From: Myxococcus xanthus
GTDB lineage: Bacteria; Myxococcota; Myxococcia; Myxococcales; Myxococcaceae
NCBI RefSeq assembly: GCF_900106535.1
Contig: NZ_FNOH01000012.1
Coordinates: 124,001 to 188,000, forward strand
Reading direction: 5' to 3'
Length of the DNA: 64,000 nucleotides
The notes below the pieces were generated by a model. The model was not told the DNA's origin. It saw only the letters and a program-made list of their open reading frames with translations, and made no database searches. Below are positions 1 to 64,000 of the stretch, one piece after another. How positions within the stretch are numbered: position 1 is the first letter of the stretch; each line of letters begins with the position of its first letter. A program made the position numbers and the translations under genes.

Positions 1-465
1 GGCCTGCGCACGCCCATGGTGGAGGTCACCGGCGGCGAGCCCCTGCTCCAGCCCGGCGTCTACCCGCTGATGGAGGCGCTGCTCGACGCCGGCTTCAAGG
101 TGCTGCTGGAGACGAGCGGCGCCATCGACGTGCGGCTGGTGCCTCCGGCGGTGCACAAAATCGTCGACATGAAGACGCCCTCCTCGGGCGAGCACCTGCG
201 CAACGACTACCGCAACTTCACGTCGATGAACGCCAACGACGAGCTGAAGTTCGTCATCGGCTCGCGCGAGGACTACGACTGGGCCAAGGCGCTCATCGCC
301 GAGCACCAACTGCTCCAGAAGCCCTACGGCAGCCTGTTCTCCACCGTGTTCGACAAGCTCCACCCGCGCGAGCTCGCCGAATGGGTCATCGAGGACAGGC
401 TCGCCGTGCGCTTCCAACTGCAGATGCACAAGTACATGTGGGACCCGAACGCGCGCGGCGTGTGA
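1..465 (+). CDS. queE: 7-carboxy-7-deazaguanine synthase QueE, 3' part
   Basis: C-terminal part of a radical-SAM enzyme that contracts 6-carboxytetrahydropterin to 7-carboxy-7-deazaguanine on the queuosine/preQ0 path; cytoplasmic. The frame is open to the left edge, so the N-terminus with the CxxxCxxC iron-sulfur motif lies outside the window. Visible are the radical-SAM GGE motif in EVTGGEPLLQPG, the ETSG strand and a C-terminal end (QLQMHKYMWDPNARGV) typical of the family. It ends 18 bp before a convergent gene, with no clear terminator hairpin in the gap. Family call is firm; completeness cannot be judged. Confidence 0.93.
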   Translation, partial: GLRTPMVEVTGGEPLLQPGVYPLMEALLDAGFKVLLETSGAIDVRLVPPAVHKIVDMKTPSSGEHLRNDYRNFTSMNANDELKFVIGSREDYDWAKALIAEHQLLQKPYGSLFSTVFDKLHPRELAEWVIEDRLAVRFQLQMHKYMWDPNARGV

Positions 466-483
466 GCGCGGCGCGCACGGCCC

Positions 484-921
484 TCAAGGTCCGAAGCCCC
501 AGAACACGACGGCCAGCCAGCTCGAGGCCAGCCCCAGGTTCACCCAGCCGAGCCCCGTGGTCACCCGCGCCAGGGTCCGTCCGCGCTCGGCGCCCTCGCC
601 CCGGGCAATGCGCCGCAGCTCCCGCAGGCCCAGCACCACGCCGGCCAGCCCCGCCACCAGCGTGGGCAGCGGCAACGCCAGCGAGCACGGCAGACACGCC
701 AGCCCCGCCACGTTGAGCGCCAGCGCCACCTGAATCACCCGCGACGGACGCGCCTCCCTGCGCAGCACCGCCACGCAGGGCGCGCAGTAGGGCGTTTCGC
801 CCGCCAGCTCCGTGCAGTCCCCGCACAGGAAGCCACCGCAGCGCGCGCACGTGGCCACCGCGGCCTCGTCCGGGTGGGTGGCGCAGACGGCGCCGACGGG
901 TGTCCGCACGCGGCCTTCCAC
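484..921 (-). CDS. B-box-like zinc-binding membrane protein
   Basis: 145 residues from a GTG start. The first ~55 residues carry a Cys/His series (CATHPDEAAVATCARCGGFLC, then CTEL and CAPC) that resembles the B-box type zinc finger common in myxobacterial membrane proteins. Residues ~60-105 and ~120-143 are hydrophobic, giving about three membrane segments with a DUF4190-like look (GLRELRRIARGE loop). Zinc binding is inferred from the spacing of the cysteines; no function is known. It follows the next leftward gene by only 16 bp, so the two probably share a transcript. Confidence 0.75.
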   Translation of the reverse strand: MEGRVRTPVGAVCATHPDEAAVATCARCGGFLCGDCTELAGETPYCAPCVAVLRREARPSRVIQVALALNVAGLACLPCSLALPLPTLVAGLAGVVLGLRELRRIARGEGAERGRTLARVTTGLGWVNLGLASSWLAVVFWGFGP

Positions 922-937
922 GCCGGGCGCCCCGCCG

Positions 938-1219
938 TCAGAAGCCCGAGGGCGGAGAGCGCGAGGCCAGCGCCGAAAGGCTGTGCAGGCCCAGTCCCAG
1001 GAACACGGCGGCCAGCACGGTGCTGGCCATGAAGCCCGCGACGATGAGGCCCTTGCGCCGGTGCTCGAACTGGCTGAAGGCGTAGAAGAGCATGTAGCAG
1101 GGAATCAGCAGCACCATCACCCCCGTGCCCACACTCCGCCGGAAGGCGTGGACGAGCAGGGTAGCGGCGCAGCCCAGCGCGAGAGCGGCGAACAGGATGG
1201 CGAGCGGGAGCAGCGGCAC
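938..1219 (-). CDS. small membrane protein, unknown
   Basis: About 93 residues. I chose the GTG at 1219 because AAGGGGG precedes it at a good distance; a longer form from 1276 has no ribosome binding site. Three hydrophobic stretches (residues ~3-22, ~32-50, ~58-78) predict an inner-membrane protein with a short basic loop (FEHRRKG). No recognisable domain. It lies upstream of, and probably co-transcribed with, the B-box-like membrane protein gene. Confidence 0.6.
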   Translation of the reverse strand: MPLLPLAILFAALALGCAATLLVHAFRRSVGTGVMVLLIPCYMLFYAFSQFEHRRKGLIVAGFMASTVLAAVFLGLGLHSLSALASRSPPSGF

Positions 1220-1308
1220 GTCCACCCCCTTAACACGTTCCACGCTTTGCAGCGCTGGCGTGCACATATTAAGCACGCCCCGACGTCAACCAGCCGAGGT
1301 GCCTGCCG

Positions 1309-1623
1309 ATGAACGCCGCCAAGACGCTGCTCAACTTCATCCTCGCGGGCGCCCTGCTGGGCTTCGTGGTCGCCTCCTGGCTGGGGCCCAACTACCTGGG
1401 CTGGTACAACGAGACGCCCTACGCCACCCAGACGATGTGCAACCTGCCCGAGGTCGTCCGCAAGACGTCCGCGGACCTGATTTCGTACCAGGTCATCGGT
1501 GGGGGCGTGGGCGCCGGCCTCTTCCTCATCCTGGGCGTGGTCGTCGTGCGCCGCTCACACCGGAAGGCCCGGGTGCAGGCCGGCCAGACGCCGCCCCCCA
1601 CGGAGCCGCGCGCCACCGCCTGA
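1309..1623 (+). CDS. small two-TM membrane protein, unknown
   Basis: 104 residues. There is a hydrophobic N-terminal segment (residues ~6-24), a ~35-residue outer loop with one Cys and two Trp, and a second hydrophobic segment (~62-83, rich in Gly/Val) followed by a basic tail (VVRRSHRKAR). This pattern suggests a two-span protein with both ends cytoplasmic. Divergent from the 938-1219 gene. No family recognised. Confidence 0.65.
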   Translation: MNAAKTLLNFILAGALLGFVVASWLGPNYLGWYNETPYATQTMCNLPEVVRKTSADLISYQVIGGGVGAGLFLILGVVVVRRSHRKARVQAGQTPPPTEPRATA

Positions 1624-1641
1624 CGCGCGGCCCGGCGGCGC

Positions 1642-2025
1642 TCAGGGCGCCTGGGACGCCGCCGCGTGGACGATGACGCCCGGCCCCTGGGCCAGGATGC
1701 CATCGCCCTCGCTGTCCTCCACGGTGACCATGATGGCGAAGGTCGTCGTCTCCGACACTTCCGGCGCCACCCACGTGGGGTTGCGCGCATTCGCGTCGCT
1801 GAAGGTGCCCGCGGGCTCCGCGGGGAGCTGCTGCCATTGGAAGGTCATGGCGTCCCCGTCCGGGTCTTCGACCTCGAAGACGAAGGACACCACGCCCCCC
1901 GCCCCGACGACCTGCGGCGAAGGCCGAGGCCCCGTGGAGACCTTGGGAGCGTGATTGGCCCGGCAGGACACAGCGAGCCCCAACAGCACCAGCGCCCCGA
2001 ACACTTTCGAGTACGAGTGAGACAT
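1642..2025 (-). CDS. lipoprotein with PKD/Ig-like domain
   Basis: 127 residues starting at the ATG at 2025, preceded by AAGGGGG. The N-terminus MSHSYSKVFGALVLLGLAVSC has a lipobox (AVSC), so it should be lipid-anchored. The mature part holds one PKD-like beta-sandwich: EVEDPDGDAMTFQWQQLP followed by TWVAPEVSETTTFAIMVTVEDSEGD matches the Asp-Pro-Asp-Gly-Asp and Thr-X-Val-Asp pattern of PKD/cadherin-like repeats. Such domains mediate surface protein or polysaccharide contacts. Function unknown; family assignment is from pattern only. Confidence 0.75.
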   Translation of the reverse strand: MSHSYSKVFGALVLLGLAVSCRANHAPKVSTGPRPSPQVVGAGGVVSFVFEVEDPDGDAMTFQWQQLPAEPAGTFSDANARNPTWVAPEVSETTTFAIMVTVEDSEGDGILAQGPGVIVHAAASQAP

Positions 2026-2108
2026 GAACCGGCCCCCTTTGGATGGTGGCGCCAGAGTAACGCGCCTGCATCGGGAGAGGTATTGCCCCACTGGCGTGCC
2101 ACCAGCGC

Positions 2109-2381
2109 TCAGGGGCGCCCCAGCATGCGCAGCTTCTCAGCGCGCGACAGCCGCTTGATGGCGGCCTCCCGCCGGAGCGCCGCGCCGCGGTCCCCCGCGG
2201 CCTCGCTCCACACCAGGGTGACGGGCAGCCGCGCCCGCGTGTACGCCGCCCCGCGCCCCCGGCCATGGGTGGCCAGCCGGCGCTCCAGGTCGTTGGTGGC
2301 GCCGGTGTACAGCGTGCCGTCACGGCACCGCAGGATGTAGACAGTCCACGAGGGCGATTCGTCCGGCACGGCGTGCCGCAC
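2109..2381 (-). CDS. GIY-YIG nuclease-superfamily protein
   Basis: About 90 residues from a GTG at 2381 (another GTG at 2369 is possible). The sequence WTVYILRCRDGTLYTGATNDLERRLATH shows the GIY-YIG core (VYIL, then LYTG), the Asn-Asp and the conserved Arg; KRLSRAEKLRMLG is the usual C-terminal helix of the short YhbQ/UPF0213 type. E. coli YhbQ has been linked to DNA repair and nucleoid-type nuclease activity, but most members are uncharacterised. Single-domain form, complete. Same strand and 25 bp downstream of the CBS-domain gene. Confidence 0.85.
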   Translation of the reverse strand: MRHAVPDESPSWTVYILRCRDGTLYTGATNDLERRLATHGRGRGAAYTRARLPVTLVWSEAAGDRGAALRREAAIKRLSRAEKLRMLGRP

Positions 2382-2406
2382 TCTACCGCCCCCGCGGACC
2401 GCCGTC

Positions 2407-2709
2407 TCACCCCGCGCCGTGAGGCTGGGCGCCCTGGAGTCGCGACCGCCGCGCCCCCGCCCGCGCCGCTCCGGGAGCCCCCGCCCGCGCCATGACACCG
2501 GACACCGGCGCCAGCGGATCCCCCCTCCAGGCCGCGAGGATGTGCTCCTCGCTGACCAACCCCAACAAGCCTCCCCCTTCCCCCACCACGCCCAACAACC
2601 GCACCTGGTGCCGCTCCATCTTCCGAAGGGCCGCCAGAAGGGTATCCGTGGGAAAAACGGTGGCGAAAAGGGAGGACCACATTTCCTTCCAAGCCTGTTT
2701 CCGCCGCAT
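2407..2709 (-). CDS. single CBS-domain protein
   Basis: About 100 residues. The ATG at 2709 is preceded by GGAGGAGGTGGC, a strong site, so it is preferred over upstream starts. Residues ~20-70 form a CBS-like unit (FPTDTLLAALRKMERHQVRLLGVVGEGGGLLGLVSEEHIL). Only one CBS motif is present where a pair is usual, so a homodimer would be needed to bind a nucleotide. The last ~30 residues are Ala/Arg/Gly-rich (ARAGAPGAARAGARRSRLQG) and look unlike CBS sequence. A frameshift or recent read-through near 2500 is possible. Confidence 0.7.
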   Translation of the reverse strand: MRRKQAWKEMWSSLFATVFPTDTLLAALRKMERHQVRLLGVVGEGGGLLGLVSEEHILAAWRGDPLAPVSGVMARAGAPGAARAGARRSRLQGAQPHGAG

Positions 2710-2820
2710 TGCCACCTCCTCCGAGTCGTTGCCTACATCTCCCTGCAACAGTCCTGCCGGGCGGGTTCTTGCTCACCAATGAACACGGCATGGCCCCGCG
2801 GTCCGGCTTAGACTGGCGAC

Positions 2821-3873
2821 GTGACTCGTCGACAGGTGGCACGGTTGGGTCGGATGGCGGACCTCTTTTCGCGAACGATGGTGCGCGGGAAGGAGGGGCT
2901 GCTGACGCTCACCTTCCGCCCGGACGAGCTGTACCGGGTGCCCACGGACGACGGGGCCTCCATTGCCCTGGGCCGCTACCACGCCCGAGGCGAGAAGCGC
3001 TTCGCCCAGCCCGTCATCCTCTGCCACGGGTTGGGGGCCAACCGCTTCCACATGGACTTCGACGAGCAGTACAGCCTGGCCCGCTACCTGGCCCGGTCCG
3101 GCTTCGAAACGTGGGTGCTGGAGCTGCGGGGCCGGGGGCTGGCGGGCGACTGCCCGGATTTCAACTTCGATGACCAGGCCGAGCATGACGTGCGCACGGC
3201 GGTGCGTACCGTCTTGTCCACAGGTGCGAAGGAAGTGCTCTGGGTTGGTCATTCCAAGGGCGGGCTGATGCTCTATGCCCACCTGGCGAAGACGCCGCAG
3301 GCGCCCGTGCGGGCGGCCGTCACCCTGGGCAGTCCCTTCACCTTCGCGGTGCAGCCGGGCCTGCGCACCTTCATCCAGAAGGTGGAGCCGGTGCTGAAGC
3401 TGCGGGTCATCCCCACCAGCCGCGTCACCAGCATCGCCCTGTTCGGCGCGCCGCCGGGGCCCATGAGCCGCTACATGATGCTGGCGGAGAACATGGAGAC
3501 GGAGGTGGTGCGGCGCGCGCTGGCCAACGTGCCCGCCGACATCGCCGGCGGCGTGGGGCGCCAGTTCGCGCGGTGGATCACCACCAACCGCTTCACGTCC
3601 TACAACGGCGAGTTCGACTACCGCGAGTCCCTGTCCCGGGTGACCATCCCCTTCCTGCTGCTGGCGGGCAGCAAGGACCTGCTGGCCCCACCCATGGCGG
3701 TGGCGCGCGCCAAGGAGTACCTGGGCGGGCCGGTGAAGGTCCTGGTCGCCGGCAAGGCCCACGGCTTCGGGGCGGACTACGGGCACGCGGACCTGGTCCT
3801 GGGCCGCCGGGCCCCGGACGAAATCTTCCCCCTGGTGGAGGCGTTCCTCTCCGCACACGCGACGCAGCCGTAG
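2821..3873 (+). CDS. alpha/beta hydrolase
   Basis: 350 residues from a GTG at 2821; an ATG at 2854 is a credible alternative. Alpha/beta-hydrolase fold: oxyanion region VILCHGLGANRFHMDF, nucleophile elbow VGHSKGG (Ser near residue 144), acid region around AGSKDLLAPP, and a C-terminal His in GKAHGFGADYGHADL. The N-terminal half (RVPTDDGASIALGRY) resembles lipase/acyl-glycerol hydrolase relatives of the poly(3-hydroxyalkanoate) synthase type. Substrate unknown; no signal peptide, so probably cytoplasmic. It precedes the foldase-pdxA group by 106 bp. Confidence 0.85.
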   Translation: MTRRQVARLGRMADLFSRTMVRGKEGLLTLTFRPDELYRVPTDDGASIALGRYHARGEKRFAQPVILCHGLGANRFHMDFDEQYSLARYLARSGFETWVLELRGRGLAGDCPDFNFDDQAEHDVRTAVRTVLSTGAKEVLWVGHSKGGLMLYAHLAKTPQAPVRAAVTLGSPFTFAVQPGLRTFIQKVEPVLKLRVIPTSRVTSIALFGAPPGPMSRYMMLAENMETEVVRRALANVPADIAGGVGRQFARWITTNRFTSYNGEFDYRESLSRVTIPFLLLAGSKDLLAPPMAVARAKEYLGGPVKVLVAGKAHGFGADYGHADLVLGRRAPDEIFPLVEAFLSAHATQP

Positions 3874-3979
3874 GCCCGGTGAGGTTGTCCGGCCCTGCCC
3901 GGCGTGCTACCGGAACGGGCCTCGCGCCATGACTGACGGCTTGCCAATCTGGAGCCCTCCCCCTCACGAGGCCCCGCGC

Positions 3980-4978
3980 ATGCGCTTTTCTCCCACCCGC
4001 GCCTTCCTGGTCCCACTCGCCATCGCCCTGGCCGCGGGGGTGGGCATGCCCGCCTGCACCAAGCCCGTGATGGAGACGCCGGAGGCCCTGGTGGTCGCCA
4101 GCGTCAACGGCGAGGTGCTCAGCCGGGCGGACTTCGAACAGGAGCTGTGGCGCGAGCTGGCGCTGACGGACGTGTCCCAGCGCACCTTGGAGGACGTGGA
4201 GCCCTTCAAGCGCGCGCTCCTCGATACGTACATCCACCGGATGCTGCTGCTGCAGGAGGCGCGCAAGCACAACGTCACCGTCACCCCGGAGGAGGTGGAC
4301 CGGGGGGTGCTGCGGCTGTCCGGGGACTATCCGGCGGGCAACTTCAACGAGGTCCTGGCCCAGGGGCAGCTCTCCATGGCGGAGCTGCGCTCGCGGGAAG
4401 CAAGCCGGCTGACCATCGAAAAGCTGTTCGCCAGCCACGTCTATTCGCGCGTGGCGGTGACGGAAGAAGAACTGCGGGCCTGGTACGGCGCGCACGAGAA
4501 GGACTTCCACGAGCCCGAGCAGGTCCACGCCGCGCAAATCGTGGTGAAGGGCCTGGACGAGGCACGGCGGCTGCAAACCCAGCTCAAGTCCGGCAAGAAG
4601 TTCGCAGACCTGGCGCGCAGGTATTCGCTCAGCGCGGACGCCAAGGTGGGAGGCGACCTGGGGTTCTTCCCCCGGGGGCAGATGCCGCCCGCCTTCGACG
4701 AAGTGGTATTCAAGCTGGGGGTGGGGCAGGTTTCGGACGTGGTGTCCACCGAGTACGGCTTCCACCTGTTCCGCGTGCTGGAGCGCAAGCCGGCGCGCAA
4801 GCGGGAGTTCGTGGAAGTCCGTTCGCTGGTGGAGGGCAAGCTGCTGGAGCAGAAGCGGTCGCAGGCGCAGGAGACGTTCGAACAGGAGCTGCGGCAGAAG
4901 GCCCAGGTCCAGGTGAACGAGGCCACGTTGCAGGCCATCCGCGGGCGTCCGACGCCTCAGCAGGCGACGGCGGAGTGA
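3980..4978 (+). CDS. parvulin-type peptidyl-prolyl isomerase, exported
   Basis: 332 residues from the ATG at 3980. The N-terminus RFSPTRAFLVPLAIALAAGVG is a signal sequence; the Cys in MPAC may be lipidated, although the lipobox is poor. Residues ~25-160 are the SurA/PrsA-like chaperone part (VASVNGEVLSRADFEQEL). Residues ~185-275 are a PpiC domain with VHAAQIVV, FADLARRYSLSADAKVGGDLGFF and FDEVVFKLGVGQVSDVVSTEYGFHLFRV, a complete parvulin pattern. It should help fold envelope proteins. The next gene is a paralogue, and pdxA follows. Confidence 0.9.
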   Translation: MRFSPTRAFLVPLAIALAAGVGMPACTKPVMETPEALVVASVNGEVLSRADFEQELWRELALTDVSQRTLEDVEPFKRALLDTYIHRMLLLQEARKHNVTVTPEEVDRGVLRLSGDYPAGNFNEVLAQGQLSMAELRSREASRLTIEKLFASHVYSRVAVTEEELRAWYGAHEKDFHEPEQVHAAQIVVKGLDEARRLQTQLKSGKKFADLARRYSLSADAKVGGDLGFFPRGQMPPAFDEVVFKLGVGQVSDVVSTEYGFHLFRVLERKPARKREFVEVRSLVEGKLLEQKRSQAQETFEQELRQKAQVQVNEATLQAIRGRPTPQQATAE

Positions 4979-5042
4979 CGACGAAATCGAAGACCGGGGC
5001 GGCGGTTGGACGCGCCCGGGGCGGTACGGAAGGATGGCGGGA

Positions 5043-6011
5043 ATGAAGAAGCTGGTGGCGGCAATCGCGGCGGTGGCGCTCCTGGGGAGCGGCGGCGCGG
5101 CGCACGCGGAGCTGGTGGACAAAGTGGCCGCGGTGGTGAATCGCGACATCATCGCGCTGTCCGAGGTGCAGCAGCGCGCGGCGCCAGAGATGGCCCGCGT
5201 CAACGACCCGGACCCGCGCAAGCGCGGCGAGCAGCGGCTGCAGCTGATGAAGACGGCCCTGGACACCCTCATCGGCGAGAAGCTGATGGAGTCCGAAATC
5301 GCGCAGCTGGGCATCACCGCCAGCGAGGCGGAGGTGGATGAGCTGGTGGCGGACGTGCGCCAGCAGAACAACATCACCGACCCCGCGCAGTTCGAGCAGC
5401 TCCTGCTGGGTGAAGGCCTCACCATGGCCACCTACCGGGACATGATGCGCAAGCGCATCCTGCGTGACCGCCTGCTGCGCATGAAGGTGGGCCCCCAGGT
5501 GAAGATTACCGAGGAGGACCTCAAGGCCGCGTACACGCAGTACACGCGCATGGAGAGCGGTGACTCGGAGGTCCACGCGCGCCACATCCTGGTGCAGGTG
5601 GACGCCAAGGCCACGGCGGAGCAGGTGGAAGCCGCCAAGAAGCGGGCGGAGGCCATCGCCACGGAAGCGCGCCGGCCGGGCATGGACTTCGCCTCGCTGG
5701 CCCGCGCCCGCAGCGAAGGCCCCAGCGCCGCGGACGGCGGTGACCTGGGCTGGTTCAAGCGGGGCGTCATGGTTCCAGCCTTCGAGAAGGCCGCGTTCGG
5801 CCTCCCCGAGGGCGGCGTCAGTGAGCCGGTACGCACCAACTTCGGCTGGCACGTGCTGAAGGTGGAGGAGCGCCGCACGGTGGCCGCCGCGTCCTACGAG
5901 GAGATGCGCCCCAAGCTGGAGGGCAAGCTGCTCCAGGAGAAGACGGAGAAGTTCCTCGACCAGTACGTGCAGGAACTGCGGCAGAAGGCCAACGTCGACG
6001 TGAAGCTGTAG
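5043..6011 (+). CDS. SurA-like periplasmic chaperone/PPIase
   Basis: 322 residues; the ATG at 5043 has GGAAGG nine bases upstream, whereas the ATG at 5034 abuts it. Signal peptide MKKLVAAIAAVALLGSGGAAHA with an AHA cleavage site. SurA N-terminal domain starts at LVDKVAAVVNRDIIALSEV; one PpiC domain follows (VHARHILVQVDAKATAEQ, then FASLARARSEGPSAADGGDLGWF, then VRTNFGWHVLKVEER). E. coli SurA has two PPIase domains; this has one. Its place directly upstream of pdxA matches the surA-pdxA order of many proteobacteria and supports an outer-membrane-protein foldase role. Confidence 0.9.
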   Translation: MKKLVAAIAAVALLGSGGAAHAELVDKVAAVVNRDIIALSEVQQRAAPEMARVNDPDPRKRGEQRLQLMKTALDTLIGEKLMESEIAQLGITASEAEVDELVADVRQQNNITDPAQFEQLLLGEGLTMATYRDMMRKRILRDRLLRMKVGPQVKITEEDLKAAYTQYTRMESGDSEVHARHILVQVDAKATAEQVEAAKKRAEAIATEARRPGMDFASLARARSEGPSAADGGDLGWFKRGVMVPAFEKAAFGLPEGGVSEPVRTNFGWHVLKVEERRTVAAASYEEMRPKLEGKLLQEKTEKFLDQYVQELRQKANVDVKL

Positions 6012-6016
6012 CCGCC

Positions 6017-7057
6017 GTGGGCCTTCCGCACGTCGGAATCTCCCTGGGGGACGTGTCGGGCATCGGGCCGGAGGTGACGGCCGCGGCCCTGACGAAGCCC
6101 TCCGTGCGCAAGGTGCTCGTCCCCGTCATCTTCGGGGACGGGCCCACGCTGGCGCGCTTCCCCGCCTTCCGCCGCTATGCCCGCGTGGAGCCCTCCGCCC
6201 TGGGCCGCGTGGAAGGCCCCACCGTGGTGGAGGTAACGCGGCTCGCGGAGAAGGACCGCGTGCCCGGAGAGCCCTCGCGCGAGGGCGGCCGCGCGCAATA
6301 CGCCTTCGTGACGGCGGCCATCGACGCGATGCGGGCCGGACACGTGGACGCGCTGTGCACCGCGCCCGTGTCGAAGGAGCAGATTTCCCGCGCGGGCATC
6401 CCCTTCATGGGTCACACCGAAGTGCTGGCGGAGGCCTTCGGCGTGGACGTGATGATGTTGATGGATGGGCCTCGCGTGCGCGTGGCGCTCGCCACCAACC
6501 ACGTTCCCCTGGCGGACCTGCCGCGCCTGCTCACCGTGGACGGACTGACCGCGCAACTCAAGCTGCTGTCGCGCAGCCTGGAGCCGGTGGTGGGCCACAA
6601 GCCGCGCATCGCCGTGCTGGGGCTCAACCCGCACGCGGGCGAAGGTGGGCTCCTGGGACGCGAAGAGGTGGAGGTGATTGGCCCCGCCATCCGCAAGGCC
6701 CGCGCGGCCCGGGTGGACGCGAATGGGCCCATCCCCGCGGACGGGCTCTTCGCGAAGCCCGACGAGGTGGGCGCGCGCTACGACGCGGTGCTGGCCATGT
6801 ACCACGACCAGGGGCTCATCCCGGCCAAGGCGCTGGACTTCGAGCGCACGGTGAACGTGACGCTGGGCCTGCCCGTGCCGCGCACGTCTCCCGACCACGG
6901 CACGGCCTACGCCATCGCCGGCAAGGGTGAGGCGAGCTGCGTGCCCATGGTGGAAGCACTGCTCAAGGCCGCCCAGCTCGCGGGGGCCCGTCTTGCACAC
7001 CAGGCAACCGGGCGACGTGCTCGGCCAGGTCCGCTCCGTCCTTCGCCGGGTCGATGA
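6017..7057 (+). CDS. pdxA: 4-hydroxythreonine-4-phosphate dehydrogenase PdxA
   Basis: 346 residues from a GTG five bases after the previous stop. It oxidises 4-phosphohydroxy-L-threonine in DXP-dependent pyridoxal phosphate synthesis. Hallmarks are ISLGDVSGIGPEV at the N-terminus, metal/substrate ligands in MGHTEVLAE, LNPHAGEGG and YHDQGLIPAK, and the SPDHGTAYAIAGKG region. After GKG the protein runs about 45 residues, longer than usual. The last ~30 (Arg/Pro-rich) overlap a convergent ferredoxin gene by 95 bp and look like read-through beyond an ancestral stop. Confidence 0.95.
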   Translation: MGLPHVGISLGDVSGIGPEVTAAALTKPSVRKVLVPVIFGDGPTLARFPAFRRYARVEPSALGRVEGPTVVEVTRLAEKDRVPGEPSREGGRAQYAFVTAAIDAMRAGHVDALCTAPVSKEQISRAGIPFMGHTEVLAEAFGVDVMMLMDGPRVRVALATNHVPLADLPRLLTVDGLTAQLKLLSRSLEPVVGHKPRIAVLGLNPHAGEGGLLGREEVEVIGPAIRKARAARVDANGPIPADGLFAKPDEVGARYDAVLAMYHDQGLIPAKALDFERTVNVTLGLPVPRTSPDHGTAYAIAGKGEASCVPMVEALLKAAQLAGARLAHQATGRRARPGPLRPSPGR

Positions 7058-7310
7058 GCTGAACGTGTGCCCCGGAGCCACTGTCCGGGACCACCAGCAC
7101 GCTCACGAGGCCCCGGGGACACTCCCCCAGACAGCCTGACGCCATCACCCGCGTCCGCTCGGCGAGGCCCCGTCCCGCCAGGGCCTCCCGCAGCCGGCGT
7201 GGCAGGTCCACGCCACCGGCGCTGGCCTCCAACCGCACGAGGCAGCGGTGGCAGACGTGCAACTCCGTGGGCTCCGGCGGCTCGGTCGCTGGCATTCCAA
7301 GTGGAAGCAT
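6963..7310 (-). CDS. thioredoxin-like [2Fe-2S] ferredoxin
   Basis: 115 residues. Cysteines in LHVCHRCLVRL and in MASGCLGECPRGLVSVLV give the four-Cys layout of thioredoxin-fold [2Fe-2S] ferredoxins, with a Gly-rich turn after the second pair. Start is unsure: the reading from 7310 has no good ribosome site, and the ATG at 7295 (MPATEPPEP) is an alternative. The 3' end overlaps the end of pdxA antisense by 95 bp. Partner unknown; probably an electron carrier or a metal-binding adaptor. Confidence 0.75.
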   Translation of the reverse strand: MLPLGMPATEPPEPTELHVCHRCLVRLEASAGGVDLPRRLREALAGRGLAERTRVMASGCLGECPRGLVSVLVVPDSGSGAHVQLIDPAKDGADLAEHVARLPGVQDGPPRAGRP

Positions 7311-7334
7311 AGAAGCCAGTGGTCCGCGCGTACC

Positions 7335-8915
7335 TCAGAAGATGAAGGGGAAGCGGATGGGCTCCTGCATCCGCACCTGATGCACCGGGAACTTCCAGCG
7401 GCGCACCACGTCCTCGATGCAGCGCGACAGCAGCGTGGCGCGCAGCGCGGCGGTGTCCATGGACACGTTGAGCGTCTCACCGCTGGGGAGCACCGACCAC
7501 TGCACCATGAAGCGGCCACCGGCCTCCATCGGCGTGCCCTGCGCGTGTGAACGCAGGCACGCGGTGATGGCGGGCTGGTTCGTCAGCACCACCTGCTTCA
7601 CGTCCTCCGGCGTGAGGTGCTCCTTCACGTCCACCGCCGGCGGCACGTAGACGGTGCGCGCGGGCGCCTCCGCCTTCGAGAGCTCCGCGTCCGCGTCTTC
7701 CGTGAAGCCCAGCTCGCGCGCGAAGGCCTCATCGAGGTCCGCGTACGGCCCCTTCTCCGACGTGTCCTCCTCCACGGCCTCCGCGGCGACATCACCCGGT
7801 GACGTCGCGATGGCGTCCTGGGACGCGGCGCCTGCCGCACCCGTGTCTCCGAAGTCGAGCTCGACGGGCGCGGGAGGCAGAGCCGCCGCCTCGTCTGGCT
7901 TCGCCGGGGCCTTGCGCTTGAAGGGCGCGGGGCTCACCACCGCGAGCGACTCCGCCACGGGCGTGCCCGGGCTTCGCGCCGGCTCCGAGGCAGGCACGGA
8001 GGCGCGCAGTCCCTTCGCCGCATCCCGAAGAAGCGCCGAACCAATGCCCGGCTGCGTGCTGGAGACAGCCATGGACGACGCGGCACCCGAGACGTGCGAC
8101 GAGGCAGCGAGCGCCGCGTCCGGCGATGAACCGCTCACGGCGGCCTGCGTGGACGTGCTCGCTCCAATGGCGTGCCCAGACGAAGCGGCGGTGCGCATCG
8201 CGGCGCCGGCGCCAGCCGACGACAGGCCCGCCTGGGCGTCACCGCTCGTGCCAAGGACAGCGCCGTGCGCCGTGCGCCGGATGGCATCATCGACGCTCGC
8301 CTGCGTCCCCGTGGAGTCACCACCACGCACGTAGAGTCCCGCGACCAGCAGCAGGCCCGCCGCCAACGCGCCCACGGCCGCCGCGCCCATCAACTCCCCG
8401 GGGCGAAGTCCCAGGACACTGACTGTCTCGGTCGCGCTCGCAGCGCGCCACCGCGCGGATTCCAAGTGCGCATGCGGCGGCGCATCACCCCACATGGGCG
8501 CATCCGGCGCACGCGCCAGCACATTCTCCGCACGCGGCGGCAACAAGGCGCCCAGGGACGTCACCTTCTTCGCTCCAGGCGAAGTGCGCATCCACTCGGG
8601 AATCTCCACCGTGGGCTCGGGCAACACGTCCAGCGCGCGCGAGGTGGACAGCGGCAGGCGCTCCAGCCATTCCGTCTCCTCCTCCGCGAGTGCGAGCAGC
8701 GCGCGCATTCTCGCGGAAACATCCGTCACGGGTGCAGGGTCTTCCACGGCCGCGTCGTCTTCACATGCCTCGAGAAGCTCACGGTCGAGATACGCGTCGA
8801 GGTCTCCCTCGAGCGCCTCGCTCACGCTCACCGTGCCGCGCGGCTCCAACGCACCTGGAGTGCCTTTGCCCTGAGTACGGAACTGCCCTTCAGCTCCGGA
8901 AAGAAGCTCGTCCAC
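7335..8915 (-). CDS. AgmX/PglI C-terminal domain protein (TonB-like)
   Basis: 526 residues from a GTG at 8915 with GGGAGGG upstream. Cytoplasmic N-terminal ~165 residues are acidic (LDAYLDRELLEACEDDAAVE). One membrane helix follows (GAAAVGALAAGLLLVAGLYV), then a long low-complexity Ala/Ser/Pro linker, then a C-terminal ~95-residue domain (DVKQVVLTNQPAITACLRSH to RRWKFPV and IRFPFIF). That domain is the AgmX/PglI type found in myxobacterial gliding-motility and TonB-like energy-transducing proteins; WKFP is its signature. Two Cys (in ITACL and SRCIED) may form the usual disulfide. A periplasm-spanning transducer is inferred; the partner motor is not nearby. Confidence 0.85.
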   Translation of the reverse strand: MDELLSGAEGQFRTQGKGTPGALEPRGTVSVSEALEGDLDAYLDRELLEACEDDAAVEDPAPVTDVSARMRALLALAEEETEWLERLPLSTSRALDVLPEPTVEIPEWMRTSPGAKKVTSLGALLPPRAENVLARAPDAPMWGDAPPHAHLESARWRAASATETVSVLGLRPGELMGAAAVGALAAGLLLVAGLYVRGGDSTGTQASVDDAIRRTAHGAVLGTSGDAQAGLSSAGAGAAMRTAASSGHAIGASTSTQAAVSGSSPDAALAASSHVSGAASSMAVSSTQPGIGSALLRDAAKGLRASVPASEPARSPGTPVAESLAVVSPAPFKRKAPAKPDEAAALPPAPVELDFGDTGAAGAASQDAIATSPGDVAAEAVEEDTSEKGPYADLDEAFARELGFTEDADAELSKAEAPARTVYVPPAVDVKEHLTPEDVKQVVLTNQPAITACLRSHAQGTPMEAGGRFMVQWSVLPSGETLNVSMDTAALRATLLSRCIEDVVRRWKFPVHQVRMQEPIRFPFIF

Positions 8916-9134
8916 ACGCCCTCCCTCGCCCGCGCTGCACTCACCGGCCCTGACTTCGACAGAGCGTGCAACGTAGGAACCGGTCCTCGTCGCGCCACCC
9001 CCCACTGTTCGTCCTAGAACGCTGTGCCCCCTGGAGGCACCGCGCCTGTCCACTGCTTCACCGGGTCAACTCACGGCGGATGGCGCACGCGGCCCCGCAA
9101 CTTCGCGCTCTGGAAATTCATTCCGCACGCGCGC

Positions 9135-9559
9135 ATGCGCGCCGTACTCACGACACCTCATGTATCAACCACGCCTGCATCCACCCTGCTGGCCGTCTCT
9201 GCGTGCGGCCCTGTTTCCACCCGGAGTCAGTCACCCATGAGCACGACTTCCGCGGCGCGGACGGCGCGGAGATGAACCGTGACGCGTTCATCGTGGGCAT
9301 CGCCGAAATCCCCGGTGACATCACGTCCGTCGAAGCCGAAAAAATGAAGTCTCACGTCTTCGGTGACACGGGCGTGCTGGCTGGCGTCCAGCGCTCGCGG
9401 GTGCGCATGACGGACGGCAGCGAGGTCACCGACGCCGTGTACTTCACCGACGTGTGGCAGCGCCGCGACGGAACGTGGCTCATGGTGTTCGCGCACAGCA
9501 GCCCGGCCGCGCCCACCGAGGCTCAGCAGGCGCCCGAAGGCGCACCGCAGCAGCAATAA
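9135..9559 (+). pseudogene. broken SnoaL/DUF4440-like lipoprotein
   Basis: Two frames share one apparent gene. From 9135 a frame encodes a possible lipoprotein signal ending LLAVSAC, then stops at 9275. From about 9240 another frame encodes the second half of an NTF2-like (SnoaL/DUF4440) domain: FRGADGAEMNRDAFIVGI, then YFTDVWQRRDGTWLMVFAHSS. The first ~40 residues of the domain (its N-terminal helices) are missing from both frames. The simplest reading is an internal deletion that also shifted the frame. A short protein from the ATG at 9272 remains possible. Confidence 0.5.
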
Positions 9560-9694
9560 CCCTGCCCCTCCGTCCCACGAGGACGTTGCGCACCCCACAC
9601 CCCGATGCACGGCGTCAGGCGCCGCGCACCCCACATCGCAGCGCCTCCTACGCGGAGCGCGCATCCTGATACACTCCGAGACCGGGAGGCCGTC

Positions 9695-10276
9695 ATGATG
9701 CAGCTCTTGCACGGTGAGCGCCGGTGGCGCCTGCCGGCCCAGGGGGAAGACTGGCTCATCGTACCGTCCGTCGACCTGGAGCGGCTGAAGCACCCGCAGG
9801 CACCGGTCCCTGACGTCTTCGTCAGCTCCGCCTTGAAGCGCTGGCTGGCCACCTCCGCCGCGCACACGTTGTATGCGATGTACGAAGCGCTCGGAGGCAG
9901 CCGCCCGCTAGGGCTGTCCGGACTGGAGCGCGGCCGGTACGAGCAGCGCCTTCAGCAGCGGCTCACCGAGGCCTTCGTGCATGGGGAGCTGGTGGCGCTC
10001 CCCATGGCGCGTCCGGTGCTGCTGCCCACGCCCTGGCCGGAACCACCGCCGCTGACGTCCGAGGAAACCCCCGTCGAGGAACAGACGTGGCTGGCCATCG
10101 AGCTGAAGGACGAGGAGGGCAACCCCATCCCCCACGCGCGCTACCTGGTGACGCTCCCGGATGGGAGTACGCGCGAGGGCACCCTCAACAAGAATGGCTA
10201 CGCGCGCGTGGACGGCGTGAATCCCGGCCAGTGCCAGGTCACCTTCCCGGAGCTGGACGGGCAGAGCTGGTCATGA
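9695..10276 (+). CDS. protein with C-terminal transthyretin-like domain
   Basis: 193 residues; the ATG at 9695 has GGGAGG upstream. Residues ~1-110 have no recognised domain (MMQLLHGERRWRLPAQGEDW, Leu/Arg-rich helices later). Residues ~130-190 (WLAIELKDEEGNPIPHARY, then LPDGSTREGTLNKNGYARVDGV, then PGQCQVTFPELDG) form the small transthyretin-like beta-sandwich often attached to type VI secretion VgrG/PAAR-related proteins. No secretion genes are near, so a T6SS role is only a hint. The last 38 bp overlap the convergent pepP gene. Confidence 0.65.
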   Translation: MMQLLHGERRWRLPAQGEDWLIVPSVDLERLKHPQAPVPDVFVSSALKRWLATSAAHTLYAMYEALGGSRPLGLSGLERGRYEQRLQQRLTEAFVHGELVALPMARPVLLPTPWPEPPPLTSEETPVEEQTWLAIELKDEEGNPIPHARYLVTLPDGSTREGTLNKNGYARVDGVNPGQCQVTFPELDGQSWS

Positions 10277-11642
10277 CGGCCTCGATGTCCGAGGCCTCCT
10301 TGGGGATGGCGGCGGTAAGCACCTCGTTGCCATCCGAAGTGACGAGCACGTCGTCCTCGATGCGGATGCCGCGCACGTCCGCGTAGCGCGCCAGCACGTC
10401 GCGCTGGAGCCTGTCCTTCGCGCGCGCCATGAGCCGCGCGTCCGACAGGATGGCGGGCACCTGGTACATGCCCGGCTCAATCGTCACCGCCATGCCGGGC
10501 TCCAAATCGCGGTCCAACCGCAGCGAGCGGTGACCGAACTCCGGCGAGCGCGTGCGGCCCGGCGCATAGCCCGCCCGGTCCCCCAGGTCCTCCATGTCAT
10601 GCACGTCCAGCCCCAGCAGGTGGCCCACGCCGTGCGGGAAGAAGAGCGCGGTGACGCCGTCCACCACCAACTCCTCCGGGTCCCCACGGAGGATGCCCAA
10701 CGCCACCAGGCCTCGCGCCATCTCCCGGTGCGCGGCCAGGTGCACGTCGCGGTAGCGCGTCCCCGGCTGGACCGCGTCGATGCTGGCTTTCTGCATGCGC
10801 AGCACGACGTCGTACAGCTCGCGCTGCGTCGTGCTGAAGCGGCCCGTCACCGGCCACGTGCGCGTCACGTCACAGGCGAAGCCGGCCGGGCTTTCACCAC
10901 CCACGTCCGCCAGCAGCAGGTCTCCCTCGCGCAGCGTGTGGTCATAGCGCAGGTTGTGCAGCACCTCGCCGTGCACGGTGACGATGGGCTGATACGCCGG
11001 CCGCACGTCGCGCGAGACGAACTCCGCCTCCATCGCGGCGCGCACCGCGGCCTCCAGGATGCCCGGCCGCGTGGCGCGCATGCCCGCCATGTGGGCCAGC
11101 ACCGTGACTTCCGCGGCCTGACGAAGCTGCGCCTGCGCGGCGTCGTCATGGCGAAGCCGCAGCGCAATCATCGCGTCCGCCAGCGGCACGTCCACCGCCG
11201 CCAGGTGGCCGGGACGCACCTCGCGGCCCAGCAGCGCGGCCACGTCCAGGCACGTCTCCAGGTCCGGCGTGGGCAGCGCCGCCACGTCGCGGCCCTTCAG
11301 CGCCGCGGGCAGCTCGGCGCGCGAACGCACGGTGCAGCCCGTCCGCTCCGCGATTTCAGCGAAGCCGGGCACCGCGCCGTCCCACAGCGCGTCGTCGGGA
11401 CCGGGCTCGGGCAGGTACAGCGTCCAGCCCTGGCCGTCATACAGACCCACGCCGTCCGGCGTCGCGAGCCCGAAGAGGTAGAGGAAGTGGCTCGACGCCC
11501 GAAAAGGGAACTGGTCGGCGGCGTAGTTGCGAGGACGGGGGCGGCTCGACGCCAGCAGCGCGGCCGCGCTCCCCAGGGCTTTCGCCAGCTGCTCCCGCCG
11601 TCGGGTGAGAGCGGAGCGCTCGGAAACGGAAGGGAGCAGCAT
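10239..11642 (-). CDS. pepP: Xaa-Pro aminopeptidase (M24B)
   Basis: 467 residues, the usual length for aminopeptidase P. It removes an N-terminal residue before proline. An N-terminal creatinase-like domain (ADQFPFRASSHFLYLFGL) precedes the pita-bread catalytic domain. Metal ligands are visible: Asp in LLADVGGE, Asp in CDVTRTWP, His in FFPHGVGHLLGLDVHD, Glu in TIEPGMY and Glu in GIRIEDDVLVT. All five are present, so it should be active with two manganese ions. It is the last gene of a leftward group of signalling genes, 15 bp beyond the receiver gene. Confidence 0.95.
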   Translation of the reverse strand: MLLPSVSERSALTRRREQLAKALGSAAALLASSRPRPRNYAADQFPFRASSHFLYLFGLATPDGVGLYDGQGWTLYLPEPGPDDALWDGAVPGFAEIAERTGCTVRSRAELPAALKGRDVAALPTPDLETCLDVAALLGREVRPGHLAAVDVPLADAMIALRLRHDDAAQAQLRQAAEVTVLAHMAGMRATRPGILEAAVRAAMEAEFVSRDVRPAYQPIVTVHGEVLHNLRYDHTLREGDLLLADVGGESPAGFACDVTRTWPVTGRFSTTQRELYDVVLRMQKASIDAVQPGTRYRDVHLAAHREMARGLVALGILRGDPEELVVDGVTALFFPHGVGHLLGLDVHDMEDLGDRAGYAPGRTRSPEFGHRSLRLDRDLEPGMAVTIEPGMYQVPAILSDARLMARAKDRLQRDVLARYADVRGIRIEDDVLVTSDGNEVLTAAIPKEASDIEAVMTSSARPAPGR

Positions 11643-11657
11643 TCTGGAACCTCGCGT

Positions 11658-12041
11658 TCAGGCACCCAGCGGGCGCTGGGGCAACAGCTTGAAAAGGAAG
11701 GCCAGCAGGTCGTCGAAGTGGCCGCCCTTGCGGAAGACGGCGTCCACCGGCATGTCGATTTTCCCGTCATGACCGGTGACGAAGACGACCTTGGTCTTCG
11801 GCATGTGGTGGCGCACCAGCGGAATCAGCCCCGTCCCAAAGCCGTCACCCAGGCTCTGGTCCAACAGCACGGCGTCATACGCCCGAGGCCGGTTCAATAA
11901 TCCCGCGGCCTCCGAATAGGAGCCGGCGGTGACGACCGCGAAGCCCGCATCCTCCAAAAGCGCGGACAGCGTCATCCGGTTGGAAGGGTCGTCTTCCACG
12001 AGCAGCAGGCAACGCCCGAACGTCCAGTTCGTCTCCATCAC
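11658..12041 (-). CDS. single-domain response regulator
   Basis: 127 residues, one receiver domain and no output domain. Acidic pocket LLLVEDDPSNRMTLSALL, phosphoacceptor Asp in DAVLLDQSLGDG, Thr switch in VFVTGHDG, and a Lys in VFRKGGHFDD. Compared with canonical receivers, the stretch around the Lys lacks the following Pro. Its start overlaps the end of the histidine kinase gene by 4 bp (ATGA), so the two are translationally coupled and probably partners. Confidence 0.88.
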   Translation of the reverse strand: MMETNWTFGRCLLLVEDDPSNRMTLSALLEDAGFAVVTAGSYSEAAGLLNRPRAYDAVLLDQSLGDGFGTGLIPLVRHHMPKTKVVFVTGHDGKIDMPVDAVFRKGGHFDDLLAFLFKLLPQRPLGA

Positions 12042-12766
12042 TTGCTCCCCCGAGTCACGTCATTCCGGTCATGGGCCCCCGCCTCCAGGCCCGTGAATTG
12101 GATTTCCACGTAGGTGCCCCCGGAGGGGCCCGCGCCCAGGTCCAACTGCCAGCCGTGCCGCACGGCCGTCCGGTGGACGATGCTCAGCCCCAGCCCGGCG
12201 TGGTGGGGCCGCGTGGTGAAGAAGGGCTCCAGGGCGCGCGAGTACGCCTCCGCCGCCAGGCCCTCTCCGGTGTCCTCCACACGCAGGCACACGCCGCTTT
12301 CGGCGTCGCGCGTGCGCACCGTGAGCGTCCCGCCGCGCGGCATGGCCTCCAGCGCGTTGTCCACGAGGCAGCGCACCAGCAGCGCCAGGTCCTCCACCTC
12401 CAACGGGACGCCGCCCTGCTCCTTCAGGTCGCGCACCACCTCCACCGACGGCGGCACCTGGGCCTCGGCGAGCGCGCGCTCCACGCCTTCGCGGGCACTG
12501 CACCGGGGACGCGTGCCACCGGTGGGCGGCGGCGCGCGCTTGGAGAGCACGTCCTCGGCGGACGTCAGCTCTTTTTCGATGAGCTGGAAGAAGGTCTCCA
12601 CGCGCGGGTCCGCGCTCCAGAGGTCCGTCTTCTTCACCTGCCGCATCAAGTAGAACGAGGCGTTGCGGATGCTGGCCAGCTTGTTGCGCAGGTCGTGCCG
12701 CAGGGTGGAGGCCACCACGTCCGCCACCGCCGCCCGCTCACGCGCCTGGAGGTCTCTGCCTGCCAT
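12038..12766 (-). CDS. soluble sensor histidine kinase
   Basis: 242 residues with no membrane segment and no sensor domain. The dimerisation helix begins near residue 20 with STLRHDLRNKLASIRNA (phosphorylatable His). ATP-lid boxes are DNALEAMPRGG (N), VEDTGEGL (G1), FTTRPHH (F) and GLGLSIVHR (G2). It must receive its signal through protein contacts, plausibly from the double-receiver protein encoded upstream. It overlaps the next receiver gene by 4 bp and lies 3 bp after the double-receiver gene. Confidence 0.92.
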   Translation of the reverse strand: MAGRDLQARERAAVADVVASTLRHDLRNKLASIRNASFYLMRQVKKTDLWSADPRVETFFQLIEKELTSAEDVLSKRAPPPTGGTRPRCSAREGVERALAEAQVPPSVEVVRDLKEQGGVPLEVEDLALLVRCLVDNALEAMPRGGTLTVRTRDAESGVCLRVEDTGEGLAAEAYSRALEPFFTTRPHHAGLGLSIVHRTAVRHGWQLDLGAGPSGGTYVEIQFTGLEAGAHDRNDVTRGSK

Positions 12767-12769
12767 GGG

Positions 12770-13537
12770 TCAAATCCTCGCGCCTTGCAGCCCTTGTTGA
12801 GGCCGGCCTCGCACCCGTGCAATCGCCTGCACCAGCTCGCGCAACGGTACCGGCTTGGTCATGCACACCACCGCGCCTTGCGCCGCCACCCTGCGGAGCA
12901 TCTCCGGCACCACGTGGCCAGACACGGCGATGATGGCGACGGACAGGTTCGCCGCGCGCACCTTGGACACCAGCTCCGGCCCGCTCATCTCCGGCATCAC
13001 CAGGTCCAGCACGCAGACGTCGTATTCCCCCGAACGCAACGAGGCCAACGCCTCCTCGCCGCTGTACACGGCGCGCGCGCGCAGCCCCACCGTGCTCAGG
13101 GCGCGCACCATGCCGCGCGCCACCTGTTCGGTGTCGTCCACCACCAGGACCTGCGGCGCCGCCGCCGCGCGCAGCACCGTGTCCAGCGCGTGCGTCACGT
13201 CGAAGGGCTTGGGCAGCACGGTGAAGGCGCCCTCGGCGAGCGCGTCATCCACCAGCTCCTCCGCCGTGAAGGCCGTCATCAGCACCACCGGCATGTCGGG
13301 GCGCTCCTGCTTGATGCGGCGCAAGAGCTCCACGCCGTGCAGGCCGGGCATGCGGATGTCCGTGAGCACCACGTCCACGGATTGCTTCTCCAGGAGGCGC
13401 AAGGCCTCCTCACCATTGGCCGCCTCGAGGACCGTGTGGCCCTCCAGCTCCAGGTTCGCGGCCAAGGTGATGCGAAGCGACTCCTCGTCGTCGACCAGCA
13501 GGATGCGCGCGGGGGCCACTGCGACGTCCTCCATCAT
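12770..13537 (-). CDS. tandem double-receiver response regulator
   Basis: 255 residues holding two complete receiver domains and nothing else. Domain 1 (~11-125): ILLVDDEESLRITLAA, Asp in VVLTDIRMPG, Thr in VLMTAFTAEE, Lys in LPKPFD. Domain 2 (~130-245): VLVVDDTEQVARGMV, Asp in VCVLDLVMPE, Ser in IAVSGHV, Lys in MTKPVPL. Both have every catalytic residue. Without an output domain it probably works as a phosphate sink or relay between the two histidine kinases that flank it. Overlaps the upstream kinase gene by 4 bp. Confidence 0.92.
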   Translation of the reverse strand: MMEDVAVAPARILLVDDEESLRITLAANLELEGHTVLEAANGEEALRLLEKQSVDVVLTDIRMPGLHGVELLRRIKQERPDMPVVLMTAFTAEELVDDALAEGAFTVLPKPFDVTHALDTVLRAAAAPQVLVVDDTEQVARGMVRALSTVGLRARAVYSGEEALASLRSGEYDVCVLDLVMPEMSGPELVSKVRAANLSVAIIAVSGHVVPEMLRRVAAQGAVVCMTKPVPLRELVQAIARVRGRPQQGLQGARI

Positions 13538-14943
13538 GCGGCCTGGGCCGCCGCTGCCGCGGGGAGCTCGATGAGGAACTCACTACCCCGCTCCGCTTCG
13601 CTGCGCACAGAGATTGTGCCGCCATGACGTTGCACCATGTTGGCGACAATGGCCAGTCCCAAGCCGGTGCCACGCGTCTTCGTGGTGAAGAGCGGTTCGA
13701 AAATCTTGGGCAACACCTCCGGAGGAATCCCCGCGCCGTCATCCATGACCCGGATGCGCCAGGGACTCGCGTCTCCACCTTCCGCTACGACTGAAACCAC
13801 TCCATTGCGCCCCACGGGCATGGCCTCCACTGCGTTCTGCACCAGGTTCACCAGAACCTGACGGAACTGCTCCTTGTCCAGGTGCGGCACCGGCAACGAC
13901 TCCGGCACGTCATTGACGATTCGCACCCCTTCCCGCTGCGGCACCACGCCAATGGCCTCGTCCACCAACGGACGCAGCGGACACGGCTGGAGCGCGGGCG
14001 GACGCTCGCGAGCGAAGTCGAGCAGGTCGGAGATGATTTTCGCGCAGGCGTTCAGCTCGCGCTCCATCAGCCCCAGGAACTGGGGGACCCGTGGGTCATC
14101 CGCGGCCCCTGCTGGGTCCCTCGTGAGCTTCCGGGAGAGATAGGCGTGGGAGTTGCGCACGGCGGCCAGCGGGTTTCGCAGCTCGTGCCCCACGCTGGCG
14201 GCCAACTGTCCCACCGCGGCCAGCTTCTCCACGCGGATGAGGTGCTCCTGGAAGCCGCTGAGCTCGCGCAGGGCGCGGTCCAGCTCGCGCGCCTTCGCGT
14301 GCTCCCGTTCGCGGGCCAGCTCCAGCTCCGCCCGGCGCACCGCCACCTCGCGCAGCTCGCGCAACATGCCCCGGCACGAATACACCAGCACCACGTCGAT
14401 GAAGGCCACCCAGAAGGCGTGCTCCACGAACCGCCACAGCTCCGGCGGAAGCCCGCCGTAGAGCGAGTGTGACCACAGGGTGCCGCGCATCACGTGGTCC
14501 ACGACGGTGGTGATGCTCGCGGAGAGCAGCACCCACGGGTCGCGGTACAGCGCCAGGAAGGCCAGCGAGCCGAAGATGTGGAAGTGCGTCTCCACCCGGC
14601 CGTCCGTCAGGTAGATGAGCAGCGAGGACCAGAGCGCCTGGCATACGGCCACCACGTGACGGGTGGGCATGGAGCCCGGGCGCCAGCGGGCCATCACCAT
14701 CGGGAAGGCGCTGAGCAGCGTCCCCACCAGCACGGCCGCCTGGAGCTGCGCGCCGCTGCCCCGCGGACCAAACAGCGCGATGACGATGCCCACCGCCCAC
14801 TGGCCCAGCATCAGCCCCGCGAAGAGCCGGTCCGTGCGGACCCGCACCGCGGACAGGTGCTCGCGGAACAGCCGCGCGGCGCGCTCCTTGAGCGCCATGG
14901 GCGGGCTGGGCGGGCTGGACGGCTCGTCGCGCGCTGGGCTCAT
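13534..14943 (-). CDS. membrane histidine kinase with His-rich TM sensor
   Basis: 469 residues. Residues ~35-200 form about five or six membrane helices. The region TDGRVETHFHIFGSLAFLAL, then YRDPWVLL and VDHVMRGTLW, is a conserved-looking block with several His and Asp residues inside or beside the membrane, so it could bind a metal or cofactor. A coiled linker (residues ~205-245) leads to the kinase core: ASVGHELRNPLAAVRN (His), LVQNAVEAMP (N), VMDDGAGIP (G1), GTGLGLAIV (G2). It overlaps the genes on both sides by 4 bp. Confidence 0.92.
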   Translation of the reverse strand: MSPARDEPSSPPSPPMALKERAARLFREHLSAVRVRTDRLFAGLMLGQWAVGIVIALFGPRGSGAQLQAAVLVGTLLSAFPMVMARWRPGSMPTRHVVAVCQALWSSLLIYLTDGRVETHFHIFGSLAFLALYRDPWVLLSASITTVVDHVMRGTLWSHSLYGGLPPELWRFVEHAFWVAFIDVVLVYSCRGMLRELREVAVRRAELELAREREHAKARELDRALRELSGFQEHLIRVEKLAAVGQLAASVGHELRNPLAAVRNSHAYLSRKLTRDPAGAADDPRVPQFLGLMERELNACAKIISDLLDFARERPPALQPCPLRPLVDEAIGVVPQREGVRIVNDVPESLPVPHLDKEQFRQVLVNLVQNAVEAMPVGRNGVVSVVAEGGDASPWRIRVMDDGAGIPPEVLPKIFEPLFTTKTRGTGLGLAIVANMVQRHGGTISVRSEAERGSEFLIELPAAAAAQAA

Positions 14944-15554
14944 GGCACGCTCCCGCGGGGGTCTTCCAGCTCACAGCCGTAGACGGCGTGCCCGGCCAGC
15001 GCTTCCGCCGGCGCGTCACCCAGCAGCGCCTCCACCGCGGCGCGCCCGGCGTTGTCGCCCACGTGGCCCCGGGCCGTGGTGATGCCGCCGCTGAAGCGCA
15101 ACGCTCCACCCGCGTCGTAGAAGAGCACCTGGCCGGAGGTGACGGCGCCGAAGCGCTCCGCCTGGACGCCGCCCTCGTCGCGCAGGGCGGTGACGCCCGG
15201 AATCGCCGCCGCGGAACGCCACAGCTCGCCCTGCTCCCAATCCTCGCCGGTGCCCTCGGGCTTGAGGAAGAGCACGAAGGCGTCGAGCCGCCCCTGCGCC
15301 TTCGCCATCACCAACGAGAGCTCTCCCATGCTCGCGCGCGTGCAGGGACAGAGCGGGTGCGCCAACATCACCAGCGTGGGACGGCCCTCCACGCGTGGCA
15401 CGGTGGAGTCCCCGGGCCAGCGCGCGGGTGCCGCCAGGGACTCGCCGGGCGTGAGGGAATAGCGAGCCATGGCGAGCGAACCCGCCACGATGCCGCCGAG
15501 CCAGACGACGCCGGTCACCACCCACCACCCACGCTTGCCCCCGGGGCGCCTCAT
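14940..15554 (-). CDS. membrane-anchored thioredoxin-like protein (RedB type)
   Basis: 204 residues. One N-terminal membrane helix (WWVVTGVVWLGGIVAGSLAM) and then a thioredoxin-like fold facing the periplasm: strand TLVMLAHPLCPCTRASM has a Cys-Pro-Cys at the active-site position, followed by LDAFVLF, then TALRDEGGVQAERFGAVTSG and LFYDAGGALRFSGGIT. C-terminal VYGCELEDP adds a third Cys. Myxobacterial homologues carry the label RedB. A redox or signal-input role for the downstream kinase is inferred from the 4-bp overlap; the family has no firm function. Confidence 0.75.
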   Translation of the reverse strand: MRRPGGKRGWWVVTGVVWLGGIVAGSLAMARYSLTPGESLAAPARWPGDSTVPRVEGRPTLVMLAHPLCPCTRASMGELSLVMAKAQGRLDAFVLFLKPEGTGEDWEQGELWRSAAAIPGVTALRDEGGVQAERFGAVTSGQVLFYDAGGALRFSGGITTARGHVGDNAGRAAVEALLGDAPAEALAGHAVYGCELEDPRGSVP

Positions 15555-15712
15555 CGCTCACCCCCCGGGTTCACCCGCGACCCATGCAGGCGCCCTGCGC
15601 ACGGAACCGTGGCGGACTTGGCAAGTGAGGCTGTCGAGTGGACGGCGGCGGTGGTGACGAGGTGGGGGGCCTCGGCGTCGACCCGCAGCACCTGGAGGCG
15701 CTGGGCTTTCAT
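15551..15712 (-). CDS. possible small protein coupled to the RedB-type gene
   Basis: A 53-codon frame from the ATG at 15712 to a TGA that overlaps the ATG of the thioredoxin-like gene by 4 bp (ATGA), the same coupling used by the next four genes. The product would start MKAQRLQVLRVDAEAPHL and contain one Cys (TVPCAGRL). No convincing ribosome binding site is visible, and a longer antisense frame overlaps it, so it may be a leader peptide or chance. No family recognised. Confidence 0.4.
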   Translation of the reverse strand: MKAQRLQVLRVDAEAPHLVTTAAVHSTASLAKSATVPCAGRLHGSRVNPGGER

Positions 15713-15849
15713 GGCGTGACAAGCCACACGATAACGCCCAGCCCCCCAGGTCTGTCAGGGGTTTGAATGGCAAATGTTCGGAATGTGCGTCGCGCGACCG
15801 CCCAGCTGGATGTCTGTAATGGGAATGAAGCGCCGCGCGAGCGACACCG

Positions 15850-16185
15850 TCACCCGTGGTGCGTGTTGAGCGCGTCCGCGTAGTGTTGGAGCTGGCGCCT
15901 GGCGGCGTCGAACGCCTCCGTCACCGCTTGATAGGCATCCTCGTGCCCGGTGCGCGCCTGCGGATCCCGGCTGGCGACGATGTTCCTTCCTGGCACACTC
16001 ACATCCACGCGCACGTGGAAATGCCTGCCGTGCTGCTTGTGCCGGTGCGGCTCCTCCACCACCACGTGGCACCCCACGATGCCGTCGTAGAACTGCTCCA
16101 GCTTGCCGGCGTGGTCGCGGATGTGCTCGCTCAGGGCCTCGCTCGTCTCCATGCCCCGATAGGTGATTTGCAGCGCTCGGTTCAT
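15850..16185 (-). CDS. hpf: ribosome hibernation-promoting factor (short form)
   Basis: 111 residues from the ATG at 16185 with GAGGCGG upstream; the open frame runs further up but without a start signal. HPF/RaiA fold: MNRALQITYRGMETSEALSEHI, then LEQFYDGIVGCHVVVEEPH, then HFHVRVDVSVPGRNIVASRD, then DAYQAVTEAFDAARRQL. These proteins bind the small-subunit decoding centre and silence or dimerise ribosomes in stationary phase. The C-terminal dimerisation domain of long HPF is absent. A hairpin lies in its leader. Confidence 0.92.
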   Translation of the reverse strand: MNRALQITYRGMETSEALSEHIRDHAGKLEQFYDGIVGCHVVVEEPHRHKQHGRHFHVRVDVSVPGRNIVASRDPQARTGHEDAYQAVTEAFDAARRQLQHYADALNTHHG

Positions 16186-16202
16186 CGTCCGCCTCGCGTG
16201 GT

Positions 16203-16225
16203 GGTGCCCCCGGGAAGGGGGCATC
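16203..16225 (-). promoter_or_regulatory. GC-rich hairpin in the hpf leader
   Basis: An inverted repeat TGCCCCC / GGGGGCA with a 5-base loop, extended by a G-T wobble and a G-C pair, lies about 18 bases upstream of the hpf start. In the mRNA it would form a stable stem just before the ribosome binding site. It could affect translation or be a remnant terminator; no T tract follows. Confidence 0.35.
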
Positions 16226-16404
16226 GGGTTGCCTTCCCTTCCGGATGCATTTGCGCGGCCAGCGCGCCAGGTCCGCGAAATTCCATCAAACGCCACGCAA
16301 GCCACACGCTGCGTTTGCGGCGAAATGGGACACCGCGCAGTCTCTGCGGGGCGATTTGCCCCGCCCACCCTGAGAGGCGGATGTAGGCCCGCCCGACTCC
16401 GCGC

Positions 16405-17403
16405 TCAACCCAGGGCCGCCACCTCCAGCACCGCCGCGCCGTGCACCTGGCCTCGCCTCAGCGCGGTGAGGGCGTCGTTGGCGGCGGACAGTGGGAAGGT
16501 TTGCACCAGGGTGCGCACCGGCACCTTGGGCGCGAGCGCGAGGAAGTCCAGCGCATCCGCCCGGGTGAGGTTCGCCACCGAGCGCACCACCCGCTCCTCC
16601 CACAGCAGCGCATAGGGGAACGCGGGGATGTCGCTCATGTGGATGCCGCCGCACACCACCACGCCGGCCTTGTCCACCGCCCGGAGCGCGGCGGGCACCA
16701 GCGCGCCCACCGGCGCGAAGAGGATGGCCGCGTCCAGCCGCTCCGGAGGCACGGTGTCCGAATCCCCGGCCCACTCCGCGCCCAGCTCCCGCGCGAACCG
16801 TTGGCCCTCCACGTCCCCCGGCCGGGTGAAGGCGAAGACACGCCGGCCTTGGTGGCGCGCGACCTGGATGAGCAGGTGGGCCGCGGCGCCGAAGCCGTAG
16901 AAACCCAACAGACGACGCTCCCTCCCCGCCATGCGGAGGCTGCGAAAGCCGATGAGGCCCGCGCACATCAACGGCGCGGCGTGGACGTCGGTGTACTCGG
17001 GCGGCAGGGGGAAGCAGAAGCGCTGGTGGGCCACCGTGAACTCCGCGTAGCCACCATCCAGTTGGTACCCCGTGAAGCGTGCCTGCTCGCAGAGGTTCTC
17101 CTGGCCGGCCAGACAGAAGCGGCAGTGGCCGCAGCTCCAGCCGAGCCAGGGGACGCCCACTCGCGTGCCCACGGGAATGGCCGTCGCCCGCTCGCCCGCC
17201 GCCTCCACCGTGGCCACGATTTCATGGCCTGGGACCAGCGGCAGCTTGGGCTTCGGCAGCTCACCGTCCACGACGTGCAGGTCGGTGCGGCAGACCGCGC
17301 AGGCGCGCACGCGAAGCAACAGCTCCTCCGGGCCGGGGCGAGGAATGGGCAGCCGCGTCTCATGCAGGGGCTGCCCGACCTCGCGCAGCACCATCGCGCG
17401 CAT
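16405..17403 (-). CDS. zinc-dependent alcohol dehydrogenase
   Basis: 332 residues from the ATG at 17403 (an ATG four codons upstream is possible). Medium-chain dehydrogenase/reductase: catalytic zinc ligands in RACAVCRTDLHVVDGE and PGHEIVATVEAAG, structural zinc ligands in CGHCRFCLAGQENLC, and a Rossmann segment LLGFYGFGAAAHLLIQVAR. The Gly pattern is GFGAAA rather than GxGxxG, as in the AdhA-like subfamily that uses NADH or NADPH with simple alcohols. No signal peptide; cytoplasmic. Substrate unknown. Not in an obvious operon. Confidence 0.9.
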   Translation of the reverse strand: MRAMVLREVGQPLHETRLPIPRPGPEELLLRVRACAVCRTDLHVVDGELPKPKLPLVPGHEIVATVEAAGERATAIPVGTRVGVPWLGWSCGHCRFCLAGQENLCEQARFTGYQLDGGYAEFTVAHQRFCFPLPPEYTDVHAAPLMCAGLIGFRSLRMAGRERRLLGFYGFGAAAHLLIQVARHQGRRVFAFTRPGDVEGQRFARELGAEWAGDSDTVPPERLDAAILFAPVGALVPAALRAVDKAGVVVCGGIHMSDIPAFPYALLWEERVVRSVANLTRADALDFLALAPKVPVRTLVQTFPLSAANDALTALRRGQVHGAAVLEVAALG

Positions 17404-17479
17404 GCTTCCTTCCATGCTTCACCCCCTGGCGCCGCGCTCTCCAGAGCAGCGCACCCGGGAGGAAGATGGGAGGGGCCCC

Positions 17480-19048
17480 TCAAATCTGCACCCCCGCGAG
17501 CAGGCCCGGCCACATGCGCACGGTGGTGCGGCCCTCGTCCGCGACGTGGCGCCACTGCGGCCCGATGCCCAGCTCCTTCCACGGGTCGCTGTCATCCCAG
17601 GTGACGAGCGTGTTGGCGCTGACGCCACCGAACACCGCGAAGTGCCGCGCCACCTGCCAGCCCGCCGTCAACCGGAGCTGCGCCAGGACATGCTTCGAGT
17701 CGTCGAAGAGTCGCTTCGTGTGGACGGTGCTGCTCACCGCGTCGATGTCGAAGAAGAAGCGGCCCGCGGGGATGTGGCCGCCCAGGCCCGCGCCCATGAC
17801 GAAGCGGCGGCGGTCCTCGTCGATGGAGGGGCTGTAGCCCACCGTGAACAGCGAGTAGATGTGACGGCCGCCCAGCTTCACGCCCACGTTGGTGAGCGCC
17901 ACGTCACTGGTCCAGGCCTGCACATGCGCCTGACCGCCACCAACGAAGCTGAGGATGCCTACCGCCTCGCCGTCCAACTCACGGGCCACGTTGAGGATGC
18001 CCACCTGCGCGCCCGTCACGTTGCTGGCGATGTTGACGATGCCCACCTGCGCGCCATCCACCTCGCCGCCCACGTTGATGATGGAGAGCTGGGCGCCGGA
18101 GAGATTCCGCACGTAGCTGACACCCGAGGACATCTGGAGCCCCGTCATCTGCCCCGCCACGTTGAGGCCCGCGGCGGCCTGGAGCCCGTGGACCCGCCCT
18201 GTCGCGATGTTGGCGCCCACCGCAGCCTGGAACCCGCGCACCGGGCCGCCCGACACGTTGGCGCCCACGCCGAGCTGCGCGCCCAGCAGGCTCTTCCCCG
18301 CGACGTTGACGGCCACGGCCATCTGCGTGCCATTCACCTCGCCCGACGCGATGTTGCCCCCCACCGCGAGCTGCGCGCCTTCCGCGTTCCCGCGCACCAC
18401 GTTGACGCCCACCGTGGACTGGAGGCCCAGCAGGTCCGCGCCGGCCACGTTGGCGCCCACGGAGAGCTGGGCGCCCGTCACCGGCCCCTGGGCCAGGTTG
18501 GCGCCCACCGCGAGCTGCGCGCCGCTCAGCCCGCCCTCCCCCACCCAGTTGCCTGCCAGCGACATCGCCAGGCCGTCCACCCGCTTCGCATGCGTCGCCA
18601 CCAGGCCGATGGACACGTTGTTGACCACGTTGCCGGTGTGGAAACCCGACGTACTCAGCCCCGGCACCAGGGTGAGGCTGAACGGAATGTGCACTTCGTT
18701 CGCGTCGGCCTCCGCCTTCGCCTCGGGCGCGCCTGCCGAAGGCGCATTGGCACCGTCAGGCACGACGGGCATGGAGGACGCGCCATTCGACGATGCCACA
18801 GGGTTCACAGCGTCGGACGCTGGCGCGCTCCCCGCGGGCGCCCCGGCGGCCAAGGCGTGGTTCACCGGCTGCTCCGCCGCGGCCACCAGCGGCGGTGCGG
18901 ACAGCTCGCGCGCCACGCCCGGCCAATCGACAGACGCCGCTCCGCTCGCGGCGCTCGAGGACGGCCCGCCCGCCGTCTCCTCGGCGGAGGCCGAGAACGC
19001 CACCACCGCCGCCATCATCCCCGCGCACACCGAGACCTTGCGATTCAT
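17480..19048 (-). CDS. LA_2272-type repeat surface/secreted protein
   Basis: 522 residues from the ATG at 19048, with AGGAAGG upstream. Signal peptide MNRKVSVCAGMMAAVVAFSASA. Residues ~55-130 are Ala/Pro/Ser-rich linker. Residues ~150-400 hold about fifteen degenerate ~15-17-residue repeats of the form Gly-hydrophobic-Gln-hydrophobic-Ala-hydrophobic-Gly-hydrophobic-Asn-hydrophobic-Ala (for example GAQLAVGGNIASGEVN), predicting a regular beta-solenoid or outer-membrane barrel. The C-terminal ~120 residues end in beta-strand-rich, Trp-containing sequence. Similar repeats define the LA_2272 surface family. Role unknown. Confidence 0.8.
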   Translation of the reverse strand: MNRKVSVCAGMMAAVVAFSASAEETAGGPSSSAASGAASVDWPGVARELSAPPLVAAAEQPVNHALAAGAPAGSAPASDAVNPVASSNGASSMPVVPDGANAPSAGAPEAKAEADANEVHIPFSLTLVPGLSTSGFHTGNVVNNVSIGLVATHAKRVDGLAMSLAGNWVGEGGLSGAQLAVGANLAQGPVTGAQLSVGANVAGADLLGLQSTVGVNVVRGNAEGAQLAVGGNIASGEVNGTQMAVAVNVAGKSLLGAQLGVGANVSGGPVRGFQAAVGANIATGRVHGLQAAAGLNVAGQMTGLQMSSGVSYVRNLSGAQLSIINVGGEVDGAQVGIVNIASNVTGAQVGILNVARELDGEAVGILSFVGGGQAHVQAWTSDVALTNVGVKLGGRHIYSLFTVGYSPSIDEDRRRFVMGAGLGGHIPAGRFFFDIDAVSSTVHTKRLFDDSKHVLAQLRLTAGWQVARHFAVFGGVSANTLVTWDDSDPWKELGIGPQWRHVADEGRTTVRMWPGLLAGVQI

Positions 19049-19203
19049 CGCCTGGACCTTCCTGGACTGTTTTGAATGAGGCCCGGCCCGCATCGCGCGG
19101 GCACCCGGGCCAGGAGGAATCATCGGGAGGCGTCGCCGCCCCGCTCGTGCAAGAGAACACCGGCACCGCGCGGAACTGTCACCTGTCCACTTCAGCGCAG
19201 CCG

Positions 19204-19430
19204 TTGCCATCGGCCGCCCTGTCCTCCCGTGCCCCGTCCCGCCGCGACGTGCTCACCGCGGCCCTGGGGGGCCTGCTCCTGCCCGGCGTCGGCGCCTCAC
19301 AGCCCGCCCCCTGCCGGCCACCCGCAAGCCCTCGCACGCCGCCGACAACGTGCGCGCGGGCTTCGGCCGGATGCCCGACGAGAAGCTCCGCGCCCGCATC
19401 GTGAAGGCGCTGGAGGGCCGAGCGGCGGCT
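19204..19430 (+). pseudogene. possible remnant of a Tat-exported protein gene
   Basis: One frame encodes SRRDVLTAALGGLLLPGVGAS, a twin-arginine-like signal; near 19310 the sensible reading moves to another frame with KPSHAADNVRAGFGRMPDEK then LRARIVKALEG. It then runs into the end of the convergent 19429-19923 gene with only Pro/Ala/Arg-rich sequence. There is no ATG or ribosome site (a TTG at 19204 is the only start-like codon). This looks like the 5' stub of a decayed gene. Confidence 0.35.
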
Positions 19431-19923
19431 ACAGCTCCGGGTCCGGCGTGTACTGGAGCTCGCCCGTGGGCTCCAGCACCAGGCCCGTGCCGGGCTCGTC
19501 CGCGTCGTCGTCGCGGCCCACCTCCAGCACGGACTCCTTCGCGTCCCACTGGCCCAGGTAGTACTCGCCGCCCGCGGCCATGCAGGCGCGGCCTTCCGAC
19601 ACCACCGTCTCCACCACTTCCTTGAGGTCGCTGGTGGCGCGAAGCAGCGTCCACGACTTGCCGTCTTCCTTGAAGCCCTCCACCAGGTCCTTGAGCTCGG
19701 CGTCGCGAGGCATGCCGTCGGGCAGCGTCTGGCGCTCCCACGTGCGCGGCTCGCGCTGCGGCTGACGGGCCTTCCACGCGCGCGCCAGCGCCAGCAGCTT
19801 CTCCTCCGCCGCCTCTTGGAGCGCGTGCATCTCCTCGGGCAGGTCGATCTCCTCCAGCGCCAGCACCGCCGTCTCCAACTGCAGCGCCTTGAGGCTCCAC
19901 TCGTTCCACGCCGTCTTCAGCAT
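19429..19923 (-). CDS. conserved hypothetical protein
   Basis: 164 residues. The N-terminal ~60 residues look helical (LKALQLETAVLALEEIDLPEEMHALQEAAEEKLLALARAW); the C-terminal part has alternating strands (LKEVVETVVSEGRACMAAGG, WDAKESVLEVGRDDDADEP) and an acidic tail. Soluble, no signal peptide. I recognise no family. It diverges from the PPOX-fold gene at 20048. Confidence 0.6.
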   Translation of the reverse strand: MLKTAWNEWSLKALQLETAVLALEEIDLPEEMHALQEAAEEKLLALARAWKARQPQREPRTWERQTLPDGMPRDAELKDLVEGFKEDGKSWTLLRATSDLKEVVETVVSEGRACMAAGGEYYLGQWDAKESVLEVGRDDDADEPGTGLVLEPTGELQYTPDPEL

Positions 19924-20047
19924 CCGAACCCTCGCTTTCCTGCTCGGCCACCTACCACAGGCCCGCCTGCCCTGGCGGCGGCCAACCCACCGCCATGTGC
20001 CCGCCGACCTCCACGCTGCCTACCTTGTGCTCCCAAGGGAGGCAGCG

Positions 20048-20575
20048 ATGGCCAGGAAGAAAAAGGACACCCAAGACGTCACCGAGCACTTCGATGACCT
20101 CATCAAGGACATCAAGGTCGCGATGATGACCACCGTGGAAGCGGATGGCAGCCTGCGCAGCCGCCCCATGTGGACGCACGCGCGTGACTTCGACGGAGAG
20201 CTCTGGTTCTTCACCCGCGAGCATTCCCCCAAGGTCGACGAGGTGACGCACGACCACCACGTCAACCTCGCGTACTCGGACCCGACCCGGGACCGCTACG
20301 TCTCCGTGAGCGGCCGTTGCCGGCTGGTGCTCGACAAGGAGAAGGCCCGCGCGCTGTGGAACCCCACCCTCAAGGCCTGGTTCCCCGACGGCCTGGACGA
20401 CCCCGAGCTCGCCCTGCTCTGCGTCCGCGTGGAGAAGGCCGAGTATTGGGACACGCCCAGCAGCCGCATGGTCCAGCTCACCGGCATGGTGAAGGCCGCC
20501 TTCACCGGACAGCCCTACGCACCGGGCGACCACCAGAAGCTCGACCTGGACGACAGCGCCCCACTGCCCCATTGA
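20048..20575 (+). CDS. pyridoxamine-phosphate-oxidase-fold (general stress 26-like) protein
   Basis: 175 residues; ATG at 20048 with GGGAGG upstream. FMN-binding split-barrel fold: MMTTVEADGSLRSRPMW, WFFTREHSPKVDEV, VNLAYSDPTRDRYVSVSGRC and VRVEKAEYWDTPSSRMVQL follow the general stress protein 26 pattern. Such proteins bind FMN or FAD and probably detoxify or sense reactive compounds; the reaction is generally unknown. Cytoplasmic and complete. Confidence 0.88.
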   Translation: MARKKKDTQDVTEHFDDLIKDIKVAMMTTVEADGSLRSRPMWTHARDFDGELWFFTREHSPKVDEVTHDHHVNLAYSDPTRDRYVSVSGRCRLVLDKEKARALWNPTLKAWFPDGLDDPELALLCVRVEKAEYWDTPSSRMVQLTGMVKAAFTGQPYAPGDHQKLDLDDSAPLPH

Positions 20576-20974
20576 GCCGGACGGGCCCACCGGAATGGGC
20601 CAGTTATCAAGGTAGGACGGCGCCTCGCGACGGCTCCGCCTCCCCCTGTCCCACTGACACCTTCTTCATCCTTCAAGCAGGGCGGGTCACCATCAACCCA
20701 TGGCGATCCTGTCCGAGGAGTGTGCCGTGGATGTCGTCCTTCTGACGACCTGGTGTTTCTCTGACAGCGTCGATCGCCTCGCCTTGTACCTCGGGCTGGC
20801 CTGATCCATGAGTGCGGCACCCTCGGGTGGTAAGAGCCGCCACGCTCATGAAGTTGAAGTGATGAACGCTTTAGAGTATCAACCATCCGCTTTCGAGATT
20901 TTCCGCATGCACGACCGGTATCGTACCGACCCGCATACGGCCGACTCGAATACGTCTAACGAAGGAACATCACG
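20576..20974. other. intergenic region upstream of the inositol-lipid operon
   Basis: About 400 bp with no convincing gene. The first half is GC-rich; the last ~120 bp, from about 20845, is visibly richer in A and T (for example the segment around ctttagagtatcaacc) and ends in GAAGGA, the ribosome site of the next gene. It most likely contains the operon promoter and a long leader. I could not fit a confident -35/-10 or sigma-54 site. Confidence 0.5.
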
Positions 20975-22309
20975 ATGGAAAACAAGAGGTCGGTCGCGAA
21001 GCCGGACGGCAAGCTCGCGGTCCTGATTCCGGGTCTGGGCGCTGTGTCCACCACGCTGATGGCGGGTGTCGAGCTGGCGCGCAAGGGCAAGGGTCACCCC
21101 ATTGGGTCGCTCACGCAGATGGGCACCGCCCGCCTGGGGAAGCGGACCGACGGGCGCACCGTGAAGCTCAACGAGCTGGTGCCTCTGGCGGAGCTGAAGG
21201 ACGTTGCCTTCGGCGCCTGGGACATCATCCGTGAGGACGCATACGAAGTGGCCGTGCGCTCGGGCGTGCTCAGCGACAAGCACCTGGAGGAGGTGAAGCC
21301 GTTCCTCCAGAGCATCAAGCCGAAGCAGGGCGTGCACGACCCTGAGTTCGTGCGCCGCATCGAGGCCAACCACATCAAGGCCACCAAGACGCACCGCGAG
21401 AGCATCGAAGCGCTGCGCCAGGACATCCGCGACTTCAAGAAGGAGCTCAACGCGACGCGCGCCGTGATGGTGGTGTGCAGCAGCGTGGAGACCTTCCGTC
21501 CGCTGCCCGAGTCCTTCAAGACGCTGGCCGCCTTCGAGAAGGCGCTGGACGAGAACAGCCCGGACATCAACCCCACCGCGCTGTACACCTACGCGGCCAT
21601 CAAGGAGGGCGTGCCCTTCGCGAACGCCACGCCCAACGCCAGCGTGGACACGCCGGCGCTCCAGGAGATGGCCAAGCAGGAGTCGGTGGCCGTCGCCGGC
21701 CGCGACCTCAAGAGCGGCCAGACGATGATGAAGACGGTCATCGCGCCCGCGCTCAAGGCCCGCATGCTGGGTCTGGATGGCTGGTTCTCCACCAACATCC
21801 TGGGCAACCGCGACGGCGAGGTGCTGGACGACCCCGCGGCCTTCAAGGCCAAGGAAGTCACCAAGTCGAGCGTGCTGGACACCATCCTGCAGCCCGACCT
21901 GTACCCGGAGCTGTACAAGAAGTACGCGCACAAGGTGGCCATCCACTACTACCCGCCCCGCGGCGACGCGAAGGAGGGTTGGGACAACATCGACATCACC
22001 GGATGGCTCGGCTATCCGATGCAGATCAAGGTCAACTTCCTCTGCCGCGACTCCATCCTGGCCGCCCCGCTGGTGCTGGACATCGCGCTGTTCCTGGACC
22101 TGGCCAAGCGGCTGGAGTGGCGCGGCATCCAGGAGTGGATGTCCTTCTACTTCAAGACCCCCATGGCGCAGCCGGGTCTGCCGGTGGAGCACGACCTCTT
22201 CATCCAGCTCACCAAGCTGAAGAACACGCTGCGCGTCGTCGCGGGCGAGGACCCCATCACCCACCTCGGGCTCGACTATTACGGAGATGACCTCCCGCTC
22301 TCCAAATAA
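20975..22309 (+). CDS. ino1: myo-inositol-1-phosphate synthase
   Basis: 444 residues. Converts glucose 6-phosphate to 1L-myo-inositol 1-phosphate with NAD. N-terminal Rossmann motif LAVLIPGLGAVSTTLMAG, then SSVETFRPLPESF, TLYTYAA-like segment TALYTYAAIKEGVPFANATPN, and the catalytic/tetramerisation region KSGQTMMKTVIAPALKAR, LDGWFSTNILGNRDGEVL and GYPMQIKVNFLCRDSILAAPL. Length and motifs fit the bacterial/eukaryotic-like family. It is the first gene of a five-gene overlapping operon and would supply the inositol headgroup. Confidence 0.96.
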   Translation: MENKRSVAKPDGKLAVLIPGLGAVSTTLMAGVELARKGKGHPIGSLTQMGTARLGKRTDGRTVKLNELVPLAELKDVAFGAWDIIREDAYEVAVRSGVLSDKHLEEVKPFLQSIKPKQGVHDPEFVRRIEANHIKATKTHRESIEALRQDIRDFKKELNATRAVMVVCSSVETFRPLPESFKTLAAFEKALDENSPDINPTALYTYAAIKEGVPFANATPNASVDTPALQEMAKQESVAVAGRDLKSGQTMMKTVIAPALKARMLGLDGWFSTNILGNRDGEVLDDPAAFKAKEVTKSSVLDTILQPDLYPELYKKYAHKVAIHYYPPRGDAKEGWDNIDITGWLGYPMQIKVNFLCRDSILAAPLVLDIALFLDLAKRLEWRGIQEWMSFYFKTPMAQPGLPVEHDLFIQLTKLKNTLRVVAGEDPITHLGLDYYGDDLPLSK

Positions 22310-23213
22310 GGTCACCGCGCTCACGTGGCTCTCCACCGTCCTGGGGTTGAGCCACTTGACGCTGGTGTACGCCACCGGCCGGCTGCGGTGGGACCACGTC
22401 GCGGCGGACGCGCTGATTCTGGGGGTGGCCTGGTCGGGCCCCCGCCTTCAGCGCTTCCTCCGCGGTGGGCTCGCGCTTTGGCTGACCGGGATGCTGCTGG
22501 ACAGCCAGGGTCTCTGGCTGTTCCTGCGGGGCCCCATCCACACGGGCGACCTGTGGGAGTTGGAGCGCCAGTGGTTCCCGGCGCCCGGCGGCACCCACTG
22601 GCCCGAATGGTGGGCCACGCGCTTCACCCCGGCCATGGACCTGCTGTGCGGCTTCGCCTACGCGGCGTACCTGTACGAGGTCTTCATCCTGGCCATCTTC
22701 TTCTTCGTGAAGAAGGACTCGCTCTTCGAAAGGCTGTGCTGGGGCTTCCTGGCGGCGAACGCCATTGGCGTCGTCATCTACGTGCTCTACCCCGCCGCGC
22801 CGCCCTGGTACGTGCTCCAGTACGGCCCGGGACCGGCCGACCTGGCCGCGCCCCCCAACCCCGCGGGGACCGCCCGTTTCGACGAGTTGCTGGGCATCAG
22901 TTATTTCGCGAGCTTCTACTCGCGCAGCACCAACGTGTTCGGGGCCATGCCCTCACTGCACGCGGCGTACCCCTTCCTGGTGACGCTGTTCGTGTGGTCG
23001 CGCGGCTGGGCGTGGCGCATCTCCACCGGGCTGTTCGCGTTGCTCGTCGCCTTCTCCGCCGTATACCTGACGCACCACTACATCCTGGACGTGCTCGCGG
23101 GCCTGGGCGTGGCGGCGGTTGCATTCCTGGCGGTCGAAAGCGTCTACGCCCGTTGGACGGCCACCACACCGTGGGCCGTGTCGTTGACTACAAGAGGAGA
23201 CACCCGTGCTTGA
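22287..23213 (+). CDS. PAP2/Aur1-like inositolphosphotransferase
   Basis: 308 residues, about six to eight membrane helices. The start overlaps the end of ino1 by 23 bp. PAP2 core: FGAMPSLHAAYPFLVTLF (Ser-X-His) and LTHHYILDVLAG (His, Asp) make the phosphotransfer His pair. The PSLHAAYP spelling and the internal DSQGLWLFLRGPIH and YPAAPPWYVLQYG segments resemble the Aur1/Ipt1 branch that makes inositol-phosphorylceramide rather than simple phosphatases. Transfer of phosphoinositol to a ceramide-like acceptor is inferred from this and from the neighbours. Confidence 0.85.
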   Translation: MTSRSPNKVTALTWLSTVLGLSHLTLVYATGRLRWDHVAADALILGVAWSGPRLQRFLRGGLALWLTGMLLDSQGLWLFLRGPIHTGDLWELERQWFPAPGGTHWPEWWATRFTPAMDLLCGFAYAAYLYEVFILAIFFFVKKDSLFERLCWGFLAANAIGVVIYVLYPAAPPWYVLQYGPGPADLAAPPNPAGTARFDELLGISYFASFYSRSTNVFGAMPSLHAAYPFLVTLFVWSRGWAWRISTGLFALLVAFSAVYLTHHYILDVLAGLGVAAVAFLAVESVYARWTATTPWAVSLTTRGDTRA

Positions 23214-24456
23214 GAACCTGATGGCGTGGTTGACCGGAAACCTGTCTCCGTCCGCCCGCATCTGGACGGCGCTGGCACCGGCCATCGTCGCCTGCACGTA
23301 CTTCATCGGCGGCTTGCTCCTCTTCTGTATCCGCTGCGCCTTCAAGGGCATTCCCCGCGACGAGGAGACGCTCAAGCGCGGCAGCAACGGGCTGGTGGGC
23401 TTCTTCCTGCGGCACTACTTCTTCTGGGTCATCCAGCCGCTGTGGGCGGTGATTCTGCGCTCGGGTCTGCCGGCCAACGCGCTGTCCATGCTGTCGGGCC
23501 TGCTGGGCATCTCTTCCGGCGTGGCGGTGGCGGCGGGCCGCTTCGCGCTGGGCGGGTGGCTCTTCCTGTTCGCGGGCATCCTGGACGTGATGGACGGGCG
23601 CATCGCCCGCACGCGCAAGGAGGCCAACCCCGCGGGCGCGGCGCTGGACTCGGTGCTGGACCGGTACGTGGACTCGGCGATGCTCATGGGCCTGGCCTGG
23701 TACTACCGGGACACCTGGGTGCTGCTGCCCGCGCTGATGGCGCTGCTCGGCTCCTCGCTGGTGCCCTACGTGCGCGCCAAGGGCGAAGGCCTGGGCGTCA
23801 ATGTGCGCGACGGCGCCATGCAGCGGCTGGAGCGGGTGCTCTTCATGGGCGCGGGCACGGCGCTGTCGCCCATCCTGGAGGCCGTCTTCTGGCCCGAGGA
23901 GAAGCACCCCATGCACTGGCTCGCGGTGGTGGGGCTCGTCTTCGTGGCCGTCATGAGCAACGTCACGGCGCTCTCCCGCTTCCGCAATCTGGTGAAGGCG
24001 CTGGCGCCCAAGCGTCAGGAGGCGCGCTCCGGCAAGGCCATCATCGGGCTCAACGCCCTGGCGGGCGCGGTGGCCACGGCGGTGGACTTCGCGCTGGTGC
24101 TGGCGCTGGTGGAGTGGGCGGGCGTGCTGCCCGCCTGGGCCACGGTGCTGGGCTGCGGCCTGGGCGCGGTGGTGAACTACTCCATCAACCGGGTGCTCAC
24201 CTTCAAGAGCACCGGCGCGGTGGGGCGGCAGCTGGCGCGCTACTCGGTGGTGAGTGGAACCAGCGCGCTGCTCAACGCGGGCGGCGTGGCGCTACTGACG
24301 CTGCACCCGCAGCTGGCCTATGCGCTGGGGTGGTGGCTGGTGCGCGGCGTGGTGTACTTCGCGTGGAACCTGCCGCTGCAGCGTGACTACGTCTTCAACA
24401 ACGACGCGGCGGCTTCCGAGGACGCGCTCATGGAGCAGCGCCCCCATGCGGCCTGA
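23206..24456 (+). CDS. CDP-alcohol phosphotransferase fused to GtrA domain
   Basis: 416 residues from a GTG with GAGGAG upstream; it overlaps the previous gene by 8 bp. Residues ~75-260 contain the CDP-alcohol phosphatidyltransferase signature DVMDGRIARTRKEANPAGAA then LDSVLDRYVDS (DGxxAR...GxxxDxxxD). Residues ~285-400 are a GtrA-like four-helix membrane domain (GAVATAVDFALVLALVEW, GAVVNYSINRVLTFKS). The first half would join a CDP-diacylglycerol-type donor to inositol or inositol phosphate; the GtrA half may move a lipid-linked product across the membrane. The fusion itself is notable. Confidence 0.88.
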   Translation: MLENLMAWLTGNLSPSARIWTALAPAIVACTYFIGGLLLFCIRCAFKGIPRDEETLKRGSNGLVGFFLRHYFFWVIQPLWAVILRSGLPANALSMLSGLLGISSGVAVAAGRFALGGWLFLFAGILDVMDGRIARTRKEANPAGAALDSVLDRYVDSAMLMGLAWYYRDTWVLLPALMALLGSSLVPYVRAKGEGLGVNVRDGAMQRLERVLFMGAGTALSPILEAVFWPEEKHPMHWLAVVGLVFVAVMSNVTALSRFRNLVKALAPKRQEARSGKAIIGLNALAGAVATAVDFALVLALVEWAGVLPAWATVLGCGLGAVVNYSINRVLTFKSTGAVGRQLARYSVVSGTSALLNAGGVALLTLHPQLAYALGWWLVRGVVYFAWNLPLQRDYVFNNDAAASEDALMEQRPHAA

Positions 24457-25444
24457 AGGGCGCTTCCAGGCGCTGAAGGGCCTGGCTGTGGCCACCGCGC
24501 TCGTGCTGCCCTCGGTGGCGGCGGCGGGCGCGGTGCTGGAGCCGAAGCTGTCCCCCAGTGACAACTACGGGGAGAACTTCACCTTCATCGGCGACCTGGA
24601 CGGCGGCACCTTCATCTTCGTGCAGCTAACGGTGACGAACATCGGTCCCGGCTCGCGCACCGGACTGTGCCGGACCACGGTGCTGACGCCGGGGAAGAAG
24701 GCCTGGTCGGCGCAGACGAAGGTCAAGGCGCGCGACTGGCGCTATGACGCGGAGAGCTCGACGCTGAAGATGGGGCCGTGCTCGGCCCGCTCCACGGATG
24801 GGGCCACGCGCGTGGAAGTCCCGCTGGATGGCGGGCGGGTGCTGCTGGAGTACGCCGCGCCCATGACGCCCCAGGGCCAGGAAGGCACCGAAGTGGAGGT
24901 GGGCAAGGACCGCTACCACCACGAGGTGACGCTGGCCTTCAGCGCGTTGAAGGCGACGGTGAAGCGGCCCAAGGGCGAGGACGTCGTCTACACGGGTGGC
25001 GGGTACGCGGACCACACGCGCTCCACCATTGCGCCAGCGAAGCTTGCGAAGCGGTGGGTGCGCTTCCGGGCGCTGCTCGGCGGCGAGAAGCTGGTGCTGC
25101 TGGCGCGTGAGGGGCAGGACGGTGAATACGGCCCCGTGTACGCGTGGGAGGAAGGCGCCAAGGCCCGCTCGCTGGAGCACTTCACGCTCGCGCGGGAAGG
25201 CGTGAAGGAGCGGAGCTCGTGGACGGTGGAGCTGTTCACGGATGGCTCCTCTGCCATGGTGCTGCGCTCCACCTCGCTGATGCAGCGCAGCGCGCCAGTG
25301 GAGGATTTGGGCGCGGTGCTGGGCGGGCTGGTGCGTTCGGTGGTGGGCTCGCCGGTGACGTACCTGCACCGGGCGGTGCTGGAGCGTGAGGGCAAGGCAC
25401 CGGTGACGGGGCTGATGGAAGTGACGCTCGAGGGCGACCTGTGA
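24446..25444 (+). CDS. secreted lipocalin-like (AttH/Svf1-like) protein
   Basis: 332 residues; ATG at 24446, overlapping the previous stop by 11 bp. Signal peptide ending VLPSVAAAGA. Mature part is nearly all beta: NYGENFTFIGDLDGGTFIFV, FVQLTVTNIGPG, then VEVPLDGGRVLLEY, YHHEVTLAFSALKATVKRP and the segment GGGYADHTRSTIAPAKLAKR. The DH-containing turn between two halves is what I associate with AttH/tocopherol-cyclase-like and Svf1-like twin lipocalins, which carry lipids. The match is by eye. Operon position suggests a periplasmic carrier for the lipid made by its neighbours. Confidence 0.55.
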   Translation: MRPEGRFQALKGLAVATALVLPSVAAAGAVLEPKLSPSDNYGENFTFIGDLDGGTFIFVQLTVTNIGPGSRTGLCRTTVLTPGKKAWSAQTKVKARDWRYDAESSTLKMGPCSARSTDGATRVEVPLDGGRVLLEYAAPMTPQGQEGTEVEVGKDRYHHEVTLAFSALKATVKRPKGEDVVYTGGGYADHTRSTIAPAKLAKRWVRFRALLGGEKLVLLAREGQDGEYGPVYAWEEGAKARSLEHFTLAREGVKERSSWTVELFTDGSSAMVLRSTSLMQRSAPVEDLGAVLGGLVRSVVGSPVTYLHRAVLEREGKAPVTGLMEVTLEGDL

Positions 25445-26022
25445 GTTTTGCTTTGCTGCGGGAAGTGCACCACGTGCCGGGTGTGCGCGGCTGGGTGCGC
25501 AAGCAGGTGCTGCGCTCAGTGGCGCGCTGCGTGGAGTGGACCACGAAGCTGCCGGGGCGCGGGCTGAACGTGTCTCAGGTGAACGACTGGCTGTACGTGG
25601 GTGGCGCGGTGCCTCGCTCGCGGTACGCGGAGCTGAAGGCGCGTGGCATCACCGCGGTGATTGACGTGCGGGGTGAGCGCTGTGACGACGCGGAGGCGTT
25701 GAAGGCGCTGGGCATCGAACTGCTGAACCTGCCGGTGACGGACCGCTATCCGCCATCGGTGGAGCAGCTGATGCGGGGCGTGGAATGGGCCTTGCCCCGG
25801 CTGGAGCAGGGCGGCACGCTGTATACCCACTGCGAGCACGGCGTGGGCCGGGGCCCCCTGGTGGGGCTGGCGGTGATGGTGGCGCGCGGCTGGGAGGCGC
25901 CGACCGCGTACCGCGAGCTGCGGCAGGCGCGGTGGCAGTCCACGCTGAATGACCGGCAGTTGAACGGGCTCGCGGACTTCGTCGCCGCGTGGCAGGCAAG
26001 GACGTCCGAGCGGGCGGCGTAG
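25441..26022 (+). CDS. dual-specificity-type phosphatase
   Basis: 193 residues from a GTG that overlaps the previous stop as GTGA. Active-site loop YTHCEHGVGRGPL has the HCxxGxxR signature of Cys-based phosphatases; the general acid is likely the Asp in LPVTDRYPPS. N-terminal NVSQVNDWLYVGGAVPRSRY is typical of DSP/PTPMT1-like folds. In this operon the obvious substrate is a phosphatidylinositol-phosphate or inositol-phosphate intermediate, as in the known Bacteroides inositol-lipid clusters. A paralogue lies at 57096-57659. Last gene of the operon. Confidence 0.88.
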   Translation: MSFALLREVHHVPGVRGWVRKQVLRSVARCVEWTTKLPGRGLNVSQVNDWLYVGGAVPRSRYAELKARGITAVIDVRGERCDDAEALKALGIELLNLPVTDRYPPSVEQLMRGVEWALPRLEQGGTLYTHCEHGVGRGPLVGLAVMVARGWEAPTAYRELRQARWQSTLNDRQLNGLADFVAAWQARTSERAA

Positions 26023-26034
26023 GCCGCGCCCAGC

Positions 26035-26439
26035 TCAGTCCCGCTTCAAGATGACGCCGTCATCGCTGATGGCATAGCTCGCGCCAGGGTCCATGACTTC
26101 CGGCCGCAGGCCACAGCGTTCCTGCTCCCTGGGCGTGAAGTGAACGAAGGTCATCTTCTCTCCCCGCTGGAGCCAGGCGTCATACGTCTCGATGCGATAG
26201 AGACACTGCGTCATGGCATCCGCATTCTTGGGGGGCTTCGTTCCGGGAGGCAGGAAGTCCTCCATCGCGAGCTGGAGCGCCTTCAACTGAGCGCCATCCA
26301 CGGTGGTCGAAGCCTCCTTCGTCCACTCCGGGAACTGGATACCGGCGGAGACCTCGGGCGGAGCAACTGGCGTCTTGGACCGCAGGTGCATGCACCCACT
26401 CATGAGGCTCATGAGGATGATGAAGCCGACTGGTTTCAT
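26035..26439 (-). CDS. lipoprotein, unknown
   Basis: 134 residues. N-terminus MKPVGFIILMSLMSGCMHL has a clear lipobox (MSGC). The mature part is soluble with FPEWTKEASTTVDGAQLKAL, a central DAMTQCLYRIETYDAWL stretch and two further Cys. No family recognised. GC content is lower than in flanking genes, and it is followed, on the same strand, 12 bp beyond the end of the convergent operon. It lies downstream of the JAMM-like lipoprotein gene with a 49-bp gap and is probably co-transcribed. Confidence 0.7.
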   Translation of the reverse strand: MKPVGFIILMSLMSGCMHLRSKTPVAPPEVSAGIQFPEWTKEASTTVDGAQLKALQLAMEDFLPPGTKPPKNADAMTQCLYRIETYDAWLQRGEKMTFVHFTPREQERCGLRPEVMDPGASYAISDDGVILKRD

Positions 26440-26488
26440 CTACGTATCCTCCAGTTCGACTGCTGTCGATGCCAGCCTGAGTTTCGGC

Positions 26489-27073
26489 CTACTCGCCACG
26501 GATATCATCCGTGACTCGCTTCGTCGGATGAAACTCACCATCCATCAGCCGGTACACAGTCCGCTCCTGAAAATCGTAAAGGTAGACCTCACAGAGCGGA
26601 TTGAACATGACGCGAAAATAGTACCGCTGTCGCTGCGCTTGCAGGTCTTCGTTGGAGAAGGTCGTCACCGATGGGTGACTGTGAAAGTCGGCGTAGATGC
26701 TGATGTTGTAAGCGTCGGGGTCGCTCACCGCGCTCGGGACGGAACAGGACTTTCTTCCTCCTGGGAGCTGCACGGGGGAACTGATCGAGGACGGGTAGCT
26801 GGCGAAGAAAGCCGCTTCGAAATTCCGCTGATAGATGAGGCCGCAGTATTCCTGTCCTTCTCGTCTGTTGCCAACCGTTGCCCCTGGCATCACCCGAATC
26901 GCCTCACACAGCCTGGGAGCCAACGCCGGCAAGTTGTCGAAGGGGCCCAGCATGGGGCCCGCCACGACAATGTGCCCGCCGGCGTCCCGCCAATACTTCT
27001 GCGCCACGGTGCCAACACAACCGCTTTGAAGAAACGCCACCAGCAACGCACAACGCAGCTTCAACGAAGCCAT
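26489..27073 (-). CDS. lipoprotein with JAMM/DUF4329-like motif
   Basis: 194 residues; the ATG at 27073 has GGGGAGGA upstream. Signal MASLKLRCALLVAFLQSGC with lipobox (QSGC). A central region reads EYCGLIYQRNFEAAFFAS, and later YADFHSHPSVTTFSNEDLQ, which resembles the metal site His-x-His-Pro ... Ser-x-x-Asp of JAB/JAMM proteases and DUF4329, with six rather than seven residues between the second His and the Ser. Zinc binding is plausible; peptidase or isopeptidase activity is unproven. Low GC for this genome (about 50% near the 3' end), suggesting transfer. Confidence 0.65.
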   Translation of the reverse strand: MASLKLRCALLVAFLQSGCVGTVAQKYWRDAGGHIVVAGPMLGPFDNLPALAPRLCEAIRVMPGATVGNRREGQEYCGLIYQRNFEAAFFASYPSSISSPVQLPGGRKSCSVPSAVSDPDAYNISIYADFHSHPSVTTFSNEDLQAQRQRYYFRVMFNPLCEVYLYDFQERTVYRLMDGEFHPTKRVTDDIRGE

Positions 27074-27173
27074 GGCTGTTCCTCCCCAGAGAAGGCTCTT
27101 CTCAGAGCCTCCATCAAAAGGGAGATTGCCACACACGAACGCTCAGCGCCTCGAAGGCAGCCCGCGGTGGAAC

Positions 27174-28571
27174 CTACGGCCCGCTAAAGAGCGCGAGGCC
27201 ACGCGACAACCAGGCGCGAGCCCTGTCCTCCACGGCATACGTAAAGCCGTCGCGCGAGCCTCGGGCGTACACCTCCTGGTAGCCCGCCGGTGCGTCCGGC
27301 ACCGCATTCCCGAGCCGCAGCGTCTGCACGGCGCCGCCCTCCTCGCTCACCTCCACGGAGGCCACGGGCGGAGACAGGCCCGCCTGTACGTCCTGCACCG
27401 CCGCGTCGAGGAGGCGCGAGGCCTCGAGCCGCTGAAGCCAGATGAGATGCGCCTCCACCTGTGACGCGTCGAACCGGAAGGACTCCGGCGGCGACTGCGG
27501 CTCAATCAGCACCCAGCCCTGCGCTTCCTTCGCCACCACCACCGTCGTGTCACCGGCCTGGATGCGCACCTGGCTCACCTGCTCCAACGCGAACCGCAGC
27601 AGGAGCAGGTCGCGGAAGTCCACCAGCCGCTTTCGCACCTGCGATGCCGCCACCGCGGACACCTCGTACATCCGCGCATCTCCCTCCAACTGGACGAAGA
27701 CGGTGTCCTTGGACTCCGACGCACGGCTCAGCCGCAGCACCACCGACTTCCCATTCTTGAGGCGCGCCTCCACCGTGTCATGCGCCTGGGCGAGCGCGGC
27801 CTTCGCCTCCGTGGCGGCCTCCCCCGCGAGCACGTCCTGCGCCTCGACCTCCAACAAGTCCCGCACAACCTGTTCGACCACGTGCGCGCTGAACCGGAAG
27901 CCCTCCGGCACCTGCGTCCCCTCCGCGAGCCGCCAGCCGCCGGGCGCGCCATTCGACGTCACCGTCACCGGCGCTTCGTCCCCGACTCGAAACACCAACT
28001 GCGTGATGTCCCCGGGCGCCCCCCGCACCAGCCGCGCGTCACGCCAATCCATGACGCGCCGACGCCACAACCAGCCCAACAACGTGGGGTGCTCGAAGAC
28101 GTCCGCGTTGGCCGCCTTGCGCACGTAGGTTCCACCGTTCGGCGCCCCATCCTTCCCGAGCACCAGCTCCAGCGGAGGGCGGCCCTCCTGGAGGATGCGG
28201 ACCTTCAGCCCGCGCGCGTCATCCAGCCAGAACTCGTTCAGCCGGCCGGCCTCGCCGGTGACGAACTTCGCCCCGGCCACCCGGGTCAGGGACTCCAGCG
28301 CGCCCTTCACCATCGCCTCGTCCGCCAGGAAGCGGCTCTCCGGCGAGCCCGGGTCCGCGACCGTCCACCCACTGCCGTCCCGCTGCAGCGTGGCGCGGCG
28401 GACGCCCGAGAGCTCCAGCCCGGAGACTCGGGCCGGGTCGAAGCCCGACAGGTCCAACTGGCGTCCACCACCGCTGGCTTCCGGCTGCCCCGGCGGCTGC
28501 TCACCGGCGACGAACATGAACACGAGCAGCAGCACGGCTGCGCCAACCACGATGACCAGCGCCTTCTTCAT
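27174..28571 (-). CDS. DUF4340 protein
   Basis: 465 residues. One N-terminal membrane helix (KKALVIVVGAAVLLLVFMFVA), the rest outside. Three DUF4340-type repeats: LERDG-like ATLQRDGSGWTVADPGSPES, VTVTSNGAPGGWRLAEGTQ, and VVVAKEAQGWVLIEPQSPPE, each a strand followed by Trp and a Pro/Asp turn. In many bacteria such proteins are encoded with GldG-like ABC-transporter components, but none is present here, so it stands alone. Membrane-anchored periplasmic protein of unknown role. Confidence 0.82.
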   Translation of the reverse strand: MKKALVIVVGAAVLLLVFMFVAGEQPPGQPEASGGGRQLDLSGFDPARVSGLELSGVRRATLQRDGSGWTVADPGSPESRFLADEAMVKGALESLTRVAGAKFVTGEAGRLNEFWLDDARGLKVRILQEGRPPLELVLGKDGAPNGGTYVRKAANADVFEHPTLLGWLWRRRVMDWRDARLVRGAPGDITQLVFRVGDEAPVTVTSNGAPGGWRLAEGTQVPEGFRFSAHVVEQVVRDLLEVEAQDVLAGEAATEAKAALAQAHDTVEARLKNGKSVVLRLSRASESKDTVFVQLEGDARMYEVSAVAASQVRKRLVDFRDLLLLRFALEQVSQVRIQAGDTTVVVAKEAQGWVLIEPQSPPESFRFDASQVEAHLIWLQRLEASRLLDAAVQDVQAGLSPPVASVEVSEEGGAVQTLRLGNAVPDAPAGYQEVYARGSRDGFTYAVEDRARAWLSRGLALFSGP

Positions 28572-28661
28572 GGCTCTCCCTCGGCTCCGGGCCCAGAGAG
28601 AACCCTTACTTCACCCCCGCACGTCTCGGCATCCCCCTCCGTGACTTTCGGAGGGGACAGC

Positions 28662-29537
28662 TCATGGAGCCCCAGCCGTCGCCTTGCGCCGCCACGCGGC
28701 CGGAGTCACCCCGTGGACGCGGCGGAACTGACGGATGAAGTGCGTCACGTCCGCGTAGCCCACGCGCTCCGCGATGATGTCCACGCGCTCGTCCGTGCCA
28801 CGCAGCCGGCGGCGTGCCTCCGCCATCCGGCACTCCAGAATCCACTCGCCCACCGTGCGGCCCGTCTCCTGCCGCACCACGCCCGCGACGTGCGCGGAGG
28901 AGCGCCCCAGCGCCTTCGCCACCTGCGCGAGCGACAGCGGCTCCAGACAGTGCGTCTCGATGTACGTGAGCGCCTTGCGGCTCAGCCCCAGGGACGGCGG
29001 CTCGCTCGTCCCCGTTTGGGCCGTCATGCGCTCCAGTTCGATGAGGACCAGCCGCAGCAGCGAGCGCGCGGCTTCCTCCCCCCCCGGCTCGTTCCGGGCC
29101 ACCTCCTCCGACAGCAGGCGCATCCACCGCGCCAGCCTCCGGCGCTGCGGCAGCGTGGGCCGCAGCACGGGGTGACAGCCCTTGCGCACCCGCAGCAACG
29201 GCCCCAGGCGGTTCGCGGCCCCACCGTCCTCGCCCAAGGCATCCGGATGGAAGGCCACGCCCCACCCTTCCGCGTTCGAAGCGCCGGCGCCGTGTGCATC
29301 TCCGGGCGGAATCAGGTGGACGTCTCCCGCCCGGACCACCAGGTCCCCCGCGTGCCGCATCTTCGACTCGCCTCGCGTCACCAGCATCACCACGGCGTAG
29401 GCGTGCACGGCGGTGGCGCGCCCGCCCCGAGGGTGGACCTGAAGGCGCCCCGCCCATATCGGCAGCCGCCCTTTTTCGAAGTCCAGGCGCGACGACGAAT
29501 CAGGCCCCCAGGACGGCGGTTGTGGCTCGGACGGCAT
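28662..29537 (-). CDS. AraC-family transcriptional regulator
   Basis: 291 residues; the ATG at 29537 has AAGGGG upstream. N-terminal cupin sensor (ARYEGAMP excluded; HAYAVVMLVTRGESKMRHAG and LIPPGDAHGAG are the cupin strands). C-terminal ~100 residues contain two helix-turn-helix units: SLAQVAKALGRSSAHVAGVV and IIAERVGYADVTHFIRQFRR then HGVTPAAWRR. A small-molecule-responsive activator is expected; ligand and targets unknown. The adjacent flavoprotein gene (31 bp upstream, same strand) is a candidate target. Confidence 0.92.
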   Translation of the reverse strand: MPSEPQPPSWGPDSSSRLDFEKGRLPIWAGRLQVHPRGGRATAVHAYAVVMLVTRGESKMRHAGDLVVRAGDVHLIPPGDAHGAGASNAEGWGVAFHPDALGEDGGAANRLGPLLRVRKGCHPVLRPTLPQRRRLARWMRLLSEEVARNEPGGEEAARSLLRLVLIELERMTAQTGTSEPPSLGLSRKALTYIETHCLEPLSLAQVAKALGRSSAHVAGVVRQETGRTVGEWILECRMAEARRRLRGTDERVDIIAERVGYADVTHFIRQFRRVHGVTPAAWRRKATAGAP

Positions 29538-29568
29538 CGCCCCTTCGTAGCGAGCGAAGCCGCCGGGC

Positions 29569-30618
29569 TCAACCCTGAGCAGGTCCATGCGCGGCGCCCG
29601 CCCGTTCCAGGTTCAGGTCATGGTTCAACATGCCCGCCGCCAGCATCCCCGCGGACGCGGCCACGATGGCCGCCTGCGCCCGGGTGCCGAGGTCCCCCGC
29701 CGCGTAGATGCCCGGCACCGACGTCTCGCCCGGGCCCTTCAGCTTCACGAAGCCCTCCTCGTTCAGCTCGAGCCCCAGCCGCTGCACGAGCGACGACTGC
29801 CGCTGGGGTGGACGGTCGAAGAGAATCTCCCGGGGCACCCGGGTACCGTCCTCCAGCTCCACCGCATCCAGCTTCTCCCCTGCCGCGATGAGGCCGCGAA
29901 TACGCCGCGTCTCGAGCCGAACCCCCGCCTTCTCCAGCAGCGCACGCTTGTCGGAGGGCACCTCGAAACCGTCCATGGCGAACACCACCAGGTCGCGGGT
30001 CCACCCCGTCAACATCACGGCGAAGTCGAGCGACACCGCGTTCGTGGCCAGCACGCCCCAGGCCCGGTCCTGGATTTCCCAACCATGGCAGAACGGGCAC
30101 TGGAAGATGGCCTTGCCCCACAAGTCGCTGTAACCGGGCAGCTCGCGCATCACGTCCACCATCCCCGTGGCCAGCAGCACCCGGCGGGCCTCCACCACGT
30201 CGCCCCCTTCGAGCGCCACGCGGAACACCGTCCCCGCACGCTCGACGTCCAGCACCCGCGCCTCGCGCAGCTCCACGTCATAGGGGCGCATCTGCTCCCA
30301 GGCGACACGCCGGAACTCCCGGGGTGGGATGCCATCCCGCGTGAGGTAGGTGTGCACCTCCTCTGCTGCTGCGTTCCGAGGCGTCCCCCCGTCGCACACC
30401 AGGACCTTCTTGCGGCCACGCCCCAGCGCCAGCGCCGCGCTCAAACCGCCTGGGCCACCACCCACCACCACCACGTCCTTCACGTCCTTGCGCTCCATGT
30501 CATCCGTCCTCGTCGCGTCCATTGCGTGTCTGCAGCCCAGGGGCAGCGCGGCACCGGCCAGTCCCAGCCCGGCGAGGGCCAGGGCCTCACGGCGCGTCCA
30601 CGCCGCCCGATTCGTCAT
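29569..30618 (-). CDS. thioredoxin-reductase-like flavoprotein with Tat/lipobox signal
   Basis: 349 residues. The N-terminus TRREALALAGLGLAGAALPL then GC has a twin-Arg pair and a lipobox, so the product could be a Tat-exported lipoprotein. The rest is an FAD/NAD(P) oxidoreductase: VVVVGGGPGGLSAALALGRG (FAD), IFQCPFCHGWE (CxxC), GVLATNAVSLDF (second nucleotide site), VPGIYAAGDLGTRAQAAI (FAD ribityl). NADPH is not available outside the cell, so either the donor differs or translation starts at an internal ATG (DDMERKDVKD). Located just upstream of the AraC gene. Confidence 0.8.
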   Translation of the reverse strand: MTNRAAWTRREALALAGLGLAGAALPLGCRHAMDATRTDDMERKDVKDVVVVGGGPGGLSAALALGRGRKKVLVCDGGTPRNAAAEEVHTYLTRDGIPPREFRRVAWEQMRPYDVELREARVLDVERAGTVFRVALEGGDVVEARRVLLATGMVDVMRELPGYSDLWGKAIFQCPFCHGWEIQDRAWGVLATNAVSLDFAVMLTGWTRDLVVFAMDGFEVPSDKRALLEKAGVRLETRRIRGLIAAGEKLDAVELEDGTRVPREILFDRPPQRQSSLVQRLGLELNEEGFVKLKGPGETSVPGIYAAGDLGTRAQAAIVAASAGMLAAGMLNHDLNLERAGAAHGPAQG

Positions 30619-30820
30619 GGAGAAGTGCTAACCGGCGGCCCCCGGCCCCGGGAGGGCGCGGCTTCACGCCGAATCGGCGGATTCGCGCGTTCGTTGCGGC
30701 ACTCCCTCGGGCGGCGCCACGGCGGGCGGCCTGGCACCAAGGTGTGGCTGGCGGGCCGCAGTCCGAGCCTCCAGGCCCTGGTACGCGCATTGCTAACCCA
30801 GCCCTCATCAGGAGGACGTC

Positions 30821-31693
30821 ATGCGCTACGCCATGGTGCTGGGAGTCACGCTGGCCTCGCTCGGGGCCGCCGCCGAGGAGCGGTGGACCGCGCCGTATCA
30901 AATTGAAGCGGTCTCCGGCCGCACCGCCCGCGTCGTCCTGGGCGAGCATGCGCCGGAGGACGTGGCCTCACGGCTCCAGGTCATGACGCTCGTCGGCACG
31001 CAAGGCATGGCGGTGGCGCGCTTCCAGCGGACGGAGTCCGTGTGCACGGTCGAAGAGGACGTGGACCTGCCGCCCGTCTGCCACACCGTGGGCGTCTACA
31101 CACAGGCGAAGGGGACGCCGGACATCGGTGAGCACATCGTGGCCCTGGCGGGCACCGTCACCGGCACGGTGAGCATGCCCGCGCCCAAGACGGAGCGGGA
31201 GCGTCCTGTCCCGGGGCAGTGGACCTCGGACGCGTTCGAGCGTCCCGTGGACGAAGGCGCCGACCCCTTCACGCCCGCGGGCATCCCCGCCCCTGGCTAC
31301 CGGTGGAAGACCTCGCCCGAAGGGCATGTGACGCTGGAGTCCAGCCGCGATGGCCAGAGCGACGACACACGCGTCCCGCTGGACTCGTGCACGCAGGAAC
31401 GACAGGGCCCCTTCACCCGGCTGGAGTGCTTCCCGGGCGCGCCGCACATCGCGCCGGGCGACTCCCCTGGCGCATCCCTGCTCTACGTCGACCGGCGGCC
31501 ACTCGTCGTCAGCTTCGCGGACTACGGCGAGGCCAGCACGGAGCTCGTCGCCTCACTGCGCGTCGGCGGCGACACGCAGTACCTGGTCCACGTGGGACTC
31601 AAGGGGCAGGCCGTCACCGGGCTGCTCTTCCGCGAGGGGAACGCATGGCGCCTCCTCCTGCGCCCCGCGGACTATCCCGTCATCGGGTGCTGA
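30821..31693 (+). CDS. secreted protein, unknown
   Basis: 290 residues with a short signal peptide (RYAMVLGVTLASLGAAAEE). The mature part is beta-rich: YQIEAVSGRTARVVLGEHA, VEEDVDLPPVCHTVGVYTQ, PAPGYRWKTSPEGHVTLESS, YLVHVGLKGQAVTGLLF. Four or five Cys are spaced to allow disulfides, with a final Cys at the C-terminus (YPVIGC). An AGGAGG-like site (aggaggacgtc) precedes the ATG. No family recognised; periplasmic or surface. Confidence 0.65.
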   Translation: MRYAMVLGVTLASLGAAAEERWTAPYQIEAVSGRTARVVLGEHAPEDVASRLQVMTLVGTQGMAVARFQRTESVCTVEEDVDLPPVCHTVGVYTQAKGTPDIGEHIVALAGTVTGTVSMPAPKTERERPVPGQWTSDAFERPVDEGADPFTPAGIPAPGYRWKTSPEGHVTLESSRDGQSDDTRVPLDSCTQERQGPFTRLECFPGAPHIAPGDSPGASLLYVDRRPLVVSFADYGEASTELVASLRVGGDTQYLVHVGLKGQAVTGLLFREGNAWRLLLRPADYPVIGC

Positions 31694-31705
31694 AGCACGC
31701 GGCGA

Positions 31706-31984
31706 CTACCAGCGCCGCTCCGGCTCCATGGCCGCGGGCCTGCGATTATCGGTGGGCTCCAGCCCGCTCGCCGTGGAGCACCGGCACACCTCACAGCCGC
31801 GCTCGCGGTCCATGGTGCAATTCACCCCGGTGACACACGTGAGGTTCCGAGACTCGGCACAGCGCGTCTCGCCCCTCTTCTCCTCGCGCTCCGAACCGTG
31901 ACGGCAGCCGGCCAGGGCCGCCGCCCCGACGGTCGCCAGCATCAGCCACCGCTGCCCACTGCTCCGCATCCACATCCGCGTCAT
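31706..31984 (-). CDS. small Cys-rich lipoprotein
   Basis: 92 residues from the ATG at 31984 (GAGGTGG upstream). Signal with lipobox (WLMLATVGAAALAGC). The mature ~60 residues hold six further Cys in a compact pattern (RCAESRNLTCVTGVNC, then CEVCRCST) that resembles small disulfide-rich or EGF-like folds. Function unknown. Stop is 12 bp from the convergent gene. Confidence 0.65.
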   Translation of the reverse strand: MTRMWMRSSGQRWLMLATVGAAALAGCRHGSEREEKRGETRCAESRNLTCVTGVNCTMDRERGCEVCRCSTASGLEPTDNRRPAAMEPERRW

Positions 31985-32035
31985 CGCCACCTCGAGGCAC
32001 TCATATCGAGCGAAGCAGCCAGCGGCCAGCGGCCC

Positions 32036-34516
32036 TCACGCCTCCGGCGCGGGCTGCTCGGTCTGCTCTTCCGAGGACGTGCTGTGCTTGCGGCGCCAGC
32101 GCTCCACCAGCAGCAGCAGCGACGGGAAGCCCAGCAGCACGATGACCATGTTGATGCCGAAGCCCAGGTTGGCCAGGTCACCAATGGAGTTGAGGCCCGG
32201 ATGCTTCGCCAGGATGAGCGCGACGAAGCCGATGGCGCTCGTCAGCAGGCCGCCCATGATCGCCCGGCCTGTCTCCGCGTACACGGAGACGAAGTCCGCG
32301 CCGCGCTCGCCCAGCCGCTGCACCAGGTGCACCCCCGCGTCCACCGTGGTGCCCACCAGCACCGGCAGCACCATGATGTTGAGGTAGTTGAACTGCAGCC
32401 CCAGCAGCGACATCAGCCCCACCAGGCCGACGACGGACAGCAGCGTGGGCAACATGCAGATGAGCGCGGTGCGCAGCTTGCCCAGCGTCAGCCACATGGC
32501 CACCAGCACGCTCAGCACCGCCGCCGCGAGGATGCGCGGCCCCTCGCGCGACACCATGTCCAGGATGTCCGCCAGGATGAGCGCCTCCCCCGCCGCCGAC
32601 ACCTGACTGCCGTCCGGCATCTGGAGGCCACGCACTTCCTTGGCGAACTTCCGCGTGCCCTCACCATCCGACAGACTGACGCCACCGGCGTACACCAGCA
32701 CCACGCCGCCCGTGCTGCCATCCAGACTTTCGAACTGGTGCCGCACGCTGGTGGGCAGGGCCTCCTGGGTGAAGGGCTTCGCCTTCGCCATGTTCAGCGC
32801 GCGCACCAGCGTGTTGCGCGTGTCCTCGGGCAGCCGCTCCGGGTCCAGCTTCTCCAACTTCGCGGAGATGGCCTGGAGGATGGCCTGCTTCTCGTCCTGC
32901 CGCTTGGGGACCAGGTCATCCAGCGCGCCCACGAAGTCGATGGTGGACTCCTTGCCCCGCGCCACCTTGCGCGCCTCCAACTGGCGCACCACCTCGCGCT
33001 CCATCTCCTGCGAATCGGTGAGCACCACCACCGGCGTCTGCGAGTAGCCCAGGATGTCGTTCACCTTCTGGTCCAGCACCGCCGACGCCTGCTTGTAGTC
33101 CTCCAGCGTGCGCGAGTCGTAGTTGAACGAGATGCGGTACGCCTGTGACACCAGCGCCAGCACGCCCACGCCCACCACGATGCCCACGCCCCGGTAGGAG
33201 CGCGGCAACCAGCGCGCCAGCAGGCTCAGCGGCCCAGCCGCCCCCTCTTGCTGCACCCGCGGCGACCAGCCGAAGCGCGTGGCCAGCCCCAGCAGCGCGG
33301 GCAGCAGCAGCACGTAGGAGAAGATGCTCACCAGCATGCCCACCGCGGCGATGATGCCGAACTCGCGGAACGCCCTGAACTCCGACATGGCCAGGCTGAG
33401 GAAGGTCAGCGCCGCCACCAGCGCCGCGATGAGCGAGGAGAAGCCGGTGTGCCGGAAGGACTCATCCACCGCTTCCTCGGAGTTCATCCCCTCCGAGCGC
33501 AGCGTCGTGTAGCGCCCCAGCAGGTGGATGCCGTGCTCCACGCCCAGGCCGCCCAGCACCGCCGCCAGGAAGCCCGTCAGGAGGTTCACCTGCCCGTAGG
33601 CCAGCCCCACGAAGCCGTACGTCCAGCCCAGGCCCGCCATCACCGGCGCCATGGTGAGGCCCACCGACAACGCGCTGCGGAAGTGGAAGGCCAGGTACGC
33701 CAGCAGCAACACCATGGCCAGCGTGGACGCGCTCGCCAGGTCGCCAACGATGACGCGCTGCTGATCAATCTTCTTCTTGAAGGTGCCGGTGACGGCCGTC
33801 TTGAAGCCGGGCCCGTACTTCGACAGGTCCTGCTGCGCCAGGAAGTCCTCCACCTGGCCCACGACCTTCTTCGAGTAGTTCAGGTCCGCGGCGCTGCCCC
33901 GGGGCTTCGCCATCAGCACCACCATGCGCTCGGTGGGGTTGATGTAATAGAGGTCGCCCTGCCCGGAGAGGCGCTGGTTGGCGCGGCCGGTGTACTTCTG
34001 CTCGATGTCAGCGAAGTCCACTGACGGAGGGTCCTCCTCCACCAGCGAGACGAAGAGCGGATTGGCCTGCTGCTTCTCCCAGAGGATGCGCGCGTCGATG
34101 CGCTCCTGGATGGTCTCCAGGTCGTCGACGTCCACGTAGTAGAGCGAATGCTCGTCGAAGAAGGACCGGGGCCGCTGGTGGGAGACGTAGCGAATCTCCG
34201 ACAGCGCCCCGAGCTTCGGCGCCATGTCGTCCGCGAAGCGCTTGAGCACCTCCGGATCCGCGCCCATCCCCACCACCACCACGTTGCCCTGACCGCCGAA
34301 GCGCTTGCGCAGCTTCTCGATGTCCTGAACGCTGGGGAAGTTCTTCGGCAGCAGTCCCACGAAGTCCGCGTTGAGCGTCAGCGTCCTGGCGAAGTACGCG
34401 CCGAGCACGGTGAGCACCAGAGCCAGGAGCAGCGCCTGGAAGGGCTTCCGGTGGTTCCGCACCGCCAGGCGGCCCATGACGCCCTCGAACCGCTCCGACC
34501 AACGCTTCTCACTCAT
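32036..34516 (-). CDS. MMPL/RND-family transporter
   Basis: 826 residues from the ATG at 34516; the frame stays open far upstream, but that part is antisense to other genes. Twelve predicted membrane helices in two halves, each with a large outer loop: N-terminal helix LLLALVLTVLGAYFARTL, loop with FPSVQDIEKLRKRFGGQGNV, helices FLAAVLGGLGVEHGIHLLGR and, in the second half, AMWLTLGKLRTALICMLPT and VGTTVDAGVHLVQRLGERG. The Asp/His pairs in TM4 and TM10 suit proton-driven export of lipids or hydrophobic compounds. A divergent paralogue lies 396 bp away. Confidence 0.9.
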   Translation of the reverse strand: MSEKRWSERFEGVMGRLAVRNHRKPFQALLLALVLTVLGAYFARTLTLNADFVGLLPKNFPSVQDIEKLRKRFGGQGNVVVVGMGADPEVLKRFADDMAPKLGALSEIRYVSHQRPRSFFDEHSLYYVDVDDLETIQERIDARILWEKQQANPLFVSLVEEDPPSVDFADIEQKYTGRANQRLSGQGDLYYINPTERMVVLMAKPRGSAADLNYSKKVVGQVEDFLAQQDLSKYGPGFKTAVTGTFKKKIDQQRVIVGDLASASTLAMVLLLAYLAFHFRSALSVGLTMAPVMAGLGWTYGFVGLAYGQVNLLTGFLAAVLGGLGVEHGIHLLGRYTTLRSEGMNSEEAVDESFRHTGFSSLIAALVAALTFLSLAMSEFRAFREFGIIAAVGMLVSIFSYVLLLPALLGLATRFGWSPRVQQEGAAGPLSLLARWLPRSYRGVGIVVGVGVLALVSQAYRISFNYDSRTLEDYKQASAVLDQKVNDILGYSQTPVVVLTDSQEMEREVVRQLEARKVARGKESTIDFVGALDDLVPKRQDEKQAILQAISAKLEKLDPERLPEDTRNTLVRALNMAKAKPFTQEALPTSVRHQFESLDGSTGGVVLVYAGGVSLSDGEGTRKFAKEVRGLQMPDGSQVSAAGEALILADILDMVSREGPRILAAAVLSVLVAMWLTLGKLRTALICMLPTLLSVVGLVGLMSLLGLQFNYLNIMVLPVLVGTTVDAGVHLVQRLGERGADFVSVYAETGRAIMGGLLTSAIGFVALILAKHPGLNSIGDLANLGFGINMVIVLLGFPSLLLLVERWRRKHSTSSEEQTEQPAPEA

Positions 34517-34912
34517 GCTTGCGACACCTGCATCTGTTGACTGGCCGAATCGCCGGACACCTTGGGCACGCGCTAACGGGAGAGTCAACGCGTTTATGCC
34601 GTGAGGCGGAAAGTAAGGCTGCGAATCACCTGCCTCATGTAACGCCCCCCTGGAGCGAATGCCCGCCTGCTTGTGACACCCGACACGCCGCCGCCCTGGA
34701 GGATGTGACGGGTTGGATGGCCCCCATCCGCGCTGTTGGCTGTCCCTACCTGGTGGGCAGACAAGCGGACGTGGACGCCTGCATCGCACCCCCACCGTGG
34801 CCACGTTCCCCGGCGACACGGGCTCGCGCATGCGAGCACACGAGGGAGGGGAGGCCGCTCCGCCCTCCGCGCGACCGGGAGGTCCGGGGCCGCGGGTGGT
34901 GGCCGCGGGCCG
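34517..34912. other. divergent promoter region between two MMPL genes
   Basis: 396 bp between divergent transporter genes. Open frames through it are extensions without ribosome sites. I see no strong inverted repeat, T tract or recognisable promoter; the region presumably carries both promoters. Confidence 0.5.
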
Positions 34913-37447
34913 ATGATGGAACCGCATCCGAACGACACGACACCTCCGGGCGAGCCGCGGTGGATGGGGCGCGTGGAGCGCGCACTGGGCGCGATGGCCG
35001 CGCACAACCACCGGCGTCCGGTGTTGGCGTTGCTGCTGGTGCTGGTGCTGGCCGCCCTGGGTGGCTTCCTCGCGCGAGGACTGCACCTCAACGCCAACCT
35101 CGTGGACCTGCTCCCGTCCTCCTTCGAGAGCGTGCAGGACCTGCGGGAGTTGGAGCGCCGCTTCGGCGCGCTCGGCTGGGTGGCGGTGGTGGGGGAAGGC
35201 GCGGACCCCGCGTCCCTGAAGCGCTTCGCGGACGACCTGGCGCCCAAGCTGGAAGCCCTGCCCGGCATCCGCTTCGTCGAGGCGCAGCGCCCCGGCGCCT
35301 TCTTCCGCGACCGGGCCCTGTACTTCCTGTCGGAAGAGGACCTGCGGGAGGTGCACCGCCGCTTGGAGGCGCGGCTCCAGTGGGAACAGCAGCAGGCCAA
35401 CCCGCTCTACGTGCCGCTGGTGGAGGAGGAGCCGCCGTCCCTGGACTTCTCCGACCTGGAGGCGAAGTACACGGGCGGAGCCGGACAGCGGCTGGCCACC
35501 AGCAACGGTGACTACTACCTGGATGAGGGCCAGCGCCGCATCGTGCTCCTGGCCAAGCCGGACACCACGTCCGCGGACCTGGGTTTCTCGCGCAAGGTCA
35601 CCGATGAGGTGCGCGGGCTGCTCGCCGCGCAGGACCTGTCGAAGTACGGGCCCGGCTTCAAGGTAGACATCACTGGCACCTTCCAGAAGAAGCTGGACCA
35701 GCAGAAGCAGATTGCGCGCGACATCGGCGTGGCATCGGCGGTGGCCACCGCGCTGATGCTGCTCTACCTCCTCTTCCACTTCCGCAGCGCGCTGGCGGTG
35801 GGGTTGGTGCTGACGCCCGTGGGCGCGGGCCTGGCGTGGACGTATGGCCTGGTGGCGCTCGTCTTCGGCGAGGTCAATCTCCTGACGGGCTTCCTGGGCG
35901 CCATCCTCGGAGGACTCGGCCTGGAGCACGGCATCCACCTGCTGGGGCGCTACCTGCACCTGCGCGGCGAAGGCCACACGTCCGAGGCCTCCACGCGCGC
36001 GTCCTTCACGCACACTGGCGGCGCGGCGCTCGTCTCCGCGCTGGTGGCGGCCGTCACGTTCTTCGTGCTGGGCGCCTCGCGCTTCCGTGCGTTCCGTGAG
36101 TTCGGCGTCATCGCGGGCGTGGGCATGGTGGTGCTCATCGCCGCCTACGTGCTGGTGCTGCCCGCGCTGCTGGGGCTGGCCTCGCGCTGGGGGTGGACAC
36201 CCCGGCGCTCCTCCGTCACCACCGCGCGCTCCCCCACGGGCCAACTGCTGTTGCGGCGCCGCCACGTCATCACCGCCGTGTCCGCCGTGCTGCTGCTGGG
36301 GCTGCTGAGCCAAACGGGGCGCGTGCGCTTCGACTTCGACTTCGGCTCGCTGGAGGACCAGGACCTGCCGTCCTTCACGCTGGACCGAGAGGTCAACCGG
36401 CTCATCGGCTATTCGCAGACACCGGTGGTGGTGCTCACCCAATCGCCCGCAGAGGAACAGGCGATGGTGGAGCGGCTCCACGCGCGGCAACGCGAGCGGG
36501 GCAAGGACTCCACCATCGACTTCGTGGCCTCACTGTCCTCGCTGGTGCCCGAGGACCAGCCGCGCAAGCAGCGCGTCCTCCAGGACATCTCGCGGCTGCT
36601 GGAGCGCGTCCCGGAGGGCCGGCTGGACGCACGGCAACGGGAGCAGGTGGCGTCGCTGCGAAGACAGGCGGCCTCACCGCCCTTCACCCGTGACGACCTG
36701 CCGCCGAGCGTCCAGCAACAGTTCCTGGGCCGGCAGGACACGTCGGGGGGATTCGTCATGGTCTACCCGTCCGTGAACCAGTCGGACGGGAAGGCGGTCC
36801 GCACGCTGGCGCGGGAGGTTCGCGGCGTGGGGACACCGGAAGGCACGCGCGTCTCCGCGGCCGGCGAATCCATGGTGATGGCGGACATCCTGGACATGGT
36901 GACGCACGAGGCACCGCTCATCCTCGGCGGCACCACGCTGGCGGTATTGCTGGCCATGTGGCTGACGCTGGGCGGCCTGCGCATCGCCCTGCTGTGCATG
37001 GCGCCCACCGTGGTGTCACTGGTGGCGCTGCTGGGGCTGATGCCGCTGCTGGGGCTGGAGTTCAACTACCTCAACATCCTCGTCATCCCGATTCTCATCG
37101 GAACGACGGTGGACGCGGGGGTGCACCTGCTGACGCGATTGTCGTCACCAGGCCATGACTTCGTGTCGGTGTATTCGGAGACGGGGAAGGCCATCTGCGG
37201 CGGCTTGCTGACCAGCGCGATGGGCTTCGGTGCGCTCTTCCTCGCTGACCACCCGGGCCTCAACTCCATTGGCGCACTTGCCAATCTGGGCTTCGCCACC
37301 AACCTCCTCGTCATGCTGGTGGCCTTCCCGGCCCTGCTGCTGGTGCTGTCGGAGCGCAGGCTGAAGCGCCATTCCGCCCGAAAGGAATCGCAGAAACCGG
37401 AGCCACCGCGCCAGTCGGGGCGCGGCGAGCCCACGCACGCAAGCTGA
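34913..37447 (+). CDS. MMPL/RND-family transporter (paralogue)
   Basis: 844 residues from ATG-ATG at 34913/34916. Same architecture as the leftward gene: RPVLALLLVLVLAALGGFLA, loop SFESVQDLRELERRFGALGW, TM4 segment FLGAILGGLGLEHGIHLLGR and TM10 segment IGTTVDAGVHLLTRLSSPG. The outer loop segment AAQDLSKYGPGFKVDITGTF is nearly shared with its neighbour, showing recent duplication. C-terminal tail is charged (LKRHSARKESQKPE). Substrate unknown; a lipid or surface-polymer precursor is a fair guess for this family. Confidence 0.9.
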   Translation: MMEPHPNDTTPPGEPRWMGRVERALGAMAAHNHRRPVLALLLVLVLAALGGFLARGLHLNANLVDLLPSSFESVQDLRELERRFGALGWVAVVGEGADPASLKRFADDLAPKLEALPGIRFVEAQRPGAFFRDRALYFLSEEDLREVHRRLEARLQWEQQQANPLYVPLVEEEPPSLDFSDLEAKYTGGAGQRLATSNGDYYLDEGQRRIVLLAKPDTTSADLGFSRKVTDEVRGLLAAQDLSKYGPGFKVDITGTFQKKLDQQKQIARDIGVASAVATALMLLYLLFHFRSALAVGLVLTPVGAGLAWTYGLVALVFGEVNLLTGFLGAILGGLGLEHGIHLLGRYLHLRGEGHTSEASTRASFTHTGGAALVSALVAAVTFFVLGASRFRAFREFGVIAGVGMVVLIAAYVLVLPALLGLASRWGWTPRRSSVTTARSPTGQLLLRRRHVITAVSAVLLLGLLSQTGRVRFDFDFGSLEDQDLPSFTLDREVNRLIGYSQTPVVVLTQSPAEEQAMVERLHARQRERGKDSTIDFVASLSSLVPEDQPRKQRVLQDISRLLERVPEGRLDARQREQVASLRRQAASPPFTRDDLPPSVQQQFLGRQDTSGGFVMVYPSVNQSDGKAVRTLAREVRGVGTPEGTRVSAAGESMVMADILDMVTHEAPLILGGTTLAVLLAMWLTLGGLRIALLCMAPTVVSLVALLGLMPLLGLEFNYLNILVIPILIGTTVDAGVHLLTRLSSPGHDFVSVYSETGKAICGGLLTSAMGFGALFLADHPGLNSIGALANLGFATNLLVMLVAFPALLLVLSERRLKRHSARKESQKPEPPRQSGRGEPTHAS

Positions 37448-37475
37448 AACACACACCCACGACGGAGGGAGCAGC

Positions 37476-37997
37476 ATGGCGAAGCAGATGAAGCGGGGTT
37501 GGATGTGGGCCGGAGCACTGGCGGGTACCCTGGCGTTGGGAACCGCGTATAGCGCGACGGAGGCTCCGGTGCAGGTGGCGCAGGTGGACCCGTCCACCGG
37601 ACAGACGGTGACGCCGGGCACCGCGCCGAGCAACACCACGTCGGGCACGGGCCCCGGCACGACGCCGCAGACGGGCTCGACGAACACGAACCCCAACACC
37701 CTACCCCCGGCGACGAACCCCAACACCCTGCCCCCGGGAACGTCCACGACGACGCCGGGCACGGGCGGCTCCGGTGCTACGGGCACCACGCCCTACAACA
37801 CGGGAGCGGAGGGCGCCACGTCCACCGTTCCGGGCACCACGCCCTACAACACGGACGCGGGCACGGGTGGCTCCGGGGTGCTCCCCACGCCAGGCATCGG
37901 CACCACGCCCGGACTCGACGCCCCGACGGGCACCGGGACGTCCAACACCGTCCCCGCGCCCTCCGGCGTCGTGAACGACGGCGGCACCGGCTTCTAG
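37476..37997 (+). CDS. secreted Thr/Pro/Gly-rich low-complexity protein
   Basis: 173 residues; GACGGAGGGAG before the ATG. Signal peptide (RGWMWAGALAGTLALGTAYSA). The rest is low-complexity with short repeats: NPNTLPP twice, TTPYNT twice, PGTGGSG-like units several times. No folded domain is expected; it may be a cell-wall or surface linker. It follows the MMPL gene by 28 bp and is followed by a strong hairpin. A relative in style, though not sequence, is the gene at 38983. Confidence 0.65.
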   Translation: MAKQMKRGWMWAGALAGTLALGTAYSATEAPVQVAQVDPSTGQTVTPGTAPSNTTSGTGPGTTPQTGSTNTNPNTLPPATNPNTLPPGTSTTTPGTGGSGATGTTPYNTGAEGATSTVPGTTPYNTDAGTGGSGVLPTPGIGTTPGLDAPTGTGTSNTVPAPSGVVNDGGTGF

Positions 37998-38022
37998 CTG
38001 TCTCGGCGTCACCCTGAAGCAG

Positions 38023-38067
38023 CGCCCCATCCGGCACCGCGGGCCTCGCGGTGCCGCTGATGGGGCG
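38023..38067. terminator. long inverted repeat, likely terminator
   Basis: CGCCCCATC-CGGCACCGCG, a 5-base loop, then CGCGGTGCCG-CT-GATGGGGCG: a 19-bp stem interrupted only by a 2-base bulge. It lies 25 bp after the stop of the low-complexity gene and 46 bp before the MOSC gene. No T-run follows, as is common in GC-rich genomes. Confidence 0.7.
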
Positions 38068-38113
38068 TTGCCATGCTGGACAGGCGCGTCCGCGCCTGCT
38101 TTGTCCCACGGGC

Positions 38114-38827
38114 ATGGAGACCCTCGTGACGCGCTTGTTGTCGCTGCGAGTGGGCATGCCCCGGGAGCTGGGCGTCACCGGTGCCGCCTCGCCACTGGAG
38201 CGGCCCTGGACCAGCGCCATCTTCAAGGAGCCGGTGACAGGGCCGGTGTGGCTGTCACGCACGGGGCTCGCCGGAGATGGCCAGGCGGACCGCAAGGTCC
38301 ACGGCGGACCGGAGAAGGCGGTCCTCGCCTATCCCATCACGCACTACGACTTCTGGCGCGAACGCATGGCGCGAGACGACGTCGGCGCGGGCGCATTCGG
38401 TGAGAACTGGGTGCTCTCCCAGGGCACGGAAGCGGACGTCTGCATCGGAGACGTGCTGCGCGTGGGCGGCGCACGCGTGCAGGTATCCCAACCTCGCCAG
38501 CCCTGCTGGAAGCCCGCGCGCCGCTGGGGACAGCGCGACCTGTCGCTACTGCTCCAGCAGACCGGCCGCACCGGCTGGTACTACCGCGTGCTGGAGGAAG
38601 GGCCCGTCCAGGAAGGCGACGTGGTGGCGTTGCTCGAGCGGCCCTTCCCCACCTTCACCATCGCCTTCGCCAACCACGCCATGCACGGCCACGCGCCGGA
38701 GGACGCCGCGCTGCTGGCGGAGTGTCCCTTGCTGACGCCGAACTGGCGTGACTCGCTCCGCAGGCGCGCGCAGGGTAGTCGGGGAGATGACCGCCCGCGG
38801 CTGGTGGGACCCAACAGCGCCGACTGA
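38114..38827 (+). CDS. MOSC-domain protein, YiiM type
   Basis: 237 residues from the ATG at 38114. MOSC core: GLAGDGQADRKVHGGPEKAV, then YPITHYDFWRERMARDD, FGENWVLSQGTEADVCIGDV and VSQPRQPCWKPARRW with the conserved Cys. The C-terminal ~60 residues match the alpha-helical 3-alpha extension of YiiM. YiiM-type proteins use molybdenum cofactor to reduce N-hydroxylated bases and give resistance to hydroxylaminopurine. All key positions are present. Single gene. Confidence 0.88.
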   Translation: METLVTRLLSLRVGMPRELGVTGAASPLERPWTSAIFKEPVTGPVWLSRTGLAGDGQADRKVHGGPEKAVLAYPITHYDFWRERMARDDVGAGAFGENWVLSQGTEADVCIGDVLRVGGARVQVSQPRQPCWKPARRWGQRDLSLLLQQTGRTGWYYRVLEEGPVQEGDVVALLERPFPTFTIAFANHAMHGHAPEDAALLAECPLLTPNWRDSLRRRAQGSRGDDRPRLVGPNSAD

Positions 38828-38982
38828 AGGTCAGTGCCCGCATGGCAAGCCGTTCCCGCGTCTCATTCCCGCCGCCGCCTGGAGAGCAGGCGGCCATGGG
38901 AGGGGCCTCTAGCAGAGCGCTCATCGGCTGCTCACGTTCCCGGCCAGCAGCAGTCAGACACAAACCGACCGGAGAACGAGCC

Positions 38983-39489
38983 ATGACGAAGTTCCTCAAG
39001 ACGAAGGCCGTCCTTGCCTCTCTCGCCGCCGGTGCCATCGCGTTTGGCACCGCCTGTAAGTCCGACTCGGGCGCGACCCGAGAAACGACAGACACCACTG
39101 ACACCAGCGGCATGGGCACGATGAGTGACCCGAACACCGGCACGAGTACGGACACCCGCACGGACACCACGACACCACCTGGCACGGGCGGCACAGGCAT
39201 GGATGACCCGGCCCTGTCGCCCGAGTCGGAGACCGTGGACCCGACGCTGAACCCGGGCACCGGCGGCGCGGGTACGGAGGTGGACCCGAACCTGGACCCG
39301 GACATGAGCAGCGAGCCAGGCACCGGCGGCGCGGGTGACGTGGAGCCGCTCGACAACACGGACACCGATGAGATGGATGCCAATGACGACTCCACGCTGG
39401 AGCCGGGCACCGGCGGCAGCGGCATGACGGACCCGGACACCCGGGTGACGCCGCCCACGCCGCTCCCGGAGACGGGCTCGACGCGCTAA
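38983..39489 (+). CDS. acidic repeat-rich secreted protein
   Basis: 168 residues from the ATG at 38983. Signal peptide (TKAVLASLAAGAIAFGTAC) with a weak lipobox. Mature part is very acidic and low-complexity: PGTGG occurs five times, separated by Asp/Glu/Thr-rich spacers (TNTGTSTD-like and NTDTDEMDANDDSTLEPG). Probably unstructured and calcium-binding at most. Preceded by a GGAGAACGAGCC site and followed by two terminator-like hairpins. Confidence 0.7.
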   Translation: MTKFLKTKAVLASLAAGAIAFGTACKSDSGATRETTDTTDTSGMGTMSDPNTGTSTDTRTDTTTPPGTGGTGMDDPALSPESETVDPTLNPGTGGAGTEVDPNLDPDMSSEPGTGGAGDVEPLDNTDTDEMDANDDSTLEPGTGGSGMTDPDTRVTPPTPLPETGSTR

Positions 39490-39518
39490 GCCGGCCCGCA
39501 CTTCACGGCAATGAGACG

Positions 39519-39546
39519 ATGCCCGCGGCGACCGTGCCGCGGGCAT
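39519..39546. terminator. terminator hairpin, first copy
   Basis: Perfect 11-bp stem ATGCCCGCGGC / GCCGCGGGCAT with a 6-base loop (GACCGT), 30 bp after the stop of the acidic protein gene and followed by TGTCCTTTAT. A near-identical hairpin lies 38 bp downstream. Confidence 0.75.
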
Positions 39547-39584
39547 TGTCCTTTATGACGCACGCCACGACAGCGAAGAAGACG

Positions 39585-39612
39585 ATGCCCGCGGCGCCTG
39601 TGCCGCGGGCAT
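39585..39612. terminator. terminator hairpin, second copy
   Basis: The same 11-bp stem ATGCCCGCGGC / GCCGCGGGCAT with loop GCCTGT, followed by CCCCCTGTG. The preceding bases (GACG) are also shared with copy one. It sits between convergent genes and probably serves the leftward gene at 39639. Confidence 0.72.
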
Positions 39613-39638
39613 CCCCCTGTGTGTCATCAGCGTGGGAC

Positions 39639-39857
39639 TCAGCTCACGCTGAAGCCCGGATACGGCTGCGGTGACTTCACCGGCTCGATGATGCGTTGGC
39701 TGCCACCCGTCCCCGGCGTGCCAGCGGGACCACCCTCCGGCTGCAACGCGGGCGGACTGCCGCGCGGCGAGCGCTCCTCGTCCTCGGTGTCTGCATTCCG
39801 GTCAGGCGCGGTGGGTATGGCTTCAGGTGGAATGTGCAACACGTCCTTCTTGCTCAT
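39639..39857 (-). CDS. small hydrophilic protein, unknown
   Basis: 72 residues; ATG at 39857 with GGAGG eight bases upstream. Starts MSKKDVLHIPPEAIPTAPD and is rich in Pro, Gly, Glu and Ser, ending PQPYPGFSVS; includes PGTGG, as in the two neighbouring low-complexity proteins. No signal peptide, no domain; probably disordered. Confidence 0.55.
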   Translation of the reverse strand: MSKKDVLHIPPEAIPTAPDRNADTEDEERSPRGSPPALQPEGGPAGTPGTGGSQRIIEPVKSPQPYPGFSVS

Positions 39858-40114
39858 GGCGGCCTCCTTTCCTCCAACCTGGGGCCCCCCTCCGAAATGG
39901 GCACCTGGCATCTGGCCGCCTGCCTGGACGGATGCTTATGACCTCGGATGGGTTGCCCGCGCACGGCCCGCCGTATGGATGAACCCACGCCTGTCGTGCG
40001 TGACCACGTTGAGGACGAGCGGGCAGCCACTGCCCGTCGGTGGCACCGTCGAGGAGAGCCACGCTGAAATAGTGAACCGAACCTGAAGCGCGGTTCAGAA
40101 TCTGGTGGGATGCG

Positions 40115-41386
40115 ATGAGCGTGAAGTTGGCATTGGCCGGCAGGCGACGGGAAAGCGAACACCTGTTCTCCCCTCCCGAGGGCCCCATCCCCTGGCTCCA
40201 GCGGATGTCGTCGTGGTTCCACGAGCGCCATGGCGAGCTGCTCGAAAGCGCCGTACTGGGCACCGGCCCCCTGGGCGCTCCCACGCTCCGACTGCGGCTG
40301 CACCCGGCGGCGGGCGAGGTCGCGCTGGTGGCCACCTCGGGCGCCCACGTCTCCGTGTCCGCGGAGACGTCCACCGTGGGCCCCGGCTACCACCGCTTCC
40401 TCTGCGACACGCTGAGGGCCATGGGTGACGCGCTCGGCATCGTCTGGGCGGAGGGCCGCGCGTCCTCGAAGGGGGGCGACCCCACCGGCTACTTCCACAC
40501 GGGAGACGCCGGGCCCGTGGATGTGCACATGCTGGCGTCGCTCCAGGAAGCCGTGGGGTGGGTGCTGCGCATGCGCCGCCAGGGCGAGTCCGGCTTCGCG
40601 CTGTCCATGCGCTTCGGCCACACCTTCGAATATCCCGGTGCGCTGCTGACGCCGCTGGGGCCTCGCGACACGCGCTGGCTGGTGGACGTGTACGAGGACC
40701 CGCGCAGGGGCATCGACGTGTTCCCCTGGTGGACGCCGGGCATCGACGCGCGCATGCGGCTCAATCGCGCGCGGTGCCGCCTGTGGACGGACGTGGTCTG
40801 GCGCCCACCGCTGCTGGACGACGAGCGCCACCTGATGCGCGACGTGGCCCGCCTGCTGGAGCAGGCCTGGCGCGAGAACCCGTCCCTGCCCTATCCGTGG
40901 CGGGAGTGGCAGGAGGTGCTCGGCTTCCTGGGCGTGGGAGGCACCCTGGCCGAGGAAGTCCACCAGCGCGCCTCCCAGGCACCTGGCGGCCCGCCCATGG
41001 GCTATCGGCGCGGCGAGGTCCAGGTGGCGCTGCCAGCGGGCTGGGAGATTCGCATCCCGGGGTCGCTCGCGGAGGCGCACCTGCAGGATGGAACATGGGT
41101 GGCCCGGGACCATCGGCGCAGCGTGCGCTTCGTCCCCCTGGAGGACGGCGGCGCCGACAGCCTCATGCCCTCCCTCATGGAGCGCCGCGCGATGGACCTG
41201 GAGCACCACGGCAAGCGGGTCAGCGGACGGGCCTCACTCCACATGGAGCCGGGCGAGTGCCGGCTGACCGCCCTGTGTACCTCGGGCAAGCGCCGCGCCC
41301 TGTGCGTGGTGAGCTTCGACGACCCGGACGAGCAGGACTGGGCGCTGGGGACCTGGCGCTCACTGGACCACGCTGTCGCCGCGTGA
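40115..41386 (+). CDS. hypothetical protein
   Basis: 423 residues, soluble, no signal peptide. N-terminal half has Trp-rich helices (IPWLQRMSSWFHERHGELL), centre contains DVYEDPRRGIDVFPWWTPG and REWQEVLGFLGVGGTLAEE, and the C-terminal ~130 residues are beta-rich (VQVALPAGWEIRIPGSLAEA, AHLQDGTWVARDHRRSVRFV). I recognise no family. Well-formed codon pattern and length argue for a real protein. It precedes glgX by 66 bp but is probably separate. Confidence 0.65.
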   Translation: MSVKLALAGRRRESEHLFSPPEGPIPWLQRMSSWFHERHGELLESAVLGTGPLGAPTLRLRLHPAAGEVALVATSGAHVSVSAETSTVGPGYHRFLCDTLRAMGDALGIVWAEGRASSKGGDPTGYFHTGDAGPVDVHMLASLQEAVGWVLRMRRQGESGFALSMRFGHTFEYPGALLTPLGPRDTRWLVDVYEDPRRGIDVFPWWTPGIDARMRLNRARCRLWTDVVWRPPLLDDERHLMRDVARLLEQAWRENPSLPYPWREWQEVLGFLGVGGTLAEEVHQRASQAPGGPPMGYRRGEVQVALPAGWEIRIPGSLAEAHLQDGTWVARDHRRSVRFVPLEDGGADSLMPSLMERRAMDLEHHGKRVSGRASLHMEPGECRLTALCTSGKRRALCVVSFDDPDEQDWALGTWRSLDHAVAA

Positions 41387-41452
41387 CGCTTGCCAGCCCA
41401 GAGGTGCCATCCCACATTGAGCAGGCCTTTCCATCAGAATCGAGAGCCTGCA

Positions 41453-43579
41453 ATGAGTCGGGAAGTCTGGCCAGGCAAGCCCTGGCCTCGCGGCGCCACC
41501 TTCGATGGTTCAGGGGTCAACTTCGCCATCTACTCCCAGGTCGCGACCCGCGTGGAGGTCTGCCTGTTCGACCCCGCGGACCCGGCGCGCGAAATCGAAC
41601 GGTTCGGCCTGCCGGAGTCCACGGACTTCGTGCACCACGGCTACGTGCCGGGCCTGGAGCCAGGCACGCTCTACGGTCTGCGCGTTCATGGCCCGTACGA
41701 GCCCACCAAGGGCCACCGCTGCAATCCGCACAAGCTGCTGGTGGACCCCTACGCCAAGGCGCTCTACGGCGACGTGGACTGGCGCCAGCCGGTGTTCGGC
41801 TATCCACTGGGGCACGAGCAGCAGGACCTGGCGCGAGACGAACGCGACAGCGCGGCGGGCGTGCCCAAGTCCGTGGTGGTGAGCGACTACTTCGACTGGG
41901 GCAATGACCGGCGCCCGGACATCAACTGGCGTGAGACGGTGCTGTACGAGGCTCACGTGCGCGGCCTCACCATGCGCCACCCCGGCGTGCCCGAACACCT
42001 GCGTGGCACCTACGCGGGCCTGGCCTGCCCGCCCGTCATCGAGCATTTGCTGAAGCTGGGCGTGACGTCGGTGGAGTTGCTGCCGGTGCATGCCTTCGCG
42101 GACGACTCGTTCCTCGACGACAAGAAGCTGTCCAACTTCTGGGGCTACAACACGCTGGGCTACTTCGCGCCGGAGCAGTACTACGCCAGTCGCAAGACGC
42201 CCGGCGCCGCCGTCGCCGAGTTCAAGGCGATGGTGAGGGACCTGCACGCCGCGGGCATCGAGGTCATCCTCGACGTCGTCTACAACCACACCTGCGAGGG
42301 CAACCACCTGGGGCCCACGCTGTCGCTCAAGGGCATCGACAACGCGAGCTACTACTGGCTGATGCCGGACGGGCGGCACTACCTGGACTTCACCGGGTGC
42401 GGCAACAGCATCAACGCGTCCAACCCGCAGGCGGCGCGGCTCATCATCGACAGCCTCCGCTACTGGGTGACGGAGATGCACGTGGACGGGTTCCGCTTCG
42501 ACCTCGCCACGGTGCTGGGCCGCACGGGTGAAGGCGCGTTCGACCGCGACGCGGCGCTGTTCCAGATTCTCCACCAGGACCCGGTGCTCGGCCGCGTGAA
42601 ACTCATCGCCGAGCCCTGGGACGTGGGCCTCGGCGGCTACCAGGTGGGCGGATTCCCTCCGCCCTGGCGCGAGTGGAACGGCAAGTACCGGGACGCGCTG
42701 CGCCGCTACTGGAAGGGCGATGAGAACCTCGCCAGTGAGATGGGCTACCGAATCACGGGCAACGCGGACCTGTACGCGGAGGCGCGCCGGCGGCCCCAGG
42801 CGAGCATCAACTTCGTCACCGCGCATGACGGCTTCACGCTGCACGACCTGGTGACGTACAGCCACAAGCACAACGAGGCCAACGGCGAGCACAACCGTGA
42901 CGGCGCGGACGACAACCAGTCGTGGAACTGCGGCGTGGAGGGTGAGACGGACAAAGCGGACGTCATCGCCCTGCGCGAGCGGCAGAAGCGCAACCTGCTG
43001 GCCTCGCTCTTCCTGTCCACCGGCATCCCGATGATTGTCGCGGGTGACGAGATGGGCCGCACGCAGGGCGGCAACAACAACGCGTACTGCCAGGACAACG
43101 AGCTGTCGTGGGTGGATTGGAACCTGGATGAGCGGCGGCGGAAGCTGCTGGCGTTCACGCGCAAGCTCATCCACTTCCGCCACCGCCAGCCGGTGCTCCA
43201 GCGCCGCCGCTTCTTCAAGGGTCAGCACCTGTGGGACTCCGAGCACAAGGACCTGACGTGGTTCCGGCCGGATGGCCCGGAGATGAAGGCGGAGGACTGG
43301 GAGAAGCCCTTCGTGCGCTCGCTGGCATTCCTCCTGGGCGGCGACGCCATCCCCACGCCGGACGAGCGCGGGCAGCGCATCATCGGTGACGCGCTGCTGA
43401 TACTGCTCAACTCGCACCATGAGCCGGTGACGTACAAGCTGCCGCCTGCCGCGCAGAGCCAGCGATGGGAGCTGGAGCTCTGCACCACCGACGACAACCG
43501 GGGACCGGAGCCGGTGAAAGGTGAGACGTTCGAGCTCATCGGCCGCTCGCTCGCGGTGTTCCGGCAGGTCGCGGACTGA
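41453..43579 (+). CDS. glgX: glycogen debranching enzyme GlgX
   Basis: 708 residues from the ATG at 41453. Cleaves alpha-1,6 branches of phosphorylase-trimmed glycogen. An N-terminal CBM48-like domain (FDGSGVNFAIYSQVATRVEV) precedes the GH13 barrel: VILDVVYNHTCEGN, VDGFRFDLATVLGR (nucleophile Asp), LIAEPWDVGLGGY (acid Glu), NFVTAHDGFTLHDLV (stabilising Asp) and IPMIVAGDEMGRTQGGNNNA. All three catalytic acids are present and the length is typical. No other glycogen gene is in the window. Confidence 0.97.
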   Translation: MSREVWPGKPWPRGATFDGSGVNFAIYSQVATRVEVCLFDPADPAREIERFGLPESTDFVHHGYVPGLEPGTLYGLRVHGPYEPTKGHRCNPHKLLVDPYAKALYGDVDWRQPVFGYPLGHEQQDLARDERDSAAGVPKSVVVSDYFDWGNDRRPDINWRETVLYEAHVRGLTMRHPGVPEHLRGTYAGLACPPVIEHLLKLGVTSVELLPVHAFADDSFLDDKKLSNFWGYNTLGYFAPEQYYASRKTPGAAVAEFKAMVRDLHAAGIEVILDVVYNHTCEGNHLGPTLSLKGIDNASYYWLMPDGRHYLDFTGCGNSINASNPQAARLIIDSLRYWVTEMHVDGFRFDLATVLGRTGEGAFDRDAALFQILHQDPVLGRVKLIAEPWDVGLGGYQVGGFPPPWREWNGKYRDALRRYWKGDENLASEMGYRITGNADLYAEARRRPQASINFVTAHDGFTLHDLVTYSHKHNEANGEHNRDGADDNQSWNCGVEGETDKADVIALRERQKRNLLASLFLSTGIPMIVAGDEMGRTQGGNNNAYCQDNELSWVDWNLDERRRKLLAFTRKLIHFRHRQPVLQRRRFFKGQHLWDSEHKDLTWFRPDGPEMKAEDWEKPFVRSLAFLLGGDAIPTPDERGQRIIGDALLILLNSHHEPVTYKLPPAAQSQRWELELCTTDDNRGPEPVKGETFELIGRSLAVFRQVAD

Positions 43580-43693
43580 GGCAGATGCCGCATGCTAGGG
43601 TTCCCCGCCGAGGCCTTCCCCGGCGGGTGCGGCATGCCGGTGCCTAAGCGAAGCAGGTCCGCCGCCAGGGCGCTCGCACGAGCCGGAGGAACC

Positions 43694-44344
43694 GTGTCGC
43701 GGGATGCACAGGAAGAGGGCGTGAAGCAGGTGTACGGGGAGATTGCCTCGGCCTACGAGGTGCTCTTCCCCGCCCTGCACCGGTACGAGGAACGGGTGGA
43801 GCGGTTCCTCGCGGCGGTGGTGGCGCCCGGCGCCCGCGTGCTCGACGTGGGGTGTGGGCCGGGGCTTCACACCCGCGGACTGGACGCCTCCATCGCCGTG
43901 GTTGGCACCGACCTCTCCGAGGACATGCTCGCGCTGGCTCGGACAGCGCGGCCGGGTGGCGCGTGGCATGTACACAGCTACCACCAGCCGATTCCTCCCG
44001 ACTGGGGCCGCTTCACCGTCGCACTCGCCATTGGCTGTCTGGACTTCTGCGACGACCTGCCTCGCGTGCTGAAGCACCTCGCGGAGGCGCTGGAGCCGGG
44101 CGGCAAGCTGCTCTTCACCGTGCTGGAGCGACGGCCGGGGTTGGACGGGCACGAGGCGCCCGTGCAGCCGATTCAAACGGCGGGGCCGGCGGTGACGCTG
44201 CACCTGTACTCATTCGAGGAGACCGCCCGGGCCGTCGCGGAAGCAGGGCTGCTCCCACGCACGTACGCGCATGCACCCGGCTGGGTTCAGCTCACGGAGC
44301 AGCGGACCATGTGGTTCGGGTGGTGGGAGGTGGAGCGGCGCTGA
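43694..44344 (+). CDS. SAM-dependent methyltransferase
   Basis: 216 residues; GTG at 43694 chosen because GGAGGAACC precedes it. Class I Rossmann methyltransferase: VYGEIASAYEVLFPALHRYE, motif I ARVLDVGCGPGLHTRGL, acidic loop VVGTDLSEDMLAL, VALAIGCLDFCDDLP (post II) and EPGGKLLFTVLERRPG (post III). The substrate-binding C-terminal part (YSFEETARAVAEAGLLP) fits small-molecule or lipid methylases of the UbiE/Tam type. Substrate unknown; 115 bp after glgX. Confidence 0.85.
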   Translation: MSRDAQEEGVKQVYGEIASAYEVLFPALHRYEERVERFLAAVVAPGARVLDVGCGPGLHTRGLDASIAVVGTDLSEDMLALARTARPGGAWHVHSYHQPIPPDWGRFTVALAIGCLDFCDDLPRVLKHLAEALEPGGKLLFTVLERRPGLDGHEAPVQPIQTAGPAVTLHLYSFEETARAVAEAGLLPRTYAHAPGWVQLTEQRTMWFGWWEVERR

Positions 44345-44449
44345 GCGCGTGGCTCCAGGACCGCACTTCTGGTGCCTGAGGGCCACAGCCCGGCCACTCC
44401 AAGGTGTGCACGAGGCTTGCACTGGACTCCTCCCAGGAGGCATCGACAC

Positions 44450-44983
44450 GTGATTCGGCTGCGTTGGACCTGCATCGGGGCGTCTCTGCTGGCAATGGCC
44501 GTGGGTTGTGCGGAGGCCCCCCTCCGCGGCGACCCAACGCCGCCGAGCGTGTCGATTGCGCTCGTGGATGGCGGATGCGACCCGGAAACGAACTTCCGGT
44601 GCTTGTGCGTAGGGAACGTCGGAGACGCGGCGCCCCACCTTCGAGAGATCGGCGTAGACCTGGACGCCCTGCAAAAGAACGGTTGGCCGTGCGTACCGGG
44701 TGACTTCGACCAGGACGGAGAGCAGGACTATGCCTTTCCGGGCGAGGGATACTCGTGCAACCGGCCCGTCCCGGTGCGGGTGCTCTTCACGCGAGGCGGG
44801 CACCTGCGGGAAGTCCAGACGCTGCCGCGGAAGTTGAGCTGCCTTCAGCGCGATGTCTCCAATGACGCGGCCCTGCCCCCGGGACAGGGACTGGTCGATT
44901 GGGGTGAGGGGAATGCCACCTGGCGCTACCGGTTCGACGGCAAGGGCTGGCTCACCACCTCCCATCTCTCCGAGGCGCACTGA
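44450..44983 (+). CDS. lipoprotein, unknown
   Basis: 177 residues from a GTG at 44450 with AGGAGG ten bases upstream. Signal with lipobox (GASLLAMAVGC). Mature part has Cys-rich strands (GGCDPETNFRCLCVGNVGDA, GWPCVPGDFDQDGEQDYAFP, YSCNRPVP, KLSCLQRD) that could form three disulfides; FDQDGEQDY resembles a calcium-binding FG-GAP or dockerin-like loop. No family recognised. Confidence 0.65.
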   Translation: MIRLRWTCIGASLLAMAVGCAEAPLRGDPTPPSVSIALVDGGCDPETNFRCLCVGNVGDAAPHLREIGVDLDALQKNGWPCVPGDFDQDGEQDYAFPGEGYSCNRPVPVRVLFTRGGHLREVQTLPRKLSCLQRDVSNDAALPPGQGLVDWGEGNATWRYRFDGKGWLTTSHLSEAH

Positions 44984-45089
44984 TTCGGTACAACCGGGGC
45001 ACACCGCGCCAGGCCCCAGGCCCGCCTCGGTGTGCCGCGCGAATCCCTCCACTCCGACGCGGCATCGCCGCTGCCGAGGCCTCTTGACG

Positions 45090-45875
45090 ATGACGTTGTT
45101 TCCTCTTCGTTGGTTTTGTGCCGGTGCTCTTCTCATCACCCTGAGCACCGCCTGCACCCGCTCCACGCCGGCCGCGACGGTGGAGCGGAACATCCCCGTG
45201 AAGGCGCAGTCCCAGGGTCCGGACGAATACGTGCTGGCGGATGACGTGAGCGTGCGGAAGCTCGCGCCTGGCGTGTGGCTGCACATCACGGTGGTGACGT
45301 TGGAGCCATTCGGCCGCGTCTCCACCAACGGGCTCATCATCGAGGACGGTGAAACGTCCTTGCTGGTCGACACGGGCTGGGATGCACGGCAGGGCGCGCT
45401 ACTGCTCGACTGGGCCCGGGACACGCTTCGGCGTCCGGTCCGCGCGGCGGTGGTGACGCACTTCCATGAAGATCGCCTCGGTGGTGTTCCGGCGCTCGCC
45501 CCGCATGGCATCCCCGTCCATGGCTTGGAGGAGACGGCACGGATTGCCACGTCCCTGGGCCTGCCAGGCCCCACGGAGACCTTCGCCAAGACGAGCACGG
45601 TGGACTCCCTGGAGCTCTTCTTCCCGGGGGCGGGCCACGCGAAGGACAACATCGTCGTGTGGCACCGGGACAGCGGCGTGCTGTTCGGCGGCTGCTTCGT
45701 GAAGGACGGCGCCTCGACGAACCTGGGCAACGTGGCGGACGCGGACGTAGCGGCCTGGCCCGCGAGCCTGTCGCGGACGCGGCAGCGGTTTCCGGAGGCG
45801 CGCGTGGTGGTCCCGGGTCACGGACAGCCCGGTGGGCCGGAGCTGCTGGGCCACACGGAAGCGCTGCTCCGCTGA
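45090..45875 (+). CDS. subclass B1 metallo-beta-lactamase
   Basis: 261 residues from the ATG at 45090. Signal peptide ending TLSTAC-like (possible lipobox STAC). All B1 zinc ligands are visible: His-Phe-His-Glu-Asp in VTHFHEDRLGGVPAL (H116, H118, D120), His in PGAGHAKDNIVVW (H196), Cys in LFGGCFVKDG (C221, with the B1 Lys224), His in VVVPGHGQPGG (H263), and Asn in LGNVADAD (N233 position). Myxococcus is known to encode a B1 enzyme (MYX-1 type). It should hydrolyse penicillins, cephalosporins and carbapenems in the periplasm. Single gene in chromosomal context. Confidence 0.93.
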   Translation: MTLFPLRWFCAGALLITLSTACTRSTPAATVERNIPVKAQSQGPDEYVLADDVSVRKLAPGVWLHITVVTLEPFGRVSTNGLIIEDGETSLLVDTGWDARQGALLLDWARDTLRRPVRAAVVTHFHEDRLGGVPALAPHGIPVHGLEETARIATSLGLPGPTETFAKTSTVDSLELFFPGAGHAKDNIVVWHRDSGVLFGGCFVKDGASTNLGNVADADVAAWPASLSRTRQRFPEARVVVPGHGQPGGPELLGHTEALLR

Positions 45876-46115
45876 GCGACCTCGCGGAGCAACCGGGCAG
45901 GCGCGGGCGATGTGACTGTGCCTCGCCCACACGGACAGGAGCGTTGGCCAACACACCGTGGTGGGTCGTCCCACGCTCGCTCGCCTGCCGCTGAAGGTCT
46001 GTCCCCGGACATTCCCACACGGCTCCAGGGTTCACGGACATGGGCGCGGGCCCTTGCCGTCCCTACCGTCCCGCGGAGAAGCACGGGCCAATGGGCGTAG
46101 GGGACGGAGGGAGAC

Positions 46116-47090
46116 ATGAGGCTTGTGGCTGCGGTGTCGCTCGCGATGGTGGCGAGCGCGTGTACCTCGGTGCGGATGGAGCAGCGGGACGGTTGCTGGG
46201 TGAAGCAGACCCGGGCCTTTCCCTCCACGCTCAAGGAGGAAGTGGGGCCGTGCGCTCGGCCCGTGCCCATCTGGTCCGAGGACCGGCTCACGCGGCTGGT
46301 GCAGGAGTGCGTGATGCACACGGACTACCGCTGGCAGAGCAGCGCGTTGGTGGCGTGGAACCGAAGCGAACCCCTGCCGGAGCGGGAGTCCGAGGAGAAA
46401 GTCCTCGCGGCCTGCATGTCCCGGGCGGAGACCATCCTGAACACGGAGAAGGGCGCGCTGGAGCAGCGGCTGAGCGAGGTGGCGCGGGAGCGGGACACGC
46501 TGAAGGCGAGCATCGAGAAGGAGCGCAACCAGCATCAAGCCGCCCTCACGGAGCAGCTCACGCGTCACGACGCCAGCATGGAGCGGGCACGCAACCAGAT
46601 GCATGAGAGCAACAACCTGCTCGCGGAGGCGCTGGGTGAAGCAGCGAAGAAGCCCGCGCCCTCGGCGGTGGCGACGGCCACCTCCACGTCCAGCAGCGAG
46701 GGACTGGCGAACACGCAGACCGACTCCACGCAGCGCAGCGACGCGGCGCTCCGGGGTGACGTGTCGTCCTCTGCACGACGGAGCTCGTCGTCGCAGGGCC
46801 CCCAGACCGCGCCACCGCCCAGGGTGGTGAAGCCCATCATCGACACCACGGACGACACACCGCTCATGTGCGAACTGCCGTCGGCGACGAAGACGAAGGC
46901 GAATCAGTCACGCGCGTCCTCAAAGAAGAAGCGGCCGGGTGTCCGATACGCGTCTGAGTGCACGCAGATGAAGCCTGAACCATCCTTTCAGCCCGCCGAG
47001 CCGGAGGAGGCCATCCTGGCAACGCCCGCGCAGCAGACGGCGAAGGCGCCCATCCCTCTGGTGCCCCAGGACGCTGACGCCGTGAAGTAG
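46116..47090 (+). CDS. coiled-coil lipoprotein, unknown
   Basis: 324 residues; GGAGGGAG precedes the ATG. Lipobox in VSLAMVASAC. N-terminal ~90 residues hold several Cys (DGCWVKQ, GPCARPVP, QECVMH); residues ~100-170 are a coiled coil (LEQRLSEVARERDTLKASIE); then a Ser/Thr/Pro-rich linker and a basic stretch (SRASSKKKRPGVRYASEC). No domain recognised. A periplasmic scaffold or wall-associated lipoprotein is possible. Confidence 0.65.
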   Translation: MRLVAAVSLAMVASACTSVRMEQRDGCWVKQTRAFPSTLKEEVGPCARPVPIWSEDRLTRLVQECVMHTDYRWQSSALVAWNRSEPLPERESEEKVLAACMSRAETILNTEKGALEQRLSEVARERDTLKASIEKERNQHQAALTEQLTRHDASMERARNQMHESNNLLAEALGEAAKKPAPSAVATATSTSSSEGLANTQTDSTQRSDAALRGDVSSSARRSSSSQGPQTAPPPRVVKPIIDTTDDTPLMCELPSATKTKANQSRASSKKKRPGVRYASECTQMKPEPSFQPAEPEEAILATPAQQTAKAPIPLVPQDADAVK

Positions 47091-47121
47091 CGCCGAGGCA
47101 CACCACCGCGGGGCCGCCCCT

Positions 47122-47286
47122 TCACACGAAGTGGGCGGCCTCCAGTGCATACCCCTGCGCACGCATCGCCTGCAGTGCGTCACGGAGGCGCGGGGAGATG
47201 AGCAAGCGCGGCTCGGGCCTCAGTTCTCCACGCCGGTCCCCGAACAACGTATCTGAAGCGATTGCCGCGGAAACCGAGAAGGGGCC
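47122..47286 (-). pseudogene. C-terminal remnant of an unknown gene
   Basis: On the minus strand the last ~55 codons before the stop at 47122 read like real protein (GDRRGELRPEPRLLISPRLR, then DALQAMRAQGYALEAAHFV), ending like small Myxococcus immunity-type proteins. Upstream of about 47286 the frame becomes antisense to a forward frame and loses sense; there is no start. Probably a truncated gene at the edge of the low-GC region. Confidence 0.3.
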
Positions 47287-47334
47287 TATGCCCGAAGCGG
47301 TGCCGGAAGCTCCGAGCGCAACGCATTCAGCGAG

Positions 47335-47667
47335 TTGCGCGACATGGCGGTCGCGGAGAAGAACGTGCTTGAGGACAAGTTCCCCGTCACTGGCGTCAGG
47401 GCGCTTACTTCTGCCCCAGCACACTGGGTGACATCGCCACTGGCGATGACTGCCAACCTACCGGAGGTGCAGCGCTTTCTGCTGGGTGAAACAGCGCCAC
47501 AGCGCCTCCTGCAGTCAAGGGAGGCAACGTTAGCCAAACTCCTCCGAACCCCCTACGAGGCAGAGGCGAGGGCGCTACTTCCACAGAGTGAACGCCCAGC
47601 GCTCGCGACCGAAGAACAGAAACACCAGCACGCGCTGGCGGAGGTGCTGGGACGACCTATTCAGTAA
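47335..47667 (+). CDS. possible truncated protein
   Basis: About 110 codons from a TTG at 47335 (or ATG at 47344, 107 codons) to TAA. The sequence (DKFPVTGVRALTSAPAHWVT, LLGETAPQRLLQSREATLAK, ALATEEQKHQHALAEVLGRP) is plausible soluble helical protein. The sensible reading appears to extend upstream of the start codons, suggesting a 5'-truncated gene. Unknown family. Its end overlaps the end of the convergent secreted-protein gene by 11 bp. Confidence 0.3.
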   Translation: MRDMAVAEKNVLEDKFPVTGVRALTSAPAHWVTSPLAMTANLPEVQRFLLGETAPQRLLQSREATLAKLLRTPYEAEARALLPQSERPALATEEQKHQHALAEVLGRPIQ

Positions 47668-48211
47668 CAACGGGCTCAGGGTCAACAAGGTCCATTACCG
47701 CCGGGCGGACGCGCGCCGGGCGATGCTGCGGAGGATTGGCTTTTAGGTAGTCATTGCAAAAGTCATCCAACATTGGCTGGAGCCCTTCACGAATCAGGCT
47801 CCCGACATCATGCCTTGGCACGACGCCATAGCCGCCGCTGGTTGTCCATGTGATTGCGCGAGCAAGGCTTTTTGTCGACAGGAGTCTAACGAACTGACGA
47901 AGCGTGATGTCGACAGAGTAAATCACCGCTTCTTTTGGTTTCCCGATGTCGATGTTCACATGAAGGACGGGATACCCCGAGACCGAAATAGCTTCGTCGT
48001 CAGTGAAAATGCGGATGCCGGAACGTCTCAGGGCGAGTTCGGTCATTGTCCTCACCTGAGCAGTTGTAATGCTGGCATGTGGCGGCAAGCTTTGGACGAC
48101 AATTGCGACACCAGGCAAATAGCGAAGCGATTCGTCGACGTCGTCTGAAGCGGAAGCCGTCGCCCCAAAAGACATCAAAACCAACATCAATATATAGGAC
48201 AGTTGGCGCAT
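47657..48211 (-). CDS. secreted protein, unknown
   Basis: 184 residues from the ATG at 48211, preceded by GGGAGGC. Signal peptide (LSYILMLVLMSFGATASA). Mature part: YLPGVAIVVQSLPPHASITT, ELALRRSGIRIFTDDEAIS, VLHVNIDIGKPKEAVIYSVD, and WTTSGGYGVVPRHDVGSLIR. This alpha/beta pattern resembles small periplasmic proteins of unknown function. Low GC (about 55% in one line counted). It lies 32 bp downstream of the CC0125-type lipoprotein gene, same strand, and is likely co-transcribed. Confidence 0.65.
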   Translation of the reverse strand: MRQLSYILMLVLMSFGATASASDDVDESLRYLPGVAIVVQSLPPHASITTAQVRTMTELALRRSGIRIFTDDEAISVSGYPVLHVNIDIGKPKEAVIYSVDITLRQFVRLLSTKSLARAITWTTSGGYGVVPRHDVGSLIREGLQPMLDDFCNDYLKANPPQHRPARVRPAVMDLVDPEPVVTE

Positions 48212-48243
48212 GCCACCAGCCTCCCGCAGCCCAGGAGGCTGCA

Positions 48244-48915
48244 TCAATCTGCTCCGTCGCCCATCGCGGCGGCCCGTTCCTCGTTCGCGAGGTCTGCCCC
48301 GGAGAGAATGCGGTATCCAAGGGTCAAGGCGGCGCCTGCTTTGGCCGCGTCCACTTGGACTCGGTGCCCCTCTGGCGTGATGGCCGTCACCTTCCCGTCC
48401 CGCACAAGCGCGAGACGCTTGGACGTGTGAATCTGTTCACCAACGGCATCTCCGGGCGCGTTGGCCACCTTACCCGTGGAAACATCGACGACTTGCACGA
48501 GGATGGACACGGACGTCTTAGAGCGGTGCCGATCTGTACGACTCAAAGTGGCGTCGGGTTGTGCCTCCACACAGGCGATGACGCCCGACACCCAGCCCTT
48601 GGTCGGCGCAGGTTGCTGATAGACGTGGAGGGTGTTCCCGTAGCGGTTCGCAACGATGCTGCTTGGCCCCCTCGTAGTTCCGGAGTCAAGACGCCAGTCG
48701 TAGTTGCGGGGCCGACAGATAGCGACGGCGCGCTGATGGAAGTAGTCCTCAAGGGTGTCCACGCTTGTGAAGGCATTCCCCTTCACCTCGATGCGAACAA
48801 TGCCTGGGGCAACCTCGGTGTCTCGGTAGCCCCCGCGGATACCCATTCGCTGGTACGGAGTGGCGCATCCAGCAACCGTCAAAACAACTATCACAGCCCC
48901 CACAAGCCTCTTCAT
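48244..48915 (-). CDS. CC0125/CC1285-type lipoprotein
   Basis: 223 residues. Lipobox in VIVVLTVAGCATPY. The segment GIRGGYRDTEVAPGIVRIEV, KGNAFTSVDTLEDYFHQRAV, AIC follows the CC0125/CC1285 lipoprotein family (Gly-Tyr-x-Asp-Thr ... Gly-Asn-x-x-Thr-Ser ... Asp-Tyr ... Arg-Ala). Family members are small envelope lipoproteins of unknown role. The C-terminal half (SVSILVQVVDVSTGKVANAP, DGKVTAITPEGHRVQV) is extra. First gene of a two-gene leftward unit in the low-GC region; divergent from the HipA-like gene. Confidence 0.75.
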   Translation of the reverse strand: MKRLVGAVIVVLTVAGCATPYQRMGIRGGYRDTEVAPGIVRIEVKGNAFTSVDTLEDYFHQRAVAICRPRNYDWRLDSGTTRGPSSIVANRYGNTLHVYQQPAPTKGWVSGVIACVEAQPDATLSRTDRHRSKTSVSILVQVVDVSTGKVANAPGDAVGEQIHTSKRLALVRDGKVTAITPEGHRVQVDAAKAGAALTLGYRILSGADLANEERAAAMGDGAD

Positions 48916-49057
48916 GTTCCCCAGCCTCCCGCACGGCCTGAACGCCCGTCAACGCCCAGCCCTACCACCCTGGGGTGAGGGTGCCCCAGAGTGGGGAGGC
49001 TGAAGGGGCCTTGCAGGAATCCGTCCTCCCGGTCAAAGCTGGTCTTCGGGAGGGTGA

Positions 49058-49819
49058 ATGGCGAAGGTGCCGCGACCAGCGCACGCAGCGACGCTTTGGG
49101 GCGACCGAATCAAGCGGGTTCCAAGCGTCGTTCCGGTGGCGGAAGTGCTCGTCCCCAATGCGTGCGATGCCACCTACGCAATGGATGGGGACCGGCATTG
49201 GGTGCACAAGCGCCTACTGGGCGCCGATGGGCTTCTTGCGGAAGCGCTTGGTCTCCTGCTTGGTCAAGCGCTTGGCGCGCCCGTCCCGGAGGGAGCCGTA
49301 ACAGGCCCGCCTGACGACACCACCTGGCTCAGCGAAGTCATCCCGGACATCCAGCATTGGGACCGTCAGCTTGCGAACTTCATCGTCAACTATCCCGATG
49401 TCGGACGGCTGCTGGCACTCGACGCCATTCTCCTCAACGATGACCGCCATGAGGGGAACCTCGTCTTGCAGGCGACGGCGGAGCATGAGTACTCGCGCCG
49501 TGCCTGGGGCATCGACATGGCCAATGCCCTGGCTGGTAGGCCCACCGACTTCGCTGCGGCGGGCATGAATACGCCGAGCATCGCAAAGCTCGTCGACGGG
49601 ATTCCGGTCACGCTCATCCAAGAGGGGGCAATGCTGGCCGCTGTCCAGGCCCAGTCCCTCAGCACCTACCTCGTGAAGTCGATGGTGATGGAGGCCTGCT
49701 CGCTCTCTCGTGAACCCCGTGAAACAGAGGATGTGCTCCTGGGTGCGCTCCTCAGTCGAATGGCGCGTGCGCCGGAGCTCGTAGCAGAGTATCTTGAGAA
49801 AGTAGGTTCGCGCCCATGA
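49058..49819 (+). CDS. HipA-like kinase-fold protein
   Basis: 253 residues; CGGGAGGGTGA precedes the ATG. The kinase-fold core is visible: an N-lobe Lys in GDRHWVHKRLL, then LLALDAILLNDDRHEGNLVL, matching the Asn-x-Asp-Arg-His-x-x-Asn catalytic loop of HipA kinases, and WGIDMANAL, the Asp-containing metal-binding segment. It lacks the HipA N-terminal domain and is much shorter than E. coli HipA (440). The 3' end overlaps the next gene as ATGA. HipA-type kinases phosphorylate proteins such as glutamyl-tRNA synthetase; the target here is unknown. Confidence 0.8.
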   Translation: MAKVPRPAHAATLWGDRIKRVPSVVPVAEVLVPNACDATYAMDGDRHWVHKRLLGADGLLAEALGLLLGQALGAPVPEGAVTGPPDDTTWLSEVIPDIQHWDRQLANFIVNYPDVGRLLALDAILLNDDRHEGNLVLQATAEHEYSRRAWGIDMANALAGRPTDFAAAGMNTPSIAKLVDGIPVTLIQEGAMLAAVQAQSLSTYLVKSMVMEACSLSREPRETEDVLLGALLSRMARAPELVAEYLEKVGSRP

Positions 49820-50622
49820 CTGCCCGATTTCGACTCGTTCACTTCATGCCTGACCCCTTCTCGGGCATGCGTGTGCCAGTCGCAGCGCTCGTGCAGCAAG
49901 GGAGTGGCGTACGGGTTGTTCGGGCGCCACATGCTGCTGGTCCCGGCTGCGTCGGCGGCCTTGCTACGTGGCACAACATGCAGGGACTCCTTCGTGGCCT
50001 AGAGTCCGTCGAGAGATTCGACCAGTTGCCAATGAGCCTGGGACCGCATGCCGTCCTTGGTGGGCAGCTCGCCGTTCCAGCACAGGTGAACGACCCGCTG
50101 TCCTGGGTGGCGAAGTTCATCCTCCCTCAGCGCCCCCTCGCTGCCGGCGATGCGCGGGAGTCCGCCTTCCCATCCCCTCGACGAGACTCAGTGGGGAATC
50201 TCTTCTTTCAGACATGGCGCGTAGAGCAGTTCGTGGAGCGCCGCTTCAAAGGGGAGACACTGGGCCTCGAAGATGAGTACGCCGGCAACATCACGCATGC
50301 TGTCATAGGTGCGGAAGAACTTATGTTGATGGAGCCCGTCCTCGGACTCCGGCATGACGTGCAAAACCAGCTTGAGGAAATCAGTAAGAGCTTTCTTGCA
50401 TGGGAGAAACTCCTAGAGCGAAAGCAGGCTCGACGTAAGCCGCGATTCGTCGCTTTCATGTTCTCAAGTCCGCGAGCGACCGTGCGCGAGGCAAAGTCGT
50501 TCCTTGGCATCGCAGAGGCCGAAGTCATCGACGTAGAGGTCCCGACTGAGCGGGACCGTTTTGTTAGCGACATCCGCCGAGTCGGACTCACCAATCCTGT
50601 ACACGCCCATCTTAGAAGTTAA
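49816..50622 (+). CDS. DUF3037-like partner of the HipA-like kinase
   Basis: 268 residues, start overlapping the kinase stop by 4 bp. N-terminus FRLVHFMPDPFSGMRVPVAA matches the start of DUF3037 proteins (hydrophobic-Arg-Tyr/Phe-x-Pro-Asp-x-x-x-Gly-x-x-x-x-Val), which are regularly encoded next to short HipA-like kinases. The C-terminal half is helical (LEEISKSFLAWEKLLERKQ) with a strand RKPRFVAFMFSSPRATVRE. GC is low, about 50% in one line counted. Role unknown; antitoxin, adaptor or substrate are all possible. Confidence 0.65.
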   Translation: MTARFRLVHFMPDPFSGMRVPVAALVQQGSGVRVVRAPHAAGPGCVGGLATWHNMQGLLRGLESVERFDQLPMSLGPHAVLGGQLAVPAQVNDPLSWVAKFILPQRPLAAGDARESAFPSPRRDSVGNLFFQTWRVEQFVERRFKGETLGLEDEYAGNITHAVIGAEELMLMEPVLGLRHDVQNQLEEISKSFLAWEKLLERKQARRKPRFVAFMFSSPRATVREAKSFLGIAEAEVIDVEVPTERDRFVSDIRRVGLTNPVHAHLRS

Positions 50623-50891
50623 GGGGTGTCCATCGCATGTGCGGATGATGGCAGGCGCCTCCGTCACGGAGTGAAGGCTACCGACGAGGGGCGCACTCCT
50701 GTCCCCGGTATCCAGGAAATGGGTACAGCGTTTCCATTCCCAGGGTGTATTCGCTGAGCTGTCTGATTGCCGCGCCTGCCTGCTGCCCCGAGGGGAACCA
50801 CCCGAAGTACGGGAGAGCCGATTTCGTGAACAGGTTCGTTAAGCTGCCGCACTTCGGGTTGAGGCGTTCCGCTCGTACTCCTCGGGTCTGA
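50623..50891. other. degenerate sequence, no gene
   Basis: About 270 bp with short frames only, none with a ribosome site. Fragments such as LSDCRACLLPRGEPPEVRES hint at a decayed immunity-type reading, but I cannot support a gene. Confidence 0.4.
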
Positions 50892-51130
50892 CATAGCCGC
50901 GAGTTCGGGTGCTCAGAAATCCGCCCCGATCAGGTCTTCTATTTCTACCGGTTGTCATTGGATGGGGAGAAGATCCCACCGGACGCGAAGCTCTTCAGGC
51001 CCAGGGGAAAAGCAATCTCGTTGTCATCCGGGAAGATCTTGCCAATGACATCCTCCGCGCGGGTTGCGATGGAATGATCTTCCAGGAGATGGACGACTAC
51101 GGCCGTGAATGGGGAAAGCTGCGAGAATGA
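50892..51130 (+). pseudogene. frameshifted Imm11-like immunity remnant
   Basis: Two frames join into one sensible C-terminal domain: EIRPDQVFYFYRLSLDGEKI then PPDAKLFRPRGK in the first, and after a one-base shift near 51005, SNLVVIREDLANDILRAGCD then GMIFQEMDDYGREWGKL. The ending (a strand, Arg-Glu-Asp-Leu, then Ala-Gly-Cys-x-Gly-Met-x-Phe) resembles Imm11/DUF1629 immunity proteins. An in-frame TGA at 50889 blocks any upstream part and no start exists. The TGA overlaps the ATG of the next broken gene. Confidence 0.6.
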
Positions 51131-51889
51131 ATACCCCGAACATGCGTGCCGTCGAGGCAGCCGCGAGCGCCAAGGCCGCGTTGCTGGAGGAAGAGCTGGA
51201 GCAGGGCCAACGTCCGCCGGACGAGGTCGAGCGCATCCTCTTCCATCTCTCGCGGCACACGCGCGCCGCCGCCATCGCCCAGTTGCTCGCGTATGCGGAT
51301 GGAGCCACCTTCCGCGATCGGCTGGTTCGCTCCGGGCAGCCCCACCGCCGGCGGCTCCAATGGGCGACGGGCGAGCTGCGGCCCTTCAACCGCTTCACCG
51401 CGACGGGCCATTACGGGCCGCTCTGCGACTCACTGGCCCCGGGGTGGGCGAGTTGGCCCACGACATTGCCCGCCTGTCGGCGGACACGCCCGTGAAGGGC
51501 CACGAGTTCGAGGAGGACTTCCTCTAGGCGCGCCTGCTCGGCCTCCTCATCGCCACCGAAGAAGACGCGGTACCCGGTCGCGCGGAGCCACTGCTGGACG
51601 CCTTGGAGCGGGGCATGGACGGTCAGGACTTCCCCCGGCTGCCCACATGGTGCCGGGCCCTCCTGGTGCGAGGACAGGAGGGCATTGACGCCACCTTCCA
51701 AGCGCTCCTGAAGGAACGAGAGCACCACTGCCACACGCAGGCGAAATCCTTCATGCCCAGGGATGAAGAGTCGGAGACGGAGCCCTTCATCTTCGTGGGG
51801 GCATGGCGCTCCTGCATCTGGCCGAGCGTCGCGGGCTCTCGGCGCAGTCCGACTATCTCTTCCTGCCCAGCCTCGCCCGTGCGGGCTGA
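51127..51889 (+). pseudogene. Imm49-like immunity gene with multiple lesions
   Basis: The original gene can be followed across lesions. ATG at 51127 gives MNTPNMRAVEAAASAKAALL to FNRFTATGHYGPLCDSLA; near 51440 the reading shifts frame to VGELAHDIARLSADTPVKGH then EFEEDFL; a TAG at 51525-51527 stops it; the same frame continues ARLLGLLIATEEDAVPGRAE to EPFIFVG; near 51800 it shifts again to MALLHLAERRGLSAQSDYLF then LPSLARAG and stops at 51889. The assembled protein (~250 residues) matches the Imm49 family of polymorphic-toxin immunity proteins. Two frameshifts plus a stop make it dead. Confidence 0.7.
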
Positions 51890-52162
51890 AACGCTGGTTT
51901 GCCATCATGCGCACGGGCAACCAGGCCACTCGCGGATTCCATCCTGTCAGACGCCACGCCGCGTCCCGTCGCTCGACCTCGGCGGAATCCAGAGGCGTCA
52001 CGGGGCTGTCCCCGGGCTCCCAACTCCGGGCAGGGGCGCACTGCGCCCAGGTGTCGGCGAGGGTGTTCCCGGGTCCATCGCTCGCAGTGGTTTCCTCATG
52101 TCGGACCGCCCGGCCGGACCCCCGTCGGGTCCAACAGGAAGCAGGCGCCAGATGCGCCTGGC

Positions 52163-52233
52163 TCCGAACTAGCTCACTGGTAGAGCACAGGTCCAAATCC
52201 TGCGGAGAAGGTTCGATTCCTTCGTTCAATCCA
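52163..52233 (+). tRNA. degenerate tRNA (pseudo-tRNA)
   Basis: D-arm TAGCTCACTGGTAGAGCA is good (GCTC/GAGC) and the T-arm GAAGG-TTCGATT-CCTTC is perfect, followed by a CCA at 52231-52233. The anticodon arm CAGG-TCCAAAT-CCTG has only four pairs and lacks T33; it would look like a tRNA-Trp-type arm (CCA anticodon) if two bases were deleted. The acceptor pairs only four of seven (GAAC/GTTC), and there is no discriminator base. I judge it a decayed tRNA or a recombination remnant at the end of the accessory region. Confidence 0.5.
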
Positions 52234-52541
52234 GAGGGTTCCGCCGCGAGCTGACGTGAGCGCGGGTCCACCGCTTCCCACTCCTCCCACCTCGATGCCC
52301 GGCGATTCGCCAGGGCGACAAGGCCCCTTCCGAGCTGTCAGCGGAAGCCCCTGCCGCCGTCCGCGGAGGTGCCCGGCGCGCAGGCGCGAGCAGCCAGGAA
52401 GCGGCCAGGACAGGCGGTCCGCGCTCCACGTCCGTGAACGGTGGGGCCCTCACTTTTCAGCAGTACCCGGGACACACGCGGCAACGCGCACTGAAACGTC
52501 CCGGTTCTTCAAGCTCCCCGGAGGGGGAAAGGAGGTGCGCG
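52234..52541. other. intergenic region upstream of the SPFH gene
   Basis: About 300 bp. GC-rich, no gene seen. Only notable element is the strong Shine-Dalgarno AAAGGAGGTGCGCG at its end. It must contain the promoter of the SPFH-protein gene. Confidence 0.45.
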
Positions 52542-53666
52542 ATGAGCATCATGCGTGTGGATATCGGGCAGAATGAGCGGGCGTTCGTGCTGGTGGACGA
52601 GAAGCCGGAGCGCTACCTCGTTCCCGGCCGGTACTGGCTGCTCCACCCCTTCCGAAAGGTGCGGCTGGTGCGCGTGAGCACCGAGCAGCCGCTCGTCCAG
52701 CTCGACCCGGCGTTCCTGCCCCTCGTGCCGGAGACGGACCTGCAGGTCGTGGAGCTGAGTGCCGACGAGCGCGCCATCCTCTTCCACAAGGGCCGCCCCG
52801 TGCGGTGGCTCGGCCGGGGCCTGCACCAGGTGTGGACGGTGGAGCGCCTTCCCAGCCGTCAGCTGACGCCCGGCGCGCCCACCGTGCGCGTGGAGCGCGT
52901 GGACACCTCGGGTGTCACCACGGCGCCGCTGCGTGACGACGTGCGTGCCCTGGTCCCCACCAGCGACTACACAGAGGCCACCGCCACTGAGGGCACCGTC
53001 GTGCTCCGCTACGTGGATGGCGTGCTGGACGCCGAACTTCCTCCGGGCCGTCACGCCGCGTGGACCGTCGCCCGCAAGGTGCAGCTGGCCGTCATCGACC
53101 TGCGTGAGCGCCTGCTCCACGTCACCGGCCAGGAGGTGATGACGAAGGACCGCGTCACGCTGCGCCTCAACCTGTCAGCGGCCTTCCGCGTCTCGGACGC
53201 GCGCCGGCTCGCCGTCGTGTCCCGCGCTCCGGATGACGTCCTCTACCTGGCCATGCAACTGGCCGCGCGCGAGGCCGTGTCGGAGCGGACGCTGGATGAG
53301 CTGCTCGCCTCGCGAGAAGCCGTGGCCGAAAGCCTCTTCACCCAGGTGAAGGACCGCGCCCACACGGTGGGCCTGGACCTGCTGCGCTTCGGCATCAAGG
53401 ACGTCGTCCTCCCGGGTGAGATGAAGGAGCTGCTCAACCGCGTCATCCAGGCGCAGAAGGAAGCGGAGGCCAACGTCATCCTGCGACGCGAGGAGACGGC
53501 CGCCACCCGCTCCATGGCGCAGACGGCCAAGGTGCTGGCGGAGAACCCGCTGCTGGTGCGCCTCAAGGAACTGGAAGCCTACAAGGACCTCGCGTCCAAG
53601 GTGGGGCAGGTGCACCTCGTCCTCGGCGAGGGCGCGGTGCCCACCCTGCAACTCAAGAGTCACTGA
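52542..53666 (+). CDS. slipin/stomatin-like SPFH protein
   Basis: 374 residues, start fixed by AAAGGAGG. There is no N-terminal membrane helix. Residues ~10-170 are beta-rich (VGQ-like segments ERYLVPGRYWLLHPFRKVRL, RAILFHKGRPVRWLGRGLHQ), then the SPFH core: QLAVIDLRERLLHVTGQEVM, TKDRVTLRLNLSAAFRVSDA, then TLDELLASREAVAESLFTQV and a coiled tail LLNRVIQAQKEAEANVILRR. Domain order fits stomatin-like membrane scaffolds, with an extra N-terminal domain in place of the membrane anchor. Role unknown. Confidence 0.85.
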   Translation: MSIMRVDIGQNERAFVLVDEKPERYLVPGRYWLLHPFRKVRLVRVSTEQPLVQLDPAFLPLVPETDLQVVELSADERAILFHKGRPVRWLGRGLHQVWTVERLPSRQLTPGAPTVRVERVDTSGVTTAPLRDDVRALVPTSDYTEATATEGTVVLRYVDGVLDAELPPGRHAAWTVARKVQLAVIDLRERLLHVTGQEVMTKDRVTLRLNLSAAFRVSDARRLAVVSRAPDDVLYLAMQLAAREAVSERTLDELLASREAVAESLFTQVKDRAHTVGLDLLRFGIKDVVLPGEMKELLNRVIQAQKEAEANVILRREETAATRSMAQTAKVLAENPLLVRLKELEAYKDLASKVGQVHLVLGEGAVPTLQLKSH

Positions 53667-53721
53667 CTCGCAAATCAATCTCGGGTTACCCTCGCGGCCC
53701 CACACCCGCGAGGAGCCCGAG

Positions 53722-55536
53722 ATGTCGTCTTCGAACCACTACGTCCCCAACCTGCGCGATATCGAATTCAACCTCTTCGAGTTCCTCGATATCGGCCAAG
53801 CCTCGCTGGGCCACGCACCCTTTGGCGACCTGGACGAGACGGCCGCACGCCAGATGCTCCAGATGTTCGCCCAGCTCAGCACCAACGAGCTGGCCCAGAG
53901 CTTCGAAGAGCCGGAGCACAACCCGCCGAAGCTCGAGAATGGCGAGGTGACGCTGCCGCCCGGACTGAAGAAGGCGATGAACGCCTTCTTCGACGCGGGC
54001 ATGCACCTGCTGGAGCAGCCGCCACACCTGGGCGGCCTGGGCGCGCCGCCCTCCCTGGGCTGGGCCGCGTTCGAGCTGCTGGTGGGCGCCAATGCCTCGC
54101 TGGCCTTCTACACGCTGGGCAACCTGCTGGCGCGCATCATCGACCGGCTGGGCACGGACGCGCAGAAGCAGCGCTTCCTGCCGCACATGCTGGACCGCCG
54201 CTGGGGTGGCTCCATGGTGCTCACCGAGCCCGACGCCGGCAGTGACGTGGGCGCCGCCCGCACCAAGGCCCGCCGCGTCTCCGACGACGTCTGGGAAATC
54301 GAAGGGGTGAAGCGCTTCATCACCAACGGCGACTCGGACATGTCCGAGAACATCATCCACATGGTGCTCGCGCGTCCGGAGGGCGCGGCGCCTGGCACCA
54401 AGGGCCTGTCGCTGTTCGTCGTGCCCAAGTACTGGGTGAATGAGGACGGCAGCCTGGGTGAAGCCAACGGCGTGGTGTGCACCAAGCTGGAGAAGAAGAT
54501 GGGGCTCAAGGGCTCCGTCACCTGTGAGATGACCTTCGGCGACGGGAAGCCCTGTCGCGGCCTGCTGCTGGGCGAGGTCCACGACGGCATCCGGCAGATG
54601 TTCTACATCATCGAGCAGGCCCGCATGGCGGTGGGCGTGAAGTCCATGGCCACGCTGTCCGCCGGCTACGGCCGCGCGCTGGCCTTCTCCAAGGACCGCC
54701 TCCAGGGCGCGGACCTGATGCAGGCCCGGGACAAGACGGCGCCCCGCGTGCCCATCTTCCGTCACCCCGACGTGCGCCGCATGCTGATGGCGCAGAAGGC
54801 CCACGCGGAGGGCATGCGCGCGCTGTGCCTCTACACCGCGTTCATCCAGGACGGCGTGGAGCGCAAGGGCGGCCACCGCGCCACCGAGGCGGGCGAGCTG
54901 GACACGCTCAACGACATGCTGCTGCCGCTGGTGAAGGGCTACTGCTCGGAGAAGGCCTACGAGCTGCTGGCGCTGTCGCTCCAGGTCCACGGCGGCTCCG
55001 GCTACCTGCAGGACTACCCGGTGGAGCAGTACATCCGGGACCAGAAAATCGACACGCTCTACGAGGGCACCACGCACATCCAGGCGCTCGACTTGCTCAT
55101 GCGCAAGGTGGCGCGTGACGGCGGCGCGACGCTCCAGGGCCTGCTGTCCCAGATTCGCGAGACGGCCGAGCGCACCGGAGAGGGCAAGGAGTTGGAGGCC
55201 GAGCGCGCCGCGCTGGGCCGCGCGCTGGGCGACTTGGAGACGATGCTCGGCACGCTGATGGGCAAGCTGGGCGAGTCCATCTATCACGTGGGCCTGCAGG
55301 GCAACCGCGTGCTGGCCGCCGTCGCGGAGGTCGTCATCGGCTGGCTGCTGGTGCGCCACGCGGAGGTCGCGCTGGAGCGCATGAAGAGCAACCCCGGGGA
55401 CCGCGCCTTCTACGTGGGCAAGCTCGCCAGCGCCCGCTGGTTCTGCCACGAGGTGCTACCCGGCGTCGCCCACGCCGCCCGCATGGTGGAGCACGGCAAC
55501 CTGGACCTGATGGAGGTGCCGGAAGAGTCGTTCTGA
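53722..55536 (+). CDS. acyl-CoA dehydrogenase family protein (long form)
   Basis: 604 residues, the length of the FadE/AidB-like long group. N-terminal helices, then FAD region VLTEPDAGSDVGAARTKARR, ITNGDSDMSENIIHMVLARP, CEMTFGDGKPCRGLLLGE, and QVHGGSGYLQDYPVEQYIRD with LYEGTTHIQALDLLMRKVAR. The catalytic Glu is probably that of LYEGTTHIQ, as in related long ACADs. C-terminal ~130 residues are the extra helical domain. Acyl-CoA (beta-oxidation) substrate expected. The gene is preceded by GAGGAG. Confidence 0.93.
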   Translation: MSSSNHYVPNLRDIEFNLFEFLDIGQASLGHAPFGDLDETAARQMLQMFAQLSTNELAQSFEEPEHNPPKLENGEVTLPPGLKKAMNAFFDAGMHLLEQPPHLGGLGAPPSLGWAAFELLVGANASLAFYTLGNLLARIIDRLGTDAQKQRFLPHMLDRRWGGSMVLTEPDAGSDVGAARTKARRVSDDVWEIEGVKRFITNGDSDMSENIIHMVLARPEGAAPGTKGLSLFVVPKYWVNEDGSLGEANGVVCTKLEKKMGLKGSVTCEMTFGDGKPCRGLLLGEVHDGIRQMFYIIEQARMAVGVKSMATLSAGYGRALAFSKDRLQGADLMQARDKTAPRVPIFRHPDVRRMLMAQKAHAEGMRALCLYTAFIQDGVERKGGHRATEAGELDTLNDMLLPLVKGYCSEKAYELLALSLQVHGGSGYLQDYPVEQYIRDQKIDTLYEGTTHIQALDLLMRKVARDGGATLQGLLSQIRETAERTGEGKELEAERAALGRALGDLETMLGTLMGKLGESIYHVGLQGNRVLAAVAEVVIGWLLVRHAEVALERMKSNPGDRAFYVGKLASARWFCHEVLPGVAHAARMVEHGNLDLMEVPEESF

Positions 55537-55602
55537 CGCGGAGACACCCAGGCGAGCCTGGCCACCGGTGCCAGGCCCGCCGTCGCGGCCGGGAGGCGCT
55601 CG

Positions 55603-56718
55603 CTACTTCCTCAGCGCGTCCCCCGGCACCGGCAGCCCGCGCGCCGCCAGGTCACGCTCCACGTACAGCCGCAGGACATGCATGAAGTCCTGCGCGTTCG
55701 TCACCACGCCAAAGGCCTGGTGCGTGCCGCGGTCCTTCAGCTTGCTCACCACGAACTCGGACGAGTCCACGCAGATGGTGGGCAGCTCCCGCAATGAGCC
55801 GTCCTTCTCCGTGACGAACGCCGGCAGCATGTTGCCGGTGGCGATGGCATGCAGCGCCGTGGCGATCATCACCGCCATGGTGGACTTCACCGCGTGCTCG
55901 CGCATGGCCACCTGCGCCTCCAGGTTGTCCGTCACCACGTCCGGCAGCGGCCCGTCGTCACGGATGGAGCCCGTCAGCACGAAGGGCACCTTGTGCACCA
56001 CGCACGCGTGCATGATGCCGCTGGTAATCACCCCGGCCTCCACTGCCTTGGCGATGGAGCCCGCCGCCCGCACCTTGTTGATGGCGCGCATGTGCAAGCC
56101 GTGGCCGCCCGAGGTGGCCTCGCCCGAGCCGCTCATCCCCAGCGTGGTCCCGAAGATGGAGGCTTCGATGTCATGCACCGCCACCGCGTTGCCCGCCAGC
56201 AGCGCGCCCACGAAGCCATTGGCGACAAACCACGTCATGTCCGCGCGCGCCCGCGAATGCACCAGCGCCGGCCCCGTCACCCAGATGGGGTAGCCCCCGC
56301 GCTCTCGCTCGTCCACCAGCACCCGGGCCATGTGCGCGTAGTCGATGGGCTTCTCGCGGGACACCGCGCTCGTCATGAACTTGAACTCCCCCTCGCCCTC
56401 ATCCGCGAGGTAGGCGGAGTTCACGAACACGCCTTCGCTGCCATCCTCCGCGAAGCCTACCACCACGTGCTCGCCCGCACGCACGCGACGGCCTTCGCGA
56501 ATCCACAGCTCGCCTTGGGCATCCAGCACCAGCGCCCCGTCCATGCGCGGCTCGCGCGGCATGCGCCACGCGCCGCCCACGCGCACGTAGGTGGGTAGAT
56601 TCGTCGTGGTGAAGAAGCCCTCCGGCAACACGCCGTCCGCAGGCGCAGGCTGGAAGCGCGCGTCCGGACAGGAGGAGAAACGCGCGGCCGTGAAGTCAGG
56701 ATGAGGAATGGAGCTCAC
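55603..56718 (-). CDS. TIGR00300/ornithine cyclodeaminase-like protein
   Basis: 371 residues. The centre and C-terminus match the LOR/SDH (TIGR00300) conserved region: IWVTGPALVHSRARADMTWF, VGALLAGNAVAVHDIEASIF, GTTLGMSGSGEATSGGHGLH, AGSIAKAVEAGVITSGIMHA, FVLTGSIRDDGPLPDVVTDN. This domain binds NAD and in cyanobacterial AgrE/ArgZ and archaeal relatives performs ornithine cyclodeamination. The N-terminal ~110 residues differ and no guanidine-modifying catalytic domain is present. Proposed product: an NAD-dependent ornithine cyclodeaminase or related dehydrogenase. Confidence 0.82.
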   Translation of the reverse strand: MSSIPHPDFTAARFSSCPDARFQPAPADGVLPEGFFTTTNLPTYVRVGGAWRMPREPRMDGALVLDAQGELWIREGRRVRAGEHVVVGFAEDGSEGVFVNSAYLADEGEGEFKFMTSAVSREKPIDYAHMARVLVDERERGGYPIWVTGPALVHSRARADMTWFVANGFVGALLAGNAVAVHDIEASIFGTTLGMSGSGEATSGGHGLHMRAINKVRAAGSIAKAVEAGVITSGIMHACVVHKVPFVLTGSIRDDGPLPDVVTDNLEAQVAMREHAVKSTMAVMIATALHAIATGNMLPAFVTEKDGSLRELPTICVDSSEFVVSKLKDRGTHQAFGVVTNAQDFMHVLRLYVERDLAARGLPVPGDALRK

Positions 56719-56817
56719 ACCAGCACCATGCGCGGAGCCCTCGCCCGCTTCAAGCGCCTCGGCATCCGCGGACCACCAGATGTCAGGGGACGACAGTAAA
56801 GCCGGGATTGCGCGTCA

Positions 56818-57106
56818 CTACATCCGCGCGTCCACACCCACTCCGCCCAGCCGTGGACGGCTGCTGGCCGAGGCCAGCTCACGACGCAGCAACTCCGCAT
56901 AGCGAGCCGCGGCATGCCGCAGCCGGGCCGCCTCGTCTGGAGCGTGGGCGTCGTAGGATGCGGCGGCCAGCGCCTCCGCGTCCAGCGACGGTTCCACCGC
57001 CGCGCCCGCCAAATCCCAGGACAGGTCCTGGCAGCCCACCAGGTCGTGCGCCCGGTTCGCGGATGCTCTCCGGACACCAGTAGCGCGGCGCTCCCTCAGT
57101 CCTCAT
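56818..57106 (-). pseudogene. C-terminal remnant with kinase-like motif
   Basis: Minus-strand reading up to the stop at 56818: ASANRAHDLVGCQDLSWDLA then GAAVEP and a helical tail ARLRHAAARYAELLRRELAS. Asp-Leu-x-Trp-Asp-Leu-Ala-Gly resembles the metal-binding Asp loop of aminoglycoside-phosphotransferase-like kinases. Upstream, a possible continuation (RTEGAPRYWCPESIRE) is in another frame, and the region then overlaps the phosphatase gene. No start or ribosome site; likely a truncated, frameshifted gene. Confidence 0.4.
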
Positions 57107-57659
57107 TCCCGCGGGAAGCGGGTGGCGGCTGGGTCAGGTGGCTGTGCGCAATCGCGGCCAGCTCCTCCAACCTGGGCACACGCCACGTCGCCGCGTTCCG
57201 CTGACGCCAGGCATCCGCCCACGCCATGAAGGTGCGCAGTTGCTCCGTGCTGGGTGACACCTGCCAGCGCCGCCGCTTCGCCAGGGACAGCGCCTCCAAC
57301 GGTGGATGCCCCAGCGCCACCAGGACGCACAAGGCGAGCAGCGCGCTGCGCCCCACCCCATGCTCACAGTGGATGTAGACCTTGTGGCCCCGAGCCAGTT
57401 GGTCCGTCACCCACGCGACGCCGTCATCCAGCCGGTCGCCACGGATGGCCCGGAGGTCCTCGGTGGGCAGGTGCAACAAGGTGATGCCGTGCTCGCGCAG
57501 GACGTGCTCGTCGTCACAGTCCTCCACCCGCACGTCCACCACATAGCGGATGCCAAGCGCCCCCGCGAGGTGCTCCGCCGTATCGATGGGGAAGCGGCCC
57601 CCCACCGCCAGCGAGGGCAGCACCCAGTCCAGGTTCAATCTCCGGGACAGCGCGCTCAT
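57096..57659 (-). CDS. dual-specificity-type phosphatase (second copy)
   Basis: 187 residues from the ATG at 57659. Active-site loop VYIHCEHGVGRSALLAL (HCxxGxxR) and candidate acid Asp in PTEDLRAIRG. It shares layout and the HCEHGVGR spelling with the phosphatase that ends the inositol-lipid operon (25441-26022): both have LDWVLPSLAVGG-like or NDWLYVGG starts. Substrate unknown; phosphotyrosine/serine proteins or phosphoinositides are possible. Single gene. Confidence 0.85.
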   Translation of the reverse strand: MSALSRRLNLDWVLPSLAVGGRFPIDTAEHLAGALGIRYVVDVRVEDCDDEHVLREHGITLLHLPTEDLRAIRGDRLDDGVAWVTDQLARGHKVYIHCEHGVGRSALLALCVLVALGHPPLEALSLAKRRRWQVSPSTEQLRTFMAWADAWRQRNAATWRVPRLEELAAIAHSHLTQPPPASRGNED

Positions 57660-57890
57660 GCCGCCCAAGGTAGGGCAGCTCGCTCGCGCTGGCAGCCTCC
57701 GCGGACGCCAGGACGCATTTTGAAGTGTTTTTCGACCCACCTTCCGGAAAATTCGCTGGAATCACGGGGGGTTCCGGGCGCTGGCCTTGAAAATCAAGAA
57801 GCACGCAACTCCGGGTCTCAAGCTCCGAGAATAGGTGCAAGACGTACATGCGGCGCCCTCGCGCCGCTCCAGACCCCTACGGAGCCCCCC

Positions 57891-58601
57891 ATGAGCAGCA
57901 GCTACCGCATCAAGTCGGGCGACACCCTCTCCCACCTGGCGCAGCGCTACAACACCAGTGTCAGCGCGCTGATGAAGGCGAATCCGCAGATCAAGAACGC
58001 GGACCTCATCTACGCCGGCAAGTCGCTGAACATCCCCGGTTCGAAGGACTCCTTCGAGAGCGGCTCTGCGGGCCGCGCGGGTGGCGCCACGGGCGGCGGC
58101 GGCAGCAGCGGCGGTGCGCAGGACGTGCAGGGCCCCAGCAGCTCCGGCCCCGGCGTCCGCGGCCCCAAGGGCAGCCCCTTCGAAATCGCGTCGCAGCACC
58201 TGGGCAAGAACGCGGGCTCGCTGAAGCTGGAGAAGAACGGCGTGGGCGCGGACATGGAGGACTGGGTCCCCAACAACGTCAACTGCGCCAACTTCGTGTC
58301 CGCCGTGCTGGAGCAGTCCGGCCAGATTTCCGACTCGCAGCACGACAACAGCGTGATGGGCCTGATGGCCAAGCTGGACAGGGACCCCAAGTTCAAGCGC
58401 ATCGACCTGAAGGACGCGAAGCCGGGTGACGTGGTCTCCATGAAGACCAACGGCGGCCAGCACGTGGTGATGTTCGCGGGCTGGAAGGACGGCAAGCCGA
58501 CGTTCATCGGCTCCAACAACGTCAACTCGGATGGCTCGCAGCGCGTCACCATCTCCAGCATGAACTACCCCATCATGGCGGTGCACCAGTACCAGGGCTG
58601 A
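57891..58601 (+). CDS. LysM plus NlpC/P60-like endopeptidase or amidase
   Basis: 236 residues from the ATG at 57891, no signal peptide. LysM at residues ~3-47 (YRIKSGDTLSHLAQRYNTSV, SALMKANPQIKNADLIYAGK). A Gly/Ser-rich linker follows. C-terminal ~145 residues: VNCANFVSAVLEQSGQISDS (catalytic Cys) and KTNGGQHVVMFAGWKDGKPT (His) with GSNNVNSDG fit a NlpC/P60 or CHAP-type peptidoglycan hydrolase. No signal peptide: export by another route (for example type VI) or cytoplasmic use. Not clearly linked to neighbours. Confidence 0.8.
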   Translation: MSSSYRIKSGDTLSHLAQRYNTSVSALMKANPQIKNADLIYAGKSLNIPGSKDSFESGSAGRAGGATGGGGSSGGAQDVQGPSSSGPGVRGPKGSPFEIASQHLGKNAGSLKLEKNGVGADMEDWVPNNVNCANFVSAVLEQSGQISDSQHDNSVMGLMAKLDRDPKFKRIDLKDAKPGDVVSMKTNGGQHVVMFAGWKDGKPTFIGSNNVNSDGSQRVTISSMNYPIMAVHQYQG

Positions 58602-58797
58602 GCGCCCGCACAGACATGAGCGAGCACCCACGGGGCTCCGCGTCCGACCTTCCAGGCGGGCCCGGGGCCCCGCTGGCGTCCAGGCACCCGCAACGGCTCA
58701 GAGGCAGGGCGCCAGCGACGGCGCGGCCTGGATGAGGCGCGCGTGTCCCGGCTCCTCTCCGAGCATGACCCGCTCGCCCCGCCCAAGCTGTGAGCGC
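58602..58797. other. short intergenic region between convergent genes
   Basis: About 200 bp between the LysM protein and the leftward DUF4157 gene. GC-rich; I see no clean terminator hairpin or open gene. Confidence 0.35.
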
Positions 58798-59571
58798 TCA
58801 GGGCGCGCCGCGGCCCGAGTGCAGGCAGACCACGGCCTCATCCAGCAGGTCGAGCGCCGCGTCGGACCAGCCCCGAAGCTTCATGCGCGGGGACACAGAC
58901 GTGGTGAAGGGGATGAGGCCGGCAACGGCGGCGTCCTCGATGAGCTGAGCCTGTTGCTCGGGGTTGAGCTGGGCCCAACGCTTCTCGCGGCTCACGCCCT
59001 TGCGCCAGTCGTATCCATCGCCGGACCACTGCGCGGCCAGCGCGGCGCTCAGGTAGGCCGTGCCACCGTGCTGGTGCTGCCACACGTGCGTCAGCTCATG
59101 AACGAGCAGGCCGAAGTCCACGCCCCCGCTCCGAGGCGGGACGAAGACGGTGTTGCCGTGCGCGAAGGCCCGCCCGGGAAGGCCCAGCAGGCCCAGCCGA
59201 CCGACCTTCACCCGCACCACCGCGTAGTTCAGGCTGTCTCCAAAGATGGGCCGCAGGCGGGCGATTTCCTCCGCCGAGAGGCGGCGGCCCGGCGGCTCCA
59301 GACCGACCAGCACCTGCACCGAGCTGAGCACGCGCCCGCCCACCATCAACACGGCATCCGCGGGAAGCTGCGCCACGCGCGTCAGGCCCTGGCCCAGTTG
59401 GGGCAGTCCCTCGCGAGGCCGGCCGCGCACGCACTGCGCCACGCCTCCGCCCATCGCCTTCAGCACCACCCCCACGCTGCGAGCCACTCCCACCGACGCG
59501 CTCGAGACACCGGTGAGCAGACCCCGGCCCGCATCCACCAGCCGCTCTGAGAAGGTGGCCGCGTGGCTCAT
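58798..59571 (-). CDS. DUF4157 zincin-like protein
   Basis: 257 residues. Central HExxH site in GLLVHELTHVWQHQHGG, with the surrounding SLNYAVVRVKVGRLG and GRAFAHGNTVFVPPRSGGVD of DUF4157 (eCIS-associated core domain). N-terminal ~90 residues and a C-terminal ~80 residues are extra. DUF4157 proteins are often effectors or linkers of contractile injection systems, but no tail genes are near. The stop-to-start gap to the upstream receiver-like gene is 10 bp. Confidence 0.82.
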   Translation of the reverse strand: MSHAATFSERLVDAGRGLLTGVSSASVGVARSVGVVLKAMGGGVAQCVRGRPREGLPQLGQGLTRVAQLPADAVLMVGGRVLSSVQVLVGLEPPGRRLSAEEIARLRPIFGDSLNYAVVRVKVGRLGLLGLPGRAFAHGNTVFVPPRSGGVDFGLLVHELTHVWQHQHGGTAYLSAALAAQWSGDGYDWRKGVSREKRWAQLNPEQQAQLIEDAAVAGLIPFTTSVSPRMKLRGWSDAALDLLDEAVVCLHSGRGAP

Positions 59572-59581
59572 GCCATGTTCC

Positions 59582-60115
59582 TCAGCGCCCCGCCGTCATG
59601 GCGCGCAGCCCGGAGAGCCCCATCACGGACTCCACCAGCGTGCGCAGCGCACCCGGGCGCCACGGGCGGGACAGCGCGAAGTGCGTGAGGCTGGAGGCGC
59701 TGTAGGCCGCCGCCACCTCGGGACGGAAGTAGGACGACACGAGGATGCGTGGCCCCGCCAGGTCGCGCTCCACCAGCCGAGCCAGGAAGGTCGGCACGGC
59801 CGCTCGCTCCACGGAGTCCAGGTCCACGATCACGGCCTCGGGCACCACACCCAGGTCCATCCGACGATCCGCCGACGCGATGCCCAACGTGGGGACCAGT
59901 TCGAAGTCTGACGCCAGCTCGCGGCCCATCGCCAGCCGGAAGAGCGGCTCCTCCGAGACGAGCATCACCCGAGGCCCCTTGGGCACGCTCCGGTGACGCC
60001 GTGCGGGCGCGGGAGTGGGCTCGATGGGAAGACGCAGTGCGCCAGCCTCCACCAGATGGCGGGCATCGAGGAGGGACTGCGCACGGCGAATCAGGGGGGC
60101 GGGGGCGCTGGACAC
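59582..60115 (-). CDS. degenerate receiver-domain protein
   Basis: 177 residues from a GTG at 60115; an in-frame GTG at 60175 is possible but the stretch between is very AT-rich and looks like promoter. Residues ~50-170 form a receiver-like fold: RVMLVSEEPLFRLAMGRELA, EAVIVDLDSVERAAV (Asp at the phosphoacceptor position), RILVSSYFRPEVA, and LSRPWRPGALRTL where the usual Lys-Pro is Arg-Pro. Probably not phosphorylated normally; a protein-contact domain. Co-transcribed with the DUF4157 gene. Confidence 0.65.
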   Translation of the reverse strand: MSSAPAPLIRRAQSLLDARHLVEAGALRLPIEPTPAPARRHRSVPKGPRVMLVSEEPLFRLAMGRELASDFELVPTLGIASADRRMDLGVVPEAVIVDLDSVERAAVPTFLARLVERDLAGPRILVSSYFRPEVAAAYSASSLTHFALSRPWRPGALRTLVESVMGLSGLRAMTAGR

Positions 60116-60260
60116 AACGCGACAATAACCAGCAATAGCGGAAATATCAATCTTTGCTTCAATTACTGAGCACAATTCCTGGTTTTCAGGACCTCCAAAC
60201 CCATGGAGGTGGGCGTCTTGGCACGCCCGTTCAGTGAGTCAGAAGCAACACCTATTCAAG
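60116..60260 (-). promoter_or_regulatory. AT-rich probable promoter region
   Basis: A markedly AT-rich stretch for this genome (for example agcaatagcggaaatatcaa) directly upstream of the receiver-like gene at 60115. Read leftward it is the likely promoter of that two-gene unit. I could not define exact -10/-35 elements. On the plus strand TTGGCAC at 60218 is followed by GCCCGTTC, a weak sigma-54 look-alike pointing the wrong way. Confidence 0.4.
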
Positions 60261-60311
60261 CGTATCGGGTCTGGAATGACCCTACTGTTTCCACAGGGGG
60301 ATTGCCGCGTA

Positions 60312-60328
60312 CCCGCGGCCTTCGCGGG
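60312..60328. terminator. hairpin downstream of the pilT paralogue
   Basis: CCCGCG-GCCTT-CGCGGG: a 6-bp GC stem with 5-base loop, 26 bp beyond the stop of the leftward pilT-type gene. Probably its terminator; no T tract. Confidence 0.5.
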
Positions 60329-60354
60329 CTCACCCAGGGCAACAGCCGCGCCGC

Positions 60355-61449
60355 TCACTCGAACTCGAGCGCGCGCTGGAAGTCGGCCGGGTTGGAGGCC
60401 GCGCTCTGCGCCGTCTCCAGGGTGATGATCCCCTCCCGATAGAGCTGCGTCAGGTGCTGGTCGAAGGACTGCATGCCGAACATGTCTCGGCCCTTCTCGA
60501 TGACGTCCTTCAGCTCGTTGGCGCGGTCGTCGCGGATGTACTGCTCCACCGTCTTCGTCTGCACCATGATTTCCAACGCCACGGTGCGGCCCTTGCCGCT
60601 GGCCCGGGGCAGCAGGCGCTGCGACACCGTGGCCTTGAGGCAGTCCGCCAGGCGCATGCGCACCATTGTCTGCTCTTCGGCGGGGAACACCGACACCAGG
60701 CGGTTGATGGTGCGTGACGCATCCGTCGTGTGCACCGTGGAGAGCACCAGGTGGCCCGTCTCCGACGCCTTGAGCGCGATGTCGATGGTCTCCGTGTCGC
60801 GCATCTCGCCTACCAGGATGACGTCCGGGTCCTGGCGCAGCGCCGCGCGCAGCGCAATCGCGAAGCTCTGCGTGTCCGGGCCAATCTCCCGCTGGGAGAT
60901 GGAGGACTTGATGTTCTTGTAGATGAACTCGATGGGGTCCTCGATGGTGAGGACGTGCAGGTTCTCCGTGCGATTGATGTGGTCAATCATCGCCGCCAGC
61001 GTGGAGCTCTTCCCCGAGCCCGTCGCGCCCGTCACCAGCACCAACCCGCGCTCGTTGCCGGCAATCTTCTTCAACACCTGCGGCAATCCCAGTCCGTCAA
61101 TGGTTGGGATTTCATCCGGGATGATGCGCAGGATGCACGCCAGCGAGCCCCGCTGCCGGTAGATATTCACCCGGAAGCGCGCCACACCTGGGAGGCTGTA
61201 GGACGCGTCGCACTCCTGAAGCGTGTCAATCTGCTTCTTCACCTCGGGGTCCGACACGACATGGACTGCCACCTGTCGCGTGTGGTCCGCGTGAAGCTTT
61301 TCCATCTTCAAGGGCCGGAGCGCGCCATTGACCCGGTAGATGGGCGGATCCCCCGGCCGGAAGTGGATGTCCGATGCACCGTTCTGCACACCGACCGCGA
61401 GCAGCTTGTTGAGCGTTGCCAGATCCAGGGGAGTGACCCTCGTCAGCAA
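60355..61449 (-). CDS. pilT: PilT-family type IV pilus retraction ATPase
   Basis: 364 residues. Secretion ATPase of the PilT group: N-terminal GASDIHFRPGDPPIYRVNGA, Walker A LVTGATGSGKSSTLAAM, Asp box/Walker B QDPDVILVGEMRDTETID, His box LSTVHTTDASRTINRLVS, and C-terminal GMQSFDQHLTQLYREGIITL. It powers pilus retraction or a related machine. M. xanthus-type genomes carry several PilT paralogues; this one is away from the pil operon, so it is probably a secondary copy. Single gene. Confidence 0.93.
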   Translation of the reverse strand: MLTRVTPLDLATLNKLLAVGVQNGASDIHFRPGDPPIYRVNGALRPLKMEKLHADHTRQVAVHVVSDPEVKKQIDTLQECDASYSLPGVARFRVNIYRQRGSLACILRIIPDEIPTIDGLGLPQVLKKIAGNERGLVLVTGATGSGKSSTLAAMIDHINRTENLHVLTIEDPIEFIYKNIKSSISQREIGPDTQSFAIALRAALRQDPDVILVGEMRDTETIDIALKASETGHLVLSTVHTTDASRTINRLVSVFPAEEQTMVRMRLADCLKATVSQRLLPRASGKGRTVALEIMVQTKTVEQYIRDDRANELKDVIEKGRDMFGMQSFDQHLTQLYREGIITLETAQSAASNPADFQRALEFE

Positions 61450-61500
61450 GGAAGGCCCCGGACTCTAGGCGGATACTCAACAGTTGCACATGGTGCGCAA

Positions 61501-62718
61501 TTACCCCGGGGCAGACACCAGGGTCAGTTCCGCAATCTCAGGCGAGGGCCCCAACCGCAGCGGCGGCCCCCAATAGCCTGTCCCCCTGTGGGTATAGACG
61601 CGCACCCCGGCAATGGTTGCCAGACCACGCACCACCGGCTGCTGCAATTTGACGAGGAACATGAAGGGAAACACCTGTCCGCCGTGCGTGTGCCCGGAAA
61701 GCTGCAGGTCCACCATCACGCCAGCCTCCGCCACGCGCAGGGCGGACCGGGGCTGGTGGGCCAACAACAGACGCGGCACGCCCTGCGGCGCCCCGCGCAG
61801 CGCCAGCTCCGGACGGCTGGCATGCGAGGGAATGATGTGGCCCGCGTCATGGTCCGTCACCCCCGCGATGGTGAGCCGCGCTCCGTCGCGCTCCACCACC
61901 CGGTGCTCGTTCTGAAGGACGGTGAGCCCCAGGCGCGCCACCTCCGCCGCCCAGGCCGGTCCCCCGTGGTAGTACTCGTGATTGCCGGTGACGTAGAAGA
62001 CGCCCAGTGACGCGCGCAGCTCCGACAGGGGCTTCACCTCGTCCCGTAGCGCGTCCACGGCGCCGTCCACCAGGTCGCCCGTCACCGCCACCACGTCCGG
62101 CTGGAGCGCGTTCACCTGCTCCACCACGCGCCGCAGCCAGCGGCCGTCCAACGTGGGCCCCACGTGGATGTCCGAAATCTGCACCACCTTCAGGCCGCTG
62201 AGCCCGGGTGCCAAACCCGCCACCGGCACCGTCACCCGCTCCACCGTCGCCCGGCCACGCGCCGTGATGAAGGCGTACACCACCGCCGGCACCGTCACCC
62301 CCACCGCCACCAGGGCCTTGCCTCGGGCCAGGGCCAACGCGTCCGTCACCACGCCCGACCACGACAGGCCCAGCCCCACCAGGTCCACGACCACCACCGC
62401 GCTCAGCAGGATGCCGAAGGCGCCCAGCCACACGTAGGACGTCCACTGGAGCACCTGCGCCCAGAGAGTCGGTTCGCGGCGCGACGCCACCATTCCTACG
62501 GGCAGCGACAGGAAGAGCAGCGCCACCAGGACGGGCCCCAGCCATGCCCACGGCAGCGGTAGCTGCGGGCTCACGAACAGGCGCACCGCGATGTACGCGT
62601 GCAGCCCGCCCATCAACGTGAGGATGCCACCCAGCGACATCAACCACCGCAATGCCAGCGACAGGGACACTCTGGGCCGTCGGGCCTCCTGCTCCACACC
62701 AGGGGTCAGCTCCGCCAC
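61501..62718 (-). CDS. membrane metallophosphoesterase (YkuE-like)
   Basis: 405 residues; GTG at 62718 is preceded by AAGGAGG at correct distance. Four or five membrane helices in the N-terminal half (LRWLMSLGGILTLMGGLHAY, LGAFGILLSAVVVVDLVGLG). C-terminal catalytic domain: VVQISDIHVGPTL (D-x-H), VAVTGDLVDGAVDALRDE (GDxxD), FYVTGNHEYYHGG (GNHE), LLAHQP (H) and LQLSGHTHGGQVFPF (GHTH). All five blocks of a calcineurin-like phosphoesterase are present. YkuE-like enzymes act on cell-envelope or lipid phosphates outside the membrane. Confidence 0.93.
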   Translation of the reverse strand: MAELTPGVEQEARRPRVSLSLALRWLMSLGGILTLMGGLHAYIAVRLFVSPQLPLPWAWLGPVLVALLFLSLPVGMVASRREPTLWAQVLQWTSYVWLGAFGILLSAVVVVDLVGLGLSWSGVVTDALALARGKALVAVGVTVPAVVYAFITARGRATVERVTVPVAGLAPGLSGLKVVQISDIHVGPTLDGRWLRRVVEQVNALQPDVVAVTGDLVDGAVDALRDEVKPLSELRASLGVFYVTGNHEYYHGGPAWAAEVARLGLTVLQNEHRVVERDGARLTIAGVTDHDAGHIIPSHASRPELALRGAPQGVPRLLLAHQPRSALRVAEAGVMVDLQLSGHTHGGQVFPFMFLVKLQQPVVRGLATIAGVRVYTHRGTGYWGPPLRLGPSPEIAELTLVSAPG

Positions 62719-62897
62719 GAACGACGTCCTCCTTCTCACCGGTGCCAGCCATGACCGCGTCCGGAACGCGGGGACATAACGACAACAGATTGCCGATGCC
62801 CGGCAACCCGCCCGTACGCCAGGCGAGCCAACGCCTCTTCTCGTGCACCACGCCTAAGACACGGGTGACGGGTTGGCGAGCCAACTACGTTCAAAGC

Positions 62898-63422
62898 ATG
62901 AGAACTTCACGTATCTTCACAGCCGCACTGCTCGCAGCGGCAGGCTCGGCCTGGGCCCAGCCCGTCCAGTACCTGGACCTGCGAACGCCTCGGGTCGCGC
63001 TCAATGCGCGTGTCACCGACCGCGACCTCACCAGCCCTGACCTGCAGGTCGGCTTCAGCGACGGCTCCCTTCGAGGCCGCGCCTTCGGCAGGCCCCTCAA
63101 CCTCACGCTGGACGCCGCGCGGATCCGCGGCATCTATGGAAGCGGCCCCGTGGACCTGCGGATGACGCAGGAAGAAGGAGCCCTGCACGCCAAGGGCACG
63201 TTCGGTGGGCAGCTCACCGACTTCCAGGTGACGCCGCAGACGCTCAAGGGCGACGTGGGCCGGTGCAGCTACCAGCTCAAGGCCTCCGAGGAAGGCCGCT
63301 ATCAAGGCTGGCGTTCGTGTCTCGCCGGATTGGAGAACCCGGTATCGCTGTCGATTCCGCCTGCCATTGGCGGCGACGACGCCCGGCTCGTGGCCACCCT
63401 GGCTTTGATTCTGTCGCGGTAG
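62898..63422 (+). CDS. secreted protein, unknown
   Basis: 174 residues from the ATG at 62898. Signal peptide MRTSRIFTAALLAAAGSAWA with AWA cleavage. The mature part is a beta-sandwich-like sequence: VQYLDLRTPRVALNARVTDR, LQVGFSDGSLRGRAFGRPLN, LRMTQEEGALHAKGTFGGQL, with two Cys (VGRCSYQL, RSCLAGLE). No family recognised; periplasmic or outer-membrane-associated. Confidence 0.65.
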   Translation: MRTSRIFTAALLAAAGSAWAQPVQYLDLRTPRVALNARVTDRDLTSPDLQVGFSDGSLRGRAFGRPLNLTLDAARIRGIYGSGPVDLRMTQEEGALHAKGTFGGQLTDFQVTPQTLKGDVGRCSYQLKASEEGRYQGWRSCLAGLENPVSLSIPPAIGGDDARLVATLALILSR

Positions 63423-63476
63423 CCCCACCGCGGGCGGCTATGGTGCGCGCCGTTTCCCTCACGACGGAGCGCATCC

Positions 63477-64000
63477 ATGGCACGCATGCACGAAGTGGAC
63501 TTCCACATCTACGGCGAGGACCTGCAGTTCGTCGAGGTGGAGTTGGACCCAGGAGAAGCCGCGGTCGCCGAAGCCGGCACGCTCATGTACATGGAGGACG
63601 GCATCGAGATGGAGACCATCTTCGGTGACGGCTCGGAGAAGACGAGCGGCTTCTTCGGCTCGCTGCTCGGCGCAGGCAAGCGCCTGCTGACGGGTGAGTC
63701 CCTCTTCACCACTGTCTTCCTCAACAAGAGCGGTAGCGGCAAGCGCAAGGTGTCCTTCGCCGCGCCCTACCCGGGAAAAATCATCCCGGTGAACCTGAGT
63801 GAGCTCGGCGGCGAGCTCATTGCGCAGAAGGACAGCTTCCTCGCCGCGGCCAAGGGCGTCTCGCTGGGCATCGCCTTCCAGAAGAAGCTGGGCACCGGCC
63901 TGTTCGGCGGCGAGGGCTTCATCATGCAGCGGCTCCAGGGTGACGGGCTCGCCTTCATCCACGCCGGCGGCACGCTGCACGAGCGCACGCTGGGCCCGGG
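63477..64000 (+). CDS. AIM24/TIGR00266-family protein, 5' part
   Basis: ATG at 63477 (after GACGGAGCG); the frame is open to the right edge, 174 codons seen. TIGR00266 pattern: ARMHEVDFHIYGEDLQFVEV, LDPGEAAVAEAGTLMYMEDG, GESLFTTVFLNKSGSGKRKV, SFAAPYPGKIIPVNL and FIMQRLQGDGLAFIHAGGTL. Members bind or organise membranes (yeast Aim24 is mitochondrial) and often occur with stress genes. Role in bacteria unknown. It follows the secreted-protein gene by 54 bp. Confidence 0.88.
   Translation, partial: MARMHEVDFHIYGEDLQFVEVELDPGEAAVAEAGTLMYMEDGIEMETIFGDGSEKTSGFFGSLLGAGKRLLTGESLFTTVFLNKSGSGKRKVSFAAPYPGKIIPVNLSELGGELIAQKDSFLAAAKGVSLGIAFQKKLGTGLFGGEGFIMQRLQGDGLAFIHAGGTLHERTLGP

Follow-up and report, generated by a model that had tools for sequence, protein, structure and literature searches.

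Can two overlapping genes whose products escape the HMM libraries used here be a kinase toxin and its neutraliser, and what would such a pair be for? The question is raised by a locus in a 64,000 nt stretch of DNA (hereafter the window; contig NZ_FNOH01000012.1, nt 124,001–188,000) from a 9.26 Mb genome of Myxococcus xanthus. The first gene (nt 49058–49819, + strand; 253 aa including the stop) encodes a small kinase of HipA/CtkA/PI4K type, and a Shine-Dalgarno-like GGGAGGG can be read from the sequence ahead of its ATG (nt 49048–49054, +). The second gene, termed the partner (nt 49816–50622, +; 268 aa including the stop), starts within the end of the first. Both frames are open and the junction is ATGA, a 4 bp stop/start overlap, so the coordinates and frames bear out the coupling described in an earlier sequence-only reading of this DNA. 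The explanation we favour, and consider reasonably probable, is that a kinase toxin and its neutraliser are encoded here as a HipAD-type module serving phage defence.

Neither protein is recognised by standard models. For the kinase, all Pfam, NCBIfam and PADLOC models were below threshold: PI3_PI4_kinase (PF00454) reached E = 0.046, below its cut-off, HipA_2 (PF20613) gave no match at E ≤ 1, and the PADLOC matches were weak and directed to PDC-M03A, with none to PDC-M66. NCBIfam and PADLOC models were likewise below threshold for the partner, and PDB sequence searches with the window proteins returned nothing decisive. The sequence-only reading had named searches for the HipA_C and DUF3037 families as a test of itself, and in these both window proteins fell short of the curated thresholds.

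Among ten aligned kinases of this kind, PI3_PI4_kinase was the only family to touch all of them (best E = 8.8e-6), HipA_2 matched three at E ≤ 1 (best 3.3e-4) and HipA_C also three (best 0.018). When alignments were compared by hhalign, the kinase alignment matched that of HipA_2 with Prob 97.3 and E = 1.7e-11 over 118 columns, a region that includes the Lys, Glu, catalytic Asp/Asn and metal Asp of the kinase core, and swapped controls gave 0.57 and 0.35. The value was 2.3e-11 against a HipA_2 set that included the HipA of HipAD, and 1.2e-10 against the same set after L005 and L004 had been removed from the query (the L005 row comes from an interrupted frame, and its first residues are out of frame). 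Lys51, Glu62, Asp129, Asn134 and Asp153 of the window kinase are aligned with positions that do not vary within the HipA_2 set, and the enzyme looks active because these residues are present. The NDDRHEGN motif and the metal-site Asp pointed out in the earlier reading are both there, the latter being Asp153. At the profile level, and only there, the window kinase thus appears as a distant relative of HipA_2 kinases; the earlier designation as HipA-like holds in this sense, and not in that of a HipA_C or HipA_2 match at curated thresholds.

The structure model of the kinase (pLDDT 90.6) aligned best with CtkA of H. pylori (fold Z 15.7) and PI4KII (about 14.4), followed by actin-fragmin kinase (12.8); HipT (11.5) and HipA (10.9) both ranked below CtkA and PI4K II, to which sequence identity is 12–14%. 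HipA structures could be aligned with the model only from about HipA residue 64 or 144 onwards, in agreement with the earlier description of a short kinase lacking the extra N-terminal part of HipA proper. The structural ranking, and the reach of PI3_PI4_kinase across all aligned kinases, would suit a signalling pair instead of a toxin, in which a PI4K/CtkA-like kinase acts on a protein or lipid substrate and the partner is its scaffold or substrate. This is quite unlikely in our judgement, given the strong HipA_2 profile match and a patchy distribution, variable insert and interrupted kinases (described below) that are unlike a core pathway. To our knowledge, neither CtkA nor PI4K II has a partner of the kind seen in the window.

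The partner can be divided into an N-terminal module (about residues 1–112; nt 49816–50151, +) and a C-terminal domain (about residues 119–260; nt 50170–50595, +). None of 11 partners compared matched any Pfam family at E ≤ 1, DUF3037 (PF11236) and DUF1829 (PF08862) included, and no HTH antitoxin of HipB type was found among them by Pfam. A search of the genomes for DUF1829 gave no match even for its controls and carries no weight. The DUF3037-like character of the N-module comes from hhalign and from two further proteins, L150 and L084. Compared by hhalign with short and long DUF3037 sequences together, the N-module gave E = 3e-4, over residues 3–29 only, and a score of 28.6 against a maximum of 16.9 among 60 column shuffles. 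L150, a bridging protein from the same order (G053), exceeds the Pfam cut-off for DUF3037, and its YTLVQYWPDP...VNIGVLLF is close to RLVQYVPDP...VTIGALV of the window family. It matched the N-module profile by hhalign with E = 3.3e-5; by hmmsearch with the N-module model it ranked above 3000 shuffles, yet with an E of only 0.025, or 0.14 when the model was rebuilt without L084. A relationship between the partner N-terminus and DUF3037 is therefore partly supported, with the match confined to about 27 residues, and the DUF3037-type start proposed earlier stands at profile level while finding no Pfam counterpart.

For the C-domain the assignment comes from a structure model of the partner, which had a mean pLDDT of 85.8, but a pTM of 0.57. 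VIA-align gave Z scores of 9.5 with BsoBI, 9.3 with PspGI and 8.8 with Cfr10I, and the best Foldseek E for the partner was just 6.3e-3. Two BFVD matches spanned most of the partner (E = 7e-8 and 4e-7, TM 0.26–0.29), both to unnamed proteins; matches to HIV protease covered about 38 residues and were taken as chance. The invariant residues of the C-domain include Glu173-Pro174, of which Glu173 is the sole acidic one, and neither an Asp nor a Lys is invariant. As modelled, the C-domain would have a PD-(D/E)XK-like fold in which the catalytic triad is not conserved. Its homology to the C-domains of HipD-type proteins was not established, the scores being at shuffle level: comparison of the whole partner with long partners of known pairs scored 22.2, under the shuffle maximum of 23.7, and the C-domain alone 18.5 against 18.2 (E = 0.047).

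The alignment with restriction endonucleases raises the idea that the roles are reversed, the partner being a PD-(D/E)XK nuclease effector that the kinase regulates by phosphorylation. Open partners beside interrupted kinases, reported below, are also compatible with it. Against it, no catalytic Asp or Lys is conserved, Glu173 stands alone as an invariant acidic residue, and one locus (L004) retains the kinase with the N-module alone; we regard reversed roles as very improbable.

Among known systems, the closest in working appear to be HipAD and PDC-M66. According to the available sections of PMC12548924, a pair of a HipA-like kinase and a DUF3037 protein beside retron Sda1, named PDC-M66 in PADLOC, defends against phage Bas51 independently of the retron RT and ncRNA; deletion of HipA abolishes defence and deletion of DUF3037 is toxic. 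The available part of PMC13092281 describes DS-6/HipAD as combining DUF3037 with DUF1829, with predicted kinase and DNA contacts, and a catalytic mutant that loses defence. The main text of a HipA phylogeny (PMC8262856) contains no reference to DUF families, CtkA or Myxococcus.

HipAD resembles the window pair in having the kinase first, a 4 bp overlap, a HipA_2-related kinase, a DUF3037-like N-module and a separate C-domain. An annotated case occurs in phage PhiR5_1 (L149, PV340545.1, nt 7915–9488), where HipA toxin and HipD antitoxin genes overlap by 4 bp beside cI and encode 249 and 275 aa, compared with 253 and 268 aa in the window. The window pair differs in being too distant for HMMs, in giving no DUF1829 match, and in a partner that is not significantly alignable with HipD-type proteins past the N-terminus. 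PDC-M66 (HipA_2 with a long DUF3037) is alike in being a two-gene system and in protein lengths (models of 270 and 281 positions). Its models PDC-M66A/B match all three known pairs tested (L089, L091 and L092), whereas the window proteins gave no match at E ≤ 1 and a related kinase, L002, reached only 0.0045. The HMM and DUF1829 membership tests having failed, the pair was filed as a distant variant of HipAD/PDC-M66 and not as a member; that it works most like them is what we infer from the likenesses listed.

The 4 bp overlap and gene order of the window recur in six annotated HipA_2/DUF3037 pairs, and a 23 bp overlap was seen in a Parabacteroides pair and in a second pair of the window genome itself (L071, G000:C2:795064–796168). 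The latter is a core pair of short HipA_2 and DUF3037 proteins; HipA_2 and DUF3037 were both found in the same 53 of 99 genomes of the order, and 43 of these are among the 50 genomes of the family. Compared with this widespread pair and its short partner, the window pair represents a sporadic, divergent second lineage. HipBA and HipBST share the HipA-type kinase fold with the window pair, and HipT is likewise short, but in the window no HTH antitoxin is recognised and the partner has a two-domain, DUF3037/PD-(D/E)XK-like composition.

By analogy with the defence systems above, toxicity, neutralisation, sensing and phage defence can be inferred for the window pair as follows. The small HipA-like kinase, encoded first, would be the toxin, and the partner would bind it through the DUF3037-like N-module and hold it off. 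The C-domain, PD-(D/E)XK-like and with no conserved active site, may be a variable part for sensing or DNA binding. Infection or another disturbance would lift the restraint, the kinase would then phosphorylate a host factor, and the resulting growth stop would abort the infection.

The kinase is present in 11 of the 195 Myxococcota genomes searched, and the partner profile found the same 11 with E values below 1e-20, two more genomes appearing only at 0.009 and 0.07. Within the 61 closest genomes, five have the kinase, and it is these five that have the partner. When genomes were scanned with just the window kinase as the query, nothing was found; the kinase alignment as the query gave seven loci, of which four were already known and L084 was new (L085 and L086, with a kinase match over 24 residues only, were left out). 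The partner had no match in plasmids or phages, nor did the window and L084 kinases in plasmids, or the kinase alignment and the L084 kinase in viral contigs. The partner family was detected on two putatively viral IMG/VR contigs (L087 and L088; 34–36% identity), in both cases towards the contig end.

Fifteen loci were compared (the window, L002–L005, L011–L016, L018, L084, L087 and L088), and ATGA or GTGA lies at the kinase stop in all of them. In L003 the 4 bp overlap applies only with a GTG start, as an alternative ATG overlaps the stop by one base. Against the nearest relative (L011, genome G138), dN/dS was 0.227/2.14 for the partner, where dS is near saturation, and 0.223/0.85 for the C-terminal half of the kinase. 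As dN is well below dS in both genes, kinase and partner are under purifying selection. Kinase and partner distances correlate across eight open-frame pairs (r = 0.976, with none of 5000 permutations as high; r = 0.963 without L016). The recurrence of the pair with its overlap, the co-varying distances and the low dN together indicate that the association is more than chance.

Damage to the two genes is unequal. The kinase is interrupted or incomplete beside an open partner in four of the 15 loci: L005 and L018 show frame changes, L088 keeps only the last third of the kinase (that of L087 is open), and L011 has only the second half. In L011 an assembly break is possible, since the first half of the kinase sits on another contig (L017). 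The converse, a partner cut down beside an open kinase, was seen once, in L004 (G056), where a 113 aa partner stops right after the N-module. No C-domain was seen behind it by tblastn or by eye in three frames; the L004 partner may be a truncation, because a tblastn match continues for a few residues beyond the stop. In none of the 15 loci does an open kinase lack an N-module. This asymmetry of damaged kinases and kept partners, in small numbers and draft assemblies, fits an antitoxin role for the partner.

A different ending of the N-module is found in L084, a single case on a Myxococcota MAG contig. Here the kinase is followed, with a 4 bp overlap, by an uninterrupted protein of 1313 aa (L084, nt 8701–12639). 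It starts with the N-module (hmmsearch E = 3.3e-12, L084 having been kept out of the model), continues as a NACHT-like NTPase and ends in a nuclease-like part. The NACHT region matched PF05729 with E = 9.2e-5 and 22.8 bits, the cut-off of 26.7 not being reached, and the C-terminal IDIDAVAQ...FIEVKRS reads by eye like an active PD-(D/E)XK motif. Seven of the 195 genomes hold relatives of this NACHT body. One such relative, L115 (G022, from the genus of the window), shares the L084 body from residue 112 on (E = 5e-23) and carries a TIR domain at its N-terminus (PF13676, E = 1.4e-17). L116 (G026, same genus) gives the same TIR-NACHT reading, and no TIR was seen by eye in the other five.

Where two relatives have a TIR domain, L084 thus has the N-module, an arrangement suggesting that the module brings in the kinase as an effector; the domain arrangements likewise suggest that the N-module docks the kinase onto interchangeable sensors. 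A wider generalisation is possible, though we put it forward tentatively and think it somewhat doubtful: the DUF3037-like module could be an adaptor that docks and inhibits HipA-like kinases in general and is exchanged among sensors that are absent in L004, PD-(D/E)XK-like in the window and NACHT-nuclease-like in L084, with L084 being an NLR-like sensor in control of a separate kinase effector.

These comparisons would add to kinase defence of the HipAD/PDC-M66 kind a branch invisible to the HMM libraries used, and suggest that DUF3037-type partners may be modular, the front being constant and kinase-binding and the back open to exchange. If the NACHT-fused form acts in the way suggested, it would link HipA-like kinase toxins with NLR-type sensors. 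That combination was not found in the literature searched; in the one paper there on HipA, NACHT and phage defence, the passages on NACHT concern other systems. L084 and its TIR-NACHT relatives make a sensor-swap experiment directly possible.

The window pair lies in a low-GC, variable insert of 4.8 kb (nt 47145–51944), delimited by flank comparison and GC. The low GC content remarked on in the sequence-only reading was confirmed (pair 0.617, insert 0.623, flanks 0.69), and GC3 is 0.72 and 0.65 in the two genes compared with 0.91 and 0.95 in two neighbouring housekeeping genes. In three of six close genomes compared (L137, L139 and L141) the flanks are 18–45 bp apart and the site is therefore empty; L136 and L138 carry a different insert of 1.4 kb, and L140 has a stretch of 10.5 kb. 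Next to the insert comes an SPFH gene, which each of the 27 searched genomes of the genus contains, synteny being compared in six. Flanking immunity genes in decay had also been proposed. Fragments are indeed present, but no Pfam family was matched by any of them, and the immunity label was not confirmed. They comprise a C-terminal gene remnant (nt 47122–47424, −), near-identical to the C-terminus of a 305 aa protein in the alternative insert of L136 (nt 11757–12674, −), and short ORFs 3′ of the pair that by eye have the appearance of a broken gene (nt 50909–51848, +). The L136 gene, which like the remnant matched no Pfam family, we take to resemble a Cys-motif immunity protein.

In the 11 regions of the relatives, GC3 of the pair genes is about 0.64–0.81 by crude calls, mostly lower than in the neighbours. 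The neighbour scan covered 111 of 132 ORFs (at least 100 aa, cut at 420 aa), the other 21, mostly likely shadow ORFs, being excluded by hand. Among the best 25 of 100 PADLOC families, PD-T4-6 and further kinase models predominated, accompanied by mad3, mad6 and MkoA, the best 25 of 115 Pfam families were mostly housekeeping, and none of these best 25 in either library was matched by more than three of the 111 neighbours. Among these best families the scan gave no clear defence island around the relatives; a single defence gene may have escaped it, because matches were counted per family and not assigned to individual neighbour ORFs. Low-GC3 pairs at various chromosomal sites, lacking a clear island and sparsely present (11 of 195 genomes of the phylum), are what would be expected of a kinase toxin-antitoxin pair that serves addiction to a DNA segment or growth modulation and has no phage role. 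We hold this to be unlikely, since the nearest functional analogues, as described in the available parts of PMC12548924 and PMC13092281, defend against phages and the fusion of the N-module with NACHT and nuclease-like parts in L084 points to immunity. For the HipAD-type defence module that we prefer, the earlier proposal of an accessory toxin-antitoxin or defence pair is upheld by the variable insert and the published analogues, and weakened by the lack of a clear defence island near the relatives.

Two further features were observed near the insert. A gene of the metallo-beta-lactamase superfamily (PF00753, E = 1.2e-17) lies at nt 44928–45875 (+). Just beyond the other end, a tRNA-Leu(caa)-like sequence of 70 nt (nt 52163–52232, +) is possibly a remnant or an integration mark.
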